Assembly (NCBI GenBank): GCA_016873095.1
Contig: VGYC01000034.1
Span: 1 to 47,968, forward strand
Source of the DNA: Planctomycetota bacterium
GTDB lineage: Bacteria > Planctomycetota > Planctomycetia > Gemmatales > Gemmataceae
Direction: 5' to 3'
DNA length: 47,968 bases
Position numbers and translations under genes: made by a program. A model generated the notes under the pieces. That model had not been told where the DNA came from. It saw only the letters and a program-made list of their open reading frames with translations, and did not search any database. Shown here piece after piece: positions 1 to 47,968 of the stretch. Each line of letters starts with the position of its first letter. Position 1 is the first letter of the stretch.

Positions 1-2
1 CC

Positions 3-218
3 AACAATGCCGCCGAGCAAGCGCTGCGGCACGCGGTCATCTGGCGGAAGCTCTCGTTCGGCACGCAATCAGCGTCCGGCAGTCAGTTCGTCGAGCGACT
101 GCTGACTGTCATCGAAACCTGCCGCCGCCAATCCTGCAACGTCTTCGACTGGCTTGTCGAGGCAGTCCAAGCCCACCACAATCAACAAAGGGCAATATCT
201 CTATTGCCCGCGCCGTGA
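3..218 (+). CDS. IS66-family transposase, C-terminal end (cut by window edge)
   Basis: Frame 3 is open from the first base of the window to a TGA at 216-218 and encodes the last 71 residues of a protein. It begins with NNAAEQALRHAVIWRKLSFG and continues with GTQSASGSQFVERLLTVIET. This is the characteristic end of IS66 TnpC transposases (the NNxAExALR..VIxRK block of the DDE domain and the C-terminal helical tail). The 5' part lies outside the window, so I cannot tell whether the element is intact. IS66 transposases act in a DDE cut-and-paste or copy-paste reaction, usually with accessory TnpA and TnpB genes upstream. A right-end inverted repeat should lie just after the stop codon, but without the left end I could not define it. 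Confidence 0.88.
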   Translation, partial: NNAAEQALRHAVIWRKLSFGTQSASGSQFVERLLTVIETCRRQSCNVFDWLVEAVQAHHNQQRAISLLPAP

Positions 219-367
219 ACCAATACCGACGCCGACATCGGGCCACGTGATGGAAATAAAAAAACCTGAATTTCCCAGCAATAAAGCCGTGAATCCTCTA
301 AAATACCTTTTGAAAAACAGAGCGGCACGGGCATTGCACTTACTGACTTGCTGAAGGAAACGACGTC

Positions 368-400
368 CACTGCAGGGCGGTTACACTGCAGGGCTATTAC
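368..400. repeat. Tandem 16-bp direct repeat, two copies
   Basis: The unit cactgcagggc followed by ggtta (copy 1, 368-383) or tatta (copy 2, 384-399) occurs twice in tandem and is followed by one more c. It lies about 40 bp upstream of the start of the PEP-CTERM gene. Spacing of about one and a half helical turns is compatible with a regulator site, but no known operator is recognised. Confidence 0.6.
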
Positions 401-437
401 CGGAAAGAAGAAGCAATGATGATTTACTCGCAAATGG

Positions 438-2168
438 TTGGGCCGCACGATTAGCGTGGCAGCATTCCTCACCCTGTTCGCCGGGCTGGGAATGGAGATG
501 CCGGCGCAGGACAAGGGTAAGCCGGACAAAGGCAAGCTCGACAAGGGCAAGCCGGTTGTCGATAAGGGCGTGGAGGCGCCGGTACGGCCGCAGGTGAAGT
601 ACAAGCTTCGCTCGGCGGTACGCACCGGCTACACTCGTCCTGGCGCGCCTCCGGACACCATCAACAAGGACGGCAAGGTCCGCCCGGTTGCCTGGGATCC
701 GGATTTCACGGGCAAGCTCATCGGCGGCACCATCTACTTCGCGGTGCTGGAGCGTACTGGCAATGAAGGCGATTCCTGGGGCTCCGGTGTCGACGGCTTC
801 AATGACCGCTTTGTCGAAGGCAAGAGCTTCCGCAACAATTATTCGCCGGGGCTCGATAAGGAAGCGAAGTACCTTTATCTCTATCAGGTCGTCAATGATC
901 GCGGGCTCGACCCACCGTCGGAAGGTGTCGTCCCGGCCGGCTTCCCGCCCAAGGATCTGCGCAGCCTGCCCATCGCGGGCACGGCGCTGCGCTTGATCGT
1001 CGATCCACGTTACATCACGTCGTGGGGCCATTTCCGTGGCGTGGGCTTCAACGCCACCGTGCCGGACCGTGATCGCAAGGGGGACATTCGCGAGGCTGCG
1101 GACAAGACGCCGGAGATTCTGCCCATCGCCTTCTCCAGCAATCCGTCCATCCTCAGCGAGTTGCCGTACCACAAGTATCTCGACCCGTCACCGGCCTATC
1201 CGCTACGGGAGCTGCGTGATTCCTTTGGCCTCGGATCCGCCGGACTCAACCTGAGGGCGTCGTCCGCCTATGCTGAATTGCTCAAGAAGAAGAAGGCCGA
1301 CGCCAAGGCGGTTTCGCACTTCGAGGAGAATATGCTTCAGTCTGCCGTGCAGGCCAAGGAGCCGGACTTCGTGCAGATCATTTACTCGGGCAGTCAGTTT
1401 CAGGAGGGGACGCAACCCGCCACTGGCATTCTGGGCGGCATGGCCCGTCCGGTCGATCCGACCGAGATCGTGCCGCATACCGACACGACTCCGGCGGTCG
1501 CCATCTTCCGGGCTGATTGGCGCGGCGCCAACAACAACGTGAAGCTTGGCTTCCACAGTGTCGTGTACGGCTTCACCACGGATTTGCCGCCGACGGATGA
1601 GCCCATTCGCATTGAAGATCCGGAAGCGGCCCTCAAGGGCGCCGGAGTTTTGGATGGGATCCGGCCTGCTGCCGATGGCCTCGCGCCTGGCGTCGTGCCC
1701 GCCCTGGCGGCCGGCGTGGCTCCCGGAATGGCCCCAACGCCTGTGCCGGCGCCGGCATCGGCGACTCCGGTGGCGGGCGGCGCTGGCGCCGGCTTGCTCG
1801 GCGGCGGCCCCATCGGCGTTGCCGGCGGCATGCCCATGGGCGGTGGCGCCGGCGCCTTCGGCGGCGCTCGCCCCCCGATCATGGGCGGCGGCGGCGGCGG
1901 CTTCTTTGGCGGCGGCGGCGCACAGGATCAGCAGCAGCCGCAAGACCAGAACCAGACTGGCTCCCAGATCATCAACGTCAATAATTCACAGAGCCAGAGC
2001 CAGAACCAGAGCCAGCAACAGCAGCAGCAACAGCAGCAAAGCCAGCAACAGAGCATCGACCAGGGCGTCATCCCCGAGCCGGGCGCCATCATCCTCGCTC
2101 TGCTTGGCCTGCCGGGCCTCTGGCTCGCCCAGCGTCGTTTCGCCAACCGGGCAACCGTGGTGGCGTGA
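438..2168 (+). CDS. Exported PEP-CTERM protein with Gly-rich and poly-Gln tail
   Basis: The protein has 576 residues and an unknown function. It begins with a Sec-type signal (MGRTISVAAFLTLFAGLG, cleavage near PAQ) and a Lys/Asp/Gly-rich stretch with DKGKPDKGK repeats. A folded-looking region of about 350 residues follows with no family I recognise. Next come an Ala/Pro/Gly-rich linker (about residues 410-490) and a Gln/Ser-rich tract (about 495-540). The end is a PEP-CTERM-like sorting signal: PEPGAIILALLGLPGLWLAQ, then RR. In known systems such tails are recognised by an exosortase, so surface anchoring is inferred. Only a TTG at 438 gives a start in this frame. An ATG at 416 with a better upstream purine run is in another frame and stops after 12 codons, so a start-region frameshift is possible. 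A strong terminator follows. Confidence 0.8.
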   Translation: MGRTISVAAFLTLFAGLGMEMPAQDKGKPDKGKLDKGKPVVDKGVEAPVRPQVKYKLRSAVRTGYTRPGAPPDTINKDGKVRPVAWDPDFTGKLIGGTIYFAVLERTGNEGDSWGSGVDGFNDRFVEGKSFRNNYSPGLDKEAKYLYLYQVVNDRGLDPPSEGVVPAGFPPKDLRSLPIAGTALRLIVDPRYITSWGHFRGVGFNATVPDRDRKGDIREAADKTPEILPIAFSSNPSILSELPYHKYLDPSPAYPLRELRDSFGLGSAGLNLRASSAYAELLKKKKADAKAVSHFEENMLQSAVQAKEPDFVQIIYSGSQFQEGTQPATGILGGMARPVDPTEIVPHTDTTPAVAIFRADWRGANNNVKLGFHSVVYGFTTDLPPTDEPIRIEDPEAALKGAGVLDGIRPAADGLAPGVVPALAAGVAPGMAPTPVPAPASATPVAGGAGAGLLGGGPIGVAGGMPMGGGAGAFGGARPPIMGGGGGGFFGGGGAQDQQQPQDQNQTGSQIINVNNSQSQSQNQSQQQQQQQQQSQQQSIDQGVIPEPGAIILALLGLPGLWLAQRRFANRATVVA

Positions 2169-2185
2169 CAGCTTGATTTGTTCCC

Positions 2186-2221
2186 AAGGGGTGGTGCATC
2201 TCGTGATGCATCACCTTTTTT
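2186..2221. terminator. Bidirectional rho-independent terminator
   Basis: An 11-bp stem (2190-2200 with 2205-2215, one G-T pair) and a TCGT loop are followed by six T. On the other side an A/G-rich run (AAGG, 2186-2189) can serve the opposite strand. It lies between two convergent genes, ending at 2168 (+) and 2244 (-). Confidence 0.85.
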
Positions 2222-2243
2222 CGTGCGCGTGGTTCTTTTCTGC

Positions 2244-3947
2244 CTACTTGCTCGTCAACCAGATCGTCTCGAAGGCAGCGTTGAGTCGCGGTGCCGTCCG
2301 CACCCTCCGTTCCAGGCCTTTCGGCTGGCTGGCCAAGCCGACGAGGCGCACCGGACCAGAAAATGCTTTTCCCTTGCATGTCAGCTTCAGCGTCACGGCG
2401 GCGGCGCTGGGTCCGGTCGGCTCGGACACCGCGGGCGCTGCCGTCACGCCATCAGGCAGCCCCACGACACGCAGGACGATCGGGCCAACCGCACCGTATC
2501 GCTGCACCTTGATTGGAATCTCGACGGGCTTGGCGGCCGTGACGATGATGCTCTCGCTGGTCGTGGTCAGCTCGAAGTCCGGCGTCTCTCGCCTCACGGT
2601 GAGGCGATAGACGTGGCGTGGTCCACCGTGCCGGTAGCGATCCTGTACAACCACCCGGTAATCGCCATCCTTCGTGGCGACATGTGCAAAGGCCAGGTCG
2701 CGCGTCGTGCCGGTGTCGTCCACATCGGCGACCACCGCGCCGTCTGGGTTCAGCAGCTTCACGACCGGGTCGAGCGGGAAGTGCAGATGGTTGGATTCGA
2801 CGCTGACGACAAAGTGCTGCCCTTTCTTGAGCGCAAGGCGATACACATCCGTCTGCCGGGGTGTTCGCAGCCAGCCGGTGACGGTCGAGTCCATGAGCAC
2901 GGACGGTGGCGACTTCGCGTTTGCTGGCGTGGTTGGTTCGACCACGGCAAGTGCCGTCAGCCGGACGCGCGCCGCGCCGGCAAGAGCAGGACTGAAAGCC
3001 AGGCCCAGACCAGCGTCGGCGGGAATCCGCAGATCCGGCGCGGCTTCGGACTCGAAATACTCCGCCAGCTTGAGGCCGCCCAGGGGCCGCACGGGCAGCC
3101 TGGTCCCCGGCGAAATGTTCCAGCCACGCACTTCGACCTCGCCCGGCTTCGTTCGCGACACCGCCAGTGGAACCGCATGCGTGATATACGGGCCGGTCGT
3201 GAGCGTCAGACGATAGATGTAGTTCGGGGCGCCGCTGAAACTGATAGCCGTCCCTGGGTCGGCCGGAAACGCGAAGATGCGCACGACGTAAACACCTGAC
3301 TTGGTCGCTGTGAACGCGAGTCGTGGATCGTAGCCGAAAGAGTCGTTGTTCTCGGCCAGCACGTCGCCATCGACGCTTGTTACCTGCAGGATCGCATCCA
3401 TGGGTGAGCCAAGTCGCGTGTGGGCATCAACCGCCGCCACCAACGTCTGCCCGGCATTGACGCGCACCGAGAAACCATCAACATCGCCCGGCTTGGACAG
3501 GACGCCGTTGACAACACAGCTGGCTTCCGCGACATGCTGGGCCGTGCGCGGGGCATCGTTCGGCTCCGTTTCGCTGATTTCTTTCAGGCTGCCGATCAAG
3601 AAGGGAGCGGATGTGGAGGCGCCGTCCGCGTTGTACAGGCGGATCCAGGCGCGATCCGCGGCCAGGTCCTTGGGGATGCTGATCTCCAGCTTGCCGGCTT
3701 CCTTTCCAGGCTTCACCTCGAGGCCCGGCGCCCAGACAGAGACCGGCCAGGTGAAGCTGCCCGTGGCGGTGACGACAACCTTCGTGCCGCGCTGCCCGCC
3801 GGCGGGGAACAGGTGGGTCAATGTCGGTGGGGCGGCATGAGCCTGAATCGTGAGGATGACGAGCAGAAACGGCGACCAGCAGAACCGCGCGCGAAGCAAG
3901 CGGCAACCGCGGGCGCGTCTTGTCTTGATGGACTCTTGGCATTCCAT
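2244..3947 (-). CDS. PPC-domain exported protein
   Basis: A 567-residue exported protein. An N-terminal signal peptide (hydrophobic FLLVILTIQAHA, cleavage after AHA) is followed by an Ig-like/IPT-type stretch (PTLTHLFPAGGQRGTKV). Two or more bacterial pre-peptidase C-terminal (PPC) type beta domains follow: one around residues 130-245 (ETEPNDAPRTAQ ... GDVDGFSVRVNAGQTLV ... YRLTL) and one around 345-450 (TDVYRLALKKGQHFVVSVES ... YRLTVRRE). PPC domains are non-catalytic beta sandwiches of secreted proteins. In Planctomycetes such proteins commonly lie beside PSD1 and DUF1501 genes, as here. The gene is 280 bp downstream of DUF1501 on the same strand, and the hairpin repeat at 4141-4196 between them suggests reduced read-through. 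The function of the trio is not established. Confidence 0.85.
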   Translation of the reverse strand: MECQESIKTRRARGCRLLRARFCWSPFLLVILTIQAHAAPPTLTHLFPAGGQRGTKVVVTATGSFTWPVSVWAPGLEVKPGKEAGKLEISIPKDLAADRAWIRLYNADGASTSAPFLIGSLKEISETEPNDAPRTAQHVAEASCVVNGVLSKPGDVDGFSVRVNAGQTLVAAVDAHTRLGSPMDAILQVTSVDGDVLAENNDSFGYDPRLAFTATKSGVYVVRIFAFPADPGTAISFSGAPNYIYRLTLTTGPYITHAVPLAVSRTKPGEVEVRGWNISPGTRLPVRPLGGLKLAEYFESEAAPDLRIPADAGLGLAFSPALAGAARVRLTALAVVEPTTPANAKSPPSVLMDSTVTGWLRTPRQTDVYRLALKKGQHFVVSVESNHLHFPLDPVVKLLNPDGAVVADVDDTGTTRDLAFAHVATKDGDYRVVVQDRYRHGGPRHVYRLTVRRETPDFELTTTSESIIVTAAKPVEIPIKVQRYGAVGPIVLRVVGLPDGVTAAPAVSEPTGPSAAAVTLKLTCKGKAFSGPVRLVGLASQPKGLERRVRTAPRLNAAFETIWLTSK

Positions 3948-4140
3948 GGTGGGTTCTTAGAGGCTCTCCGGAAATCAACGTCAACAGCGATAAGAGGTTA
4001 AGGAGGATTGCCCAGCTTACCACGACCGGGAAATCGCGAAAAAGTCTGGGAAAAGGCAATTGTTAAGATAGGCAGCTTCGCCATAACCTCTTCCAATGAC
4101 TTACATTCCTTTCCATAGAGCCTCTTACAAGGATGACAGC

Positions 4141-4196
4141 AGAGCCCGCAGCGTTAGCGAGAGGCCAGCGTTACCCTCGCTTACGCTTCGGGCTCT
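4141..4196. repeat. Imperfect 21-bp inverted repeat (hairpin)
   Basis: Arms 4141-4161 and 4176-4196 pair over 21 bp with two mismatches. The right arm reads ctcgcttacgcttcgggct, a motif I recall as a common interspersed hairpin in planctomycete genomes (from memory, not checked). It lies 31 bp after the stop codon of the DUF1501 gene and could act as a terminator or attenuator before the PPC gene. There is no T run. Confidence 0.75.
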
Positions 4197-4227
4197 GTTA
4201 AATGTCACGATTTGCGGACGCGGAATC

Positions 4228-5565
4228 CTACATCAGTTCCGCGATCGGCCTGGGGTCGCTGACCAGGTGGGTGGGCCGACCGTTGCCGGCATAGAGAATC
4301 TTGTCCGGGTTGATGCCCAGCTTGGTGTAGACGGTGGCAACGAAGTTTTCGGGGGCGTAGATGCGTTCGACGGCGGCATAGCCGCGACGATCGGTGGCGC
4401 CGACCACCTGGCCGCGCGGCGTGCCACAGCCTGCCACAAGCACCGACATCGCGTTCGACCAGTGGTCACGGCCGGGCGTACCGCCGTCTGAGAGCGTGGA
4501 AATCTGCGGTGTGCGGCCGAATTCACCCAGCACGAGCACCAGCGTCGTGTCCAGCATGCCGCGCTGATCGAGATCGTCGATCAAGGTGGCGACAACCGCC
4601 TCGAATCGTTGTCCCTGCTGCCGGAAGGCCGGGAAGATATTGGAGTGGTGATCCCAGCCGCCGTTGTAGAGCGTGATGAATGGCACGCCGCCCTCCACAA
4701 GCCTGCGGGCAAGCAGGGCCTGCTGGCCAAAGGTCGTCCTTCCGAAGGCGTTGCGGACGTGCTCCGGCTCGCGGCCGATGTCGAAGGCTCGCTGCGCGGC
4801 GGCGGAATTCATGATCGATACCGCCTGCTGGTAGTTTTCGTCCACGCCCAGGACCGGGTCGCCGGCGGCACGATCGCGATAGCGAGCCATCTGGTCCAGC
4901 CGGCTGCGCAAATCGCGGCGGCTCAGCGCTCGCCCATCCTCGAGTTCGCGCGGAATCGCCACATCGCGAACGCGGAATGACGGCTGATTGGGATCGTCGC
5001 TGACGACAAACGGCGCGTGCCGCGCGCCCAGGAAGTTCGGCCCGCCGGAGCGTGCCATGCTTGGGATGGAAAAGTACGCCGGCAGCCCGTTGGGCGCGCC
5101 GCGCTCGGCGGAAACAACGGACCCCATGCTTGGGTGAAAGCTGACGAAGGCGCCGCAGCTCACCGGGATGCGCGTCGGCGCGCCCGTCGTCATGTAATGG
5201 TTGCCGGCGCCGTGATTGTTCTGATCGTGGCGAATGGAGCGGACAATGGTAAGCTTGTCGCTGATGGCGGCCAGGCGGCGCATGTTCTCGGAAAAATACG
5301 CTCCGGGAATTCGCGTGTGGATGGGCTGGAACTCGCCCCGGATCTCGGCAGGAGCATCCGGCTTGGGATCAAATGTTTCGAAGTGGCTCGGGCCGCCATC
5401 CAGCCAGACCATGATGCAACTGGTCGAGCGTCCAGACGACTCGCCGGCAACGCTACGCAGGCGCAGGGCATCCACCAGGCCGCCGCCGAGCAATGCTCCC
5501 AGGCCAAGCTTGAGACAATCACGCCGGCTCGTCCCCTGACAGTTACGGTGAATTGCCATGCTCAC
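4228..5565 (-). CDS. DUF1501 protein with twin-arginine signal
   Basis: A 445-residue DUF1501 protein, near full length for the family. The N-terminus carries a twin-arginine motif (SRRDCLKLG) before a hydrophobic glycine-rich segment, so Tat export is predicted. Family hallmarks are present: SCIMVWLDGGPSHFETFDPK, ISDKLTIVRSIRHDQNNHGA, and the metal-type motif VLVLGEFGRTPQIS ... GGTPGRDHWSNAMSV. This is the alkaline-phosphatase/sulfatase-like fold often called a secreted sulfatase relative, but the activity of DUF1501 is not established. It starts 6 bp after the stop codon of the upstream PSD1 gene, so the two are almost certainly co-transcribed and translationally close. Confidence 0.93.
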   Translation of the reverse strand: MSMAIHRNCQGTSRRDCLKLGLGALLGGGLVDALRLRSVAGESSGRSTSCIMVWLDGGPSHFETFDPKPDAPAEIRGEFQPIHTRIPGAYFSENMRRLAAISDKLTIVRSIRHDQNNHGAGNHYMTTGAPTRIPVSCGAFVSFHPSMGSVVSAERGAPNGLPAYFSIPSMARSGGPNFLGARHAPFVVSDDPNQPSFRVRDVAIPRELEDGRALSRRDLRSRLDQMARYRDRAAGDPVLGVDENYQQAVSIMNSAAAQRAFDIGREPEHVRNAFGRTTFGQQALLARRLVEGGVPFITLYNGGWDHHSNIFPAFRQQGQRFEAVVATLIDDLDQRGMLDTTLVLVLGEFGRTPQISTLSDGGTPGRDHWSNAMSVLVAGCGTPRGQVVGATDRRGYAAVERIYAPENFVATVYTKLGINPDKILYAGNGRPTHLVSDPRPIAELM

Positions 5566-5571
5566 TCGCTT

Positions 5572-7776
5572 TCAATCGACAATGTAAAACTCAGGCGTAT
5601 TCAGGATCGCCCAGAACAGGTCTTCGACGGCGCGGCGGCGATTGACCAATGTTGCCCGTGACAAATGCTCCAGTGCCGTCGCTCTCTCGTCGCTGCTGGG
5701 CAAGCGCCCGTAGGCCAGCAGGTAAAGCTCTTCCACGATATTGTCGCTCGTTTTCTTGCTGGCGGCAAGCTGTGCTGGCCGGGCGGTATCCTGCGACAGC
5801 TTGCGATTGAGCGCCGGCGAATTCATCAGGTGCAGCACTTGCGGAGTAGTGGATTCCGTCTTGCGCTCGCACGGCGGATCTTGATTGGGGTCCGGCCGGC
5901 CAAACGTGTCCAGGAAGATCGACGACGCGCGATGCGTCCACATCTGCGCGGCCCGCGACCCAGCCGGCATGGCCGCGAAGCTCTCCTCCGTGCCCAGCAC
6001 GTCGTTGACGGCGTCGAGCAGGACCTCCGCCCGCATCCGCTGCCGGTAGTAGCGCGAGAAGTTCTTGAGGTCAGACACATTGCGCTCCGTCGGCCGCGAA
6101 CTCAGGGCGAACACGTGCGACAACATGATCTTGCGAACCAGCTTCTTGATGTCGTAACCCTGTCGGCGGAAATCGTCGGCCAGCGCGTCGAGCAGCGGGC
6201 CATTCGACGGCGGATTGGTCGCACGGATATCATCTACCGGCTCAACCAGTCCTTGCCCCATGAGCTCGGACCAGACGCGGTTGGCCATGACCTTCGCGAA
6301 ATAGGGGTTGGCCTTGTCCGTCATCCAGTCGGCCAGCACCTCGCGCGGATCATCGTCCGGACCGAGGGTCAACGACTTGCCGGCCAATGTTTTTGGCGCG
6401 ACGGCGGCGCCCGTTCGGCCATGCTGCAATTGACCGGCATTCATCGTGAAAATGATCTCCTCGCCGCCGGAGATCGGCGGCGACAGCCCGCCCTTGTGCC
6501 CGACACGCGCGAAGAACGCGGCAAAGCCAAAGAAATCGTCCTGGCTCCAGACCTCGAACGGATGATGATGGCACTTGGCGCATTCCAGGCGAACTCCCAG
6601 GAAGAGCTGGCTGACCGAGGCGCCGATTTCCACGGCGTCGGGCCTGTCGCGGAAGATCACCGTCGCACCGTGTCGCCAGGTGCTGCCCTGGGCGGCAACG
6701 AGTTCGCGGGCGAACTGGTCATACGGCTTGTTCTTGCGAAATGAATCGCGTAGCCAGGCATCGAGGTTCCAGACGGCCTTGATGCCGACGCGATATGGAT
6801 TTGGCCGGATAAGATCTGCCCACTTGTTCGCCCAGAAATCGGCGTACTCCGGCCGCTCCAGCAGGCGATCGATCAGCCGCGCACGCTTGTCGGGAGACCT
6901 GTCGGCAAGAAAGGCCTGCGTCTCCGCCGGCGTCGGCAGCCGGCCGATCGCCTTCAGATAGGCGCGGCGATGAAACGTCGCCTCGTTCGCTGGCGGCGAC
7001 GGCAGAATGCCCAGCAGCGGCAGCTTTTTCCAGACCAGTTCATCGATGTCATTCTGTCGCGGCAGCTTTCGATAGGCCTCGTCCGGAACGTCGCCCGGCA
7101 GTGGGATGGTCACGGTGCAGACGGCGATGTTGTTCATGTAGCGGGCCATGATGGCCGCCTCGCCTGGTAAGCCGCCGGACCTGACGATCCCCTCGCCGGC
7201 CACGGCAGCAACGGTCGTATCGTTGGATTGAAACGCGCTGCCTTCGGTGACGTCGCGGCGGCTGCCATCAGAATACTCGGCAATAACTCGAAGCTGAAAA
7301 CCCTGCTTGGCAGCCAGGCGTCGGCCGGCCGGTTCGGTGATGACCCGGACGATCCTGGGCGCATCCGCCGGCGTGCGCGGCGCTCCCGCCCGAATCCAGG
7401 CACGCAGCATTTCGTAAGGCGGACTGCCGACCTCGAATCTCTTGCCGCCGCCGTGCGGCATCTGCCCCGCCGGCTTGCTCAGCAACATGCTGTGCTCCGG
7501 CGCCGCCGGCAGCACTCGGCGGCCGCGCGATTCATGGATCAACGAGGAATAGTCAAAATCGGCATCGAAACCCAGCAACGACAGAGCGAAGCCATTCTGC
7601 CCGCGCGATTTGCCGTGACATGGCCCGGAGTTGCAACCGAAGCGCGTCAAGATCGGCTGCACGTCGAACTCGAACGTGACCGGCTTGCGCGGTATCGCAG
7701 GGGACGGCGCACCGGCATGCGCCGGCGCCAAGGCACATGACCAGGCAATGACTCCAAGCAACACGGATTCTTTCAT
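5572..7776 (-). CDS. PSD1 protein: cytochrome-like, Ig-like, DUF1549 and DUF1553 domains
   Basis: A 734-residue exported protein with signal peptide MKESVLLGVIAWSCALAPAHA. Domain order: a planctomycete cytochrome C-like domain (about 35-135; FGCNSGPCHGK with a CxxxxCH-type heme-like site and NGFALSLLGFD), a Big2-like Ig domain (about 145-225), DUF1549 (about 240-430; includes ECAKCHHHPFEVWSQDDFFG, a CxxCH heme motif), and DUF1553 (about 490-730; NPYFAKVMANRVW, and YGRLPSSDE near the end). These proteins are a planctomycete hallmark and pair with DUF1501, as here. Roles in degradation of complex carbohydrates have been suggested for the family, but the substrate cannot be read from the sequence. 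The start ATG at 7776 lacks a clear Shine-Dalgarno site. Confidence 0.93.
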   Translation of the reverse strand: MKESVLLGVIAWSCALAPAHAGAPSPAIPRKPVTFEFDVQPILTRFGCNSGPCHGKSRGQNGFALSLLGFDADFDYSSLIHESRGRRVLPAAPEHSMLLSKPAGQMPHGGGKRFEVGSPPYEMLRAWIRAGAPRTPADAPRIVRVITEPAGRRLAAKQGFQLRVIAEYSDGSRRDVTEGSAFQSNDTTVAAVAGEGIVRSGGLPGEAAIMARYMNNIAVCTVTIPLPGDVPDEAYRKLPRQNDIDELVWKKLPLLGILPSPPANEATFHRRAYLKAIGRLPTPAETQAFLADRSPDKRARLIDRLLERPEYADFWANKWADLIRPNPYRVGIKAVWNLDAWLRDSFRKNKPYDQFARELVAAQGSTWRHGATVIFRDRPDAVEIGASVSQLFLGVRLECAKCHHHPFEVWSQDDFFGFAAFFARVGHKGGLSPPISGGEEIIFTMNAGQLQHGRTGAAVAPKTLAGKSLTLGPDDDPREVLADWMTDKANPYFAKVMANRVWSELMGQGLVEPVDDIRATNPPSNGPLLDALADDFRRQGYDIKKLVRKIMLSHVFALSSRPTERNVSDLKNFSRYYRQRMRAEVLLDAVNDVLGTEESFAAMPAGSRAAQMWTHRASSIFLDTFGRPDPNQDPPCERKTESTTPQVLHLMNSPALNRKLSQDTARPAQLAASKKTSDNIVEELYLLAYGRLPSSDERATALEHLSRATLVNRRRAVEDLFWAILNTPEFYIVD

Positions 7777-7973
7777 GCGCGAAGTCTCGCGTCAATCGTT
7801 GCCAGGGATTTTCGGCCAGAGCGATCGTAGCCAGTTTACCAGCCAGGACGAGAAAAAGAAAGCGGCGGCCGGCACAATGTCACCACGTCATCGTGTAACC
7901 ATTGCTTTTGTCCGCGCCATCGATCTAATTGACGGTGCGTCGCTTCATGTCTCCACGAAAGAGAGGTTGCACC

Positions 7974-8711
7974 ATGCGCTTCATCGTCGTCGCAGTCACA
8001 TTGCTGGTCCTGCACGGGACCGCGCCGGCCCAGCAAAAGGACCTCGTTGCCAAGGGCAAGATCGAGCTTGCCAGCCACACTTACAAGATGAACGTCGGCT
8101 CCCTGTATCACGTCAAGGTCGAAGGCAAGGGATTTCAGCCGTATGCGCTGATTCAGTCGGGGTTCTTGCCGTTCTTCGCCGCCGGCAATGCTGCGGAGCG
8201 CAACACCTTTCAATCGTATTATGCCCCAAAGGAGTCCAAAGAGTATCGCATTCTCATCATGCCCAACCTGTTCGGGGCAGGTGAGCTACCGGCAGGGCCG
8301 CTGGATTACACACTCTCCGTCAAGCCCATCGCCCTCGGCAAGGCGATTGTCAAGGCGGAGGGCAAATGGACGGACGACGACCCACTGTACACGGCCAGGT
8401 TTCCTTTCGGCAACCAGGAGCGCAAGACGCACTTCAAGGCGTATCCCCTCAAGATGAAGGCCGGCAACCTGTATGTCATCGACCTGATTCGCAACAACGA
8501 GCAAAACACCGACCCGTATCTGTTCCTTGAAGGGCCTGATGGCAAGGTGGTCACCCAGGACGATGACGGCGACGGCAATCTCAATTCACGCATCATCTTC
8601 CCAGCCAAGCAGGACGGCAATTATCGAGTGATTGCCACCACACTGTCCCCGGCGACAGGCGATTTCACGTTGACGGTTCGCGCCGGAACCACGGGCAAGC
8701 ATGCAGAGTGA
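7974..8711 (+). CDS. Exported PPC-like beta-domain protein
   Basis: A 245-residue exported protein. I chose the ATG at 7974 because GAGAGG lies 7 bases upstream and the signal peptide then starts cleanly (MRFIVVAVTLLVLHGTAPAQ). A longer in-frame reading from TTG 7929 adds a charged stretch with no support. Two similar beta modules follow: HTYKMNVGSLYHVKVEGKGF (about 35-120), and KAYPLKMKAGNLYVIDLIRN ... DDDGDGNLNSRIIF ... NYRVIATTL ... GDFTLTVRAG (about 140-240). The second is a typical PPC domain end. No catalytic domain is present, so an accessory or binding role is inferred. Confidence 0.8.
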   Translation: MRFIVVAVTLLVLHGTAPAQQKDLVAKGKIELASHTYKMNVGSLYHVKVEGKGFQPYALIQSGFLPFFAAGNAAERNTFQSYYAPKESKEYRILIMPNLFGAGELPAGPLDYTLSVKPIALGKAIVKAEGKWTDDDPLYTARFPFGNQERKTHFKAYPLKMKAGNLYVIDLIRNNEQNTDPYLFLEGPDGKVVTQDDDGDGNLNSRIIFPAKQDGNYRVIATTLSPATGDFTLTVRAGTTGKHAE

Positions 8712-8799
8712 TGAATGATGAACGATGAATGATGAACGGAACGCAAGGACTGCTGATCGGACAGCCTGGTCAGCGCGCTACTTCCGTTCATCATTCATC
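8710..8799. repeat. Tandem 14-bp repeat plus inverted third copy
   Basis: gatgaatgatgaac occurs twice in tandem (8710-8723 and 8724-8737) and once inverted (8786-8799). The arms 8724-8741 and 8782-8799 form a perfect 18-bp inverted repeat with a 40-bp loop. It lies between two convergent genes; the first copy overlaps the stop of the PPC-like gene and the inverted copy encodes the last residues (EEMNDERK) of the isomerase. It may end transcription in both directions. Confidence 0.8.
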
Positions 8800-9617
8800 T
8801 CTTCCAGGTAGCGTAATGATGCGCGAGCCACGTTGACTGCGTCATGGCCATGCCGGCTCAATTCGACGTGGACGCCGCCAGCATAGCCGATCTCGGTCAA
8901 TGTCCGCAGCACCGGGCGGAAGTCGATTTCCCCCTCGCCGAACATCACGTGCTCGTGAATGCCGCGGCGCATGTCCTCGATGTGGATGTTCCAGAGCCGG
9001 CCTTGCCAGTGGCGCAGATGATCGGCAACCGGCGTCTCCCCCTGGCAATGCAGATGTCCGATGTCGATCGTCAAGCCAAAAGCAGGGTGATCGACCCGCG
9101 CCGAGAGCGCAGCGAAACGGTCCATGGTATCGATGAGCATGCCGGGTTCCGGCTCGAAGGCCAGACGGACGCCCTTGCTTGCGGCGTATTCGCACAATTG
9201 CAGGCAGCCGCTGGCCAGCCGGTGCAAATGATCGGCGAACGGCAGGGTCTCGCGCGGCGCTCCCGACCAGAAGCTGACGGCGTCCGCTTGAAGCACGTGC
9301 CCGACATCCACGGCACGACATAGAAAGTCAAGCCGCCGTTGCCGGTCCGCCGGGTTGCTGCTCAGCAATGTCGGCTGGTGCTTGTTGCGCGAGTCGAGCA
9401 AAAAGCGGGCGCCGGTTTCAATCACACAGGAGAGAGAAAGCTTGTCCAGCAGCTTTCTGGTCTCGGCGAGCCGCGACTCCAGGTTCGGCTCGAACGGATT
9501 GAGATGCTGATAATCCAGAGTGATGGCGACGCTCTGGTAACCCAACTCGGCGAGAATTGCGAGCACGTCTTCGAGTCGATGGTGGGCGAAACCGTTGGTG
9601 TTGTAGCCGAAGCGCAA
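8778..9617 (-). CDS. Sugar phosphate isomerase/epimerase family (TIM barrel)
   Basis: A 279-residue protein of the xylose-isomerase-like TIM barrel family (AP endonuclease 2 superfamily). Sequence marks are the N-terminal strand MRFGYNTNGFAHHRLEDVLA, and four likely metal-ligand blocks: FEPEPGML (Glu), LTIDIGHLHC (Asp, His), WNIHIEDM (His), and GVHVELSRHG (Glu). It has no signal peptide, so it is cytoplasmic. It probably isomerises or epimerises a sugar or sugar-like compound; the substrate cannot be told. The gene is monocistronic and convergent with the PPC-like gene; its last codons lie in the inverted repeat described at 8710-8799. Confidence 0.85.
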   Translation of the reverse strand: MRFGYNTNGFAHHRLEDVLAILAELGYQSVAITLDYQHLNPFEPNLESRLAETRKLLDKLSLSCVIETGARFLLDSRNKHQPTLLSSNPADRQRRLDFLCRAVDVGHVLQADAVSFWSGAPRETLPFADHLHRLASGCLQLCEYAASKGVRLAFEPEPGMLIDTMDRFAALSARVDHPAFGLTIDIGHLHCQGETPVADHLRHWQGRLWNIHIEDMRRGIHEHVMFGEGEIDFRPVLRTLTEIGYAGGVHVELSRHGHDAVNVARASLRYLEEMNDERK

Positions 9618-9752
9618 GATTGGTTCCTCTCGCCGACCTTTCCACGATTGTAACCCATTTGGCCATCGCTACAAAGAAGCTCGTCCATCGACGCGCGAAC
9701 TTGTCCGTCGTACCAAGCAGTGTGCGGCGCAACCAGCCCCGAGGAGAATTCA

Positions 9753-11210
9753 ATGTCGCGATTGTGTATCCTTGTCAGCCTCATCGCCACCGGTCTGCTC
9801 ACCAGCGTTCGGGCACAGCGTCCCGTTGAATTGTCCATTCAGGGCGACATCGTCAAGCATCTGGATGAAATGCGGCCCGAACTGGTGACCATCAATCAGG
9901 AGATCTGGACGCTGGCAGAGATTGGCTTGCAGGAGCATCGGTCGGCTGCGCGCCTGGTAGGAACGCTCAAAAAGGCCGGCTTCAAGGTCAAGGAGGGCGT
10001 GGCCGACATGCCGACTGCATTTGTCGCGGAGTACGGATCCGGACAGCCCATCATTGGCATCCTCGCGGAGTATGATGCGTTGCCGGAACTGTCGCAGCAA
10101 GCCATCGGCTCGCGCAAGCCGGTGCCGGGACAATCGGCGGGGCACGGCTGCGGTCACTGCGCCCTGGGAACCGCAGCGGTGGGCGCGGCCATCGCTGTGA
10201 AGGAAGCGTATGACCGACACAAGTTGAAGGGAACCATCCGCGTTTATGGCACACCGGCGGAAGAGACGCTCATCGGCAAGTTCTTCATGCTGCTGGCCGG
10301 GCTGTTCGATGACCTGGCCGTATGCCTGCACTGGCACCCGGGCTCGCAAAACCGCATCACCTACAGCACATCGAAGGCGTGCGTGTCGGCCAAGTTCACC
10401 TTCAACGGCGTGGCCGCCCACGCTTCCGGCAGTCCCGACAAGGGCCGCAGCGCTTTGGACGGTGTTGAGTTGATGAACGTCGGCGCCAACTACATGCGCG
10501 AGCACATCAAGGAAACCAGCCGCATCCATTATGTGATCACCAATGGCGGCGGACAGCCAAATGTCGTTCCGGCCACCGCTCAGGCCTGGTACTTTGTCCG
10601 CGCCAACCGGCACGACGCCGTGGTCACGCAATTTGACTGGCTCAAGGAGATCGCCGAGGGCGCCGCCAAGATGAGCCGTACCAAGGTGCAGCATCGCATC
10701 GACTCGGAGTGCCACGAGTTGCTGCCAAACCTGCCATTGTCGAAGTTGATTCTCAAGAATTTCAAGAAGGTTGGCCCGCCGGGCTTCGATGACGCCGACC
10801 GCGACCTGGCGCGGCAGCTGCAAACCGCGCTGCGTACCGACTTTGGCCTGAAACTGAAGAAGCCGCTCAATGATACGATTGAAGAACTGCCCGCCAAGCC
10901 TTACGAGGACGGCGGTTCGACCGACGTCGGCGACGTGAGCTGGCACGTGCCAACGGGCGGCCTCTCGACCGCGTGCTTCGCGGCCGGCAGCCCCGGGCAT
11001 AGCTGGCAAAATGTCGCCGCCATTGGTTCCCCCATCGGCCACAAGGGCATGCTCGTCGCCGCCAAGGTGCTCGCCCTCACCGCCGTGGATCTCATGCAAG
11101 ACGCCAGGGCAATCAAAGAGGCTCGGGCCGACTTCCAAGAACGCATGAAGGATCGCAAGTACTTGACAATCGTGCCCAAGGGACAAAAGCCGCCGAAGGC
11201 AATCCGCTGA
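9753..11210 (+). CDS. Exported M20-family amidohydrolase (AbgB-like)
   Basis: A 485-residue zinc amidohydrolase/peptidase of family M20 (M20D, aminobenzoyl-glutamate utilisation protein B type). The start at ATG 9753 is fixed by GAGGAG 7 bases upstream and yields a signal peptide (LCILVSLIATGLLTSVRAQ). The metal-site and catalytic blocks are visible: GILAEYDALPELS, GHGCGHCALGTAAVGAA, YGTPAEET, and CLHWHPGS. The dimerisation/lid domain follows (SAKFTFNGVAAHASGSPDKG ... GGGQPNVVPATAQAWYFVRA), with a C-terminal catalytic return (GGSTDVGDVSWHVPTG, and SPGHSW). It hydrolyses an amide bond of an acylated amino acid or similar; the substrate is unknown. The signal peptide suggests periplasmic use, unlike cytosolic AbgB. 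Confidence 0.9.
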   Translation: MSRLCILVSLIATGLLTSVRAQRPVELSIQGDIVKHLDEMRPELVTINQEIWTLAEIGLQEHRSAARLVGTLKKAGFKVKEGVADMPTAFVAEYGSGQPIIGILAEYDALPELSQQAIGSRKPVPGQSAGHGCGHCALGTAAVGAAIAVKEAYDRHKLKGTIRVYGTPAEETLIGKFFMLLAGLFDDLAVCLHWHPGSQNRITYSTSKACVSAKFTFNGVAAHASGSPDKGRSALDGVELMNVGANYMREHIKETSRIHYVITNGGGQPNVVPATAQAWYFVRANRHDAVVTQFDWLKEIAEGAAKMSRTKVQHRIDSECHELLPNLPLSKLILKNFKKVGPPGFDDADRDLARQLQTALRTDFGLKLKKPLNDTIEELPAKPYEDGGSTDVGDVSWHVPTGGLSTACFAAGSPGHSWQNVAAIGSPIGHKGMLVAAKVLALTAVDLMQDARAIKEARADFQERMKDRKYLTIVPKGQKPPKAIR

Positions 11211-11415
11211 AGCAGCAAATCACAGCGCAGTGCAGCACTATTGCACATGTCGGCGACCTCGCGACTCTTGCGGGATCAATGTTTCGTCGGAGTTGCCAGG
11301 TGACCGCTGTTCGCAAATCATTTGCGCACAACCAGATGTAGTACAGGGATCTGGAAGAACCAAATCGCTCTGTTTTGGCACTGGATTCGCACGCAGGTTG
11401 GTGGGGTATTCAAGG
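11211..11415. other. Intergenic stretch with a small palindrome
   Basis: No convincing gene is seen here. The 15-bp palindrome cgcaaatcatttgcg (11312-11326, 7-bp arms) and a GTGCA...TGCAC pair (11230-11246) are the only structures noticed. The palindrome could be a regulator site for the small downstream reading frame. Confidence 0.4.
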
Positions 11416-11715
11416 ATGGGCCTGGTTGTTTTCGTACCTGGCGGAAAAGTGGTCATGTTCACATCCACCGCGGCCCCATCGACGTTTCGAATTCGGTGTC
11501 GGGCCGGGATCGACAAGTTCGATCGGCCGTGCCGCTTTCATGCGGCGAGGAAGCTGTCGGTTCTCGACCGCTGCATGGAGGGAGATGCCGATATCGCCTG
11601 GCGGCGTGACGACGCCTTCGATGTGTTTGTCGGACGCCTGCGGCTGGCAACGGTGCGCGGAACCCCGCTTGACCGGATGACTTTCAGTAATCTGCTCCAT
11701 CAACTTCGCCGCTGA
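11416..11715 (+). CDS. Small hypothetical protein
   Basis: A 99-residue reading frame with no family I recognise. It is kept because its third codon positions are moderately GC rich and it ends just before the convergent TPR gene, filling a 500-bp gap. The protein is basic with hydrophobic stretches (MGLVVFVPGGKVVMFTST near the start, AWRRDDAFDVFVGRLRLATV later). The frame is open upstream to 11230, but that part has poor composition for a protein, so the ATG at 11416 is my choice; no good ribosome binding site was seen. It may be a chance frame. Confidence 0.35.
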   Translation: MGLVVFVPGGKVVMFTSTAAPSTFRIRCRAGIDKFDRPCRFHAARKLSVLDRCMEGDADIAWRRDDAFDVFVGRLRLATVRGTPLDRMTFSNLLHQLRR

Positions 11716-11726
11716 GTCGCCCCGGC

Positions 11727-13169
11727 TCACGCCTTTTGCATCTTGCTCTGCCATTCATCAAGCAGATGCCCGATGTTCTTGAATGAGAAATCGATGTTGG
11801 CGAGTTCGAGGCCAATCTCGGTGGCCTTGGCGAAGTCACCGGCCTCGGCGTATCCCTGGGCCAGTTGAAACATGATTTCCTTGCGCAGGGCATCATCGCC
11901 GGCGTTGAGGTATTGCAGCGCTTCCTCGAAGTTTCGTTGCGCAAGCCGCCAGTTGTTGCGATTCTTGAAGCAGTAGCCGAGGTAAACCAGCGATTTGCCG
12001 AGCAGTCGTGGATCACTGCGACTGGCCTGCAGTTCGCGGATGGCCTCGTCCACGGCGCCGCCGCGCAACAGTCGCATGCCCATCTCGAAGCGATGGATCA
12101 TCTCGGTCGGGTAACGGTCGGCTTTCTTGCGAAACAGCTCCAGCTCGCGGGAGTTGATTTCGATGAATAGCTTGGCACGAATGTTCAGCATCTCTTCATT
12201 GGCAGGATCCTTACGCAGTTTTTCCTCGGTGAGAGCCAGGTCCTGCTTGAAGGGCTCGATATCCAGTTCAGCGAGGGCGAGCACGATCTCGAAATTGTTG
12301 CCGGTGGCCTTGGCTCCCTCGCGCAGGGCCTCGCGCGCCTTGTCGAATTCTTCGGCACGGCGATAGACCGTCGCGAGATGCAGATACGAATTCGGGTTAG
12401 CCGGATCGGCCTGGATGCGGGCGCGAATGCCGGCCGTTTCGCGGGCGCAGCGCGATTCGCTGGCGTTCGGGCCGGCGCCGAGCGGCGTTTCCGGGGCCGT
12501 CGCCTCGACGGCGGCCACGGACGATTCAGTCTCCTCGCCCCGCTGGATTGCTTCTTCGTAGCGTCCCTTCGCGATGGTCGCGGAGGCAGCCAGGTCCTTG
12601 GCCTTGTGCTGCGCCTCCAGGTCGCGCGGGTCGGCCTTGCGCACAAGGCTCCACAAGGCAATGGCCTGTGTAAAATTGCCACGCTTCTCGTACAGCCTTG
12701 CCAGGGCGCGGTTCACGTTCGGGTCATTGCCATCCTTCTGTCGAGCCTGGTCCAGCGTCCAGATGGCCAGGTCGATCAGTTCCAGGGCCGCAAACGACTC
12801 TGCCATGATGAGCTGGGTGCTCACGTCCCAGGGATTGGAGACGAGGATCTGCTCGGCATGCTCGAGGACGCCAATGTGGTCTTCGCGCCGCCGCGCCTTG
12901 CGCAGCCGCATCTTGGCTGGGAGTGTACTGACTGCTGCCAGCGAACTGCCGCGCATGTTGTTCTGATACTTGGATTTCACGGTCTGGCGAAGGGTCTGGC
13001 GATAGATGATGCTCGCCGGATCGAGCTTGCAGCAAGTGAGCAGCAGCTGAATGCCGTAATCATGGTTGCCTGTGGTGATGACCTGGTTGGCCCGCTCAAA
13101 CTGGCCCGCCGCCACGCGGCGCTGCTCGGCGGTCAAGCGGGGCAAGCGGGTTGGAAGTCGCTCAGGCAT
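11727..13169 (-). CDS. Tetratricopeptide-repeat protein
   Basis: A 480-residue cytoplasmic protein made mostly of TPR-like helical pairs. Recognisable units include NHDYGIQLLLTCCKLDPAS (about 35-55), ELIDLAIWTLDQARQKDGND (about 125-150), RGNFTQAIALWSLVRKADPR (about 160-185), NSYLHLATVYRRAEEFDKAR (about 255-275), and NWRLAQRNFEEALQYLNAGD (about 395-415). There is no signal peptide or membrane segment. TPR proteins are protein-interaction scaffolds; no partner can be inferred. The start ATG at 13169 is preceded by a weak AAGGA at about 10 bases. It is divergent from the WD40 gene, with about 200 bp between them. Confidence 0.85.
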   Translation of the reverse strand: MPERLPTRLPRLTAEQRRVAAGQFERANQVITTGNHDYGIQLLLTCCKLDPASIIYRQTLRQTVKSKYQNNMRGSSLAAVSTLPAKMRLRKARRREDHIGVLEHAEQILVSNPWDVSTQLIMAESFAALELIDLAIWTLDQARQKDGNDPNVNRALARLYEKRGNFTQAIALWSLVRKADPRDLEAQHKAKDLAASATIAKGRYEEAIQRGEETESSVAAVEATAPETPLGAGPNASESRCARETAGIRARIQADPANPNSYLHLATVYRRAEEFDKAREALREGAKATGNNFEIVLALAELDIEPFKQDLALTEEKLRKDPANEEMLNIRAKLFIEINSRELELFRKKADRYPTEMIHRFEMGMRLLRGGAVDEAIRELQASRSDPRLLGKSLVYLGYCFKNRNNWRLAQRNFEEALQYLNAGDDALRKEIMFQLAQGYAEAGDFAKATEIGLELANIDFSFKNIGHLLDEWQSKMQKA

Positions 13170-13372
13170 GCTGACAATGTCCTTGCTGGGATCATCGCAC
13201 CGAAACGCGCGGCTCGGCTCAATCGTCTACCTAGGCTATCATACACCGCCCAATGGGAAAGGGCACGGGACTCGCCGATTCAGCGCCCGCGGTCCCGGCG
13301 AACCCTTGCAGGGGGCGCTTCATTCGTCTTATACTCATGACAACAGTTTCCGGAGGTCATCCACCAAGGGTC

Positions 13373-16300
13373 ATGAAAACCATGCGATCATTGTGCCTTG
13401 TGCCTGCCCTGGTTCTTTGTGGATTCATGCTGGCGTTGCCACGCGGCGGCACGCAGGAGACGCGCTTGCCGAGCGCCGACGACGTGAAGGCGTTGCAAGC
13501 GAAGTTTCGCAAGGAGCGTGACAGCCTCGTGCAAAACGGCGGCGCCAGGCGGTTTCTGCCCGTGCTGCTGGACAGGGCCAACGAGTTCGGTAAGCGTGCG
13601 GACGACGCCTTGACGGCCGGCCGGTTCCTTCAGGCGAGCGAGTTGTTCCGCCAGGCACGCTGGCAGTTGCCCTACCAGTCGCCGCAGGTGCCCGACAATG
13701 TGCAACGCATTCTCGGCAACCTGCGCCTGCGCCACGGCCAGGAGATCTACGACGTTGCCTTCAGTCCGGATGGCCGGCGCCTGGCCACCGCCAGTCGTGA
13801 CCGCACCGTCAAGATCTGGGACATGGAAAACGGTCACGAACTCCTGACGTATGCGGGCCATGGCGACAGCGTCCGTTCCGTGGCCTTCAGTCCCGACGGC
13901 AAACAAATCGCATCCGCCGGCGGCGAGGCGGACATCAAGCTCTGGGACCCGAACACCGGCAAGGACGTGCGCACCATCAAGGGCAAGGGCGCTTATGTCA
14001 CGAGTCTGGCATTCAGCAGCGACGGCAAGTACCTCGCCGTCAGCAACGACGACAAGGCCGTGCGACTGTATGAGGTTGCCAGCGGCGACCTCAAGCGCGA
14101 GATGAAGGACTTTCGGCTCATGGTGCAAAAGGTGGCCTTCAGCCCCGATGGACAGATTCTGGCCGCTGGCGTCGGCGACGGCCAGCTACGGCTCTGGGAG
14201 TATCCCAAGATCGTCGAAAACGTCAACCACCCGGAGTACTGGGCCCGCCAGGATTTCAACGGCGCCAGCTACCACGTCGCCTTCAGTCCGGACAAGCGTA
14301 CGCTGGCGCGATGCGGGCCGGACGGGCTCAAACTTTACAACACGCCAATCCCCGGCTCGGGTATCGTCGTCAGCGGTCATCGCCTCTTAATTCCCACGCC
14401 GGCCAACAATCCGCTGCAGCGCTTCACCTGCGCGGTCTTCAGCCGTGACAACAAGACGGTCTTCACCGGCGGACTCGACGGCCTCATCCGGTTGTGGGAC
14501 CCTGAGACAGGGCAATCGCTAGGCGTCTACAAGGGACACAATGGCGCGATCCGGGCGCTGGTCTTCCATCCGGCGGGAACGCAGCTTGTCTCCGCCAGCG
14601 CGGACTATACCGTGCGCGTCTGGCCTTTTGACATTGTCCTGCAAGCCCGTGACTTCAGCGGGCATCAGGGCCCCGTCTGGTCGGCAGCGCTGAGCCCGGA
14701 TGGCCAGCGCATGGTATCGGCCAGCGCCGACAAGACCGTCAAGATCTGGGACCTCGTCAGCGGCAAGGTTGCCCACACGCTGGAGGGCCACGACGCCGGC
14801 GTCACCGTCGCGCTGTTCAGCCCCGATGGCAAGACGGTGCTCTCGGCCGGCGGCGACAAGATGCTCCGTCTCTGGGATGCCGACACCGGCAAGGCGATCC
14901 GCGTCTTCAAGGGGCATGACGGCACGGTGACGGCTATCGACTTCAACCATGATGGCTCGCGCATTGTCTCGGGAAGCGTGGATCTCAAGATCAAGGTCTG
15001 GGAGACGGGCAGCGGCAAGGAACTGGCCAGCATCGAGACGCCTGCAGTGATCGCCGCCATCGCCTTCAGCCCGGACGGCAAGCAGTTCGCCTCCGGGCAT
15101 GTCGATCAGATGATCCGCCTGTGGGACGCGGCCGGCAAGGACCTGAAGGATGTAAAGGAGCAAGCGAACTGGCTGGCGCACGGCATCGCCGTCAGCGGAC
15201 TGTCATACAGTCCGAACGGCCAGTATCTTGCTTCGTGCGGCGCGGACCATCTCGTCCGCGTCTGGCCACTGGTCACGCCGGGACAGTCGCCGATTCCGCT
15301 GTCAGGGCATAGCGGGCCGCTCAGTTCGATCGCCTTCCGCAATGACAACCAGCACCTGGTGTCCGCCGGGGCCGATCACATCGTCAAGCTCTGGAAGATC
15401 GAAGGGGCCACCGGCAAGGAGACGCAGAACTTCCGCGGGCACACCGACTGGGTGACGTCGGCCGCCTTCAGCAAGGACGGTTACTCCATCGCCTCGTCGT
15501 CGGTCGATCGCAGCATCAAGGTGTGGGAGATAACCAGCCGCGAAATTCCGCTGCTGGCCGAGCACACCGGCGCTGTTCAGGCCATCGCCGTCAGCCCGGA
15601 CGGCAAGTTCATCGCCTCCGGCGGCACTGACCGGTCCATCAAGATCTGGGACCGTGAAACGGGGGCGGAGAAGCTCACGCTTCATGGCCACACCGACAAT
15701 GTGCTGTCAGTCGCCTTCATGTCGAGCGACAAGCTTGTGTCTAGCGGCGACCAGAATGATCGCAGCATCAAGCTCTGGGATCTGAAGACAGGCAAAGAGC
15801 AGCCGTTGCCGCCGATCTTCAAGAATCTGATCAATCCCGTGCCGTTACTCGCAGTCCCGCCCGGTGGCAAGAAGATCATGGCCTGGGTTCCCGGCAACGA
15901 ACGTTACACCTCGGTGACGGCATTCGACCCGGCCGCCGGCGTGGAATTGTTCACGTTCAACGATCCTCCCAAGGGGGCGCCGCCGCGAAACATCTATGCC
16001 ATGGCCTTCACTCCGAGGTGCGAAAAGGCTGTGCTGGGCGGCAAGGATGGCAGCGTCCGCATATTTGACCTCGACAAGAAGGGCGAAATCGTCCCTGGCG
16101 GCGACTGGTTCGTTTTTGACAAGGGCGTCGGCCTCGGCGATCTCGCCTTCACGCCCGACGCCAAGAAGCTGATCGTCGGCAGCGAGGCGGGCGAATTGCG
16201 CATCTTCCAGATCGATGGGCGCAAGCTGTTGCACGCTTTCAAGGGGCACAAGCAGCGCATCGGCGTCTGCCAGGTGTCGGCCGACGGCAAGCGCTTCGCC

Positions 16301-16489
16301 ACCGCCGGCTTCGACAACATCGTCAAACTCTGGGACGTGGACACCGGCAAGGAGCTGCGCTCCTGGAACATGCACATGCTGGTGCAAGAACGCTCTGCCT
16401 TCGTCTACAACATGGCCTTCACTCCCGACGGCAAGGCACTGGTCACCGGCAACGCCAATTCCAGCTTGTTCATATTGGATTTGCCTTGA
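13373..16489 (+). CDS. Exported WD40-repeat protein, about 21 blades
   Basis: A 1038-residue exported beta-propeller protein. The start at ATG 13373 gives a signal peptide (LCLVPALVLCGFMLALPRGG); an in-frame ATG at 13382 is equally possible, and upstream in-frame starts add an unlikely leader. After a short helical region (about residues 30-110), WD40-type repeats run to the C-terminus. Typical units read VRSVAFSPDGKQIASAGG ... IKLWD and VTSAAFSKDGYSIASSSVDR. By eye I count about 21 units, one of them degenerate (near VPLLAVPPGGKKIM), which would fit three seven-bladed propellers. There is no kinase or enzyme domain. Such scaffolds bind proteins or ligands; the partner is unknown. The YHS-domain gene follows 94 bp downstream on the same strand. 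Confidence 0.93.
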   Translation: MKTMRSLCLVPALVLCGFMLALPRGGTQETRLPSADDVKALQAKFRKERDSLVQNGGARRFLPVLLDRANEFGKRADDALTAGRFLQASELFRQARWQLPYQSPQVPDNVQRILGNLRLRHGQEIYDVAFSPDGRRLATASRDRTVKIWDMENGHELLTYAGHGDSVRSVAFSPDGKQIASAGGEADIKLWDPNTGKDVRTIKGKGAYVTSLAFSSDGKYLAVSNDDKAVRLYEVASGDLKREMKDFRLMVQKVAFSPDGQILAAGVGDGQLRLWEYPKIVENVNHPEYWARQDFNGASYHVAFSPDKRTLARCGPDGLKLYNTPIPGSGIVVSGHRLLIPTPANNPLQRFTCAVFSRDNKTVFTGGLDGLIRLWDPETGQSLGVYKGHNGAIRALVFHPAGTQLVSASADYTVRVWPFDIVLQARDFSGHQGPVWSAALSPDGQRMVSASADKTVKIWDLVSGKVAHTLEGHDAGVTVALFSPDGKTVLSAGGDKMLRLWDADTGKAIRVFKGHDGTVTAIDFNHDGSRIVSGSVDLKIKVWETGSGKELASIETPAVIAAIAFSPDGKQFASGHVDQMIRLWDAAGKDLKDVKEQANWLAHGIAVSGLSYSPNGQYLASCGADHLVRVWPLVTPGQSPIPLSGHSGPLSSIAFRNDNQHLVSAGADHIVKLWKIEGATGKETQNFRGHTDWVTSAAFSKDGYSIASSSVDRSIKVWEITSREIPLLAEHTGAVQAIAVSPDGKFIASGGTDRSIKIWDRETGAEKLTLHGHTDNVLSVAFMSSDKLVSSGDQNDRSIKLWDLKTGKEQPLPPIFKNLINPVPLLAVPPGGKKIMAWVPGNERYTSVTAFDPAAGVELFTFNDPPKGAPPRNIYAMAFTPRCEKAVLGGKDGSVRIFDLDKKGEIVPGGDWFVFDKGVGLGDLAFTPDAKKLIVGSEAGELRIFQIDGRKLLHAFKGHKQRIGVCQVSADGKRFATAGFDNIVKLWDVDTGKELRSWNMHMLVQERSAFVYNMAFTPDGKALVTGNANSSLFILDLP

Positions 16490-16583
16490 ACCGCAAAATC
16501 ATGGATAATTCACCAGGTCTGGCTCGTTCCAGGCAAGGCGTGAGGGCGCACCGGCCTGGAGGCCTAACATTTGAGGAAACATC

Positions 16584-17279
16584 ATGCCCCGGATCATCGG
16601 CTGCCTTGCTATACTTTCCTTTGGCCTGGCGATGCACCACGTGGCGGCCGGCGAGTCCAAGGAGGATGTCAAGGAGGCGTTGCAGGCCCTGCAGGACTAC
16701 ATCGGTTCCTGGAAGGGCAACGGCGCGCTTGAAAGCGACCGCACGCTCTGGAAGGAGAACACCAACTGGGGCTGGCGCTTCAAGGGCAAGGACGCCTGGC
16801 TGACGCTTGACTTTCCGGTGTCCAAGCATTTCAAGAAAGGCGAGATGCGCTTCCTCCCCGACAAGGAGGCATACCAGCTCACGCTCGTCGACCTGAAGGA
16901 CAAGAGGCTGATCTTCGAGGGCAAGCTCAAGAGGACGACTCTGACGCTGGAGCGCAAGGACGCGGAGTCGAAGGAGACGCAGCAACTCAAGATGAATCTC
17001 GCCGGCGGAGGCGTTCGCTCCATCTACACCTACTCCGTCAAGCCGGAGAACCGCACGCTCTACTCCAAGCGCTGGCAGGTCTCGTTCACCAAGGAAGGCG
17101 AGAGTTTCGGCACCGCTCAAAAGAAAATCGAGTGCATTGTCACCGGCGGCCTGGGCACGATGCCCGTGAGTTTCAACGGCGTGACTTACTACGTCTGTTG
17201 CAGCGGCTGCCGCGACGCCTTCAACGAGACTCCGGAGAAGTTCGTCAAGGAGTTCTTGAACAAGAAGAAGGGCAAGTGA
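16584..17279 (+). CDS. Exported protein with C-terminal YHS/TRASH-like Cys domain
   Basis: A 231-residue exported protein: signal peptide (IIGCLAILSFGLAMHHVAAG), a lipocalin-like or beta-rich middle (about residues 30-170; DYIGSWKGNGALESD ... WGWRFKGKDAWLTLDFPVSK), and a C-terminal YHS/TRASH-like motif of about 50 residues. The motif has a Cys at KKIECIVTGG, then YYVCCSGCRDAFNETPEKFV, giving a C-x(21)-C-C-x2-C arrangement typical of small metal-binding YHS/TRASH domains. A role in metal (for example copper) sensing or binding in the periplasm is inferred. TGAGGAAA precedes the ATG by about 5 bases. It is downstream of the WD40 gene and convergent with the lactonase-type gene. Confidence 0.8.
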   Translation: MPRIIGCLAILSFGLAMHHVAAGESKEDVKEALQALQDYIGSWKGNGALESDRTLWKENTNWGWRFKGKDAWLTLDFPVSKHFKKGEMRFLPDKEAYQLTLVDLKDKRLIFEGKLKRTTLTLERKDAESKETQQLKMNLAGGGVRSIYTYSVKPENRTLYSKRWQVSFTKEGESFGTAQKKIECIVTGGLGTMPVSFNGVTYYVCCSGCRDAFNETPEKFVKEFLNKKKGK

Positions 17280-17296
17280 CCTGGCTCGTTCGCGTG

Positions 17297-18358
17297 CTAG
17301 CGCTTGACCGCCAACACCCAGGTCAGGCTCTTGCCGTCGGCCACGACATGCACTGGCGTGAGCCGGCCAGTTGCCGTGTCCACCCGATAGACAATCAGCT
17401 TGCCGTTGCCCTCGCCGGCGCCGAAGACATAGCGGCCGTCCGGATCGATCTCGACAGAGCGCGGCGTCTTCTCCGTCGGCGTTTGTCCGAGGGGCGTCAG
17501 CTTGCCGGATGCTGCATCGATGGCGAAGCCGGCCAGGCTGTCGTGTCCGCGGTTCGAGACCCAGACAAACTTGCCGCTCGGATGCACCTTGACCTCGGCC
17601 GTGCTATCCTTGCCTGACTTCTTGTAGTTGGCGGGCAAGGTGGACAGCGTTTGCGATGGCTTCAAGCCATTCTTCGGGTCGAACTCATAACCGGTGATGC
17701 TGAGACCTGTTTCGTCCGACGAGAAAGCAAACCTGCCGTTGGGATGAAACGCCAGATGCCGCGGTCCCGCCTTGTCGGCGCCGCCGGGGGCCTTGCCGGC
17801 CTCCGTCAACCTGCCCGTTTCGCCATCAAACCGAAACTGATAGACAGCGTTCGGTTCGACGTGTGGCACAAAGACGAAGCGATTGTCCGGACTGAGCGCG
17901 ATGTTGTGAGCCGTCTTGGCTGTCGTCACTGTCTGCACCGGCGGCGAGATGATCTTGCCGTCGTCATCGATGCGGTGCACCACGACCTTGCCTGCGGCAT
18001 ACGACGCGGACAGCAGCCAGCGGCCGGTGCGGTCCGTGCCGACAAAGGCCGCGTTCTCGCCCTTGGGCAGTTCCACGGTGCTGATGAGCTTGAGTTTTCC
18101 AGTCGCCGCATCGAGAGAAAAACTGGCCAGCGCGCTGGTGCTGCGCAGTGAAGCCAACAGGTATTTTTTGCGCGGATCGACCGCCAGGGAGCCTGGCGTG
18201 CCATCGACGGCGACGGCATCGCTAGCGGTCAACGTACCGTCCCCGGGGTTGAGCCGATAAATCTGAATCTTCTGCTCGGGGGCCATGGAGACGTAGAGAA
18301 ACGTTTCGGCATGTGCGGCCATTGGAACACCCAGCATGAGAGCCAAGATCAATCGCAT
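17297..18358 (-). CDS. Exported lactonase-type seven-bladed propeller (6-phosphogluconolactonase-like)
   Basis: A 353-residue protein of the lactonase/YbhE propeller family (Pfam 10282 type). Repeats of the form DGTPGSLAVDPRKKYLLASL, NIALSPDNRFVFVPH and PRSVEIDPDGRYVFGAGEG are spread evenly. The start at ATG 18358 has GGAGAA about 8 bases upstream and begins a signal peptide (LILALMLGVPMAAHA); the open frame upstream to 18550 is not needed. The cytosolic relative hydrolyses 6-phosphogluconolactone. Export argues that this one acts on another lactone or is a non-catalytic propeller. It ends 17 bp from the convergent YHS gene. Confidence 0.87.
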   Translation of the reverse strand: MRLILALMLGVPMAAHAETFLYVSMAPEQKIQIYRLNPGDGTLTASDAVAVDGTPGSLAVDPRKKYLLASLRSTSALASFSLDAATGKLKLISTVELPKGENAAFVGTDRTGRWLLSASYAAGKVVVHRIDDDGKIISPPVQTVTTAKTAHNIALSPDNRFVFVPHVEPNAVYQFRFDGETGRLTEAGKAPGGADKAGPRHLAFHPNGRFAFSSDETGLSITGYEFDPKNGLKPSQTLSTLPANYKKSGKDSTAEVKVHPSGKFVWVSNRGHDSLAGFAIDAASGKLTPLGQTPTEKTPRSVEIDPDGRYVFGAGEGNGKLIVYRVDTATGRLTPVHVVADGKSLTWVLAVKR

Positions 18359-18549
18359 CGGTGGTTCTCCGCGACGTCTCATGTCAAGACACCGGCGCCC
18401 GCATACGCAGATTGCAAGACGCGTGTCCTGCTGGTGTACGAAATGAGGGGCGAGTTTCCCACCATCTGACCATTGCTTCTTGGAACGTGTGACGCGCGTG
18501 TCATGTGACCGCGTCGTTCCGGCGGGTGTAAGAGCGGTCTGCGAGATCA

Positions 18550-20238
18550 CTACGGGCGCGGCGTGCGTGCCGGTGGAGGCTCGGCGGTCTCGAAGGGGTC
18601 ATGTGCAGTCGCCGCATCGGTGAACAGGCCGTAGACGCGGCGGACCTGCGCGAAACTGTCCGCCGGAGGAATGGGAACAAGGCAGGGAGCGAAGCCAGCC
18701 TGACGCAGTTCCGCTTCGCAGTCCATGGCGGCGACGACATAGCGCGGTCGTTCGCCGGCTGGCGGCAGGCCGCGCGTCGTCCAGGCGCTCTTGATGGCGC
18801 GACGCGTGTAGAATCGTGCGCGGGCGGCCAGGTTCTGAAAGATACGCACGTCCGCCCCGGACTCGACCGCGTGGTTCAGCGCGAGAAAGAGTTGCGTCTC
18901 TTGACGATACGTATCGGTGCGCTTCAGCCACCGGGCATGGACGTAGCCGTAAACCGTCCAGAGCAACACAAAGAGTGAAATCAGTGCCAGACGTTGCCGC
19001 CCATGGATACACGCCTGGCCTGCCAGAACGGCCAGGCCGGCGCTGAGCGTACCGACGATGGCGATTTCCCAAGCGATTGCCGATCCCAGCCGCGCGTGCA
19101 GCGCTGCACCGGCGACCGAGGGCAACGCCAGCGCAACCGTAAACAACAACCGGCGTGCACGCCAGTGCCGCAGGCGGGAAAACTGCCTGACCCACCAATG
19201 CAGGCCTTCGGCGGCCCAGAAGGCGCATGGCGGCAACGCATGGATCAAGTAATGGTGATGCTTGCCGCGCGAGCAACTGAGCAGGACCGCCGGAACGAGC
19301 AGCCAGATCCATAGCAGGCGATCCAGCCCGGCCACGCGGCGTGCCTGCTTGAACGATGACCACAAACCCGGCATCATGGCCAGTGTCCATGGCAAGACCT
19401 GCCAGGGCAATGTGCTTGCATAGTACCACGCCGGCTGACTGAAGGTCAGACCGTGAGCGGCCCGGCCCAGCGAGTGCTGCCACCAGGTCGCCATTGCCTC
19501 CGGATGCACCTGCATGACGAGCAGGGGCCAGGCTGCGGCGAGGGCAATGAAAATAGCCCAGCCGGTGGGATTCAGCAGGAACCGCCAGACCTGACGAGAG
19601 CGTTGAGTCAGCGCCCAGCAGATGCAGATCGCCAGCACCAGCGCTGCGCCGAAGAAGATTCCTTTTGCCAGGTTCGTGAGGCCGAGGAGCACAAAGAATA
19701 TCAGCGACTGGCGGCGTGCCGCGGCTGGATGGATGCAGAGCGTCGTTTCATGGCGGACAAATACACACAGGCAAGCGCTCGTCAGCAGCCAGAGATAGAT
19801 ATCGGCCTCGGCCAGGCGCGCATAGGTAATGAACCAGACCGAGGTGGAGACGATGAGCCCCACGAGCAATCCAAAATTCCGGCCGCGCAGCCGAGCCGCC
19901 AGGCTTGCCAGCAGCAACACCCCCAGAATCCCGCACGCGCCGGACGGCAACCGGGCAACTCGCTCGTCGATGCCGCCGCACAGCCAGCCGAGCGCGGCGA
20001 TCGCCCAGTGCGCCAGCGGCGGCTTCTCCAGCCACGGCTCGCCGCACAGTGTCGGCGTTAGCCATTGCCCGCTGGCCAGCATCTCGATGGCGCCCTGGAC
20101 TACGGGCGCTTCATGCGAGGTCAAGGTGCGCGCGGAGCCAAGATGCCAGAAGATCAAACTGCCGGCGAAGATCGCCAGGATAGACAAAGATCGCCAACCA
20201 AGGCCTGTCGGCGTCGCGAGCGAGGATTGAGCGTTCAT
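18550..20238 (-). CDS. Membrane glycosyltransferase, GT39/ArnT-like (GT-C fold)
   Basis: A 562-residue integral membrane protein with about ten hydrophobic segments. The family signature sits in the first periplasmic loop: LTSHEAPVVQGAIEMLASGQ, then WLTPTLCGEPWLEKPPLAHW, with the conserved Glu after His (HE instead of the usual DE) and the EKPPLxxW block. Such enzymes transfer a sugar from a polyprenyl-phosphate donor to lipid or protein in the periplasm. The ATG at 20238 is chosen because GAGGAAA lies just upstream and the membrane segment follows; the frame extends to 20415 but that leader overlaps the neighbouring gene. The kinase gene ends 47 bp upstream on the same strand, so the pair may form an envelope-glycan operon. 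Confidence 0.88.
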   Translation of the reverse strand: MNAQSSLATPTGLGWRSLSILAIFAGSLIFWHLGSARTLTSHEAPVVQGAIEMLASGQWLTPTLCGEPWLEKPPLAHWAIAALGWLCGGIDERVARLPSGACGILGVLLLASLAARLRGRNFGLLVGLIVSTSVWFITYARLAEADIYLWLLTSACLCVFVRHETTLCIHPAAARRQSLIFFVLLGLTNLAKGIFFGAALVLAICICWALTQRSRQVWRFLLNPTGWAIFIALAAAWPLLVMQVHPEAMATWWQHSLGRAAHGLTFSQPAWYYASTLPWQVLPWTLAMMPGLWSSFKQARRVAGLDRLLWIWLLVPAVLLSCSRGKHHHYLIHALPPCAFWAAEGLHWWVRQFSRLRHWRARRLLFTVALALPSVAGAALHARLGSAIAWEIAIVGTLSAGLAVLAGQACIHGRQRLALISLFVLLWTVYGYVHARWLKRTDTYRQETQLFLALNHAVESGADVRIFQNLAARARFYTRRAIKSAWTTRGLPPAGERPRYVVAAMDCEAELRQAGFAPCLVPIPPADSFAQVRRVYGLFTDAATAHDPFETAEPPPARTPRP

Positions 20239-20284
20239 TTTTTTCCTCGACGGAGACCGTCCCACGCAGAAGGTGTATCCGAGA

Positions 20285-21118
20285 TCAGGCCGCTTGATCC
20301 AGTTCCTGTCGAACAGCAGCCTCGGCGAAGACTTCCGAGGTGGCTCGGCCTTTCTTGCCGCGCACGCCCAGGCTGACCAGCACCGAGCGGCGTAACTGCC
20401 GCAGGTGGACCGCAAACATGCGATGCAGCTCGATCCAGGCGGGACGCCGGCCGGTTTCGCCCAGCAGCCAGGCCTGGTCCGGGCGATGATGTTGAATGTG
20501 TTTCGACAGGTGATACAGGTCAGCCTGGATCAAGTTGCGCAAGGCGGCCTGCGCCAGCCCGCTGCGGGCCATGCGCTCGTTCCAGAGTCCGAAACTGACC
20601 TGGAAATCGATCAGGTAAGGCAGGCCATCGTCACCGACGAGGATATTCTCGCGCTTGTGCAGATCGACGTAAGCGAGATTGCGTCGGTGCATTTCGCGTA
20701 GCAAGGCCAGCAACGCTGGAAAAAAATCATCGCCGGGCCGTTCCTTGCGGGCCAGCGGATGGGCGGCGATGAATTCGTGGCCCATGGCGTTTTCCAGCCA
20801 TCGACCGCCGCTGAAGATGGGCCCGCACGCCGGCGCTACGCCCGGCAGGCCTGCCAGCCGGCACAGTGCCAGCGCTTCGCGCCGGGCCAGGCGGCGTCCC
20901 AGCCAGGAAGTCGGCACGCCGAATATGGGCTGCACACGATTGAACTTGCAGACCACGCTGCGGCCGGCGCCCTCATAGCGCGCGGTTGCCGCCCACGAAT
21001 CGTGCTTGTAGATCTCCGCACGCGCGAAGCAGGCGCCATCGATCATGATTTCCAGTGGCGGATCCTGCTTGCCCAGAGCACGAAGCAAGGCCGGACGTGG
21101 TTTTGACGTGTGCCGCAT
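20285..21118 (-). CDS. Lipopolysaccharide kinase-like protein (Kdo/WaaP family)
   Basis: A 277-residue protein with a eukaryotic-like kinase fold of the Kdo/WaaP type. Visible are the nucleotide Lys (SVVCKFNRVQ), the catalytic loop YVDLHKRENILVGDDG with Asp and Asn, and the metal motif YLIDFQVSF, where DFQ stands for DFG. Members phosphorylate lipid A core sugars or similar envelope glycolipids on the inner membrane. I chose the ATG at 21118; the frame is open to 21538, but that stretch contains part of the inverted-repeat element and has no conserved sequence. No signal peptide or membrane segment was seen. It sits directly upstream of the GT-C glycosyltransferase on the same strand. Confidence 0.85.
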   Translation of the reverse strand: MRHTSKPRPALLRALGKQDPPLEIMIDGACFARAEIYKHDSWAATARYEGAGRSVVCKFNRVQPIFGVPTSWLGRRLARREALALCRLAGLPGVAPACGPIFSGGRWLENAMGHEFIAAHPLARKERPGDDFFPALLALLREMHRRNLAYVDLHKRENILVGDDGLPYLIDFQVSFGLWNERMARSGLAQAALRNLIQADLYHLSKHIQHHRPDQAWLLGETGRRPAWIELHRMFAVHLRQLRRSVLVSLGVRGKKGRATSEVFAEAAVRQELDQAA

Positions 21119-21564
21119 GAGAAGATCCGGAATGACTCCAGTCAAAGAAGAGTTCGGCCGCTCAAGCGCGGCGGGCCATAGCAGATGTCGACGCTCGATA
21201 CAACGTGAAGTGCCTGCGCGGAGTTGCGCCAGAGTCGACCGACAAGCCGAACGCGCGAGGCTGGGTCGCCTGCCGGTGCCGCGCTGATCGGGGTAAATCG
21301 CGCAAGCCATGCAGATGGGTTTGGCACGAGGTGTCAACCAGTGGCGAGTGTCAACCGAGGCTCGGCTGACTGGAAAGCCTGGCATACAGGGCACTAACTT
21401 AAGATGATTGTTTCGTAGGTCCCTGAGCAGCGGTCGGCGGTGGGAGGGCGAGGCTCCTGCCGAGCCGTGGAGCGACAATAAGCAAGCGGGTTCACGGCTC
21501 GGCAGGAGCCTCGCCCTCCCGAAATTCGGTCCATCCACTGCTCAGGAACTTATGAATTGGCCAA
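21119..21564. other. Intergenic stretch holding an inverted-repeat element
   Basis: This 446-bp gap contains no gene that I can support. Its right half (21414-21554) is the inverted-repeat element listed separately. The left part should hold the promoter of the kinase/glycosyltransferase pair, but I could not assign clear -35 and -10 boxes. Confidence 0.5.
21414..21554. mobile_element. MITE-like element with nested inverted repeats
   Basis: The core is a perfect 28-bp inverted repeat (21442-21469 and 21493-21520) built on gggcgaggctcctgccgagc, with a 23-bp loop. Outer ends (21414-21430 and 21538-21554) also pair over 17 bp with three mismatches, all transitions, around ctgagcag. The whole is about 141 bp and contains no gene. 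I recall the core motif as common in planctomycete intergenic DNA (from memory, not checked). A non-autonomous, transposase-mobilised element or REP-like hairpin is the best guess. Confidence 0.65.
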
Positions 21565-22308
21565 CTAGCGCCGGTCGTCCAGCGTCTGGCAAGCGAGATG
21601 GAGACGACGTTGTTCGCCGGGGGTAAGGTAGGAATCCGCGGCCAGCTCGCGGGTGTCGCGCAGCCAGCGCTGGGCCTGTTGTTGCCGGGCCAGGTCTCGC
21701 CAGATGAGGTGGAGGTACCAGCAGGGCCGGGCCTGCTCGGGCTCGAGGTTATGGGCGCGAATCAAGTCGGCTGCGGCCTTGAAGTAAAGACCTTCTGCCG
21801 GCAACTCCCCGTTCTGAGACTCGGCAGTCGAGCGCCGGGCCAGCCAGTACAGGCCCAGGCCGCGCTGCAAGTGAATCTGGTAGTCGTCCTCGCGGCCCTC
21901 GGCGAGTTCGACGAGCCTGCTATGAGCATGAACCAGCAACGGCAGCATCTTTTCGCCTCGCTCCTGGGCGACGGCGGCGAAGCGTTCAAACTCGTCGCGC
22001 GCTTCCGGAAGGCGTTTCAGCTGCATGAGCAGCTCGGCATACTGGGCCCGCAGGCTGACATGATTGGGATGGTCGGCGATGTGCTTGGCCAGAAAATGAC
22101 AGGCGCCAGCCTCGTCGCCGCGCTCCAGGCAGCCCGCCGCTTGCGCCAGGTCGCTGACCGACTCCTGGGGATTGGCCGCAGTTGAGGCCGCCACGGACAA
22201 CTCGTTCCCGGCACTGGCCAAGGCCAGCGCATTTGACCCAGGTTCAGGCAACAACACCTGGCAACCGGGGCCCAGTAACGCGACAGCCACGCACAGTCGG
22301 CGCATCAT
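21565..22308 (-). CDS. TPR-containing putative lipoprotein
   Basis: A 247-residue protein with an N-terminal lipoprotein-like signal (MMRRLCVAVALLGPGC, with Cys after LGPG). The lipobox is not canonical, but the same L-x-x-G-C form is seen in the TolC-like gene next door. The mature part has TPR-like helices: GDEAGACHFLAKHIADHPNH, LRAQYAELLMQLKRLPEARD, and RDLARQQQAQRWLRDTRELA. It is divergently oriented to the TolC-like gene, with a shared 316-bp upstream region. A role in envelope assembly or efflux is only suggested by position. GAGGGAG lies about 9 bases before the ATG. Confidence 0.75.
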   Translation of the reverse strand: MMRRLCVAVALLGPGCQVLLPEPGSNALALASAGNELSVAASTAANPQESVSDLAQAAGCLERGDEAGACHFLAKHIADHPNHVSLRAQYAELLMQLKRLPEARDEFERFAAVAQERGEKMLPLLVHAHSRLVELAEGREDDYQIHLQRGLGLYWLARRSTAESQNGELPAEGLYFKAAADLIRAHNLEPEQARPCWYLHLIWRDLARQQQAQRWLRDTRELAADSYLTPGEQRRLHLACQTLDDRR

Positions 22309-22624
22309 GTCAGCGCACTCCCTCTGAGATAACAGGCGCGCAAAAAGCCATCAAAGTTGCTATCGCCGGTCCAGCCTGGCAAATTGAATCAAAGATATCG
22401 ATTGAAGGAGCTCACGGGCCCCGCTCGTGGTCGCTCCAGCCGTGCCAGGGAGTTTCCCAGGCCTGCCGGAATTACTGCCTTCGCGCAGCTTGCTTGCCCC
22501 TGTGGAACATCCGGCACAACCGGCAAACATTTCCTGAATTGACTGACTGGAATAGCCGATAAACCCAGCAGCCTTCGGCCATGCCGCGCGAAGGTGGGAC
22601 ATTTCATTCCGCGGGGGATTGCGG
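22309..22624. other. Divergent upstream region
   Basis: This 316-bp region separates the divergent TPR lipoprotein and TolC-like genes and must hold both promoters. I saw no clear promoter boxes, palindromes or small genes in it. Confidence 0.5.
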
Positions 22625-25240
22625 GTGCGAAAGCCGGTCACGAGCACGTTGACGGAGCAAGTGCTGGTACGCAGCCTGCCGGTGTGGCTGGCGCTGGCCA
22701 TCGCCCTAGCTCTGGCGCCTGGCTGTACTCGGCACGTGTTCATGACGGAGAAAGTTTACGAGGACGCCACCAACCGGCTCTCTTACGACCTGGAGAACAA
22801 TCCCACGGCGGGCGTAATGCCGATCAGCGCTCCGGTCGCGGCCCCGCCCACCGCCGATTTTCCCGAGCGTCCACCGCGCTTCATGACGCTACCCGAGGCC
22901 ATCGCCATCGCCCTGGAGAACGGCAACGTCAGCAGCCAGGGCCAGGGCCTCTCTGTCGACGACCTCGTTGGTCTGGGGCGCGGCCCATTGAATGCGCAGA
23001 GCCAGCGTGTGCGCGTTCTTGCCCTGGCGCCGGCCATTGCCGAAACCAACATCGAGGCCTCGCTGGCCCGCTTCGATGCCAAGTGGATCACCACCGTCGG
23101 CTGGACGACGACGGACAACCTGGTCAATGGCCTGGCAGACTTTCAGAACGGCACAAGTGCGACCGTCAACTCCACGGTGGTCAAGGCTTTTGCCAGCGGC
23201 GGCATCATGAACGTGTCCGCCGGGGCGCTCAACCCCGGGCCATTCTCGGGCTCGTACACGAACCTGCGCAATCCTCCCAATGGCGTGATCAACAACGTCT
23301 ATAACATGCCGATCACGGTTGGCTTCGAGCAACCATTGTGGCAGAACTTCGGCGTCGGCATCAACCAGTTGCTCAACCAGGTGGCGCCAAGTCAGGGCAT
23401 CACCATGCCGGGCCAGGCGGCCGCCTATTTCAACAACAACAGCCGTCTGCCATTGACGCAAGGGCCAAGCTTCGCCGGCCTGGCCACGCAGGGTATCCTG
23501 CTGGCGCGGCTGCAGTTCGACCTGCAGCGCGCCGAGTTCGAGCAACAGATCAATCAACTTCTGCAAAACACCGAGGTCGCCTACTGGCGGCTCTACCAGG
23601 CCTATGGCCAGCTCTATAGCTGGGACGAGGCGCTCAAGACCGCGCTCACCGGCTGGCGCTTCACCAAGAGCAAGACCCAGCAGGAACTGGAAGGCACCGG
23701 CGCCCAGGAACTGTTCCTCACCCAGGCGCTCTATGAGGAATTCCGCGGCGAGCGACTGAAGGCGCTGGGCCAGGTCCTGGATGCCGAGCGCAACCTGCGC
23801 GGCATCCTGGGTCTGGCCAACGAGGACGGTTCGCGGATCGTGCCCATCACGGCGCCGACCGTCGCTCCCTATCAACCGAACTGGGAGGCCGCCGTGCAGG
23901 ATGCCCTGGCGCTTCGCCCCGAACTGATCATGGCTCGCGAGAACCTTCGCAATCAGCAGTTCACCCTGGAAATCACCAAGAACTTCCTGAAACCGGATCT
24001 GCGGGCTACTGGCTTCATTCAGCCTACCGGATGGGGTACGCGGCTCGACGGCAACGGCACGATGAACGAGACGATCAATGGCACGGTCATCCCCAGGACC
24101 AGCAATGCCTTTCGGTCGCTGGCTCGGGCCGACTGGAACAACTGGACCGTCGGCATGACCTTGAACGTTCCGCTCGGCTGGCGGTTGGAGCACGCCGCCG
24201 TGCGATCGGCCCGCTTGCAGCTGGCCCAGGCTTACTACGTTCTCGAAGACCAGGAAGAAAAAGCCAAGCGTCTCCTCTCCAAGGAATATCAGAAGCTCAA
24301 CGAGTTCTACCGACGCATCGAGATTGCCCGTGCCGAGCGCAAGGCCTACGAGCAGACAGTGAAGGCGTACTGGAAGCTGATCGAGACGCAGTTTGGCAAG
24401 CAGTTCAGTCCCGGCAACCAGGCCGTGGTGGATGCGGAACGTCGGCTGGCCCTGGCCCGGCTCAAGGAATATGAGGCCATCGCCGAGTACAACTCGACCC
24501 TGTGCCGCTTCGAGTGGTCCAAGGGAACCATCCAGCAGTACGACAACGTCGTGATCGCCGAGGGCGCCTTGCCACAGATGGTGCAGACGCGGGCCGTCGA
24601 GCATGAGCGGATGCGGAGCATGGCCCTGGTTCTTCAAGAACGGGATCGCGGTCCTGGTCCGGTTGATCAGCCCGGCATGGCCTTCCAGAACAGCCAGGTT
24701 CCCGTTGACGTTGCCGCGCCGCCCAGCGCCAATAGTACCAACCCCGATAACACCAGGCTGGAACCCATTCCGGTCCAGCCTCGTGAGTTGAAGAAGCCCG
24801 AGACGGTACCGCAGGCGCCTCGCGATATCAGCAATCCGGGGGCGGAACCAGTCAAGGACCTGGCCCCTGGCAAGCAACCGATGCAACCTGGCAATTCCAG
24901 CAACACCGGCAAGCCCGACAAGTCGGAAGCAGCCCCGAAGAGCTTGCCGGCACCGAAAGTTGATGCGGGTTCTCGCAAGCTGGAGATTCCCACTCGGCCC
25001 GTCGAACCTCCACAGGCTTCGCCTGGCACGTCGAATAGCAAACCGTCGAATGGCACGCCGTCGAATGGCACGCCGGGTACGATTGTGCTGCCGGAGGGCG
25101 ACATTCCGGGGTTGTTCAATGTGCCGCAACGGCCGACAACGCCCGAGTCCGGCGGTCGGCCCATTGCCGCGCCGCCGACAACCGGCCCCGCACTGCCCGG
25201 TTCACCCATCGGTCCTCCTCCTCCGCTTGGCCGGCCGTGA
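22625..25240 (+). CDS. TolC-like outer membrane efflux protein with lipobox and Pro-rich tail
   Basis: An 871-residue protein of the TolC/OEP family. I start it at GTG 22625 because GGGGGA lies about 6 bases upstream; a TTG at 22619 leaves no room for a ribosome binding site. The N-terminus has a lipoprotein-type signal (LALAIALALAPGCTRHVF). The OEP region spans about residues 75-660. Its long helices include LARLQFDLQRAEFEQQINQL, NTEVAYWRLYQAYGQLYSWD, VLDAERNLRGILGLANEDGS, and VVDAERRLALARLKEYEAIA. The last 190 residues are rich in Pro, Ser, Gly and Asn and look disordered. TolC proteins form trimeric channels for efflux or type I secretion. No inner-membrane partner is adjacent. Confidence 0.88.
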   Translation: MRKPVTSTLTEQVLVRSLPVWLALAIALALAPGCTRHVFMTEKVYEDATNRLSYDLENNPTAGVMPISAPVAAPPTADFPERPPRFMTLPEAIAIALENGNVSSQGQGLSVDDLVGLGRGPLNAQSQRVRVLALAPAIAETNIEASLARFDAKWITTVGWTTTDNLVNGLADFQNGTSATVNSTVVKAFASGGIMNVSAGALNPGPFSGSYTNLRNPPNGVINNVYNMPITVGFEQPLWQNFGVGINQLLNQVAPSQGITMPGQAAAYFNNNSRLPLTQGPSFAGLATQGILLARLQFDLQRAEFEQQINQLLQNTEVAYWRLYQAYGQLYSWDEALKTALTGWRFTKSKTQQELEGTGAQELFLTQALYEEFRGERLKALGQVLDAERNLRGILGLANEDGSRIVPITAPTVAPYQPNWEAAVQDALALRPELIMARENLRNQQFTLEITKNFLKPDLRATGFIQPTGWGTRLDGNGTMNETINGTVIPRTSNAFRSLARADWNNWTVGMTLNVPLGWRLEHAAVRSARLQLAQAYYVLEDQEEKAKRLLSKEYQKLNEFYRRIEIARAERKAYEQTVKAYWKLIETQFGKQFSPGNQAVVDAERRLALARLKEYEAIAEYNSTLCRFEWSKGTIQQYDNVVIAEGALPQMVQTRAVEHERMRSMALVLQERDRGPGPVDQPGMAFQNSQVPVDVAAPPSANSTNPDNTRLEPIPVQPRELKKPETVPQAPRDISNPGAEPVKDLAPGKQPMQPGNSSNTGKPDKSEAAPKSLPAPKVDAGSRKLEIPTRPVEPPQASPGTSNSKPSNGTPSNGTPGTIVLPEGDIPGLFNVPQRPTTPESGGRPIAAPPTTGPALPGSPIGPPPPLGRP

Positions 25241-25319
25241 TCGAATCCAAGGCATTGACACCAGGGCGGACAACGGTTACGGAGCGGACACGCATCCCGG
25301 TCGACGGCTAGACACGAAT

Positions 25320-25340
25320 GGACAGGTGAGCCGCCTGTCC
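25320..25340 (+). promoter_or_regulatory. Hairpin just upstream of the thioredoxin-like gene
   Basis: A perfect 7-bp stem (GGACAGG 25320-25326 with CCTGTCC 25334-25340) and a 7-base loop lie 14 bases before the ATG at 25355, with the GGGGA ribosome binding site in between. It may close the upstream transcript or affect translation of the next gene. There is no T run. Confidence 0.55.
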
Positions 25341-25354
25341 TTGCGGGGATTGGC

Positions 25355-25891
25355 ATGAAGTCCATCTGCTGTATTCTGGCGATCTTGACAGCGCTTGCCG
25401 GTTGCGGCAGATGGCGGCGCGAGCGTCAGATCGTGCCGTGCACGACCTGCTGCGTGGCGGTCGGCCAGCCGGCGCCGGAGATCACCGGGCAGGACATCGA
25501 CGGCGCCCCGATCAATCTCAGCGACTATCGCGGCAAGGTCGTCGTTCTCGAATTCTGGGGACACTGGTGAACTGCGTGTCGCCGGATGTACTCGCACGAG
25601 CGGTCGCTCGAGCAACGTCACGAAGGCCGCCCCTTCGTCTTTCTGGCCGTCAACAGCGACGCCGATCGCACGCAAGTCAAGCAGATCCTCGCCGAGGAGA
25701 ATCTAATCTGCCGTTGCGTCTGGGATGGCGGCGGCCCGGAGGGCCCGATCGCCACTCGGTATGGCGTTGAGCGCTGGCCGACCACCTTTGTGCTCGACGG
25801 CAACGGCGTCATCCGTTACAGCAACGTGCATGGCCCGGAACTCGACCAGGCCGTCGAAACGCTTCTACAGGAACTCGAACGCCGCCAGTGA
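25355..25891 (+). CDS. Thioredoxin-like lipoprotein (TlpA/redoxin type) with in-frame TGA: candidate selenoprotein (UxxC)
   Basis: One reading frame of 179 codons is interrupted only by a TGA at 25568-25570. Residues 1-16 form a lipoprotein signal with a canonical lipobox (LTALAGC). The redoxin domain follows: VGQPAPEITGQDIDGAPINL, then SDYRGKVVVLEFWGHW, TGA, TACRRMYSHERSLEQR, then FVFLAVNSDADRTQVK and the cis-Pro region YGVERWPTTFVLDGNG. In the TlpA/AhpC-TSA families the position after FWxxW is the first catalytic Cys of WCxxC, so codon 72 (TGA) replaces exactly that Cys and C75 is the resolving Cys. No frameshift or second stop occurs. A hairpin 31 nt after the TGA fits a SECIS. I infer selenocysteine; alternatives are a nonsense mutation or a sequence error. 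It would act as a membrane-anchored thiol/selenol oxidoreductase. Confidence 0.75.
25597..25610 (+). promoter_or_regulatory. SECIS-like hairpin after the TGA at 25568
   Basis: CGAGC (25597-25601) pairs with GCTCG (25606-25610) around the loop GGTC (25602-25605). Beyond one A-A mismatch, two more pairs (25594-25595 with 25612-25613) extend the stem. The loop starts 31 nt after the TGA, within the roughly 16-37 nt used for bacterial SECIS elements, and has G at loop position 1 and GU at positions 2-3. Short GC-rich hairpins are frequent by chance, so the position and loop are the main support. Confidence 0.55.
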
Positions 25892-25956
25892 CGCGCGCCT
25901 ACTTGCCGAGCCGCAACGGAATTCGCAAGAATTCCAGGAGCAGCGACGGCACCATC

Positions 25957-26682
25957 ATGTCCAACGCTATTCTGTTCATCGGCCACGGCACTCGCGACCC
26001 CGAAGGCGTCGCCGAGTTCTTGCGCCTGGTCGAGCTCTGCCGCGAGCGCCGGTCAGGAGTGATCGTCGAACATGGTTTCCTGGAACTGGCCGAGCCGTCG
26101 GTCAGCGAAGGTATCGAACGCTGCGCGACGCGCGGGGCGACAGCCATTCAGGTGCTACCGAGTATCTTGCTCGAAGCCGGCCATGCGCGGCGCGACGTGC
26201 CAGCCGAGATCGAGCGTGGCCGGCAGCGTTTCCCAGACGTCGAGTTTCAACTCGCCACCCCACTGCGCTTGCATCCGCGCATCATCGACCTCTGCCAGTT
26301 ACGCATCGAGCAAGCGACGTGCGACATCGAGCCCCGAGATGCGCAGTTGCTTGTGGTCGGCCGCGGCAGCACGGAGCCGTCCGCCAACGACGACGTCGGC
26401 CGTCTTGCCGCCGTGCTCGGCGAGCGACTGCACTTCGCCGACGCCTCGGCCTGCTTCATCGACCTGGCCCGGCCGGCGCTTGCGGAGGCGCTTGTGGGAA
26501 CAGATTGTTTGGTCCGGCTGGTCGTCCTGTCATTTTTGCTGTTCACCGGAACGCTGGAGAAGCGTATCCGGCGGCAGATAGACGAGTTTGCCGCGATCCA
26601 CGCCAGCCTGAAGATCATCTACGCCGGCTACCTCAACGCGCATCCGCTGCTCCTGGACGCGTTTCTCGAGCGTGGGGCTTGA
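25957..26682 (+). CDS. cbiX: Sirohydrochlorin chelatase, CbiX type (two-domain)
   Basis: A 241-residue class II chelatase that inserts cobalt (or iron/nickel in relatives) into sirohydrochlorin. The N-terminal half carries the metal-site start (ILFIGHGTRDPEGVAEFL) with the active His, and EHGFLELAEPSVSEGIERC with a conserved Glu. The second half repeats the fold (LLVVGRGSTEPSANDDVGRL ... AFIDLARPALAE-type block ... VVLSFLLFTGTLEKRIRRQ), and NAHP near the end supplies a further His. The length matches the long CbiX form. I chose the ATG at 25957; a GTG at 25888 overlaps the previous stop codon but adds a leader with no similarity. It is followed by HemX-like and HemA genes, a tetrapyrrole cluster. 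Confidence 0.88.
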   Translation: MSNAILFIGHGTRDPEGVAEFLRLVELCRERRSGVIVEHGFLELAEPSVSEGIERCATRGATAIQVLPSILLEAGHARRDVPAEIERGRQRFPDVEFQLATPLRLHPRIIDLCQLRIEQATCDIEPRDAQLLVVGRGSTEPSANDDVGRLAAVLGERLHFADASACFIDLARPALAEALVGTDCLVRLVVLSFLLFTGTLEKRIRRQIDEFAAIHASLKIIYAGYLNAHPLLLDAFLERGA

Positions 26683-26688
26683 ACTGTC

Positions 26689-26708
26689 GCGAACAGAACC
26701 TGGTTCGC
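26689..26708. repeat. Small hairpin between cbiX and the hemX-like gene
   Basis: GCGAAC (26689-26694) and GTTCGC (26703-26708) form a 6-bp stem with an 8-base loop just after the cbiX stop. No T run follows, so it is at most a weak pause or RNA-processing site. Confidence 0.4.
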
Positions 26709-26794
26709 ATCTACATGGACGGCTCACGAGAACGGTCAGGCGGGGCCGGCGATCATTTCCTCGGCCGCCGCACGTCCCTTATAATAAAGTCATC

Positions 26795-27628
26795 ATGCCC
26801 GAAATCGTCGAACGCGTGACGGTGTTCTGCTTTGCCGCCAGCTATGTGCTGGCGCTGGCGATGGAGGTCTGGCATCTGCTGGCGCCGCGGCCGATTCAGC
26901 GCTATCTCGCGCTCGGCTTCGGCGGCGCAGGGTTGCTGGCGCACAGCATCTACGTCCTCGTCCAGCCGTTGCAACTGACGGCGCCGTTCGGTGCGCTGGT
27001 GTTTCTGGCGTGGATCCTGGCGGTATTCTATTTCTATGGCAGCATCCATCATGGCCGGCTGGCCTGGGGCGTGTTCGTGTTGCCGCTGGTGCTGGGGCTG
27101 ATCGGCCTGGCGGAGGCCCTCGCGGACGGGCCAGGCGACAACCAGGACTTTCTGGCAACGTTGCTGTCGCCGCGCGGCGAGCGCTTCTGGGGCGCCCTCC
27201 ACGGCGCACTGCTCTTGCTCGCCGGAGTCGGCATCAGCGTCGGCTTCGTTGCCAGTGTCATGTATCTCGTCCAGGTATATCGACTCCGTGCCAAGCTGCC
27301 GCCGGGGCAAGGCATGCGCTTGTGGAGCCTGGAGCGGATCGAGGAGATGAACCGCCGGGCCGTGCTTTGGGCTTTTCCGCTTCTCACAGCCGGGCTCATC
27401 GTCGGCATCGCATTGCAGATTCAAAACGGCGTGAGCATGAGCGACTGGAACAGCCCCAAGATCGTCAGCACGATCGGTCTGTGGCTGGTATTCGCGATCC
27501 TGCTGTATCTGCGTTACGGCGTCCACGCCCGCGGCCGCCAGGTGGCAATCCTGACCCTTGTTGCCTTCGCCGTCCTGTTGCTGGCCCTGGCCTCCCCCGT
27601 GCACCCTAGCCACGGAGGCGGGCCATGA
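26795..27628 (+). CDS. HemX/CcsA-like cytochrome c assembly membrane protein
   Basis: A 277-residue integral membrane protein with about eight hydrophobic segments, of the cytochrome c assembly (CcsA/HemX) type. Segments include VTVFCFAASYVLALAMEVW (residues 8-26), LAHSIYVLVQPL, FLAWILAVFYFYGSIHHG, ALHGALLLLAGVGISVGFVA, and the final VAILTLVAFAVLLLALAS. Conserved His residues near membrane borders are possible heme ligands. In many bacteria a hemX-like gene directly precedes hemA and influences HemA level. Here the stop codon overlaps the hemA start (ATGA, 4 bp), so translation is coupled. TATAAT at 26780-26785 is a possible -10 box, but it is only about 10 bp from the ATG and has no good -35. 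Confidence 0.85.
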   Translation: MPEIVERVTVFCFAASYVLALAMEVWHLLAPRPIQRYLALGFGGAGLLAHSIYVLVQPLQLTAPFGALVFLAWILAVFYFYGSIHHGRLAWGVFVLPLVLGLIGLAEALADGPGDNQDFLATLLSPRGERFWGALHGALLLLAGVGISVGFVASVMYLVQVYRLRAKLPPGQGMRLWSLERIEEMNRRAVLWAFPLLTAGLIVGIALQIQNGVSMSDWNSPKIVSTIGLWLVFAILLYLRYGVHARGRQVAILTLVAFAVLLLALASPVHPSHGGGP

Positions 27629-28896
27629 TGCTCCTGGTGGTCGGCTGCAATTTCAAGAACACTCCCGTCGAGGTGCGCGAGCGTCTGGCTTTCACTGGGC
27701 CAAGGCTGGCGCAAGCGCTCGACGAACTCAGCGCTCGCTACGGCTGCGAGGCGGTCATCCTGAGCACCTGCAACCGCGTGGAGATCTACCTGGCGCGCAA
27801 TGAAGCCCTGGTGGCTCCGGACGCGGAACTGATCGCCGAATTCCTGCTGGAGTTTCACGGCATCCGGCAAGAAGAGGCGCGACCGGAATGGTATCATCAC
27901 AGCGGCCTCGCCTCCGTCATTCACCTGTTCCGAGTCGTCGCCAGCCTGGATAGCCTGGTGATCGGCGAAGGCCAGATCGCCGGCCAGGTGAAACAGGCCT
28001 ACGAGACCGCCCAGGAGCGGGCCGCCGTCGGACCGACCTTGCACGCACTGTTTCAACACGCGCGCATCGTCGCCAAGCGTGCCCGCACCGAGACGGGCAT
28101 TTCGCGCGGCCACGTGTCCGTCTCCAGCCTGGCCGTCGATTACGTCCGCCAGGTGTTCGACCATTTCGGCGACAAGACGGTGCTGGTCATCGGCGCCGGC
28201 AAGATGGGCGAGCTGACCTTGCGCCACCTGAAGGACTTGCAGCCACGACAAATCCTGGTGGCCAATCGCAGTCCCGAGAAGGCCGCCGAAGTGGCTGGCG
28301 GTTGCGGCGGCCGCGCCGTCGCCTGGGACCAGCTCGACGACGCCCTCGCCCAGGCCGACATCGTGTTGAGCACGACGGGAGCGCCGGAGCCGATTGTCAC
28401 ACGCCGGCGCTGGAACGACGTGCTGGCCCGGCGCAGCGGCGGCACGGTCGTCATCCTGGACATTGCCGTGCCGCGCGACTTCGACCCGCGCATCCACGAC
28501 GGCGACCGCACCTGCCTTTTCAACATCGACGACTTGAAGAAGATCCGCGAGCAAACACTCCAGGAGCGGGGCAAACATGTCGCTGCCGCCGAGGCCATCG
28601 TGGCCCAGGAACAGCGTCGCTTCCTGGCCAAATGGACGCAGCGCCAGCACGTCCCCATCATCGCCAAGCTGACGCGCGACTTCGAGGCACGCCGCCAGAT
28701 CATCGTTCAGCAGCTGTTCCGCCGCCTGAACGGCAAGCTCGGCGACGAGGATCGTTCCTACATCGAGGGCGCCTTCCGCCTGTTGCAGAATCAATTCCTG
28801 CACGGCCCGATATCGGCACTGGCGGAAGAGGCCCCCGAGGAGAATCGCCACACCTTGCGCGACGCCCTGCGCAAGCTGTTCCGGCTGGAGGAATGA
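27625..28896 (+). CDS. hemA: Glutamyl-tRNA reductase
   Basis: A 423-residue glutamyl-tRNA reductase, full length for the family. It makes glutamate-1-semialdehyde from glutamyl-tRNA, the first step of C5-pathway tetrapyrrole synthesis in the cytoplasm. Landmarks are the catalytic domain start (LLVVGCNFKNTPVEVRERLA), the active Cys in VILSTCNRVEIYLAR, and SLVIGEGQIAGQVKQAY. The NADPH-binding fold follows (VLVIGAGKMGELTLRHL; ILVANRSPEKAAEVA), and the helical dimerisation domain (about residues 310-420) ends in HTLRDALRKLFRLEE. GGAGGCGGGCC precedes the start, which overlaps the HemX-like stop. With cbiX upstream, this is a coordinated heme/corrin precursor unit. Confidence 0.96.
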   Translation: MMLLVVGCNFKNTPVEVRERLAFTGPRLAQALDELSARYGCEAVILSTCNRVEIYLARNEALVAPDAELIAEFLLEFHGIRQEEARPEWYHHSGLASVIHLFRVVASLDSLVIGEGQIAGQVKQAYETAQERAAVGPTLHALFQHARIVAKRARTETGISRGHVSVSSLAVDYVRQVFDHFGDKTVLVIGAGKMGELTLRHLKDLQPRQILVANRSPEKAAEVAGGCGGRAVAWDQLDDALAQADIVLSTTGAPEPIVTRRRWNDVLARRSGGTVVILDIAVPRDFDPRIHDGDRTCLFNIDDLKKIREQTLQERGKHVAAAEAIVAQEQRRFLAKWTQRQHVPIIAKLTRDFEARRQIIVQQLFRRLNGKLGDEDRSYIEGAFRLLQNQFLHGPISALAEEAPEENRHTLRDALRKLFRLEE

Positions 28897-29199
28897 TTCG
28901 CTGAAAGCCGCTCGCGCTGGCGTGTGTCCCTATTTCTTCAGAGGCAGTGAATGCGTCGCTGCCCGTGCAAAAAGCTCGTTGTCCTCGTCGCCGTGGCAAC
29001 CGTGCGCGAGGAGCAGAAAACCGGCGAGCATGAGTACGATCAGCCGACCAGCAAAGCGCGCGATATTGCCAGGCGATGGAGAGACGATGGGCGGCACTGC
29101 CTGGAGGCTGGCCGAGCTTGATGGCAGTGACGCGAGAAAAATCATTCTGGGTTCCCCGGTTGCTGAACGATGCGCGCTGGCCATTGTATTGTAAATGTC
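28897..29199. other. Intergenic stretch, possibly with a small lipoprotein gene
   Basis: This 303-bp gap has no gene on the plus strand that I can support. On the minus strand the small frame 28930-29145 is listed separately. No clear terminator was found after hemA. Confidence 0.4.
28930..29145 (-). CDS. Possible small lipoprotein
   Basis: A 71-residue frame. It is kept because of a hydrophobic run ending in Cys near the C-terminus (RLIVLMLAGFLLLAHGCHGD), resembling the other L-x-x-G-C lipoprotein signals in this window, followed by an acidic mature part of about 23 residues. The ATG at 29145 has GGGGAA about 6 bases upstream. Shorter starts (for example the internal ATG giving 33 residues) would place the signal at the N-terminus, as expected for a lipoprotein. 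No family is recognised and it may not be real. Confidence 0.3.
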   Translation of the reverse strand: MIFLASLPSSSASLQAVPPIVSPSPGNIARFAGRLIVLMLAGFLLLAHGCHGDEDNELFARAATHSLPLKK

Positions 29200-30126
29200 A
29201 TGGAGGAAATTGTCGTCGAGCAAGGGCTGTTTGAGCGCGTGGACCGGCAGGCGCCGCGACTGCTGGCCCGTTCGCCCAGTTTTCAGGAGGAATGGCAGCT
29301 CGATGCTGAGAGCATGATCCTGTCGTTCGGCGACCGGCCGCCCGGAGTCCGCTGCCCGCTGGCCGTCTTCGCCTATCCGCTGGGTAACGAGCATGTGACC
29401 ATCGCGCGCGTGGCCGACCGCCTGGACGGCGAGAATAGCGCTAATGGGAAGCCGACGTCGCTGTTCCTGTTTCAGGTGTTGCCGCGCGATGCTTACACGC
29501 ACCTGTTCGGCGACCCGTTCGCGCTGGCAGCGCGACTCCCGCAGACCTGGGCAGCAGCAGGCGAATTGCCGGTCTGCCGGCTGCCGGCAGAACCGCTGCC
29601 GCCGCGAACTGTCGAGGAAGTCCGCCAGGTGCTGCGGCGCATCAAGGGCAAGCCGTTGTCGGAAGATCGTGAGCCGGTAGAGGCGGAAGCACTCACCATC
29701 GATAACGCGGAAAGTCCCGCCTTGCTGGGCGGAGTGCAGGTTCTCGTGGACGGCGGCCGGCTGGCCTTTGAGCGTCCCAGCGCGGAAACCGGTCTCATTC
29801 CCGCCCTGTGGCTGCTGCTCCCGTACAGCACGCGGAACCAGCTGTGGCCCGCCAGCTTCGCCTTCGGCAATGCGCTTGGCTTTGATGCCCTGGTCGTGCC
29901 GCGCGCCATTGGCAGCGAATACAACGGCTACACCAGCGAGGAGCAGGCCGCCGTGTATCCCGAGGGGCGCTATGAGCTGAACCTGCAGATCGCCGTCGAA
30001 TCCGGCGACCAGCGACAGCTCGATGCCCTCTTTGAGCGGCGCAGCTGGCTGGAGACCTGGCGGCTGGCCTTGACCCTGCTGGTGGGCTTCACGGTGCTGG
30101 CCATTCTCTCACGGGTGCTCCTGTAG
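29200..30126 (+). CDS. GAP1-N-like protein with C-terminal membrane anchor
   Basis: A 308-residue protein. The pattern of its first 150 residues (VDRQAPRLLARSPSF; ILSFGDRPPGVRCPLAVFAY; SLFLFQVLPRDAYTHLFGDP; FALAARLPQTW) resembles the N-terminal domain of GTPase-associated protein 1, which pairs with GTPase or STAND-type conflict systems in other bacteria. This is a pattern match by eye and tentative. The middle has LWLLLPYSTRNQLWPASFAF, then GFDALVVPRAIG. The end is a single membrane helix (LALTLLVGFTVLAILSRVLL). It starts at ATG 29200 with no strong ribosome binding site. No GTPase gene is adjacent, so a conflict role is unsupported here. A terminator overlaps its stop codon. Confidence 0.7.
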   Translation: MEEIVVEQGLFERVDRQAPRLLARSPSFQEEWQLDAESMILSFGDRPPGVRCPLAVFAYPLGNEHVTIARVADRLDGENSANGKPTSLFLFQVLPRDAYTHLFGDPFALAARLPQTWAAAGELPVCRLPAEPLPPRTVEEVRQVLRRIKGKPLSEDREPVEAEALTIDNAESPALLGGVQVLVDGGRLAFERPSAETGLIPALWLLLPYSTRNQLWPASFAFGNALGFDALVVPRAIGSEYNGYTSEEQAAVYPEGRYELNLQIAVESGDQRQLDALFERRSWLETWRLALTLLVGFTVLAILSRVLL

Positions 30127-30148
30127 ACAAAAGGGGTGTTGTCTTTTT
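30125..30148 (+). terminator. Rho-independent terminator
   Basis: AGACAA (30125-30130) and TTGTCT (30139-30144) form a 6-bp stem with an 8-base loop, followed by TTTT. It overlaps the stop codon of the preceding gene. The stem is AT-rich, so strength is moderate. Confidence 0.6.
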
Positions 30149-30310
30149 GCCAGTGGGCCCCCGGCAACGAATGTCGGATTGTCGGCCGGCGACGTTACCT
30201 GTCATCTGGGAAAGGGTTTCGACCATGGAGCATGGAGCCATGGAGCGGCGGCGGTTTCGTTGCCGGGGTGCTGCGAGGGGGGTGGCAATGCAACGAATCG
30301 GAGTCGGTAA

Positions 30311-30919
30311 ATGAGGCGTGAAGATATGAACGATAAGTCAGGCGAGCAGGTACTGGTGATGCCCACGCGCATCCTGCATGACGCCGGCGTCTTTCAAGGG
30401 TTGATGACGCGCGTGGAACAGTACCTGCCGCGGCTGCTGGACCCGGCCCATCTGCATTATCTGCCGCGCGCCCAGGCTGAGGCGGATCCGTCGTTCAAGC
30501 AGATCATTCCCTATGCCGTGCTGAAGTGGCGCGACCAGCTTTTCAACTACGTTCGCGGCAAGCGCGCCAGCGAGACGCGGTTGCAAGCATTGCGATCCAT
30601 CGGCGTCGGCGGCCATATCAATCCCGGCGATGCGAGCCTGTTCGACAGTCCGTATCGCGAGGCCATGCTCCGGGAGCTGGCTGAGGAAGTGCGACTGGAA
30701 ACGACCTATGAAGAACACTGCCTGGGGCTGATCAACGACGACAGCACACCGGTCGGGCAGGTGCACCTGGGCATCGTGCATCTTTTCGAGCTGGCGGAAC
30801 CGCGCGTCGAACGTCGCGAGCAGGGGCTCACGAAGGCCGGTTTCACGCCCCTGGCCGAGCTACGGCAGGCACGCGGCGCGTTCGAGACCTGGTCGCAGTT
30901 CGTCCTCGATAGCATGTGA
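30311..30919 (+). CDS. Nudix-family phosphoesterase-like protein
   Basis: A 202-residue protein of the MutT/Nudix superfamily. The Nudix region reads RSIGVGGHINPGDASLFDSP, then YREAMLRELAEEVRLE, keeping the RExxEE core but with an expanded and altered segment between GGH and REL. The middle motif LGLINDDSTPVGQVHLGIVH is typical of a small subfamily annotated as phosphoesterase (MutT family). Nudix enzymes hydrolyse nucleoside diphosphates linked to other groups; the substrate is unknown. The ATG at 30311 has GGAG about 8 bases upstream; ATG 30326 is an alternative. It has no signal peptide. Confidence 0.85.
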   Translation: MRREDMNDKSGEQVLVMPTRILHDAGVFQGLMTRVEQYLPRLLDPAHLHYLPRAQAEADPSFKQIIPYAVLKWRDQLFNYVRGKRASETRLQALRSIGVGGHINPGDASLFDSPYREAMLRELAEEVRLETTYEEHCLGLINDDSTPVGQVHLGIVHLFELAEPRVERREQGLTKAGFTPLAELRQARGAFETWSQFVLDSM

Positions 30920-31087
30920 ACTGCGACGTCCTGGCGCCGCCATCGCCCCTGACAATCCGACTAACAGTTCGTAAGATGCAAAAAACCGCGAACGAACGAG
31001 GCGGGGTGGGCGTAAAGCCAGCAGGACTCGCCTCTCGGGCAACAACAAGCTGGAAAAGCACGGCGTCAATCGCCGGGCGGAGAGCGC

Positions 31088-32056
31088 ATGGCCACCAATG
31101 ACGTAGTCGTCGAAACTCGAAAACTGACAAAGGTTTACCGCGATTTCTGGGGCCGGCAGAAGAAAGTTGCCCTCCGCGCCTTGAATCTCCAGATCAATCG
31201 AGGCGAGATCTTTGGCCTCCTCGGCCCCAACGGCTCGGGCAAGACCACCACCATCAAGCTTCTGCTGGGATTGCTTTTTCCCACCGAGGGGGATGCGCTT
31301 GTCTTCGGTCAACCATCCGCGGAGGTCAAGAAGAACGAGCGGATCGGCTATCTTCCCGAGGAATCCTACCTGTATCGCTTCCTCAACGCCGAGGAGACGC
31401 TGGATTTCTACGGCCGGCTGTTCAAGCTCGATGCCAATGTGCGTCGCCAGCGTGCCCAGAGCCTGATCGACATCGTTGGCCTGTCCGCCGACAAGAAACG
31501 TGTGCTGAAAGAATACTCGAAAGGCATGCGGCAGCGCATTGGTCTGGCGCAGGCGCTGATCAACGATCCGGAACTGGTCATCCTCGACGAGCCCACGTCC
31601 GGCCTCGATCCGCTGGGCACGCGCTGGATGAAGGACCTGATTGTCGAATTGCGTGAAAAGGGCAAGACCATCATCATGTGCAGCCATCGCCTGGAAGATG
31701 TGCAGGATATCTGTGACCGTGTCGCCATCCTCTACGAAGGCGAGCTTCAGGAGTTGAACAGCGTCAAGGTGCTGCTCGAGGACGTTGACAAGCTGGAGTT
31801 GCAGGCCAGCGGCGTGCAGATCAACGAGGATCTGCGCCGCGACCTGGACGAAGTGATCCGGCGGCACGGCGGCAAGATCGAGCGCGTGGGTCATCCGACC
31901 ACCAGCCTGGAAACGCTGTTCCTGCGCATCGTGGCCCAGAGCAAGGCGCATCCGGGAAGGCGTTACCTGCCGTCGGTGGATGGCAACAAGCCGGGTGACG
32001 AAGCCAGGCCTGGGTCGGCCTCGGCCAAGATTGAAGAACACGTCAAGCGGGCCTAG
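31088..32056 (+). CDS. ABC transporter ATP-binding protein
   Basis: A 322-residue ATPase of the ABC-2 exporter type. Walker A is [18 protein letters not shown], the Q-loop region is [13 protein letters not shown], the signature is [16 protein letters not shown], and Walker B with D-loop is [16 protein letters not shown]; the switch His is in [10 protein letters not shown]. The C-terminal 80 residues are an extra domain ([20 protein letters not shown]) and a charged tail. It starts 3 genes in one direction: the permease ATG is 2 bp after this stop codon, and the 745-residue partner follows 59 bp later, so the three are very likely one operon for export or membrane remodelling. Confidence 0.93.
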
Positions 32057-32058
32057 AC

Positions 32059-34125
32059 ATGGTTTTCGCGACGACTTTCGTGCTGGAGCAGGAACCCTTG
32101 CAGTGGTGGGAGTTGCCCGCCGCCATCAAGGGCTGGGTGCAGATTGCAGGCGCCGTGGCCGCCTTTGCGCTGGCCATCTTTTGCCTGGCCTATGCCATTC
32201 GCAGGCCGGCCTATGCCAGCAAGACCTGGTCGAGGCAGACCCGGGGCGTAGCGCTGCTCATCGCACTGTGCGGCGCCTCGTACGTCCTCGCCTTGCTGGC
32301 CGTGATCGGCCGCGGCATGGGTATCGGCAGCGCCGCCAGAAACCCCGGCCTGTTGCAGGCGCAGCCACCGCCGCCCGAGCCCGTGGGGACATTCTCGGGT
32401 CTTGTGGATATTCTCTTGTTCGTCGCCGGGCTGTTTGCCATTCTGGCGGTCACGTTGCCTCTGCTGGTCGACCTGTGCACGCGCATTCGCTTTGGCCGCG
32501 TCCTCGCCATTGCCCGGCTCAGTGTGAAGGAAGCAGTTCGCAGCCGAGTGGTCTGGGTTTTCGCCAGCATGGCGATCATCTTTCTGTTCGCCGACTGGTT
32601 CGTCCCTTACAAGCCGGAAGACCAGGTCCGCAACTACGTACGCGTGATCTACTGGTCGCTTGCGCCGTTGTTTCTGCTGACGGCCAGCTTGCTGGGCGCC
32701 TTCAGCATTCCGGCCGATGTCAAGAGCCAGTCGATTCACACCATCGTGACCAAGCCGGTGGAGCGCTTCGAGATCGTGCTGGGACGCTTCTGCGGTTACG
32801 CCGCGCTGCTGACCGTGGGTATCGGCTTCTTGACGGCGATCAGCTTGCTGTACGTGGCCCGCGGCGTCACGCCGCAAGCCGCCAAGGAGAGTTTCACGGC
32901 GCGCGTACCGATCTACGGCGACGTGTTGAGCTTCAGCGGCACGGGACGAACCGACAAGGGTGAGAGCGTTGGCCGGGAGTGGGATTACCGCTCCTACATC
33001 AGCGGCCCGCGCGTCAACATGCCACAGGCGCCCCGGCAATACGCTATCTGGTCTTTTGCCTCGTTGCCGGTCGGCTTCAGCGAAACACGCTTGCCATATT
33101 TCGAGTTCACCTTTGACATCTTTCGCTTGACCAAGGGACAGGAAAATCGCGGCGTCATCACGAATTTTTCCTTTGTCGACGGCCGCTACCAGCAGGTTCC
33201 GCAGTTTCAGGCGGCACGGGACAAGATGAGAGACGAACGCGCCAGAGCTCAGGACGCCCTAGCCAAGGCGGCCGACGCCAAGAGCAAGCAGGGATCGTCT
33301 ACTGCTGCCATCCAGACCTGGCGGAGCGAACAGCAGGATGCACTCGAGGACTCCTTGATCGACAAGTTCGGCATCTACGAAGTGACCGCCGAGGTGCTGG
33401 ATTACCATACCCAGGTGGTCGGCGGCGACGACAAGGACAAGGTTGGCCGCAAGCTGGCTCGCTTGCTCAACATGCTACAGGATCCCGCCCAGGTGAAGTC
33501 GCGGACACGCGAGGACGGCGCTACCTCGTTCCTCCTCAACGTGATGGTGAGCGTGGATCGCCAGAGTGCCGAACAGATGCTGGGCGTCGCCAAGCGTGAC
33601 CTCTATCTGCTGGCGGCCGAGAGGCCATTCTGGCTCAACTTCATCAAGGGTGTGATGGGCATGTGGTTCGCAACGCTGCTCATGCTGGGCTTGGCAGTCG
33701 CCCTGAGCACCTACTTGAGCGGCGTCATCGCCTGGTTGTGCGCGCTGTTTCTGTTTGGCATGGGACTGTTTTCGGATAGCATTCGCCAGATTGCCGAGGG
33801 GACCAGCTACGGCGGTGGGGTGGTCGAGTCCACGGTCCGTATTCTCGGAAAGCTTCCTGGCGGCGCCCGGCTGGAGAATTCCCCGGCTGCCAGCGTCATC
33901 ACGGGCAGCGACGAGGTCTTTCGCTTTTTCCTGCGCCTGTTCGCGCGCATCATTCCCGATGTCGGCCGCTTCGACCTGCATGCGTACGTCGCCAATGGCT
34001 ACGACATCTCTTGGATGCAAGTGTTATTTCTCGATAACTTTGTCGTGCTGCTGGGTTACCTGCTGCCGTGGGCCGTGCTGGCCTACTACCTGATGAAGTA
34101 TCGCGAGGTAGCTAACCCCATGTAA
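32059..34125 (+). CDS. ABC-2 type permease with large extracytoplasmic domain
   Basis: A 688-residue membrane protein and partner of the preceding ATPase. Hydrophobic segments include IAGAVAAFALAIFCLAYAIR (about 30-50), VALLIALCGASYVLALLAVI, ILLFVAGLFAILAVTLPLLV, WVFASMAIIFLFADWFVPY, and LFLLTASLLGAFSIPADVKS; the motif HTIVTKPVERFEIVLGRF is typical of ABC-2 permeases. Between about residues 270 and 520 lies a soluble region with a coiled-coil-like part (FQAARDKMRDERARAQDALA). The final segments return to the membrane (WFATLLMLGLAVALSTYLSG; VVLLGYLLPWAVLAYYLMKY). The transported substrate is unknown. Confidence 0.88.
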   Translation: MVFATTFVLEQEPLQWWELPAAIKGWVQIAGAVAAFALAIFCLAYAIRRPAYASKTWSRQTRGVALLIALCGASYVLALLAVIGRGMGIGSAARNPGLLQAQPPPPEPVGTFSGLVDILLFVAGLFAILAVTLPLLVDLCTRIRFGRVLAIARLSVKEAVRSRVVWVFASMAIIFLFADWFVPYKPEDQVRNYVRVIYWSLAPLFLLTASLLGAFSIPADVKSQSIHTIVTKPVERFEIVLGRFCGYAALLTVGIGFLTAISLLYVARGVTPQAAKESFTARVPIYGDVLSFSGTGRTDKGESVGREWDYRSYISGPRVNMPQAPRQYAIWSFASLPVGFSETRLPYFEFTFDIFRLTKGQENRGVITNFSFVDGRYQQVPQFQAARDKMRDERARAQDALAKAADAKSKQGSSTAAIQTWRSEQQDALEDSLIDKFGIYEVTAEVLDYHTQVVGGDDKDKVGRKLARLLNMLQDPAQVKSRTREDGATSFLLNVMVSVDRQSAEQMLGVAKRDLYLLAAERPFWLNFIKGVMGMWFATLLMLGLAVALSTYLSGVIAWLCALFLFGMGLFSDSIRQIAEGTSYGGGVVESTVRILGKLPGGARLENSPAASVITGSDEVFRFFLRLFARIIPDVGRFDLHAYVANGYDISWMQVLFLDNFVVLLGYLLPWAVLAYYLMKYREVANPM

Positions 34126-34184
34126 TTCCTGGGGCAAGATTCCGGTCCGCTCGCCCCGGTTCGTTTCAGAAGGGCTGAATTGTC

Positions 34185-36422
34185 ATGGCCGCCAACCCGT
34201 TCCAGCAACAAGCGCGCCTTCGCAAGCTGATCTACACCGCCATCATCGTCGTGCTGTTCACTGCCTCGCTGCTGTACCGCAAGCAGATTGTCGTGCAGCA
34301 GGCCAACGACTTGCAACTTCTGGAGACGTCGCGCGGCGAGGTGGAGTTGACGAGTTCGGCGCTGCGCTTGATCCTGACGGGTTCCCGTGGCCTGGCGGTC
34401 ACCGCCCTGTGGAAAGCCGCGATCGACGAGCAAACCCGCCACAAGTGGAATGAAGTCGAGTTGCTCGTGGGCTCGATCACCAAGCTGCAGCCGTACTTCA
34501 TCACGCCCTGGCTGTTTCAGAGCTGGAACATGTCATTCAACGTGTCCGTTGAATGTGACAAGCCGCGCGACAAGTACTATTACGTCAGCCGCGGCTTGCA
34601 GTTGTTAGCGGAAGGCGAGCGACGCAACCAGGGGTTGCTGGACAAGGAGGGCCGGCCTCGCTTTCCGGGTAATCCCGACATGCGGCATAACCTTGGCTTC
34701 TTCTACAAGCTCAAGATCGGCACCAGTGACGAAAAGAACGCGATGCAGTCGCTTCTCTACATGAGCACGATCGATCCCGTGGAGCGCGACCCGGAGACGC
34801 TGTGGGCGCCGGGAAAACAAGGACGCGACGTGGACCTGAACAAGTTCGCCAAGTTCTGCCGCGACCATCCGCGCTTCGTTCGCCGCCTGAACGACGCACT
34901 TGATTACACGACGCCCAAGGCCATCGTCGGCTTCTTGAAAGACAACCAGACGATTCCGACCCGTTTTTCGGAGAAAGAGCGCCATCTTTCAGGCGCGTCG
35001 AAGTTGCTTGAACGGACCGAGCAGTTTCCAATCCTGCCACCCAAGGTGGCAAGTTCCACGTTGCCCGTGCCGCTGCAAGGCTTCTGGCCGGACCCGGAAT
35101 CCGCCAATCTGACCTCGGAGGTCATGGACGCATTTGTAGTTGCCCGTAGCTGGTTCTCCTACGCCCAGTTGCCATTGCCAGTTCCCGAAGCGAACATCGG
35201 CGCTGTTGAGCCGACCTTTAACCCGCTCAAGGAACGTTTGCCCAAGCACATGACGACGATCATCTTCCGCGGCTACCCAAGCCTTGCCCAGGAGGACATC
35301 GCCGTGCACCTGCAAAAAGAAGGCTGGTTTGACGAGGACGGCTGGGTCATCAGGGACTGGTTTGACTCGTTACCGGATGCCGATGAGTTTCGGGTCGGCG
35401 TGGAGCCGAAGTATCATTCCGGCCCCGCATGGAAAAAAGCGCACGAGCTTTATCGAGACCTCGGCATCAAGAACGGGCTTTATATCACTCCCGAGGCTCG
35501 TGCCGAGCTTCGCAACAGGGCGCTGGCTTACCAGAAACGATTCAGGGTCTCGCCGGGAGGCCGTGACCTTCACCCGGAGTTGCGGGCCGGCGCCATGGCC
35601 GACAGCTACAAGGCGCATCAAAAACTGGCCTGGAACGACCATTACCGCAACCTGACCAACTATGATGCCCACCTTTACGAGAGCGAAACGGAACAGGATT
35701 CGCGTGCCATCCACGCCCGCAAGGGATTTTTCAACGCCAAGCAGCTTGGTCGTGCCGGTGCGATTCCGCAGGCTCTTGCATCCTACGAGGCTGCCATTCC
35801 GGTTTGGCTCGAATTGCTCCTGGATTATCCCCGCTTCCGGCGCGTGCAATCCGTGCAGGAGGACCTCTATGAGGCGGAGTTGAAATACCTCTACTACCTG
35901 CAGCGCGACAAGGCCGCCACGCTGCGAAATGTCAGCATGCTCTTTGCCCAGCTGGGTTGCTGGCCGAATTTGCCGCCATTTGACACGCCATTCGACAGGT
36001 GGCTCAGCGATAGCCAAAAGCTGGCCATCATTCCCATTCGCATGTTCTTCGGCCCGCTGGATCGCGTCGTGCTGTTTGACGTGGACTACATGCTGAGCAA
36101 GTATCCGGTTCCGTCGCAGGAGGAGTCGTACGATGCCGAGTTCAAGCGCGTCGTGCTCACCTGGAGCCAGATGGGCCTGCCGTTTCCGATGTTGGTGTAT
36201 CCCGGCCAGCAAGGCCGGCAGCTAAGTCATGCCGCGATCTGGCCGACCGACGATCCTCGAAGCGCCTGGCTGCCCATCATACCGGTGAGCACGATCGATA
36301 TGGTCCGGCAACGAATGAACCTGCCGTCCCTGTCACCGCGCCGTCCCGGTATCAACATGCCTCCCCCGATCCCACCCGGTTCGCCAAAGATGCCCAACCC
36401 GGGAATGATGAAGCAACCGTAG
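34185..36422 (+). CDS. Large membrane-anchored protein of the ABC exporter operon
   Basis: A 745-residue protein with one N-terminal membrane helix (LIYTAIIVVLFTASLLYRKQ, about 14-33), predicted to place the rest outside the cytoplasm. The body is alpha-helical with TPR-like parts (TALWKAAIDEQTRHKWNEVE near 70; FNAKQLGRAGAIPQALASYE near 510) and a Pro-rich end. I recognise no enzymatic motif. I recall that planctomycete homologues next to ABC-2 genes carry an unhelpful 'IRE (iron responsive element)' label; that is memory, and nothing in this sequence supports an iron link. It is the third gene of the exporter operon, so a partner of the exporter is inferred. Confidence 0.8.
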   Translation: MAANPFQQQARLRKLIYTAIIVVLFTASLLYRKQIVVQQANDLQLLETSRGEVELTSSALRLILTGSRGLAVTALWKAAIDEQTRHKWNEVELLVGSITKLQPYFITPWLFQSWNMSFNVSVECDKPRDKYYYVSRGLQLLAEGERRNQGLLDKEGRPRFPGNPDMRHNLGFFYKLKIGTSDEKNAMQSLLYMSTIDPVERDPETLWAPGKQGRDVDLNKFAKFCRDHPRFVRRLNDALDYTTPKAIVGFLKDNQTIPTRFSEKERHLSGASKLLERTEQFPILPPKVASSTLPVPLQGFWPDPESANLTSEVMDAFVVARSWFSYAQLPLPVPEANIGAVEPTFNPLKERLPKHMTTIIFRGYPSLAQEDIAVHLQKEGWFDEDGWVIRDWFDSLPDADEFRVGVEPKYHSGPAWKKAHELYRDLGIKNGLYITPEARAELRNRALAYQKRFRVSPGGRDLHPELRAGAMADSYKAHQKLAWNDHYRNLTNYDAHLYESETEQDSRAIHARKGFFNAKQLGRAGAIPQALASYEAAIPVWLELLLDYPRFRRVQSVQEDLYEAELKYLYYLQRDKAATLRNVSMLFAQLGCWPNLPPFDTPFDRWLSDSQKLAIIPIRMFFGPLDRVVLFDVDYMLSKYPVPSQEESYDAEFKRVVLTWSQMGLPFPMLVYPGQQGRQLSHAAIWPTDDPRSAWLPIIPVSTIDMVRQRMNLPSLSPRRPGINMPPPIPPGSPKMPNPGMMKQP

Positions 36423-36447
36423 TCGGCAACCCGCTGTCGCAGCCCGT

Positions 36448-37044
36448 TCAGCTCTGCCGTCCGAAGTACTCGCGCAGCTTGCGAACCGCCTTGTATTTTT
36501 CGTCGCTGACACGTTCCGTTCCGAGCGCCAGCTCGCGTGAAATGTCCTGCACCGACCAGCCGTCGAACGTCATGTCGATGATGCGGCGTTGGCGGTCGCT
36601 GAGGAGTTGTTCCGAAGCAAGCTGCACCTCGTCGCGTACTTCGGCCCGAGCCCTGTCGAAGGTGTCGCGGTCGTCATCCACAACGCTGGTGAGCGGCACC
36701 GTACGCTTGCGCTCGCGTGCAACTTGCTTCTTCACGGCATCGATGGCCCGGATCAGTTCGCGACGCTGCTCGCTATCGCGCGCCAGAAGCATTTGCCAGC
36801 CTGTGGCATCGACCGTTGTCAGCAGCCGGCTAAAGACTTCCTGCGTGCACTCGCCCCAGCGATCCGCCGGCAAGCGCGCGTTCCGCCAGCACGCAGTGCA
36901 GTAGCGGGCCACATTGTCGATGGCGGCGGGAGAGATGTCGGCGCCGGCATGGGCCGACGAACTCCCCATTGCCGAGATCGCGGTGCCCAGCACCATGGCC
37001 ATCATGCACGTGCGCCGTCGACGGCCCGCTATCTTTGCGTTCAT
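36448..37044 (-). CDS. Sigma-70-like factor with signal-peptide-like N-terminus
   Basis: A 198-residue ECF-type sigma factor of a planctomycete kind. Region 2 reads ARYCTACWRNARLPADRWGE, then CTQEVFSRLLTTVDATGWQM, and region 4 reads LSDRQRRIIDMTFDGWSVQD, then ISRELALGTERVSDEKYKAV. The start ATG at 37044 is supported by GGAG 9 bases upstream. It yields an odd N-terminus: a basic stretch (KIAGRRRRT), a hydrophobic run (CMMAMVLGTAISAMGSSSA) and AHA, like a Sec signal. ATGs at 37005, 37002 and 36996 would shorten it but have no ribosome binding site. Either the start is later, or the protein is membrane-tethered. No anti-sigma gene is adjacent. Upstream, TATAAT (minus strand, 37096-37101) is a possible -10 box. 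Confidence 0.85.
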   Translation of the reverse strand: MNAKIAGRRRRTCMMAMVLGTAISAMGSSSAHAGADISPAAIDNVARYCTACWRNARLPADRWGECTQEVFSRLLTTVDATGWQMLLARDSEQRRELIRAIDAVKKQVARERKRTVPLTSVVDDDRDTFDRARAEVRDEVQLASEQLLSDRQRRIIDMTFDGWSVQDISRELALGTERVSDEKYKAVRKLREYFGRQS

Positions 37045-37095
37045 TCGGCTAGTCTCCACCCGCTTGCCTCGAATAGGCGAGTCCTGCATGATTCC

Positions 37096-37101
37096 ATTAT
37101 A
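37096..37101 (-). promoter_or_regulatory. Possible -10 box for the sigma-like gene
   Basis: A perfect TATAAT reads on the minus strand about 50 bp upstream of the ATG at 37044. No convincing -35 box is present at the expected distance, so this is tentative. Confidence 0.3.
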
Positions 37102-37343
37102 CATGGGACTTCTCGAGGGCATTTCCTCGCCGAGAATATGTAAAATCCAGATCGCGGGCCAAGATGCACCAGGCAACCCAATTTGCGCACGGTCATGCAA
37201 CTCGCCCAGCCACTCACCGCCAGACCATCCTTTGGAAACGTATAACAACTACGGAGGCGGACGCCAGGTCAGGTGAATCAGGGGTGTGCGGACACTGGGT
37301 CCGGCGGCCCTGAGCGTACGTATCGATTTCTCACGGAGAGGCG

Positions 37344-38207
37344 ATGGCCCGTTTCTTCAGCGACTCGCAGCTCGATGCCATGGCGCGGCACTTCGATCTG
37401 CATGGTTATTTGCGCGTCGAGCACGCCTTGACGGCCGATCAGATTTGCCGCCTTGACCAGGCCGTGGACCGGCATATCCAGGAGTACCCCGACGACTGGA
37501 TGGAGCTGAGTGACTCGTTCCGTGAGGCGATCGACGTCCTCCCACACACGTCTGCATTCGACGAGGTGCTCGAGAGCCCGCTCATGATCGAGATCCTGCG
37601 GACAATCCTGGGTGACAACCTCACCTTCGAGGAATTCGCCATCATGCTTCGCAACCCAACGGCCAACCTCAATGAGATCAAGGGCTGGCATCGCGATATC
37701 GTCCGCGACTACGAACGCCGTCAAGAGATCTTCGCCGTGTCGGTCATGTGGTATCTGACCGATGTGTCGCCGACCGATCACTGTTTCTGCATCGTGCCCG
37801 AGTCGCACAATCGTCTGATCGACCTCAACCCATGCGACGTCGCCAATGACTCCGGCGTCGATCTCATCGGCCCGGCCGGCACGGCCGTGCTGTTCCACGC
37901 CCGGGCCATCCACAACGCCCGCCTCAAAAAAAACAGCACGCAGCGGCGGACCTTGCAGGCCTACTTCTCGAACCGCCTCGACCAGCGTACCAACGAGTGG
38001 ACCAGCATTCCTCCGCGACTTTATCAGAAGTGCGATCCCACCTTACCGCCCTATTTCTATGCGAAGTGGAATGTAACCAACATCCAGGACGGCGTCGGCA
38101 AACGCCCAGCCGATATCGCTCCCGGGCTGCCGATGACCGAAGTCATCAAGGAAGTGCAGCGGCGCGGGAAGTTACAGATGAAGGCTGACGGGCCGACAAG
38201 CGCGTAA
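37344..38207 (+). CDS. Phytanoyl-CoA dioxygenase (PhyH) family protein
   Basis: A 287-residue Fe(II)/2-oxoglutarate-dependent oxygenase of the PhyH family. The metal facial triad is visible as HRD in IKGWHRDIVRDYERR and the distal His in LFHARAIHNARLKKNS, followed by an Arg in QRRTLQAYFSNRLDQR that would bind 2-oxoglutarate. The N-terminal SDSQLDAMARHFDLHGYLRV is the usual family entry helix. It hydroxylates an unknown small molecule in the cytoplasm. GGAGAGG lies about 5 bases before the ATG. It is divergent from the sigma-like gene, with a 299-bp shared upstream region in which I found no other gene. Confidence 0.9.
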   Translation: MARFFSDSQLDAMARHFDLHGYLRVEHALTADQICRLDQAVDRHIQEYPDDWMELSDSFREAIDVLPHTSAFDEVLESPLMIEILRTILGDNLTFEEFAIMLRNPTANLNEIKGWHRDIVRDYERRQEIFAVSVMWYLTDVSPTDHCFCIVPESHNRLIDLNPCDVANDSGVDLIGPAGTAVLFHARAIHNARLKKNSTQRRTLQAYFSNRLDQRTNEWTSIPPRLYQKCDPTLPPYFYAKWNVTNIQDGVGKRPADIAPGLPMTEVIKEVQRRGKLQMKADGPTSA

Positions 38208-38496
38208 AAGCCGTGCCGAATCCGCAGGGCAAGAGCGCTCAAAGTCTGCAACATCGCTCGTTGGTGAGACCGAACAGGATGGGGCGATTGGTTGGTGCCT
38301 GCTTCGTCATCATTCGTTGGCCACGTCTCCTGGGTATGGCTTTTCGCGACTACGGGAATAGTGCTGCGCAAGTGATTGTCCGAGGCATGGCGAAATACCG
38401 AAACATGCTGTATTACTCGACTGGCATCAAATGTGCTTCTGATCCGCCGGTGTTGAAAATGCGCGGCTTCGGCCCGATCTGGTTCAAGGAGTTGCC
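38208..38496. other. Intergenic stretch before the ROK kinase gene
   Basis: No gene is supported. A plus-strand frame (38213-38536) has no ribosome binding site, runs into the next gene and resembles no protein family. No terminator hairpin with a T run was seen after the PhyH gene. Confidence 0.5.
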
Positions 38497-39423
38497 ATGC
38501 GCCGAGCGGATTCCCTGGTTGCCGATGTTCCCCTGACCGTGGCGCCACCCGTGCGAAGGATCGGAGGCGTTCCGGGAAAAAATCCAGACGGGTCGGCATC
38601 TGCAACCAGCGTCGGCGAGATGGAAGACACAGGGCACCCCAAAGAAGGAACACCGTCAGCATCGAAGCCAGAGCAACCTGAGGTGCCGGCCGCACCGGAG
38701 AAAATCCTCGTCATCGACATCGGCGGCACCAAGGTCAAGATGATGATGACGGGTCAGACAGAGCCAATCAAGTTTCCGACCGGACGAGAGTTCACCCCAG
38801 CGCGGCTCGTTGAGTTGGCCAAAAAATACAGTGCCGCGTGGGATTTCGATGTTATTTCCATCGGCTATCCCGGGCTCGTCGGTTCGCTGGGGCCTCGCTC
38901 CGAACCGGGCAATCTCGGTCCCGGCTGGGTTGGCTTCGATTTTGCGGCTGCTTTCGAGAAACCGGTCAAAATGACCAATGAGGCGGCGATGCAGGCGCTG
39001 GGCAGCTATGAGGGTGGGCGCATGCTTTTTCTGGGATTGGGTACGGGCCTTGGCTCGACCTTGATCACGGGACACATGATCATTCCACTCGAACTGGGGC
39101 AGATGATCTACGATCGCTCACGGACCCTTGGCGAGGTCCTGGGCCGCAAGGGCCAGCGGCGACTTGGAAAGAACAAGTGGCAAAAGGCTGTCAACAGGGC
39201 GGTGACAGCACTCATGCATGCGTTTCTCGCCGACTATGTCGTGATCGGTGGCGGCAATGCCAAGAACGTGGAGGAACGCCCTCCGGGCGCCCGGCGTGGA
39301 CATAATCTGACAGCCTTCCGAGGCGGGTTCAGGCTCTGGAGCGTCGAAGACATCTGGATGCTCGCTGCCCCTGGCGAGGACTTTGCTGACCCCGTGCCCC
39401 AGGAAGCGCTGCGATTGCGATAG
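38497..39423 (+). CDS. ROK-family sugar kinase-like protein with N-terminal extension
   Basis: A 308-residue protein whose core (from about residue 69) is a ROK kinase resembling polyphosphate glucokinase. The phosphate loop is ILVIDIGGTKVKMMMTGQ, the catalytic block is VISIGYPGLVGSLGP ... TNEAAMQALGSYEGG, the ATP-site glycine loop is MLFLGLGTGLGSTLITGHM, and DYVVIGGGNAKN lies near the end. The zinc-binding CxCGxxGC motif of classic ROK regulators is absent. The first 68 residues are Pro/Ser-rich and low complexity. The ATG at 38497 is well supported by AAGGAG 6 bases upstream. It phosphorylates a sugar, probably glucose, with ATP or polyphosphate; this is inferred from family. Confidence 0.85.
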   Translation: MRRADSLVADVPLTVAPPVRRIGGVPGKNPDGSASATSVGEMEDTGHPKEGTPSASKPEQPEVPAAPEKILVIDIGGTKVKMMMTGQTEPIKFPTGREFTPARLVELAKKYSAAWDFDVISIGYPGLVGSLGPRSEPGNLGPGWVGFDFAAAFEKPVKMTNEAAMQALGSYEGGRMLFLGLGTGLGSTLITGHMIIPLELGQMIYDRSRTLGEVLGRKGQRRLGKNKWQKAVNRAVTALMHAFLADYVVIGGGNAKNVEERPPGARRGHNLTAFRGGFRLWSVEDIWMLAAPGEDFADPVPQEALRLR

Positions 39424-39555
39424 CTTCTGGAATAATCTTCCTGGCTCACTCGTCGAGCGTCCGGTTCGCGACGGGGCGCGCTGACCTCCGCGCGACTCAA
39501 GCGTATCGATATGATGGTTGCTGGTGAACGACATTGAATAATCACGGAAGCATTT

Positions 39556-39801
39556 GTGTCCACAAACGGGACGAACGACGGTCTACAACCGGTTTCATTC
39601 TCGACGCTGGCGGTATGCGTAGCCGAAGCCCGGCAGCGGACGCTCTATCTTGGTCCTGACCTTCGCGACGATCAATTCCTCGATTCACGTCTGGCCATCG
39701 TCAATTCGCAGATCTGGGAAATCGGTCACCGCGTGCGGTCTGACGAGTGGCAGCGGCGCAAGGTCCAGACAGACTTCCGCGTTTGGGAGGTGCTATCGTG
39801 A
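39556..39801 (+). pseudogene. senA: Remnant of senA (selenoneine synthase), N-terminal DinB part only
   Basis: An 81-codon frame beginning at GTG 39556, with GGAAG about 6 bases upstream. It shows the N-terminal DinB-like start of SenA/EgtB-type enzymes: LAVCVAEARQRTLYLGPDL, then DSRLAIVNSQIWEIGH, where the His corresponds to the first iron ligand. The IVNxxxWEIGH wording matches SenA better than EgtB. After that His the sequence becomes unrelated (RVRSDEWQRRKVQTDF) and stops. The rest of the DinB bundle, the other iron ligands and the FGE-sulfatase-like domain (some 350 residues) are missing, so it cannot make the selenium-carbon bond. Its stop overlaps the senB start (GTGA), so it may survive as a coupling leader. 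A small independent protein is an alternative. Confidence 0.6.
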
Positions 39802-40787
39802 GGATCTGCCTCGTGACGCCGGCAGCCCCGGGTTCGCTCAAGGGCAACCGGGTAACGGCAGAACGCTGGGCCCGATTCTTGTCAGAGCTGGGTCATCACG
39901 TCGAATTGGCAATTGATTATTACGACCAAGAATGCGACCTGCTCCTGGCCATGCACGCGTTCAAGAGCTATCCCGCCATTCGCCGCTTTCGCGATCAACG
40001 TCCTGCCGATCCGGTGATTCTTGCCTTGACCGGGACGGATCTTTATGGCGACATCCGCGAGCGAGGACCGGCAGCCGAAGCGCTGGAACTGGCGACACGG
40101 CTAGTGCTCTTGCAACCGCTTGGCTGTCTAGAGTTACCAGCGCACATGCGCGACAAGGCTCGGGTCATTTACCAGTCGGTCGCGCCGCCGACCAGCACAT
40201 CACCGACTCAAGGTGGTTCTTTCGATATCTGCGTCATGGGCCATCTGCGACCGGTCAAGGATCCGTTTCGCACGGAACAGGCCGCGCGGCTGCTGCCGGA
40301 CTCTTCCCGGGTCAAGGTGTTGCATGTCGGTGCCGCTCTCAGCGCCGACATGGGGACACAGGCGCGGGCCGCAATGGCCTCTAACCGCCGCTACGCATGG
40401 CTGGGAGAGTTGCCTCGGACCGAGGCGCTCCAGTTGCTTTCGCGGTGCCGCCTTCTGGCGTTGACTTCGACCATGGAGGGCGGCGCAAATGTGATCTCGG
40501 AAGCGGTGGCGCTGGACGTGCCAATCGTGTCCTCGCGCATTGCGGGGTCAATCGGCCTGCTAGGAGAGGACTATCCTGGTTATTTCCCGCTCGGTGATAC
40601 GAAAGCTCTGGCTGACCTCTTGTTGCGCGCTGAAACAAACAACGAATTTTACAATCGACTCGCTGACTGCTGCCGGCAGCGTCGTCCACTGTTCGACCCG
40701 GACCGCGAGCGCCAGAGTCTGCAAGACTTGCTGAAGGAGCTGGTTGCAGACGACATGGCCACGGCCTTGGGCCATCCAAAGCTGTAA
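39798..40787 (+). CDS. senB: Selenosugar synthase SenB (TIGR04348-type glycosyltransferase)
   Basis: A 329-residue GT-B-fold protein that matches SenB, the selenoneine pathway enzyme that uses selenophosphate and a UDP-sugar to form a 1-seleno sugar. Matching blocks are VRICLVTPAAPGSLKGNRVT, AERWARFLSELGHHVELA, DLLLAMHAFKSYPAIRRF, VILALTGTDLYGDIRE, KARVIYQSV, ICVMGHLRPVKDPFRTEQAA, VLHVGAALSADM, and LTSTMEGGANVISEAVALDV, then GSIGLLGEDYPGYFPLGD. The start is GTG 39798, with GGGAGG 7 bases upstream and a 4-bp overlap with the senA remnant. The downstream gene is convergent, so no senC (selenophosphate synthetase) follows. Family assignment rests on recall of characteristic motifs. Confidence 0.86.
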   Translation: MRICLVTPAAPGSLKGNRVTAERWARFLSELGHHVELAIDYYDQECDLLLAMHAFKSYPAIRRFRDQRPADPVILALTGTDLYGDIRERGPAAEALELATRLVLLQPLGCLELPAHMRDKARVIYQSVAPPTSTSPTQGGSFDICVMGHLRPVKDPFRTEQAARLLPDSSRVKVLHVGAALSADMGTQARAAMASNRRYAWLGELPRTEALQLLSRCRLLALTSTMEGGANVISEAVALDVPIVSSRIAGSIGLLGEDYPGYFPLGDTKALADLLLRAETNNEFYNRLADCCRQRRPLFDPDRERQSLQDLLKELVADDMATALGHPKL

Positions 40788-40846
40788 CAACATGCCCACA
40801 AAGTGCCGTGCGCACAGGGCGTGAATTTCAGGTCAGCGAAGGCTCA

Positions 40847-43555
40847 TCATTCCGCCACCGTGACCTTTACCTTCCGGCTCCACACCTGCTCGCCGAGTCG
40901 CAGCGAGATGGTGTACTCGCCGGCGGCGACGGGGCGGTAGACGCCTTGCGGCGTGCCGGGCTGGGTGAGCCGCCACATGATGCGGTGCAGGCCGGGAGTC
41001 CGAGCGGCCTTGGCGTTGACCAGCGTCTTGCCGTTGCTGTCCTTGATGGTGAGCATCGGCGGCGTCGGCAGTTCCTCCTTGACGTGGTAGTAGAGCGCCG
41101 CGCCGTAAGGTGGGTTTTCTCCTGCGAAGTTCTTGCTGCCGAGAGAAAGGAGAGAGCGCTGCCGGAACGCAGTCGCCGGCTTGATTTCGAACAGATGCAG
41201 CGGCGCTTGCAAGATCTCCTCACTGGCCTCTTGCAAAGGCGACAAATCCATGATGTAGATGCCACGCCCGTGCGTACCGATGACCAGTTCGCGATCGCGC
41301 GGATGTACGACCAGGTCGTGGACCGGGACCGTGGGCAGGTGCGGCTGCTTGTGCCATGTGCGTCCACCGTCGCCGGACAGGAACAAGCCGAATTCCGTGC
41401 CGACGTAGAGGAGATTCTTGTTGCGCGGATCCTCACGGATGACGTGCACCGGTCCGCTGGGCGGCAAGTTGCTTGTCAGCGGTTTCCAGGTGTTGCCGTG
41501 GTCCGTCGTCTTGAAGACGTAGGGGGCCCGGTCGTCGTTACGATGCCGGTCAATGGTCAGATAAGCCGTGCCTTCGGCGAAGCGCGACGCCTCCAGGCGC
41601 GTGATCCAGCGCGCGGCGGGAACTGCTATCTTGTCGGATAGATCGAGCCAGTTTTCGCCCCCATCCCGCGAGATGTGCACCCGGCCATCGTCGCTGCCCG
41701 CCCAGAGCAGGCCCGCCTTGAGCGGCGCTTCGGCGAGTGTGGTGATCGTGTGCCCGGTGTTCTTGCTCGGTCCCGGCTCGCCGCCTGTCAGATCAGGGCT
41801 GACGATGCTCCAGACATCGCCACGATTCCGAGAGCGAAAAACGTAGTTGCCGCCGTAGTATACCGTCTTCGAATCGTGCGGCGACAGCAGGATGGGACAT
41901 GACCAGTTGAAGCGAAATTCCAACATGTCCGCAGGGGGCGGCGGCTCGATGTTGCCCTTCGACTTCTTCTTTCCCTTGCCGGATGCCAGTCGAGGGCGGA
42001 TGTCGCTGGCGCTGCCGGTGCGCACGTTGATGCGGCGAAAAATGCCATACTGCCCCTCGGCATAGACGGTGTCCAGGTCGTTTGGGTCCGGCTGGCAGTA
42101 GTAGCCGTCGAAGCCGAGAATCTTGAACCAGTTGGCGACAGTCACCCCGGCAGTGTCGTGTGTGGCGCTTGGCCCGCCCCAGCTACCGTTGTCCTGCAGG
42201 CCGCCGTAGACGCGGTACGGCTTGCGCATGTCCACGCCTATCGCGTAGAACTGCCCCACCGGCAGGTTCAGCAGATGCTCCCAGGTAGCGCTGCGATCGT
42301 AAGAGAAGTACATGCCGCCGTCGTTGCCCAGCACCAGGTGATGCGAATCCGCCGGATTGATCCACAGGGCGTGATGATCGGGATGCACGCCCTTGGCGGC
42401 GGTGCCGGAGAGAAACGTCTTGCCGCCATCCCTGGACAGATGAAACTGGATGCCGAGGACATAGATCTGCTTGTCGTCGGCGGGATCGACACGAATCTGG
42501 CCGTAGTAGAAGGGCCGCGGACACAAGGAGTTCAGCTGCGTCCAGGTTTCGCCCTGGTCGTCGGACCGGAAGATGCCACCGTCCTGTGGTCCGATGCTGC
42601 GCTTGGTTTTCTCACCGTCGGCATCGACATCCTCGCGGAATTTCAGATTCGCCTCCTGGCCGGCGGTGGTGGTCGTCGTCTTGGCCGTCTGCACGACGGC
42701 ATAGACGATGCGTGGGTCCTTGCGATAGACGGATAGCCCGCAGCGACCGAGCGCGTTGGTGGGTAGGCCGTTGGTCATTTTCTTCCAGGTGCTGCCGCCG
42801 TCGACGGTCTTGTAAAGTCCGCTGCCGGGGCCGAACTGTACGGCCGGGTTGCCGCCGGAGAAAGCGTCGCGCCGCACCTGGTACGCCGCCGCGTAAAGAA
42901 TTTTAGGGTTGGATGGGTCCATGATGAGATCGACGAAACCCGTGTCCTCGCTGATGAACAGCACCTGCTGCCAGGACTTGCCGCCGTCGCGTGTGCGATA
43001 CAGACCGCGCTCGCGATTCGGTCCCCAGAGATGACCGAGCGCCGCGACGTAGACGATGTCCGGGTCGCTGGGATGGATGACGATGCGGCCGATGTGATGC
43101 GAGTCGCGCAGTCCCATGTTGGCCCAGGTCTTGCCACCGTCGGTGGACTTGTAGACACCGTCGCCCCAGGAGACGCTGTTGCGGGCGTTGGCCTCGCCAC
43201 CACCGACCCAGACGATGTCCGGGTTGTCCTGAAAGACAGCGACGGCGCCGAGCGCCACGGTTGCCTGGCGTTCGAATACCGGCGTCCAGGTAGTGCCGTT
43301 GTTGATCGTCTTCCACAGTCCGCCGGAGGCGCTGGCCACGTACATGATGCGCGGCCGCTTTTCGTAGACGGCGATGTCGCAGATGCGGCCGCTCATGTTG
43401 GCCGGCCCGATGCAGCGCGGCTTGAGGTCTTGCAGGAAGTCGGCAACGTGGCTGCGCGCTTCGCCGGCGCCCAGCGGAGCGAGGTAGAGCAGCAAGATCG
43501 CGGTCGTGAACAGCCATCGAATGACGCCGAAAGGCAGGTCGACCATGCAAGTCAT
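40847..43555 (-). CDS. Exported BNR/Asp-box propeller protein (sortilin-like repeats)
   Basis: A 902-residue exported protein. The start at ATG 43555 has GGAG 7 bases upstream and a signal peptide (GVIRWLFTTAILLLYLAPLG). About ten Asp-box repeats follow, such as STDGGKTWANMGL, TRDGGKSWQQVLF, TVDGGSTWKKM, SDDQGETWTQLN, SRDGGENWLDLS and SGDGGRTWHKQP, spread over residues 60-800. They indicate one or two BNR/VPS10-like beta-propellers. The C-terminal region (about 830-900) is an Ig/FN3-like tail (RIMWRLTQPG ... AAGEYTISLRLGEQVWSR) seen in similar secreted proteins. No sialidase catalytic residues were identified, so binding or a structural role is inferred. It is convergent with senB. Confidence 0.88.
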   Translation of the reverse strand: MTCMVDLPFGVIRWLFTTAILLLYLAPLGAGEARSHVADFLQDLKPRCIGPANMSGRICDIAVYEKRPRIMYVASASGGLWKTINNGTTWTPVFERQATVALGAVAVFQDNPDIVWVGGGEANARNSVSWGDGVYKSTDGGKTWANMGLRDSHHIGRIVIHPSDPDIVYVAALGHLWGPNRERGLYRTRDGGKSWQQVLFISEDTGFVDLIMDPSNPKILYAAAYQVRRDAFSGGNPAVQFGPGSGLYKTVDGGSTWKKMTNGLPTNALGRCGLSVYRKDPRIVYAVVQTAKTTTTTAGQEANLKFREDVDADGEKTKRSIGPQDGGIFRSDDQGETWTQLNSLCPRPFYYGQIRVDPADDKQIYVLGIQFHLSRDGGKTFLSGTAAKGVHPDHHALWINPADSHHLVLGNDGGMYFSYDRSATWEHLLNLPVGQFYAIGVDMRKPYRVYGGLQDNGSWGGPSATHDTAGVTVANWFKILGFDGYYCQPDPNDLDTVYAEGQYGIFRRINVRTGSASDIRPRLASGKGKKKSKGNIEPPPPADMLEFRFNWSCPILLSPHDSKTVYYGGNYVFRSRNRGDVWSIVSPDLTGGEPGPSKNTGHTITTLAEAPLKAGLLWAGSDDGRVHISRDGGENWLDLSDKIAVPAARWITRLEASRFAEGTAYLTIDRHRNDDRAPYVFKTTDHGNTWKPLTSNLPPSGPVHVIREDPRNKNLLYVGTEFGLFLSGDGGRTWHKQPHLPTVPVHDLVVHPRDRELVIGTHGRGIYIMDLSPLQEASEEILQAPLHLFEIKPATAFRQRSLLSLGSKNFAGENPPYGAALYYHVKEELPTPPMLTIKDSNGKTLVNAKAARTPGLHRIMWRLTQPGTPQGVYRPVAAGEYTISLRLGEQVWSRKVKVTVAE

Positions 43556-43647
43556 ACACACGCTCCGTGAACGCGAAAGGGAAGATCGCCTCGTACTGTG
43601 TTGCATTCTATAAATGAACTATGGCGGCATAAGCATGTCCTGCGTAG

Positions 43648-43666
43648 GCGACGCTGCCAGCGTCGC
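43648..43666. repeat. Short palindromic hairpin gcgacgct-gcc-agcgtcgc
   Basis: A perfect 8-bp stem with a 3-base loop lies 20 bases upstream of the ATG at 43687. I recall near-identical hairpins as common in planctomycete intergenic DNA (not checked). It may sit in the leader of the second candidate selenoprotein gene. Confidence 0.65.
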
Positions 43667-43686
43667 TTCCGCGAAGGGAACTCCTC

Positions 43687-44877
43687 ATGAAACAGCAAGC
43701 CATTTTTCTTGCTCTGACAACATGCGCCTTCGCATCAGCTTGGGACAGCCCCGCCGGTGAACCTGCTACCAAGCGCAACGCCGAATGGGTCCGCAAGCGC
43801 GTGCAAGCCTGGCAAGCAACCAAGGCGGAGCGTGCCTTCGACCAGATCGGCTGGGCTGCCAGCCTGCGGGAAGCCCAGCGGCTAGGAAAGCAACACCAGC
43901 GGCCGGTGTTCCTGTTCACCTATGACGGCGCCAGCCTGTCCGGCTACCGTTGCTGAGGCGGCGCCTCGGCCATGAGAGCGAGTTCGCTCTCCAGCGCGAA
44001 GGTCATCAGCCTGCTCAACAGCTACTTCGTCCCCATGCACATGAACAATCAACAGGCCGAATCCGAGCCAAATGAAAAAGCGGCACGGAACCGGATCTAT
44101 CGCGACGCGCTGGCCGCGGGTCTGAAGGCCGGCAGCGTGTGCGCCTACATGGTGGCGCCCGACGGACGGCCTCTCGCCGTCGCCCCGCTGAACGATTCAC
44201 TGGCCACCGACCCGGAGCGCCTGGCCGGGCTCATGGAGCAGGTCATCCGCGAGTTGAAGGTCGCCAAGGGTGATGCGCTTGTCAAGCCGTCGCCTCCGTC
44301 CGCTCCGCCGGCCGACGCCGATGCGCTCGTTCTGCATGTCGTGGCCCGTTACCTGGAACGCCGGGGGAAGGACCTTGTCCCCCATGACGTCAAGGAGGTG
44401 CTGGGGACAAGGAAGGCGGGCAACTGGGGCAACCTGCCCTCGGAAGGCTGGGTTGTGCTGAGCAAGCCGCAATGGACCAAGCTACTACCACCAGGCGACG
44501 TTGCCCCGAATATCACCTGGGAACTCGACAAGAAGGTCACAGCAAGGGTGCTGAATCACTTCTACCCGCCCACCGAGAACACCGACCTGGCGAAGAACCG
44601 CATCGACCAGCAGACACTGCAAGCCCGCGTGGAAGCGATCGACAAGGGCGTCGCGCGGGCCCGCCTCGAAGGCCGGCTGCGGATGAAGCATCCCTTCTAT
44701 CACAAGGACGACAACTACTTCGTCGAGGCCGACCTGGTGGGATATCTGGAATTCGACGTGGGCAAACAAGCTGTGCTTTCGCTTCGCCTGGTCACCGACA
44801 ACGGTCGCTACGGCGTTGACGGCAAGAGCATGCAGCCATTTGGGGCGGCGGTGCGGGAAGTGCGGGCAGCGAAATGA
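43687..44877 (+). CDS. Thioredoxin-like exported protein with in-frame TGA: candidate selenoprotein (Cys-Sec)
   Basis: One frame of 396 codons plus stop, interrupted only by TGA at 43954-43956 (codon 90). It has a Sec signal (IFLALTTCAFASA). The first domain looks thioredoxin-like: AFDQIGWAASLREAQRLGKQ, RPVFLFTYDGASLSGYRC, TGA, GGASAMRASSLSSAKVISLL, NSYFVPMHMNN. This is the place where related folds have their redox Cys motif, here Cys89-Sec90 if TGA is decoded. I recall similar planctomycete proteins broken at the same RC-TGA-GG site (from memory). A second region (about residues 205-390; NLPSEGWVVLSKPQWTKLLP ... RMKHPFYHKDDNYFVEADLV) has no family I know. The 300 codons after the TGA are intact. 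Otherwise it would be a truncated pseudogene pair. A TPR gene starts 6 bp after its stop. Confidence 0.75.
43974..43991 (+). promoter_or_regulatory. SECIS-like hairpin after the TGA at 43954
   Basis: GAGAGCG (43974-43980) pairs perfectly with CGCTCTC (43985-43991) around the loop AGTT (43981-43984). The loop begins 24 nt after the TGA and has GU at loop positions 2-3, the same as the hairpin at 25597-25610 (GGTC). Distance and loop are as expected for a bacterial SECIS read by SelB. No obvious bulged U is seen inside the stem; an unpaired T (43973) is next to its base. Confidence 0.62.
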
Positions 44878-44883
44878 GGCGTC

Positions 44884-45528
44884 ATGAGCAAACCCGAATG
44901 GTTTCGTCGCAGCACTTGGAGCGACACTGATCGCGAGGAGTTCTGCGACCGTCTCAAGCGCAGCCGCGGCGCCGGGAGCAAGGCGCAATATCTGCGAATC
45001 CAGGCTGGTCACCTTGCAGAAGCTGGCGACCACGCGGGCGCGATCGAGCTACTCGATCGAATGCTCACAGAGTTTCCAGAAAAATTCCAGCTCGCGATGG
45101 CCCATGCACAGAAGGCAGAGTCGCTGGCAAAGCTAAGCCGGATCGAAGCCGCGATCGAAGTATATCGGGCAGCGTTGCAAGCCGAGCGAGAGTTCCCTAC
45201 CGTTCGAACTAATGCGTGGCTTGATTTTGCCCAGTTGGTCGTTGAAGGCCAGATGCATGCTTTATACTCGGAAGCATCGCAGATATTGCAAGAGTTCCGC
45301 GAAGAGGGCGATCTCAAGTTGCCTGCCTTGGAATATCGGTATGCCGCGATTCAAGCGAGCCTCGCCGATGCACGTGGCGACAAGGCATGCGCAGCGGAGT
45401 TTGCCAGACAGGCACTTGTAGAAGCCGACAAGGACCATTCCGGTTTGCGGTATCACCCAACGGTCGGGCTGGTTGGCTCCGAACGCGATAAGTTCGAAAG
45501 CCGGCTGAGGGCTCTGGCCAGGAGCTAA
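44884..45528 (+). CDS. Hypothetical protein with TPR-like helices
   Basis: A 214-residue cytoplasmic protein of a family with an aromatic N-terminus (SKPEWFRRSTWSDTDREEF) followed by helical repeats: YLRIQAGHLAEAGDHAGAIE, LAKLSRIEAAIEVYRAALQA, and ASLADARGDKACAAEFARQA. These look like two to three TPR units. No enzymatic motif is present. It lies 6 bp after the candidate selenoprotein stop codon and 14 bp before the FGGY kinase, so the three may share a transcript. The biological link is unclear. Confidence 0.75.
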   Translation: MSKPEWFRRSTWSDTDREEFCDRLKRSRGAGSKAQYLRIQAGHLAEAGDHAGAIELLDRMLTEFPEKFQLAMAHAQKAESLAKLSRIEAAIEVYRAALQAEREFPTVRTNAWLDFAQLVVEGQMHALYSEASQILQEFREEGDLKLPALEYRYAAIQASLADARGDKACAAEFARQALVEADKDHSGLRYHPTVGLVGSERDKFESRLRALARS

Positions 45529-45542
45529 ACAGGCTGAATCCT

Positions 45543-47078
45543 ATGTCCGAACCTCTCCGCTTCATCCCCCCCGAAAGCATCATTACCGGCTGGGATTTCA
45601 GCACCGGCGGCGTGAAGTGCCTTGCTTTCGACCTGCACGGCAACACCGTCGCCGACGTTCGCCTCCCCACCGACCTGTGGACGAAGGGCGGCGTCTCGGA
45701 GCTGAATCTCATGCAACTCGAGGGCCAGGCGCATGCCAGTGTGCGGGCCATTGCGGACGAGCTGGCGGAGCTGGGCCGGCTGGAGCATTGGGTCGCGGGC
45801 GGCATCTCGGCCACGCATCACACGGCCGGGCGCATCGACCGCTATCGCAACCAGGTTCGCCGGGCCATCTGCTGGAACGACCAGAGCCTGGCCCGCTATC
45901 ACGCCGTCGGCCTGGAACGGCTCGGCGGCCAGGCGAAGGCCCGCGAGCTGATCGGCGGGCCGTGGGCGGTGCGCTACTCGCTCAGCCATCTCGTGAAGGA
46001 CGAGAGCAAGCTGAAGCTCAGGGACTGGAAGGCGACGGAAAAGATCCTGACGCACGGCGCCCTGGCCGCCGGCTACCTGACGGGAAACTTCGATGTCATC
46101 AGCCTGTCGTCGGCCGCCTCGACCGGCATCTGCGATCTGCGCAGCGGGCAATGGTGCCAGGGCATGCTCGACGCGCTCAAGAAGCCGGAACTGCGCGACC
46201 TCGCCTGGCGGCAACTGCCGCGCATCATCGACCACGCCGAGCCGATAGGGCCGCTCGCGGAATCTCTTGCCATCGAGGCGAAGCTGCCGGCGGGCGTGCG
46301 GCCGCTCATCTTCCCGACGTCGGACGATCAGCAGGCCGGGCTGGTCGGTGGCGGCGCCGTCGATGCTGGACAGATGGCGATCATCCTCGGCAACTCCGCT
46401 GTCGTCAATTCCTCGTCCAGCAACCTGCCGGACACCGACGACCTCGACGCCATGCGGCTAAGCTGGGGCCCGTACCTGTGGATGCGCTGCTACACCAACG
46501 GCGCCCAGTTCCTCGACCGCGTTGTCGGCAAGAAGCCGAACTGGGACAAGCTGGAGGAACAGGCTCGCGCCGTGCCGCCCGGCTGCGACGGCACCATGGC
46601 GCTGCCGTTCGTCTTCTCGGAGCCGTCGCTGGGAGTGAAAGAGAAGCGCTTCGCCTGGCTGCCGTCGCCGCCGGCGGAGCCGGGCAAGAAGTTTCGTGCC
46701 GCCCTGGAAGCGCTGGCGTATCTCATCGCGCTGGGCGTGCGGCCGCACGTCGCGGCCGGGCAAAGCATCTCGCGCATCACCGTCTCCGGCGGCATCGCCC
46801 GCAGCAAGCTGATGTGTGACATCCTGGCGACGGTGCTGAACCGCCCGCTTGAACGATTGCAGTCAGACGAAGGTCCCGCGCTTGGCGCTGCCGTCACGGC
46901 GCTTGCGGCGCTGGAAACACACCGCCGCGCGCAGCAGCAACATGCCGTGCCGTACACGGTGGCGGATGCCGTCGCTCAGATGGTGCGCTTCCGTGAGCCG
47001 GCGGCGCCGGTGGCGGAATGGCAAACGGCGTACGACAACGGGCTTGCGGAATTCGAGAAAGCGTTGCGCGCGGACTGA
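45543..47078 (+). CDS. FGGY-family carbohydrate kinase (xylulokinase-like)
   Basis: A 511-residue kinase of the FGGY family, full length. The N-terminal phosphate-binding start is IITGWDFSTGGVKCLAFDLH, with the sugar-side block WVAGGISATHHTAGRIDRYR ... AICWNDQSLARYH. The C-terminal domain has the second phosphate loop (MAIILGNSAVVNSSSSNLPD) and the FGGY signature area ISRITVSGGIARSKLMCDIL, then SDEGPALGAAVTALAA with the ADP-contacting region. It phosphorylates a pentulose or similar sugar with ATP in the cytoplasm. The closest sense is xylulokinase, but the substrate was not determined. It is downstream of the TPR gene in one direction. Confidence 0.9.
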   Translation: MSEPLRFIPPESIITGWDFSTGGVKCLAFDLHGNTVADVRLPTDLWTKGGVSELNLMQLEGQAHASVRAIADELAELGRLEHWVAGGISATHHTAGRIDRYRNQVRRAICWNDQSLARYHAVGLERLGGQAKARELIGGPWAVRYSLSHLVKDESKLKLRDWKATEKILTHGALAAGYLTGNFDVISLSSAASTGICDLRSGQWCQGMLDALKKPELRDLAWRQLPRIIDHAEPIGPLAESLAIEAKLPAGVRPLIFPTSDDQQAGLVGGGAVDAGQMAIILGNSAVVNSSSSNLPDTDDLDAMRLSWGPYLWMRCYTNGAQFLDRVVGKKPNWDKLEEQARAVPPGCDGTMALPFVFSEPSLGVKEKRFAWLPSPPAEPGKKFRAALEALAYLIALGVRPHVAAGQSISRITVSGGIARSKLMCDILATVLNRPLERLQSDEGPALGAAVTALAALETHRRAQQQHAVPYTVADAVAQMVRFREPAAPVAEWQTAYDNGLAEFEKALRAD

Positions 47079-47187
47079 CCGATGAGAGTCGAATCTCACC
47101 AAGCTTGCATATCTTTGTGAGGAAGTTCCCACATGCTCGTCAGGGAATGCGAGGCCATCAACAACTCCGCCTATCAAGGAGTTTATC

Positions 47188-47871
47188 GTGATCGCATTCC
47201 CTTCTTCCCTGGGCCGGGTGCTTGTAATCGTTACCCTTCTCGGTGGTTCCGAACTCCTGCACGGTTCGGAACCCAAACGGGAGACGCGTGCGTTCGAGAT
47301 GGAGACAATCGAGGACGGCATCAAGGTATTCACCGTGCCGCTCGGCAAGGACGCGGGCCTCGCGGCATTGTTGCCGGCTTCTCCCAGGGCGCTGCCCAAG
47401 GTCATGTCCACGTCGGAGTTTGCGAGCATTCCGGAAGTCAGCCTCGAGGAACCGCTGCCAAAAGCGTGGACGAAGCGAGAAGCGCTCGAGCAACTCGAGT
47501 TTCGCTTCGCCAAGGTGAACTACTTCGGTTTGCAGAGGACCGACGGTTTCGTGCAAGCGCTGCTGGCGCATCGCGCGGACCTGGCGGGATTGCCCTTCAA
47601 GATGGGCATGGCATGCCGTCTGTCCGGAGCGAGGGCAACGGAGTTCGCCACGGCGCTCGGCAAGGTGCGAAACGCGGAACGCTTGCCGGAACTGGCTGAC
47701 GCGCCGCCTCAATCAATGGTTGCGGCCATGATGCAGATCCACGGTCCCAGCGAAAAGCAAGCGGAGTTGGCCCGCAAGCTGGCGACCGTGCCGCACGTCG
47801 AGGCAACGCGTGCTCTCGCGAAGCTGGCGTTGTTCTCTAGTCCTCAACCAAGCGAACCCGGAGGCGTTTAG
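47188..47871 (+). CDS. Exported HEAT-type protein, apparently truncated
   Basis: A 227-residue frame starting at GTG 47188, with AAGGAG 7 bases upstream and a signal peptide (IAFPSSLGRVLVIVTLLGGS). The mature part (ALEQLEFRFAKVNYFGLQRT; DLAGLPFKMGMACRLSGARA; AELARKLATVPHVEATRALA) resembles the opening of long planctomycete HEAT-repeat proteins, which usually continue through several repeats after this point. Here the frame ends at TAG soon after the first repeat-like helix (KLALFSSPQPSEPGGV). The next 97 bases to the window edge hold no continuation that I recognise. A premature stop or deletion is possible; a naturally short version is the alternative. Confidence 0.65.
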   Translation: MIAFPSSLGRVLVIVTLLGGSELLHGSEPKRETRAFEMETIEDGIKVFTVPLGKDAGLAALLPASPRALPKVMSTSEFASIPEVSLEEPLPKAWTKREALEQLEFRFAKVNYFGLQRTDGFVQALLAHRADLAGLPFKMGMACRLSGARATEFATALGKVRNAERLPELADAPPQSMVAAMMQIHGPSEKQAELARKLATVPHVEATRALAKLALFSSPQPSEPGGV

Positions 47872-47968
47872 CAGCGGAGATTTCTGAAAAAACTCGAAAC
47901 CCCTGGCATTTTCGGGAGTCTGATAAGTATCTCAAATATCGTTCACCCGAAGCATGGAGGGATTTCGA
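47872..47968. other. Window end, no gene seen
   Basis: The last 97 bases carry no supported gene. The remains of the preceding HEAT-type gene could continue in another frame, but I found no recognisable sequence. Confidence 0.4.

Follow-up and report, generated by a model that had tools for sequence, protein, structure and literature searches.

Does the TGA triplet at codon 90 of a 396-codon frame in this planctomycete DNA end a protein, or does it specify selenocysteine (Sec)? The window, i.e. the whole stretch of 47,968 nucleotides that was analysed, comes from a draft genome of 8.36 Mb in 548 contigs, 95.5% complete. A sequence-only reading had described a frame with one internal TGA and about 300 intact codons beyond it, and had inferred an exported thioredoxin-like selenoprotein. 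The frame is as described: it runs over 396 codons (43687-44874), its single internal TGA is codon 90 (43954-43956, in the context GYRC-TGA-GGASAMRASSL), 306 open codons follow, and its terminal stop at 44875-44877 is also TGA. We conclude that residue 90 is very probably Sec, placed in a thioredoxin fold, an assignment that rests on comparison of sequences and has not been shown biochemically.

The gene and its surroundings

The features of the gene and its neighbour are as follows.

43687..44877, + strand: predicted selenoprotein gene, complete, 396 residues (frame, translation, full-length relatives)
43687..43758, + strand: probable signal peptide region at the N-terminus, up to about residue 24 (by-eye reading)
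43951..43953, + strand: codon of Cys89, immediately 5' of the Sec codon (sequence, clade conservation)
43954..43956, + strand: TGA codon, interpreted as selenocysteine 90 (homologue comparison)
44884..45528, + strand: TPR protein gene (starts 6 nt past the selenoprotein stop)

The first 24 or so residues show, by eye, a Lys, a hydrophobic stretch and small residues, and the same region has low pLDDT in the structural model. Flanking genes encode a divergent sortilin/BNR-repeat protein, the TPR protein and an FGGY kinase; a transcript shared between the selenoprotein and TPR genes is possible by inference.

A second gene of the window, at 25355-25891 on the + strand, is TlpA/redoxin-like and carries an in-frame TGA (25568-25570) in the context GHW-TGA-TAC, a UxxC arrangement. 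Read through its TGA, it matches Pfam AhpC-TSA (5e-21) and Redoxin (2e-20), and it is probably a second selenoprotein gene. The window's own genome also holds two further TGA-bearing superfamily members, L195 (G000:C16) and L196 (G000:C138), with the motifs GGC-U-SGGRAVR and GHPLGCT-U, respectively.

Conservation of the TGA among homologues

Homologues were collected with queries that had Cys at the Sec site, so that Cys forms were not disfavoured. The phylum search, covering 392 genomes, gave matches in 44; among the 56 matches listed, 47 contain exactly one TGA, 8 contain no stop, none contains TAA and one contains TAG. That lone TAG match (L130) looks spurious from its context and was excluded. 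A profile search of 23 genomes of the class of G280 matched 11 of them, with 58 matches, 49 of which have one TGA. G280 alone accounts for 14 matches, all with TGA, and G115 for 13, with TGA inside the match in 10. The corresponding profile search in the window's class, over 397 genomes, gave matches in 114. Among the matches listed there, two rows contain TAG: L170, in which TAG occurs alone, at a contig edge and downstream of the Sec site, and G525:C76, in which it accompanies a TGA. In this search the TGA position was inspected in fetched loci only, G525:C76 not being one of them, and L170 was excluded. One scan of genome contigs returned two loci.

These searches yielded 119 homologous loci with the TGA inside the match, 117 of them clean on inspection. 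All but one come from Planctomycetota; the exception, L048, bears the label of a Verrucomicrobiales MAG, which could be a binning error. L136 and L196, where the TGA falls just before the matched stretch, are outside the 119, and L126 and the first match of L155 repeat loci already counted. Two loci, L148 for its masked bases and L129 for its contig edge and second TGA, enter neither the alignment of 85 rows nor the counts of Arg codons and Cys offsets.

In that alignment the TGA occupies one column, invariant in 85 of 85 homologues, as the selenoprotein reading had required of its relatives. The only other columns conserved to at least 90% are one Trp and the Arg at +7 from Sec, the latter found in 114 of the 119 loci. 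Identity between the window protein and five relatives is 44-59% over the 55-59 codons before the TGA and 45-52% over the 270-295 codons after it, where divergence is greatest at third codon positions. This continued identity, together with the third-position divergence, argues that the gene is not decaying and that what follows the TGA is not an unrelated gene, and homologues that end at the TGA and continue into unrelated sequence were not seen among these five relatives.

The TGA could nevertheless be a true stop, leaving an 89-residue fragment and a separate protein that restarts at 43972, where an in-frame ATG, 16 nt 3' of the TGA, does open a frame of 301 codons. We consider this very unlikely: the TGA column is kept in very divergent homologues in which nearly all other columns vary; the stops of the phylum search, among the matches listed, are TGA, with no TAA and the one apparently spurious TAG; a covarying hairpin follows; and a split here would cut the thioredoxin fold just before its active-site helix. 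A pseudogene or a sequencing error would account for a single stop in an otherwise open frame of a draft assembly, but the same TGA, its position checked in the fetched loci, recurs across genera in many genomes that were assembled independently, and coding constraint persists downstream of it. Its probability is next to nil, the homologues refuting it for practical purposes, in agreement with the initial judgement that the gene is not decaying. Reassignment of the code and reinitiation were also weighed and rejected; TGA being also the terminal stop speaks against a general code change.

The hairpin downstream of the TGA

43974..43991, + strand: bSECIS-like hairpin, arms 43974-43980 and 43985-43991, loop 43981-43984 (sequence, resampling, covariation)
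43975..43977, + strand: AGA codon of Arg97, the near-invariant Arg at +7, within a hairpin arm (codon count)

The perfect 7-bp hairpin with loop AGTT that had been noticed is present (GAGAGCG and CGCTCTC, seven perfect pairs). Its start had been placed 24 nt after the TGA, which needs correcting: the stem starts 18 nt past the TGA (17 nt between), and 24 nt is the gap between TGA and loop, the loop lying at 25. Bacterial SECIS elements follow a rule of a set distance from the TGA and a G in the loop; the loop of the window hairpin contains G. No Rfam family matched anywhere in the window at gathering scores.

Taken alone, the window sequence gives limited support. One of 100 rounds of synonymous-codon resampling produced an equally stable hairpin at SECIS distance (p = 0.02), and dinucleotide shuffling shows nothing unusual in the local fold (z = -1.32; 23 of 200 shuffles do as well), so that the weight falls on comparative evidence. 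In 20 close sequences (L175 was dropped because its stretch is identical to that of L174), 92.1% of cells are paired, compared with 67.9% at most when the partners are slid. Two-sided changes occur in seven cells, six sequences having U-A in place of C-G and one having A-U in place of G-C. The covariation score of this clade exceeds that of all 500 shuffles. Three of five covariation measures beat the shuffles; the other two do not: for doubly changed pairs, 71 of 500 shuffles score as high, and for further pair types all 500 do. Five of the six U-A sequences are on the tree, all in one subclade, and the six changes may represent only one or two events. Three close relatives form only four of the seven pairs. 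The covariation expected among relatives is thus found in the close clade, on three measures of five.

Across 86 homologues (L148 was dropped from this set), 29 have a perfect stem of 6 bp whose centre lies 26 nt past the TGA (synonymous null 2.4, maximum 7, 300 rounds), and 28 have a perfect stem of 5 bp with its centre at 20.5 (null 6.0, maximum 13). One register or the other is filled in 56 of the 86 (null mean 8.0, maximum 16, 300 rounds) and neither in 30; both registers were picked on the same data on which they were tested. When the 3' arms were dealt anew, 6-bp stems stood at 27 against 8.3 (maximum 17) and at 14 against 1.5 (maximum 6). Hairpins taken singly reach p <= 0.05 in 29 of 86 cases, with a median of 0.09.

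Codon use inside the hairpin was also compared. AGA, a rare codon in the genes of this family, encodes the +7 Arg in 22 of 82 cases, whereas elsewhere in these genes it accounts for 60 of 2073 Arg codons (p = 3e-14). These comparisons indicate that the hairpin is under selection.

Selenocysteine machinery

The window's genome encodes SelA (571 bits), SelB (381 bits) and SelD (287 bits), all above curated cut-offs, with SelA and SelB adjacent on contig C81 and SelD on C117. The invariant TGA column, the covarying hairpin and these three proteins together support the selenoprotein reading. That reading also called for both SelB and tRNA-Sec in the genome; SelB is there, but tRNA-Sec was not found in the draft assembly, whether by Rfam, by pattern or with a model based on the tRNA-Sec genes of 13 planctomycete loci, and ARAGORN and Rfam did not reveal one on C81 or in 20 of the 24 kb of C117. 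In this genome the tRNA-Sec searches gave Leu and Ser tRNAs at best or no match at all, and relaxed ARAGORN and a regular expression each returned only noise. The genome-wide searches had 1100 to 3100 first-look candidates, of which no more than about 150 were scored.

ARAGORN recovered a tRNA-SeC with TCA in 13 of the 15 genomes that were tested with Rfam, which indicates that the method works. The two exceptions, the window's own genome and G280, are both drafts; G280 has a weak SelA match (2.6e-20) in an assembly that is 87% complete. The tRNA-Sec gene lies at contig ends in G120 (on two contigs, C28 and C48) and in G117 (C81), which makes assembly breaks at this gene plausible. We regard the missing tRNA-Sec as an assembly gap, which cannot be shown.

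TGA homologues are present in 36 of the 392 phylum genomes, and in 35 of these 36 SelA is found at E <= 1e-117. Of the 356 other genomes, 204 have SelA above its cut-off (Fisher p = 2.9e-7 for the comparison); this test was not corrected for kinship and includes the window's own genome. The lack of a detected tRNA-Sec in the window's assembly leaves room for the idea that the TGA is read through with an amino acid other than Sec. We find this extremely unlikely, given the presence of SelA, SelB and SelD, the co-occurrence of TGA homologues with SelA, and the tRNA-Sec genes in 13 of the 15 tested genomes, the other missing case being the incomplete G280 with its weak SelA.

Fold and active site

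43831..44271, + strand: thioredoxin-like domain, residues 49-195 (AlphaFold2 model, PDB comparison)
44323..44865, + strand: C-terminal beta-rich domain, residues 213-393 (model; aligns across many members)

The AlphaFold2 model, built on a 44-row alignment, reached a pLDDT of 90.3. Foldseek gave one PDB match below 0.001, the DsbH-domain protein 7tkv (E 6.8e-4). For residues 49-195, VIA-align placed 7tkv at Z 11.7 (127 residues, 3.0 A), followed by the DsbH structure 2ju5 (11.5), AGR3 (11.3), AGR2 (10.8) and DsbD-gamma (9.9), rows within 1 Z being treated as tied. For the C-terminal domain, modelled alone at a pLDDT of 93.1, the PDB gives no match of confidence: the lowest Foldseek E is 0.04, and the highest Z, 7.1 with OmpA, falls in a range that the tool calls common. 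The fold of this domain is therefore left unassigned.

Residue 90 directly precedes helix 91-98. Both a family HMM and a supplementary alignment put the Sec site on the first Cys of the CFWC/CHWC motifs in six DsbH-type proteins of the same phylum, and the second Cys is replaced by Ala in the window protein (C-U-G-G-A). At +3, the position of this resolving Cys, 75 of 85 homologues have Gly or Ala and 3 have Cys. Cys occurs at -1 in 35 of the 85 and at -2 in 24, and 23 have none within -4 to +8.

The adjacent Cys-Sec pair, which had been put forward as the redox centre, holds for the close clade, where 19 of 20 sequences have Cys at -1, but not for the superfamily as a whole, which suggests that the pair is a clade feature added to a core of Sec plus Arg. 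Chemistry shared between Cys89 and Sec90 is accordingly a tentative proposal that we rate somewhat below even. Alternatively, the same selenoprotein could carry a peroxidase-type centre with one selenium, reduced by external thiols, in which Cys89 is incidental. The absence of Cys at +3 in 82 of 85 sequences, the 23 with no Cys nearby, and the restriction of the constant parts to Sec and Arg+7 are consistent with such a centre, whereas the retention of Cys89 in the close clade and the nearest folds, mostly thiol-disulfide proteins, speak against it. We consider this one-selenium centre possible but rather doubtful.

Homologues without selenocysteine

Inspection of 13 non-Sec homologues showed that the Sec site is occupied by Ser in five (L117, L141, L149, L158, L197), Asp in three (L049, L119 and, by eye, L189), Gly in two (L163, L191), Pro in one (L167) and Cys in one (L190); in L030 it is Cys or Ser, the alignment being unclear. 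Six canonical CxxC DsbH-type proteins were also matched. A Cys counterpart at the TGA position, the other form in which conservation might have been expected, is thus clear in only one of the 13, and the family is almost Sec-only.

Six of these homologues are close to the window protein (L049, L163, L167, L189, L190, L191), and all six contain sigma-70 region 4. Region 2 is found in four of them, once below cut-off, and some of the fused frames are cut by the limits of the fetched stretch. From regions 2 and 4 we infer that these are ECF-type sigma factors with a thioredoxin-like domain at the C-terminus. On a tree of 28 rows, the sigma-fused homologues require one state change, though support for this is limited (74/91, with a single origin in 76% of the bootstrap trees). 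Together with Sec-bearing outgroups, this suggests a single loss of Sec tied to the sigma fusion.

On contig C104 of G200, a sigma-fused gene without Sec (17551-18720) lies immediately upstream, on the same strand, of a Sec gene of the same clade (18737-19810).

A signalling role is the main functional rival: the selenoprotein would report the redox or metal state outside the cytoplasm, within a system that also uses the sigma-fused copies. The fusion of all six inspected close non-Sec homologues to sigma-70-type factors and the gene order in G200 are in keeping with such a role, but the fused copies lack Sec and no sigma factor gene is among the genes flanking the window copy. We judge signalling unlikely, without dismissing it.

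Proposed function

We propose that the gene encodes an exported two-domain selenoprotein, export being inferred from the signal-like N-terminus. SelB would bring Sec-tRNA to the TGA at 43954 by way of the hairpin at 43974-43991, resulting in Sec at residue 90. In the N-terminal domain, a thioredoxin fold of the DsbH/AGR/DsbD-gamma type, Sec90 would stand in for the first Cys of CxxC, the attacking one, where the active-site helix begins. Its selenolate, perhaps steadied by the near-invariant Arg97, is inferred to attack an oxidised substrate outside the cytoplasm. In the close clade the intermediate might then be resolved as a selenenylsulfide with Cys89, and in members without a neighbouring Cys by an external thiol. 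Binding of the substrate or of a partner is the probable role of the C-terminal beta domain, again by inference. The protein would thus be a selenoenzyme active on thiols or peroxides outside the cytoplasm, its substrate unknown, with export, redox chemistry and catalysis all inferred.

In its widest form, our hypothesis is that Planctomycetota hold a very large superfamily of exported proteins with a thioredoxin fold, essentially Sec-only and overlooked by common methods that rely on TGA/Cys pairs or known relatives, and that these proteins form, with the Sec-less sigma factors, a selenium-based system of extracytoplasmic redox sensing or maintenance. We place this whole close to an even chance, but stop short of it. 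The 14 Sec genes matched in one genome, with almost no Cys counterparts, run contrary to the usual picture of Sec as a rare variant of Cys proteins. If the hypothesis is true, planctomycete selenoproteomes are undercounted and, by inference, many genes of the family have probably been called as two pieces. The family also offers a clean test of what Sec, unlike Cys, does in the thioredoxin fold, and the sigma-factor fusions hint at a possible regulatory link.

Comparison with known families

A 2026 inventory lists 119 prokaryotic selenoprotein families (PMC13188914). In the part of it that was available, no entry fits the window family by name or motif; some entries carry no motif and are covered only by our NCBIfam scans. 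The string "planctomycet" is absent from the text of PMC13188914. According to the accessible part of the deep-Sep paper, selenoproteins almost always have homologues with Cys, and its filter requires a known Sec homologue or Cys homologues (PMC12013277); we infer that a near-Sec-only family is easy to miss by such filters. As far as its available text goes, a 2016 planctomycete genome paper reports selenoprotein candidates in two strains, listed in supplements (PMC4807772), and an earlier listing of a family member among them cannot be excluded. Planctomycetes are hardly present in the selenoprotein literature searched, which was open-licence only, so that absence from print is not shown; this large family was not found in the catalogues searched.

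Neither Pfam nor NCBIfam yields a match to the window protein itself at E <= 0.01, and it reaches no cut-off. Its best Pfam match is a sub-threshold one to DsbH, PF03190 (E 0.031, 14.7 bits against a cut-off of 27), and 7 of 44 family members match PF03190 at E <= 0.01, the best at 1.5e-4.

Glycine reductase is an enzyme system unrelated to the window family. Its selenoprotein A is described, in the part of the source available, as having no known Cys homologues (PMC1794560), and in this limited respect it resembles the near-Sec-only window family.

The VPGUxxT (seleno)proteins (NF041382/NF041383) share with the window family, judging by the motif name, a Sec without Cys at +3, whereas their motif is VPG-Sec and that of the window is YRC-Sec. 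Their models show weak similarity to the N-terminal domain of a few members (L047, 18.5 bits); inspected members score 13.7 to 41.4 bits, against curated cut-offs of 350/275, and the window protein has no match to either model at E <= 1.

The selenoprotein domains of TsoB, DsbD-gamma and Trx7/PDZ (NF045694, NF041199) are thioredoxin-like too; the available part of the inventory lists TsoB as a rhodanese/DsbD fusion with two Sec (PMC13188914). Among the outlying members, L118 and L128 of G244 have U-GGC motifs and resemble TsoB/DsbD-gamma and VPGUxxT domains. These two, which match the TsoB/DsbD-gamma models, lie outside the window's clade; it is possible that they bridge the known and new selenoprotein families.

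AGR2 and AGR3, eukaryotic secretory proteins, have the same subfold as the window protein and are not known to contain Sec. The DsbH group (Thioredox_DsbH, DUF255, PF03190; NF043050), including 7tkv and 2ju5, likewise has the thioredoxin subfold in common with the window protein. Compared with DsbH, the window protein lacks CxxC, having lost the second Cys and carrying the putative Sec in place of the first, and it has an extra C-terminal beta domain.
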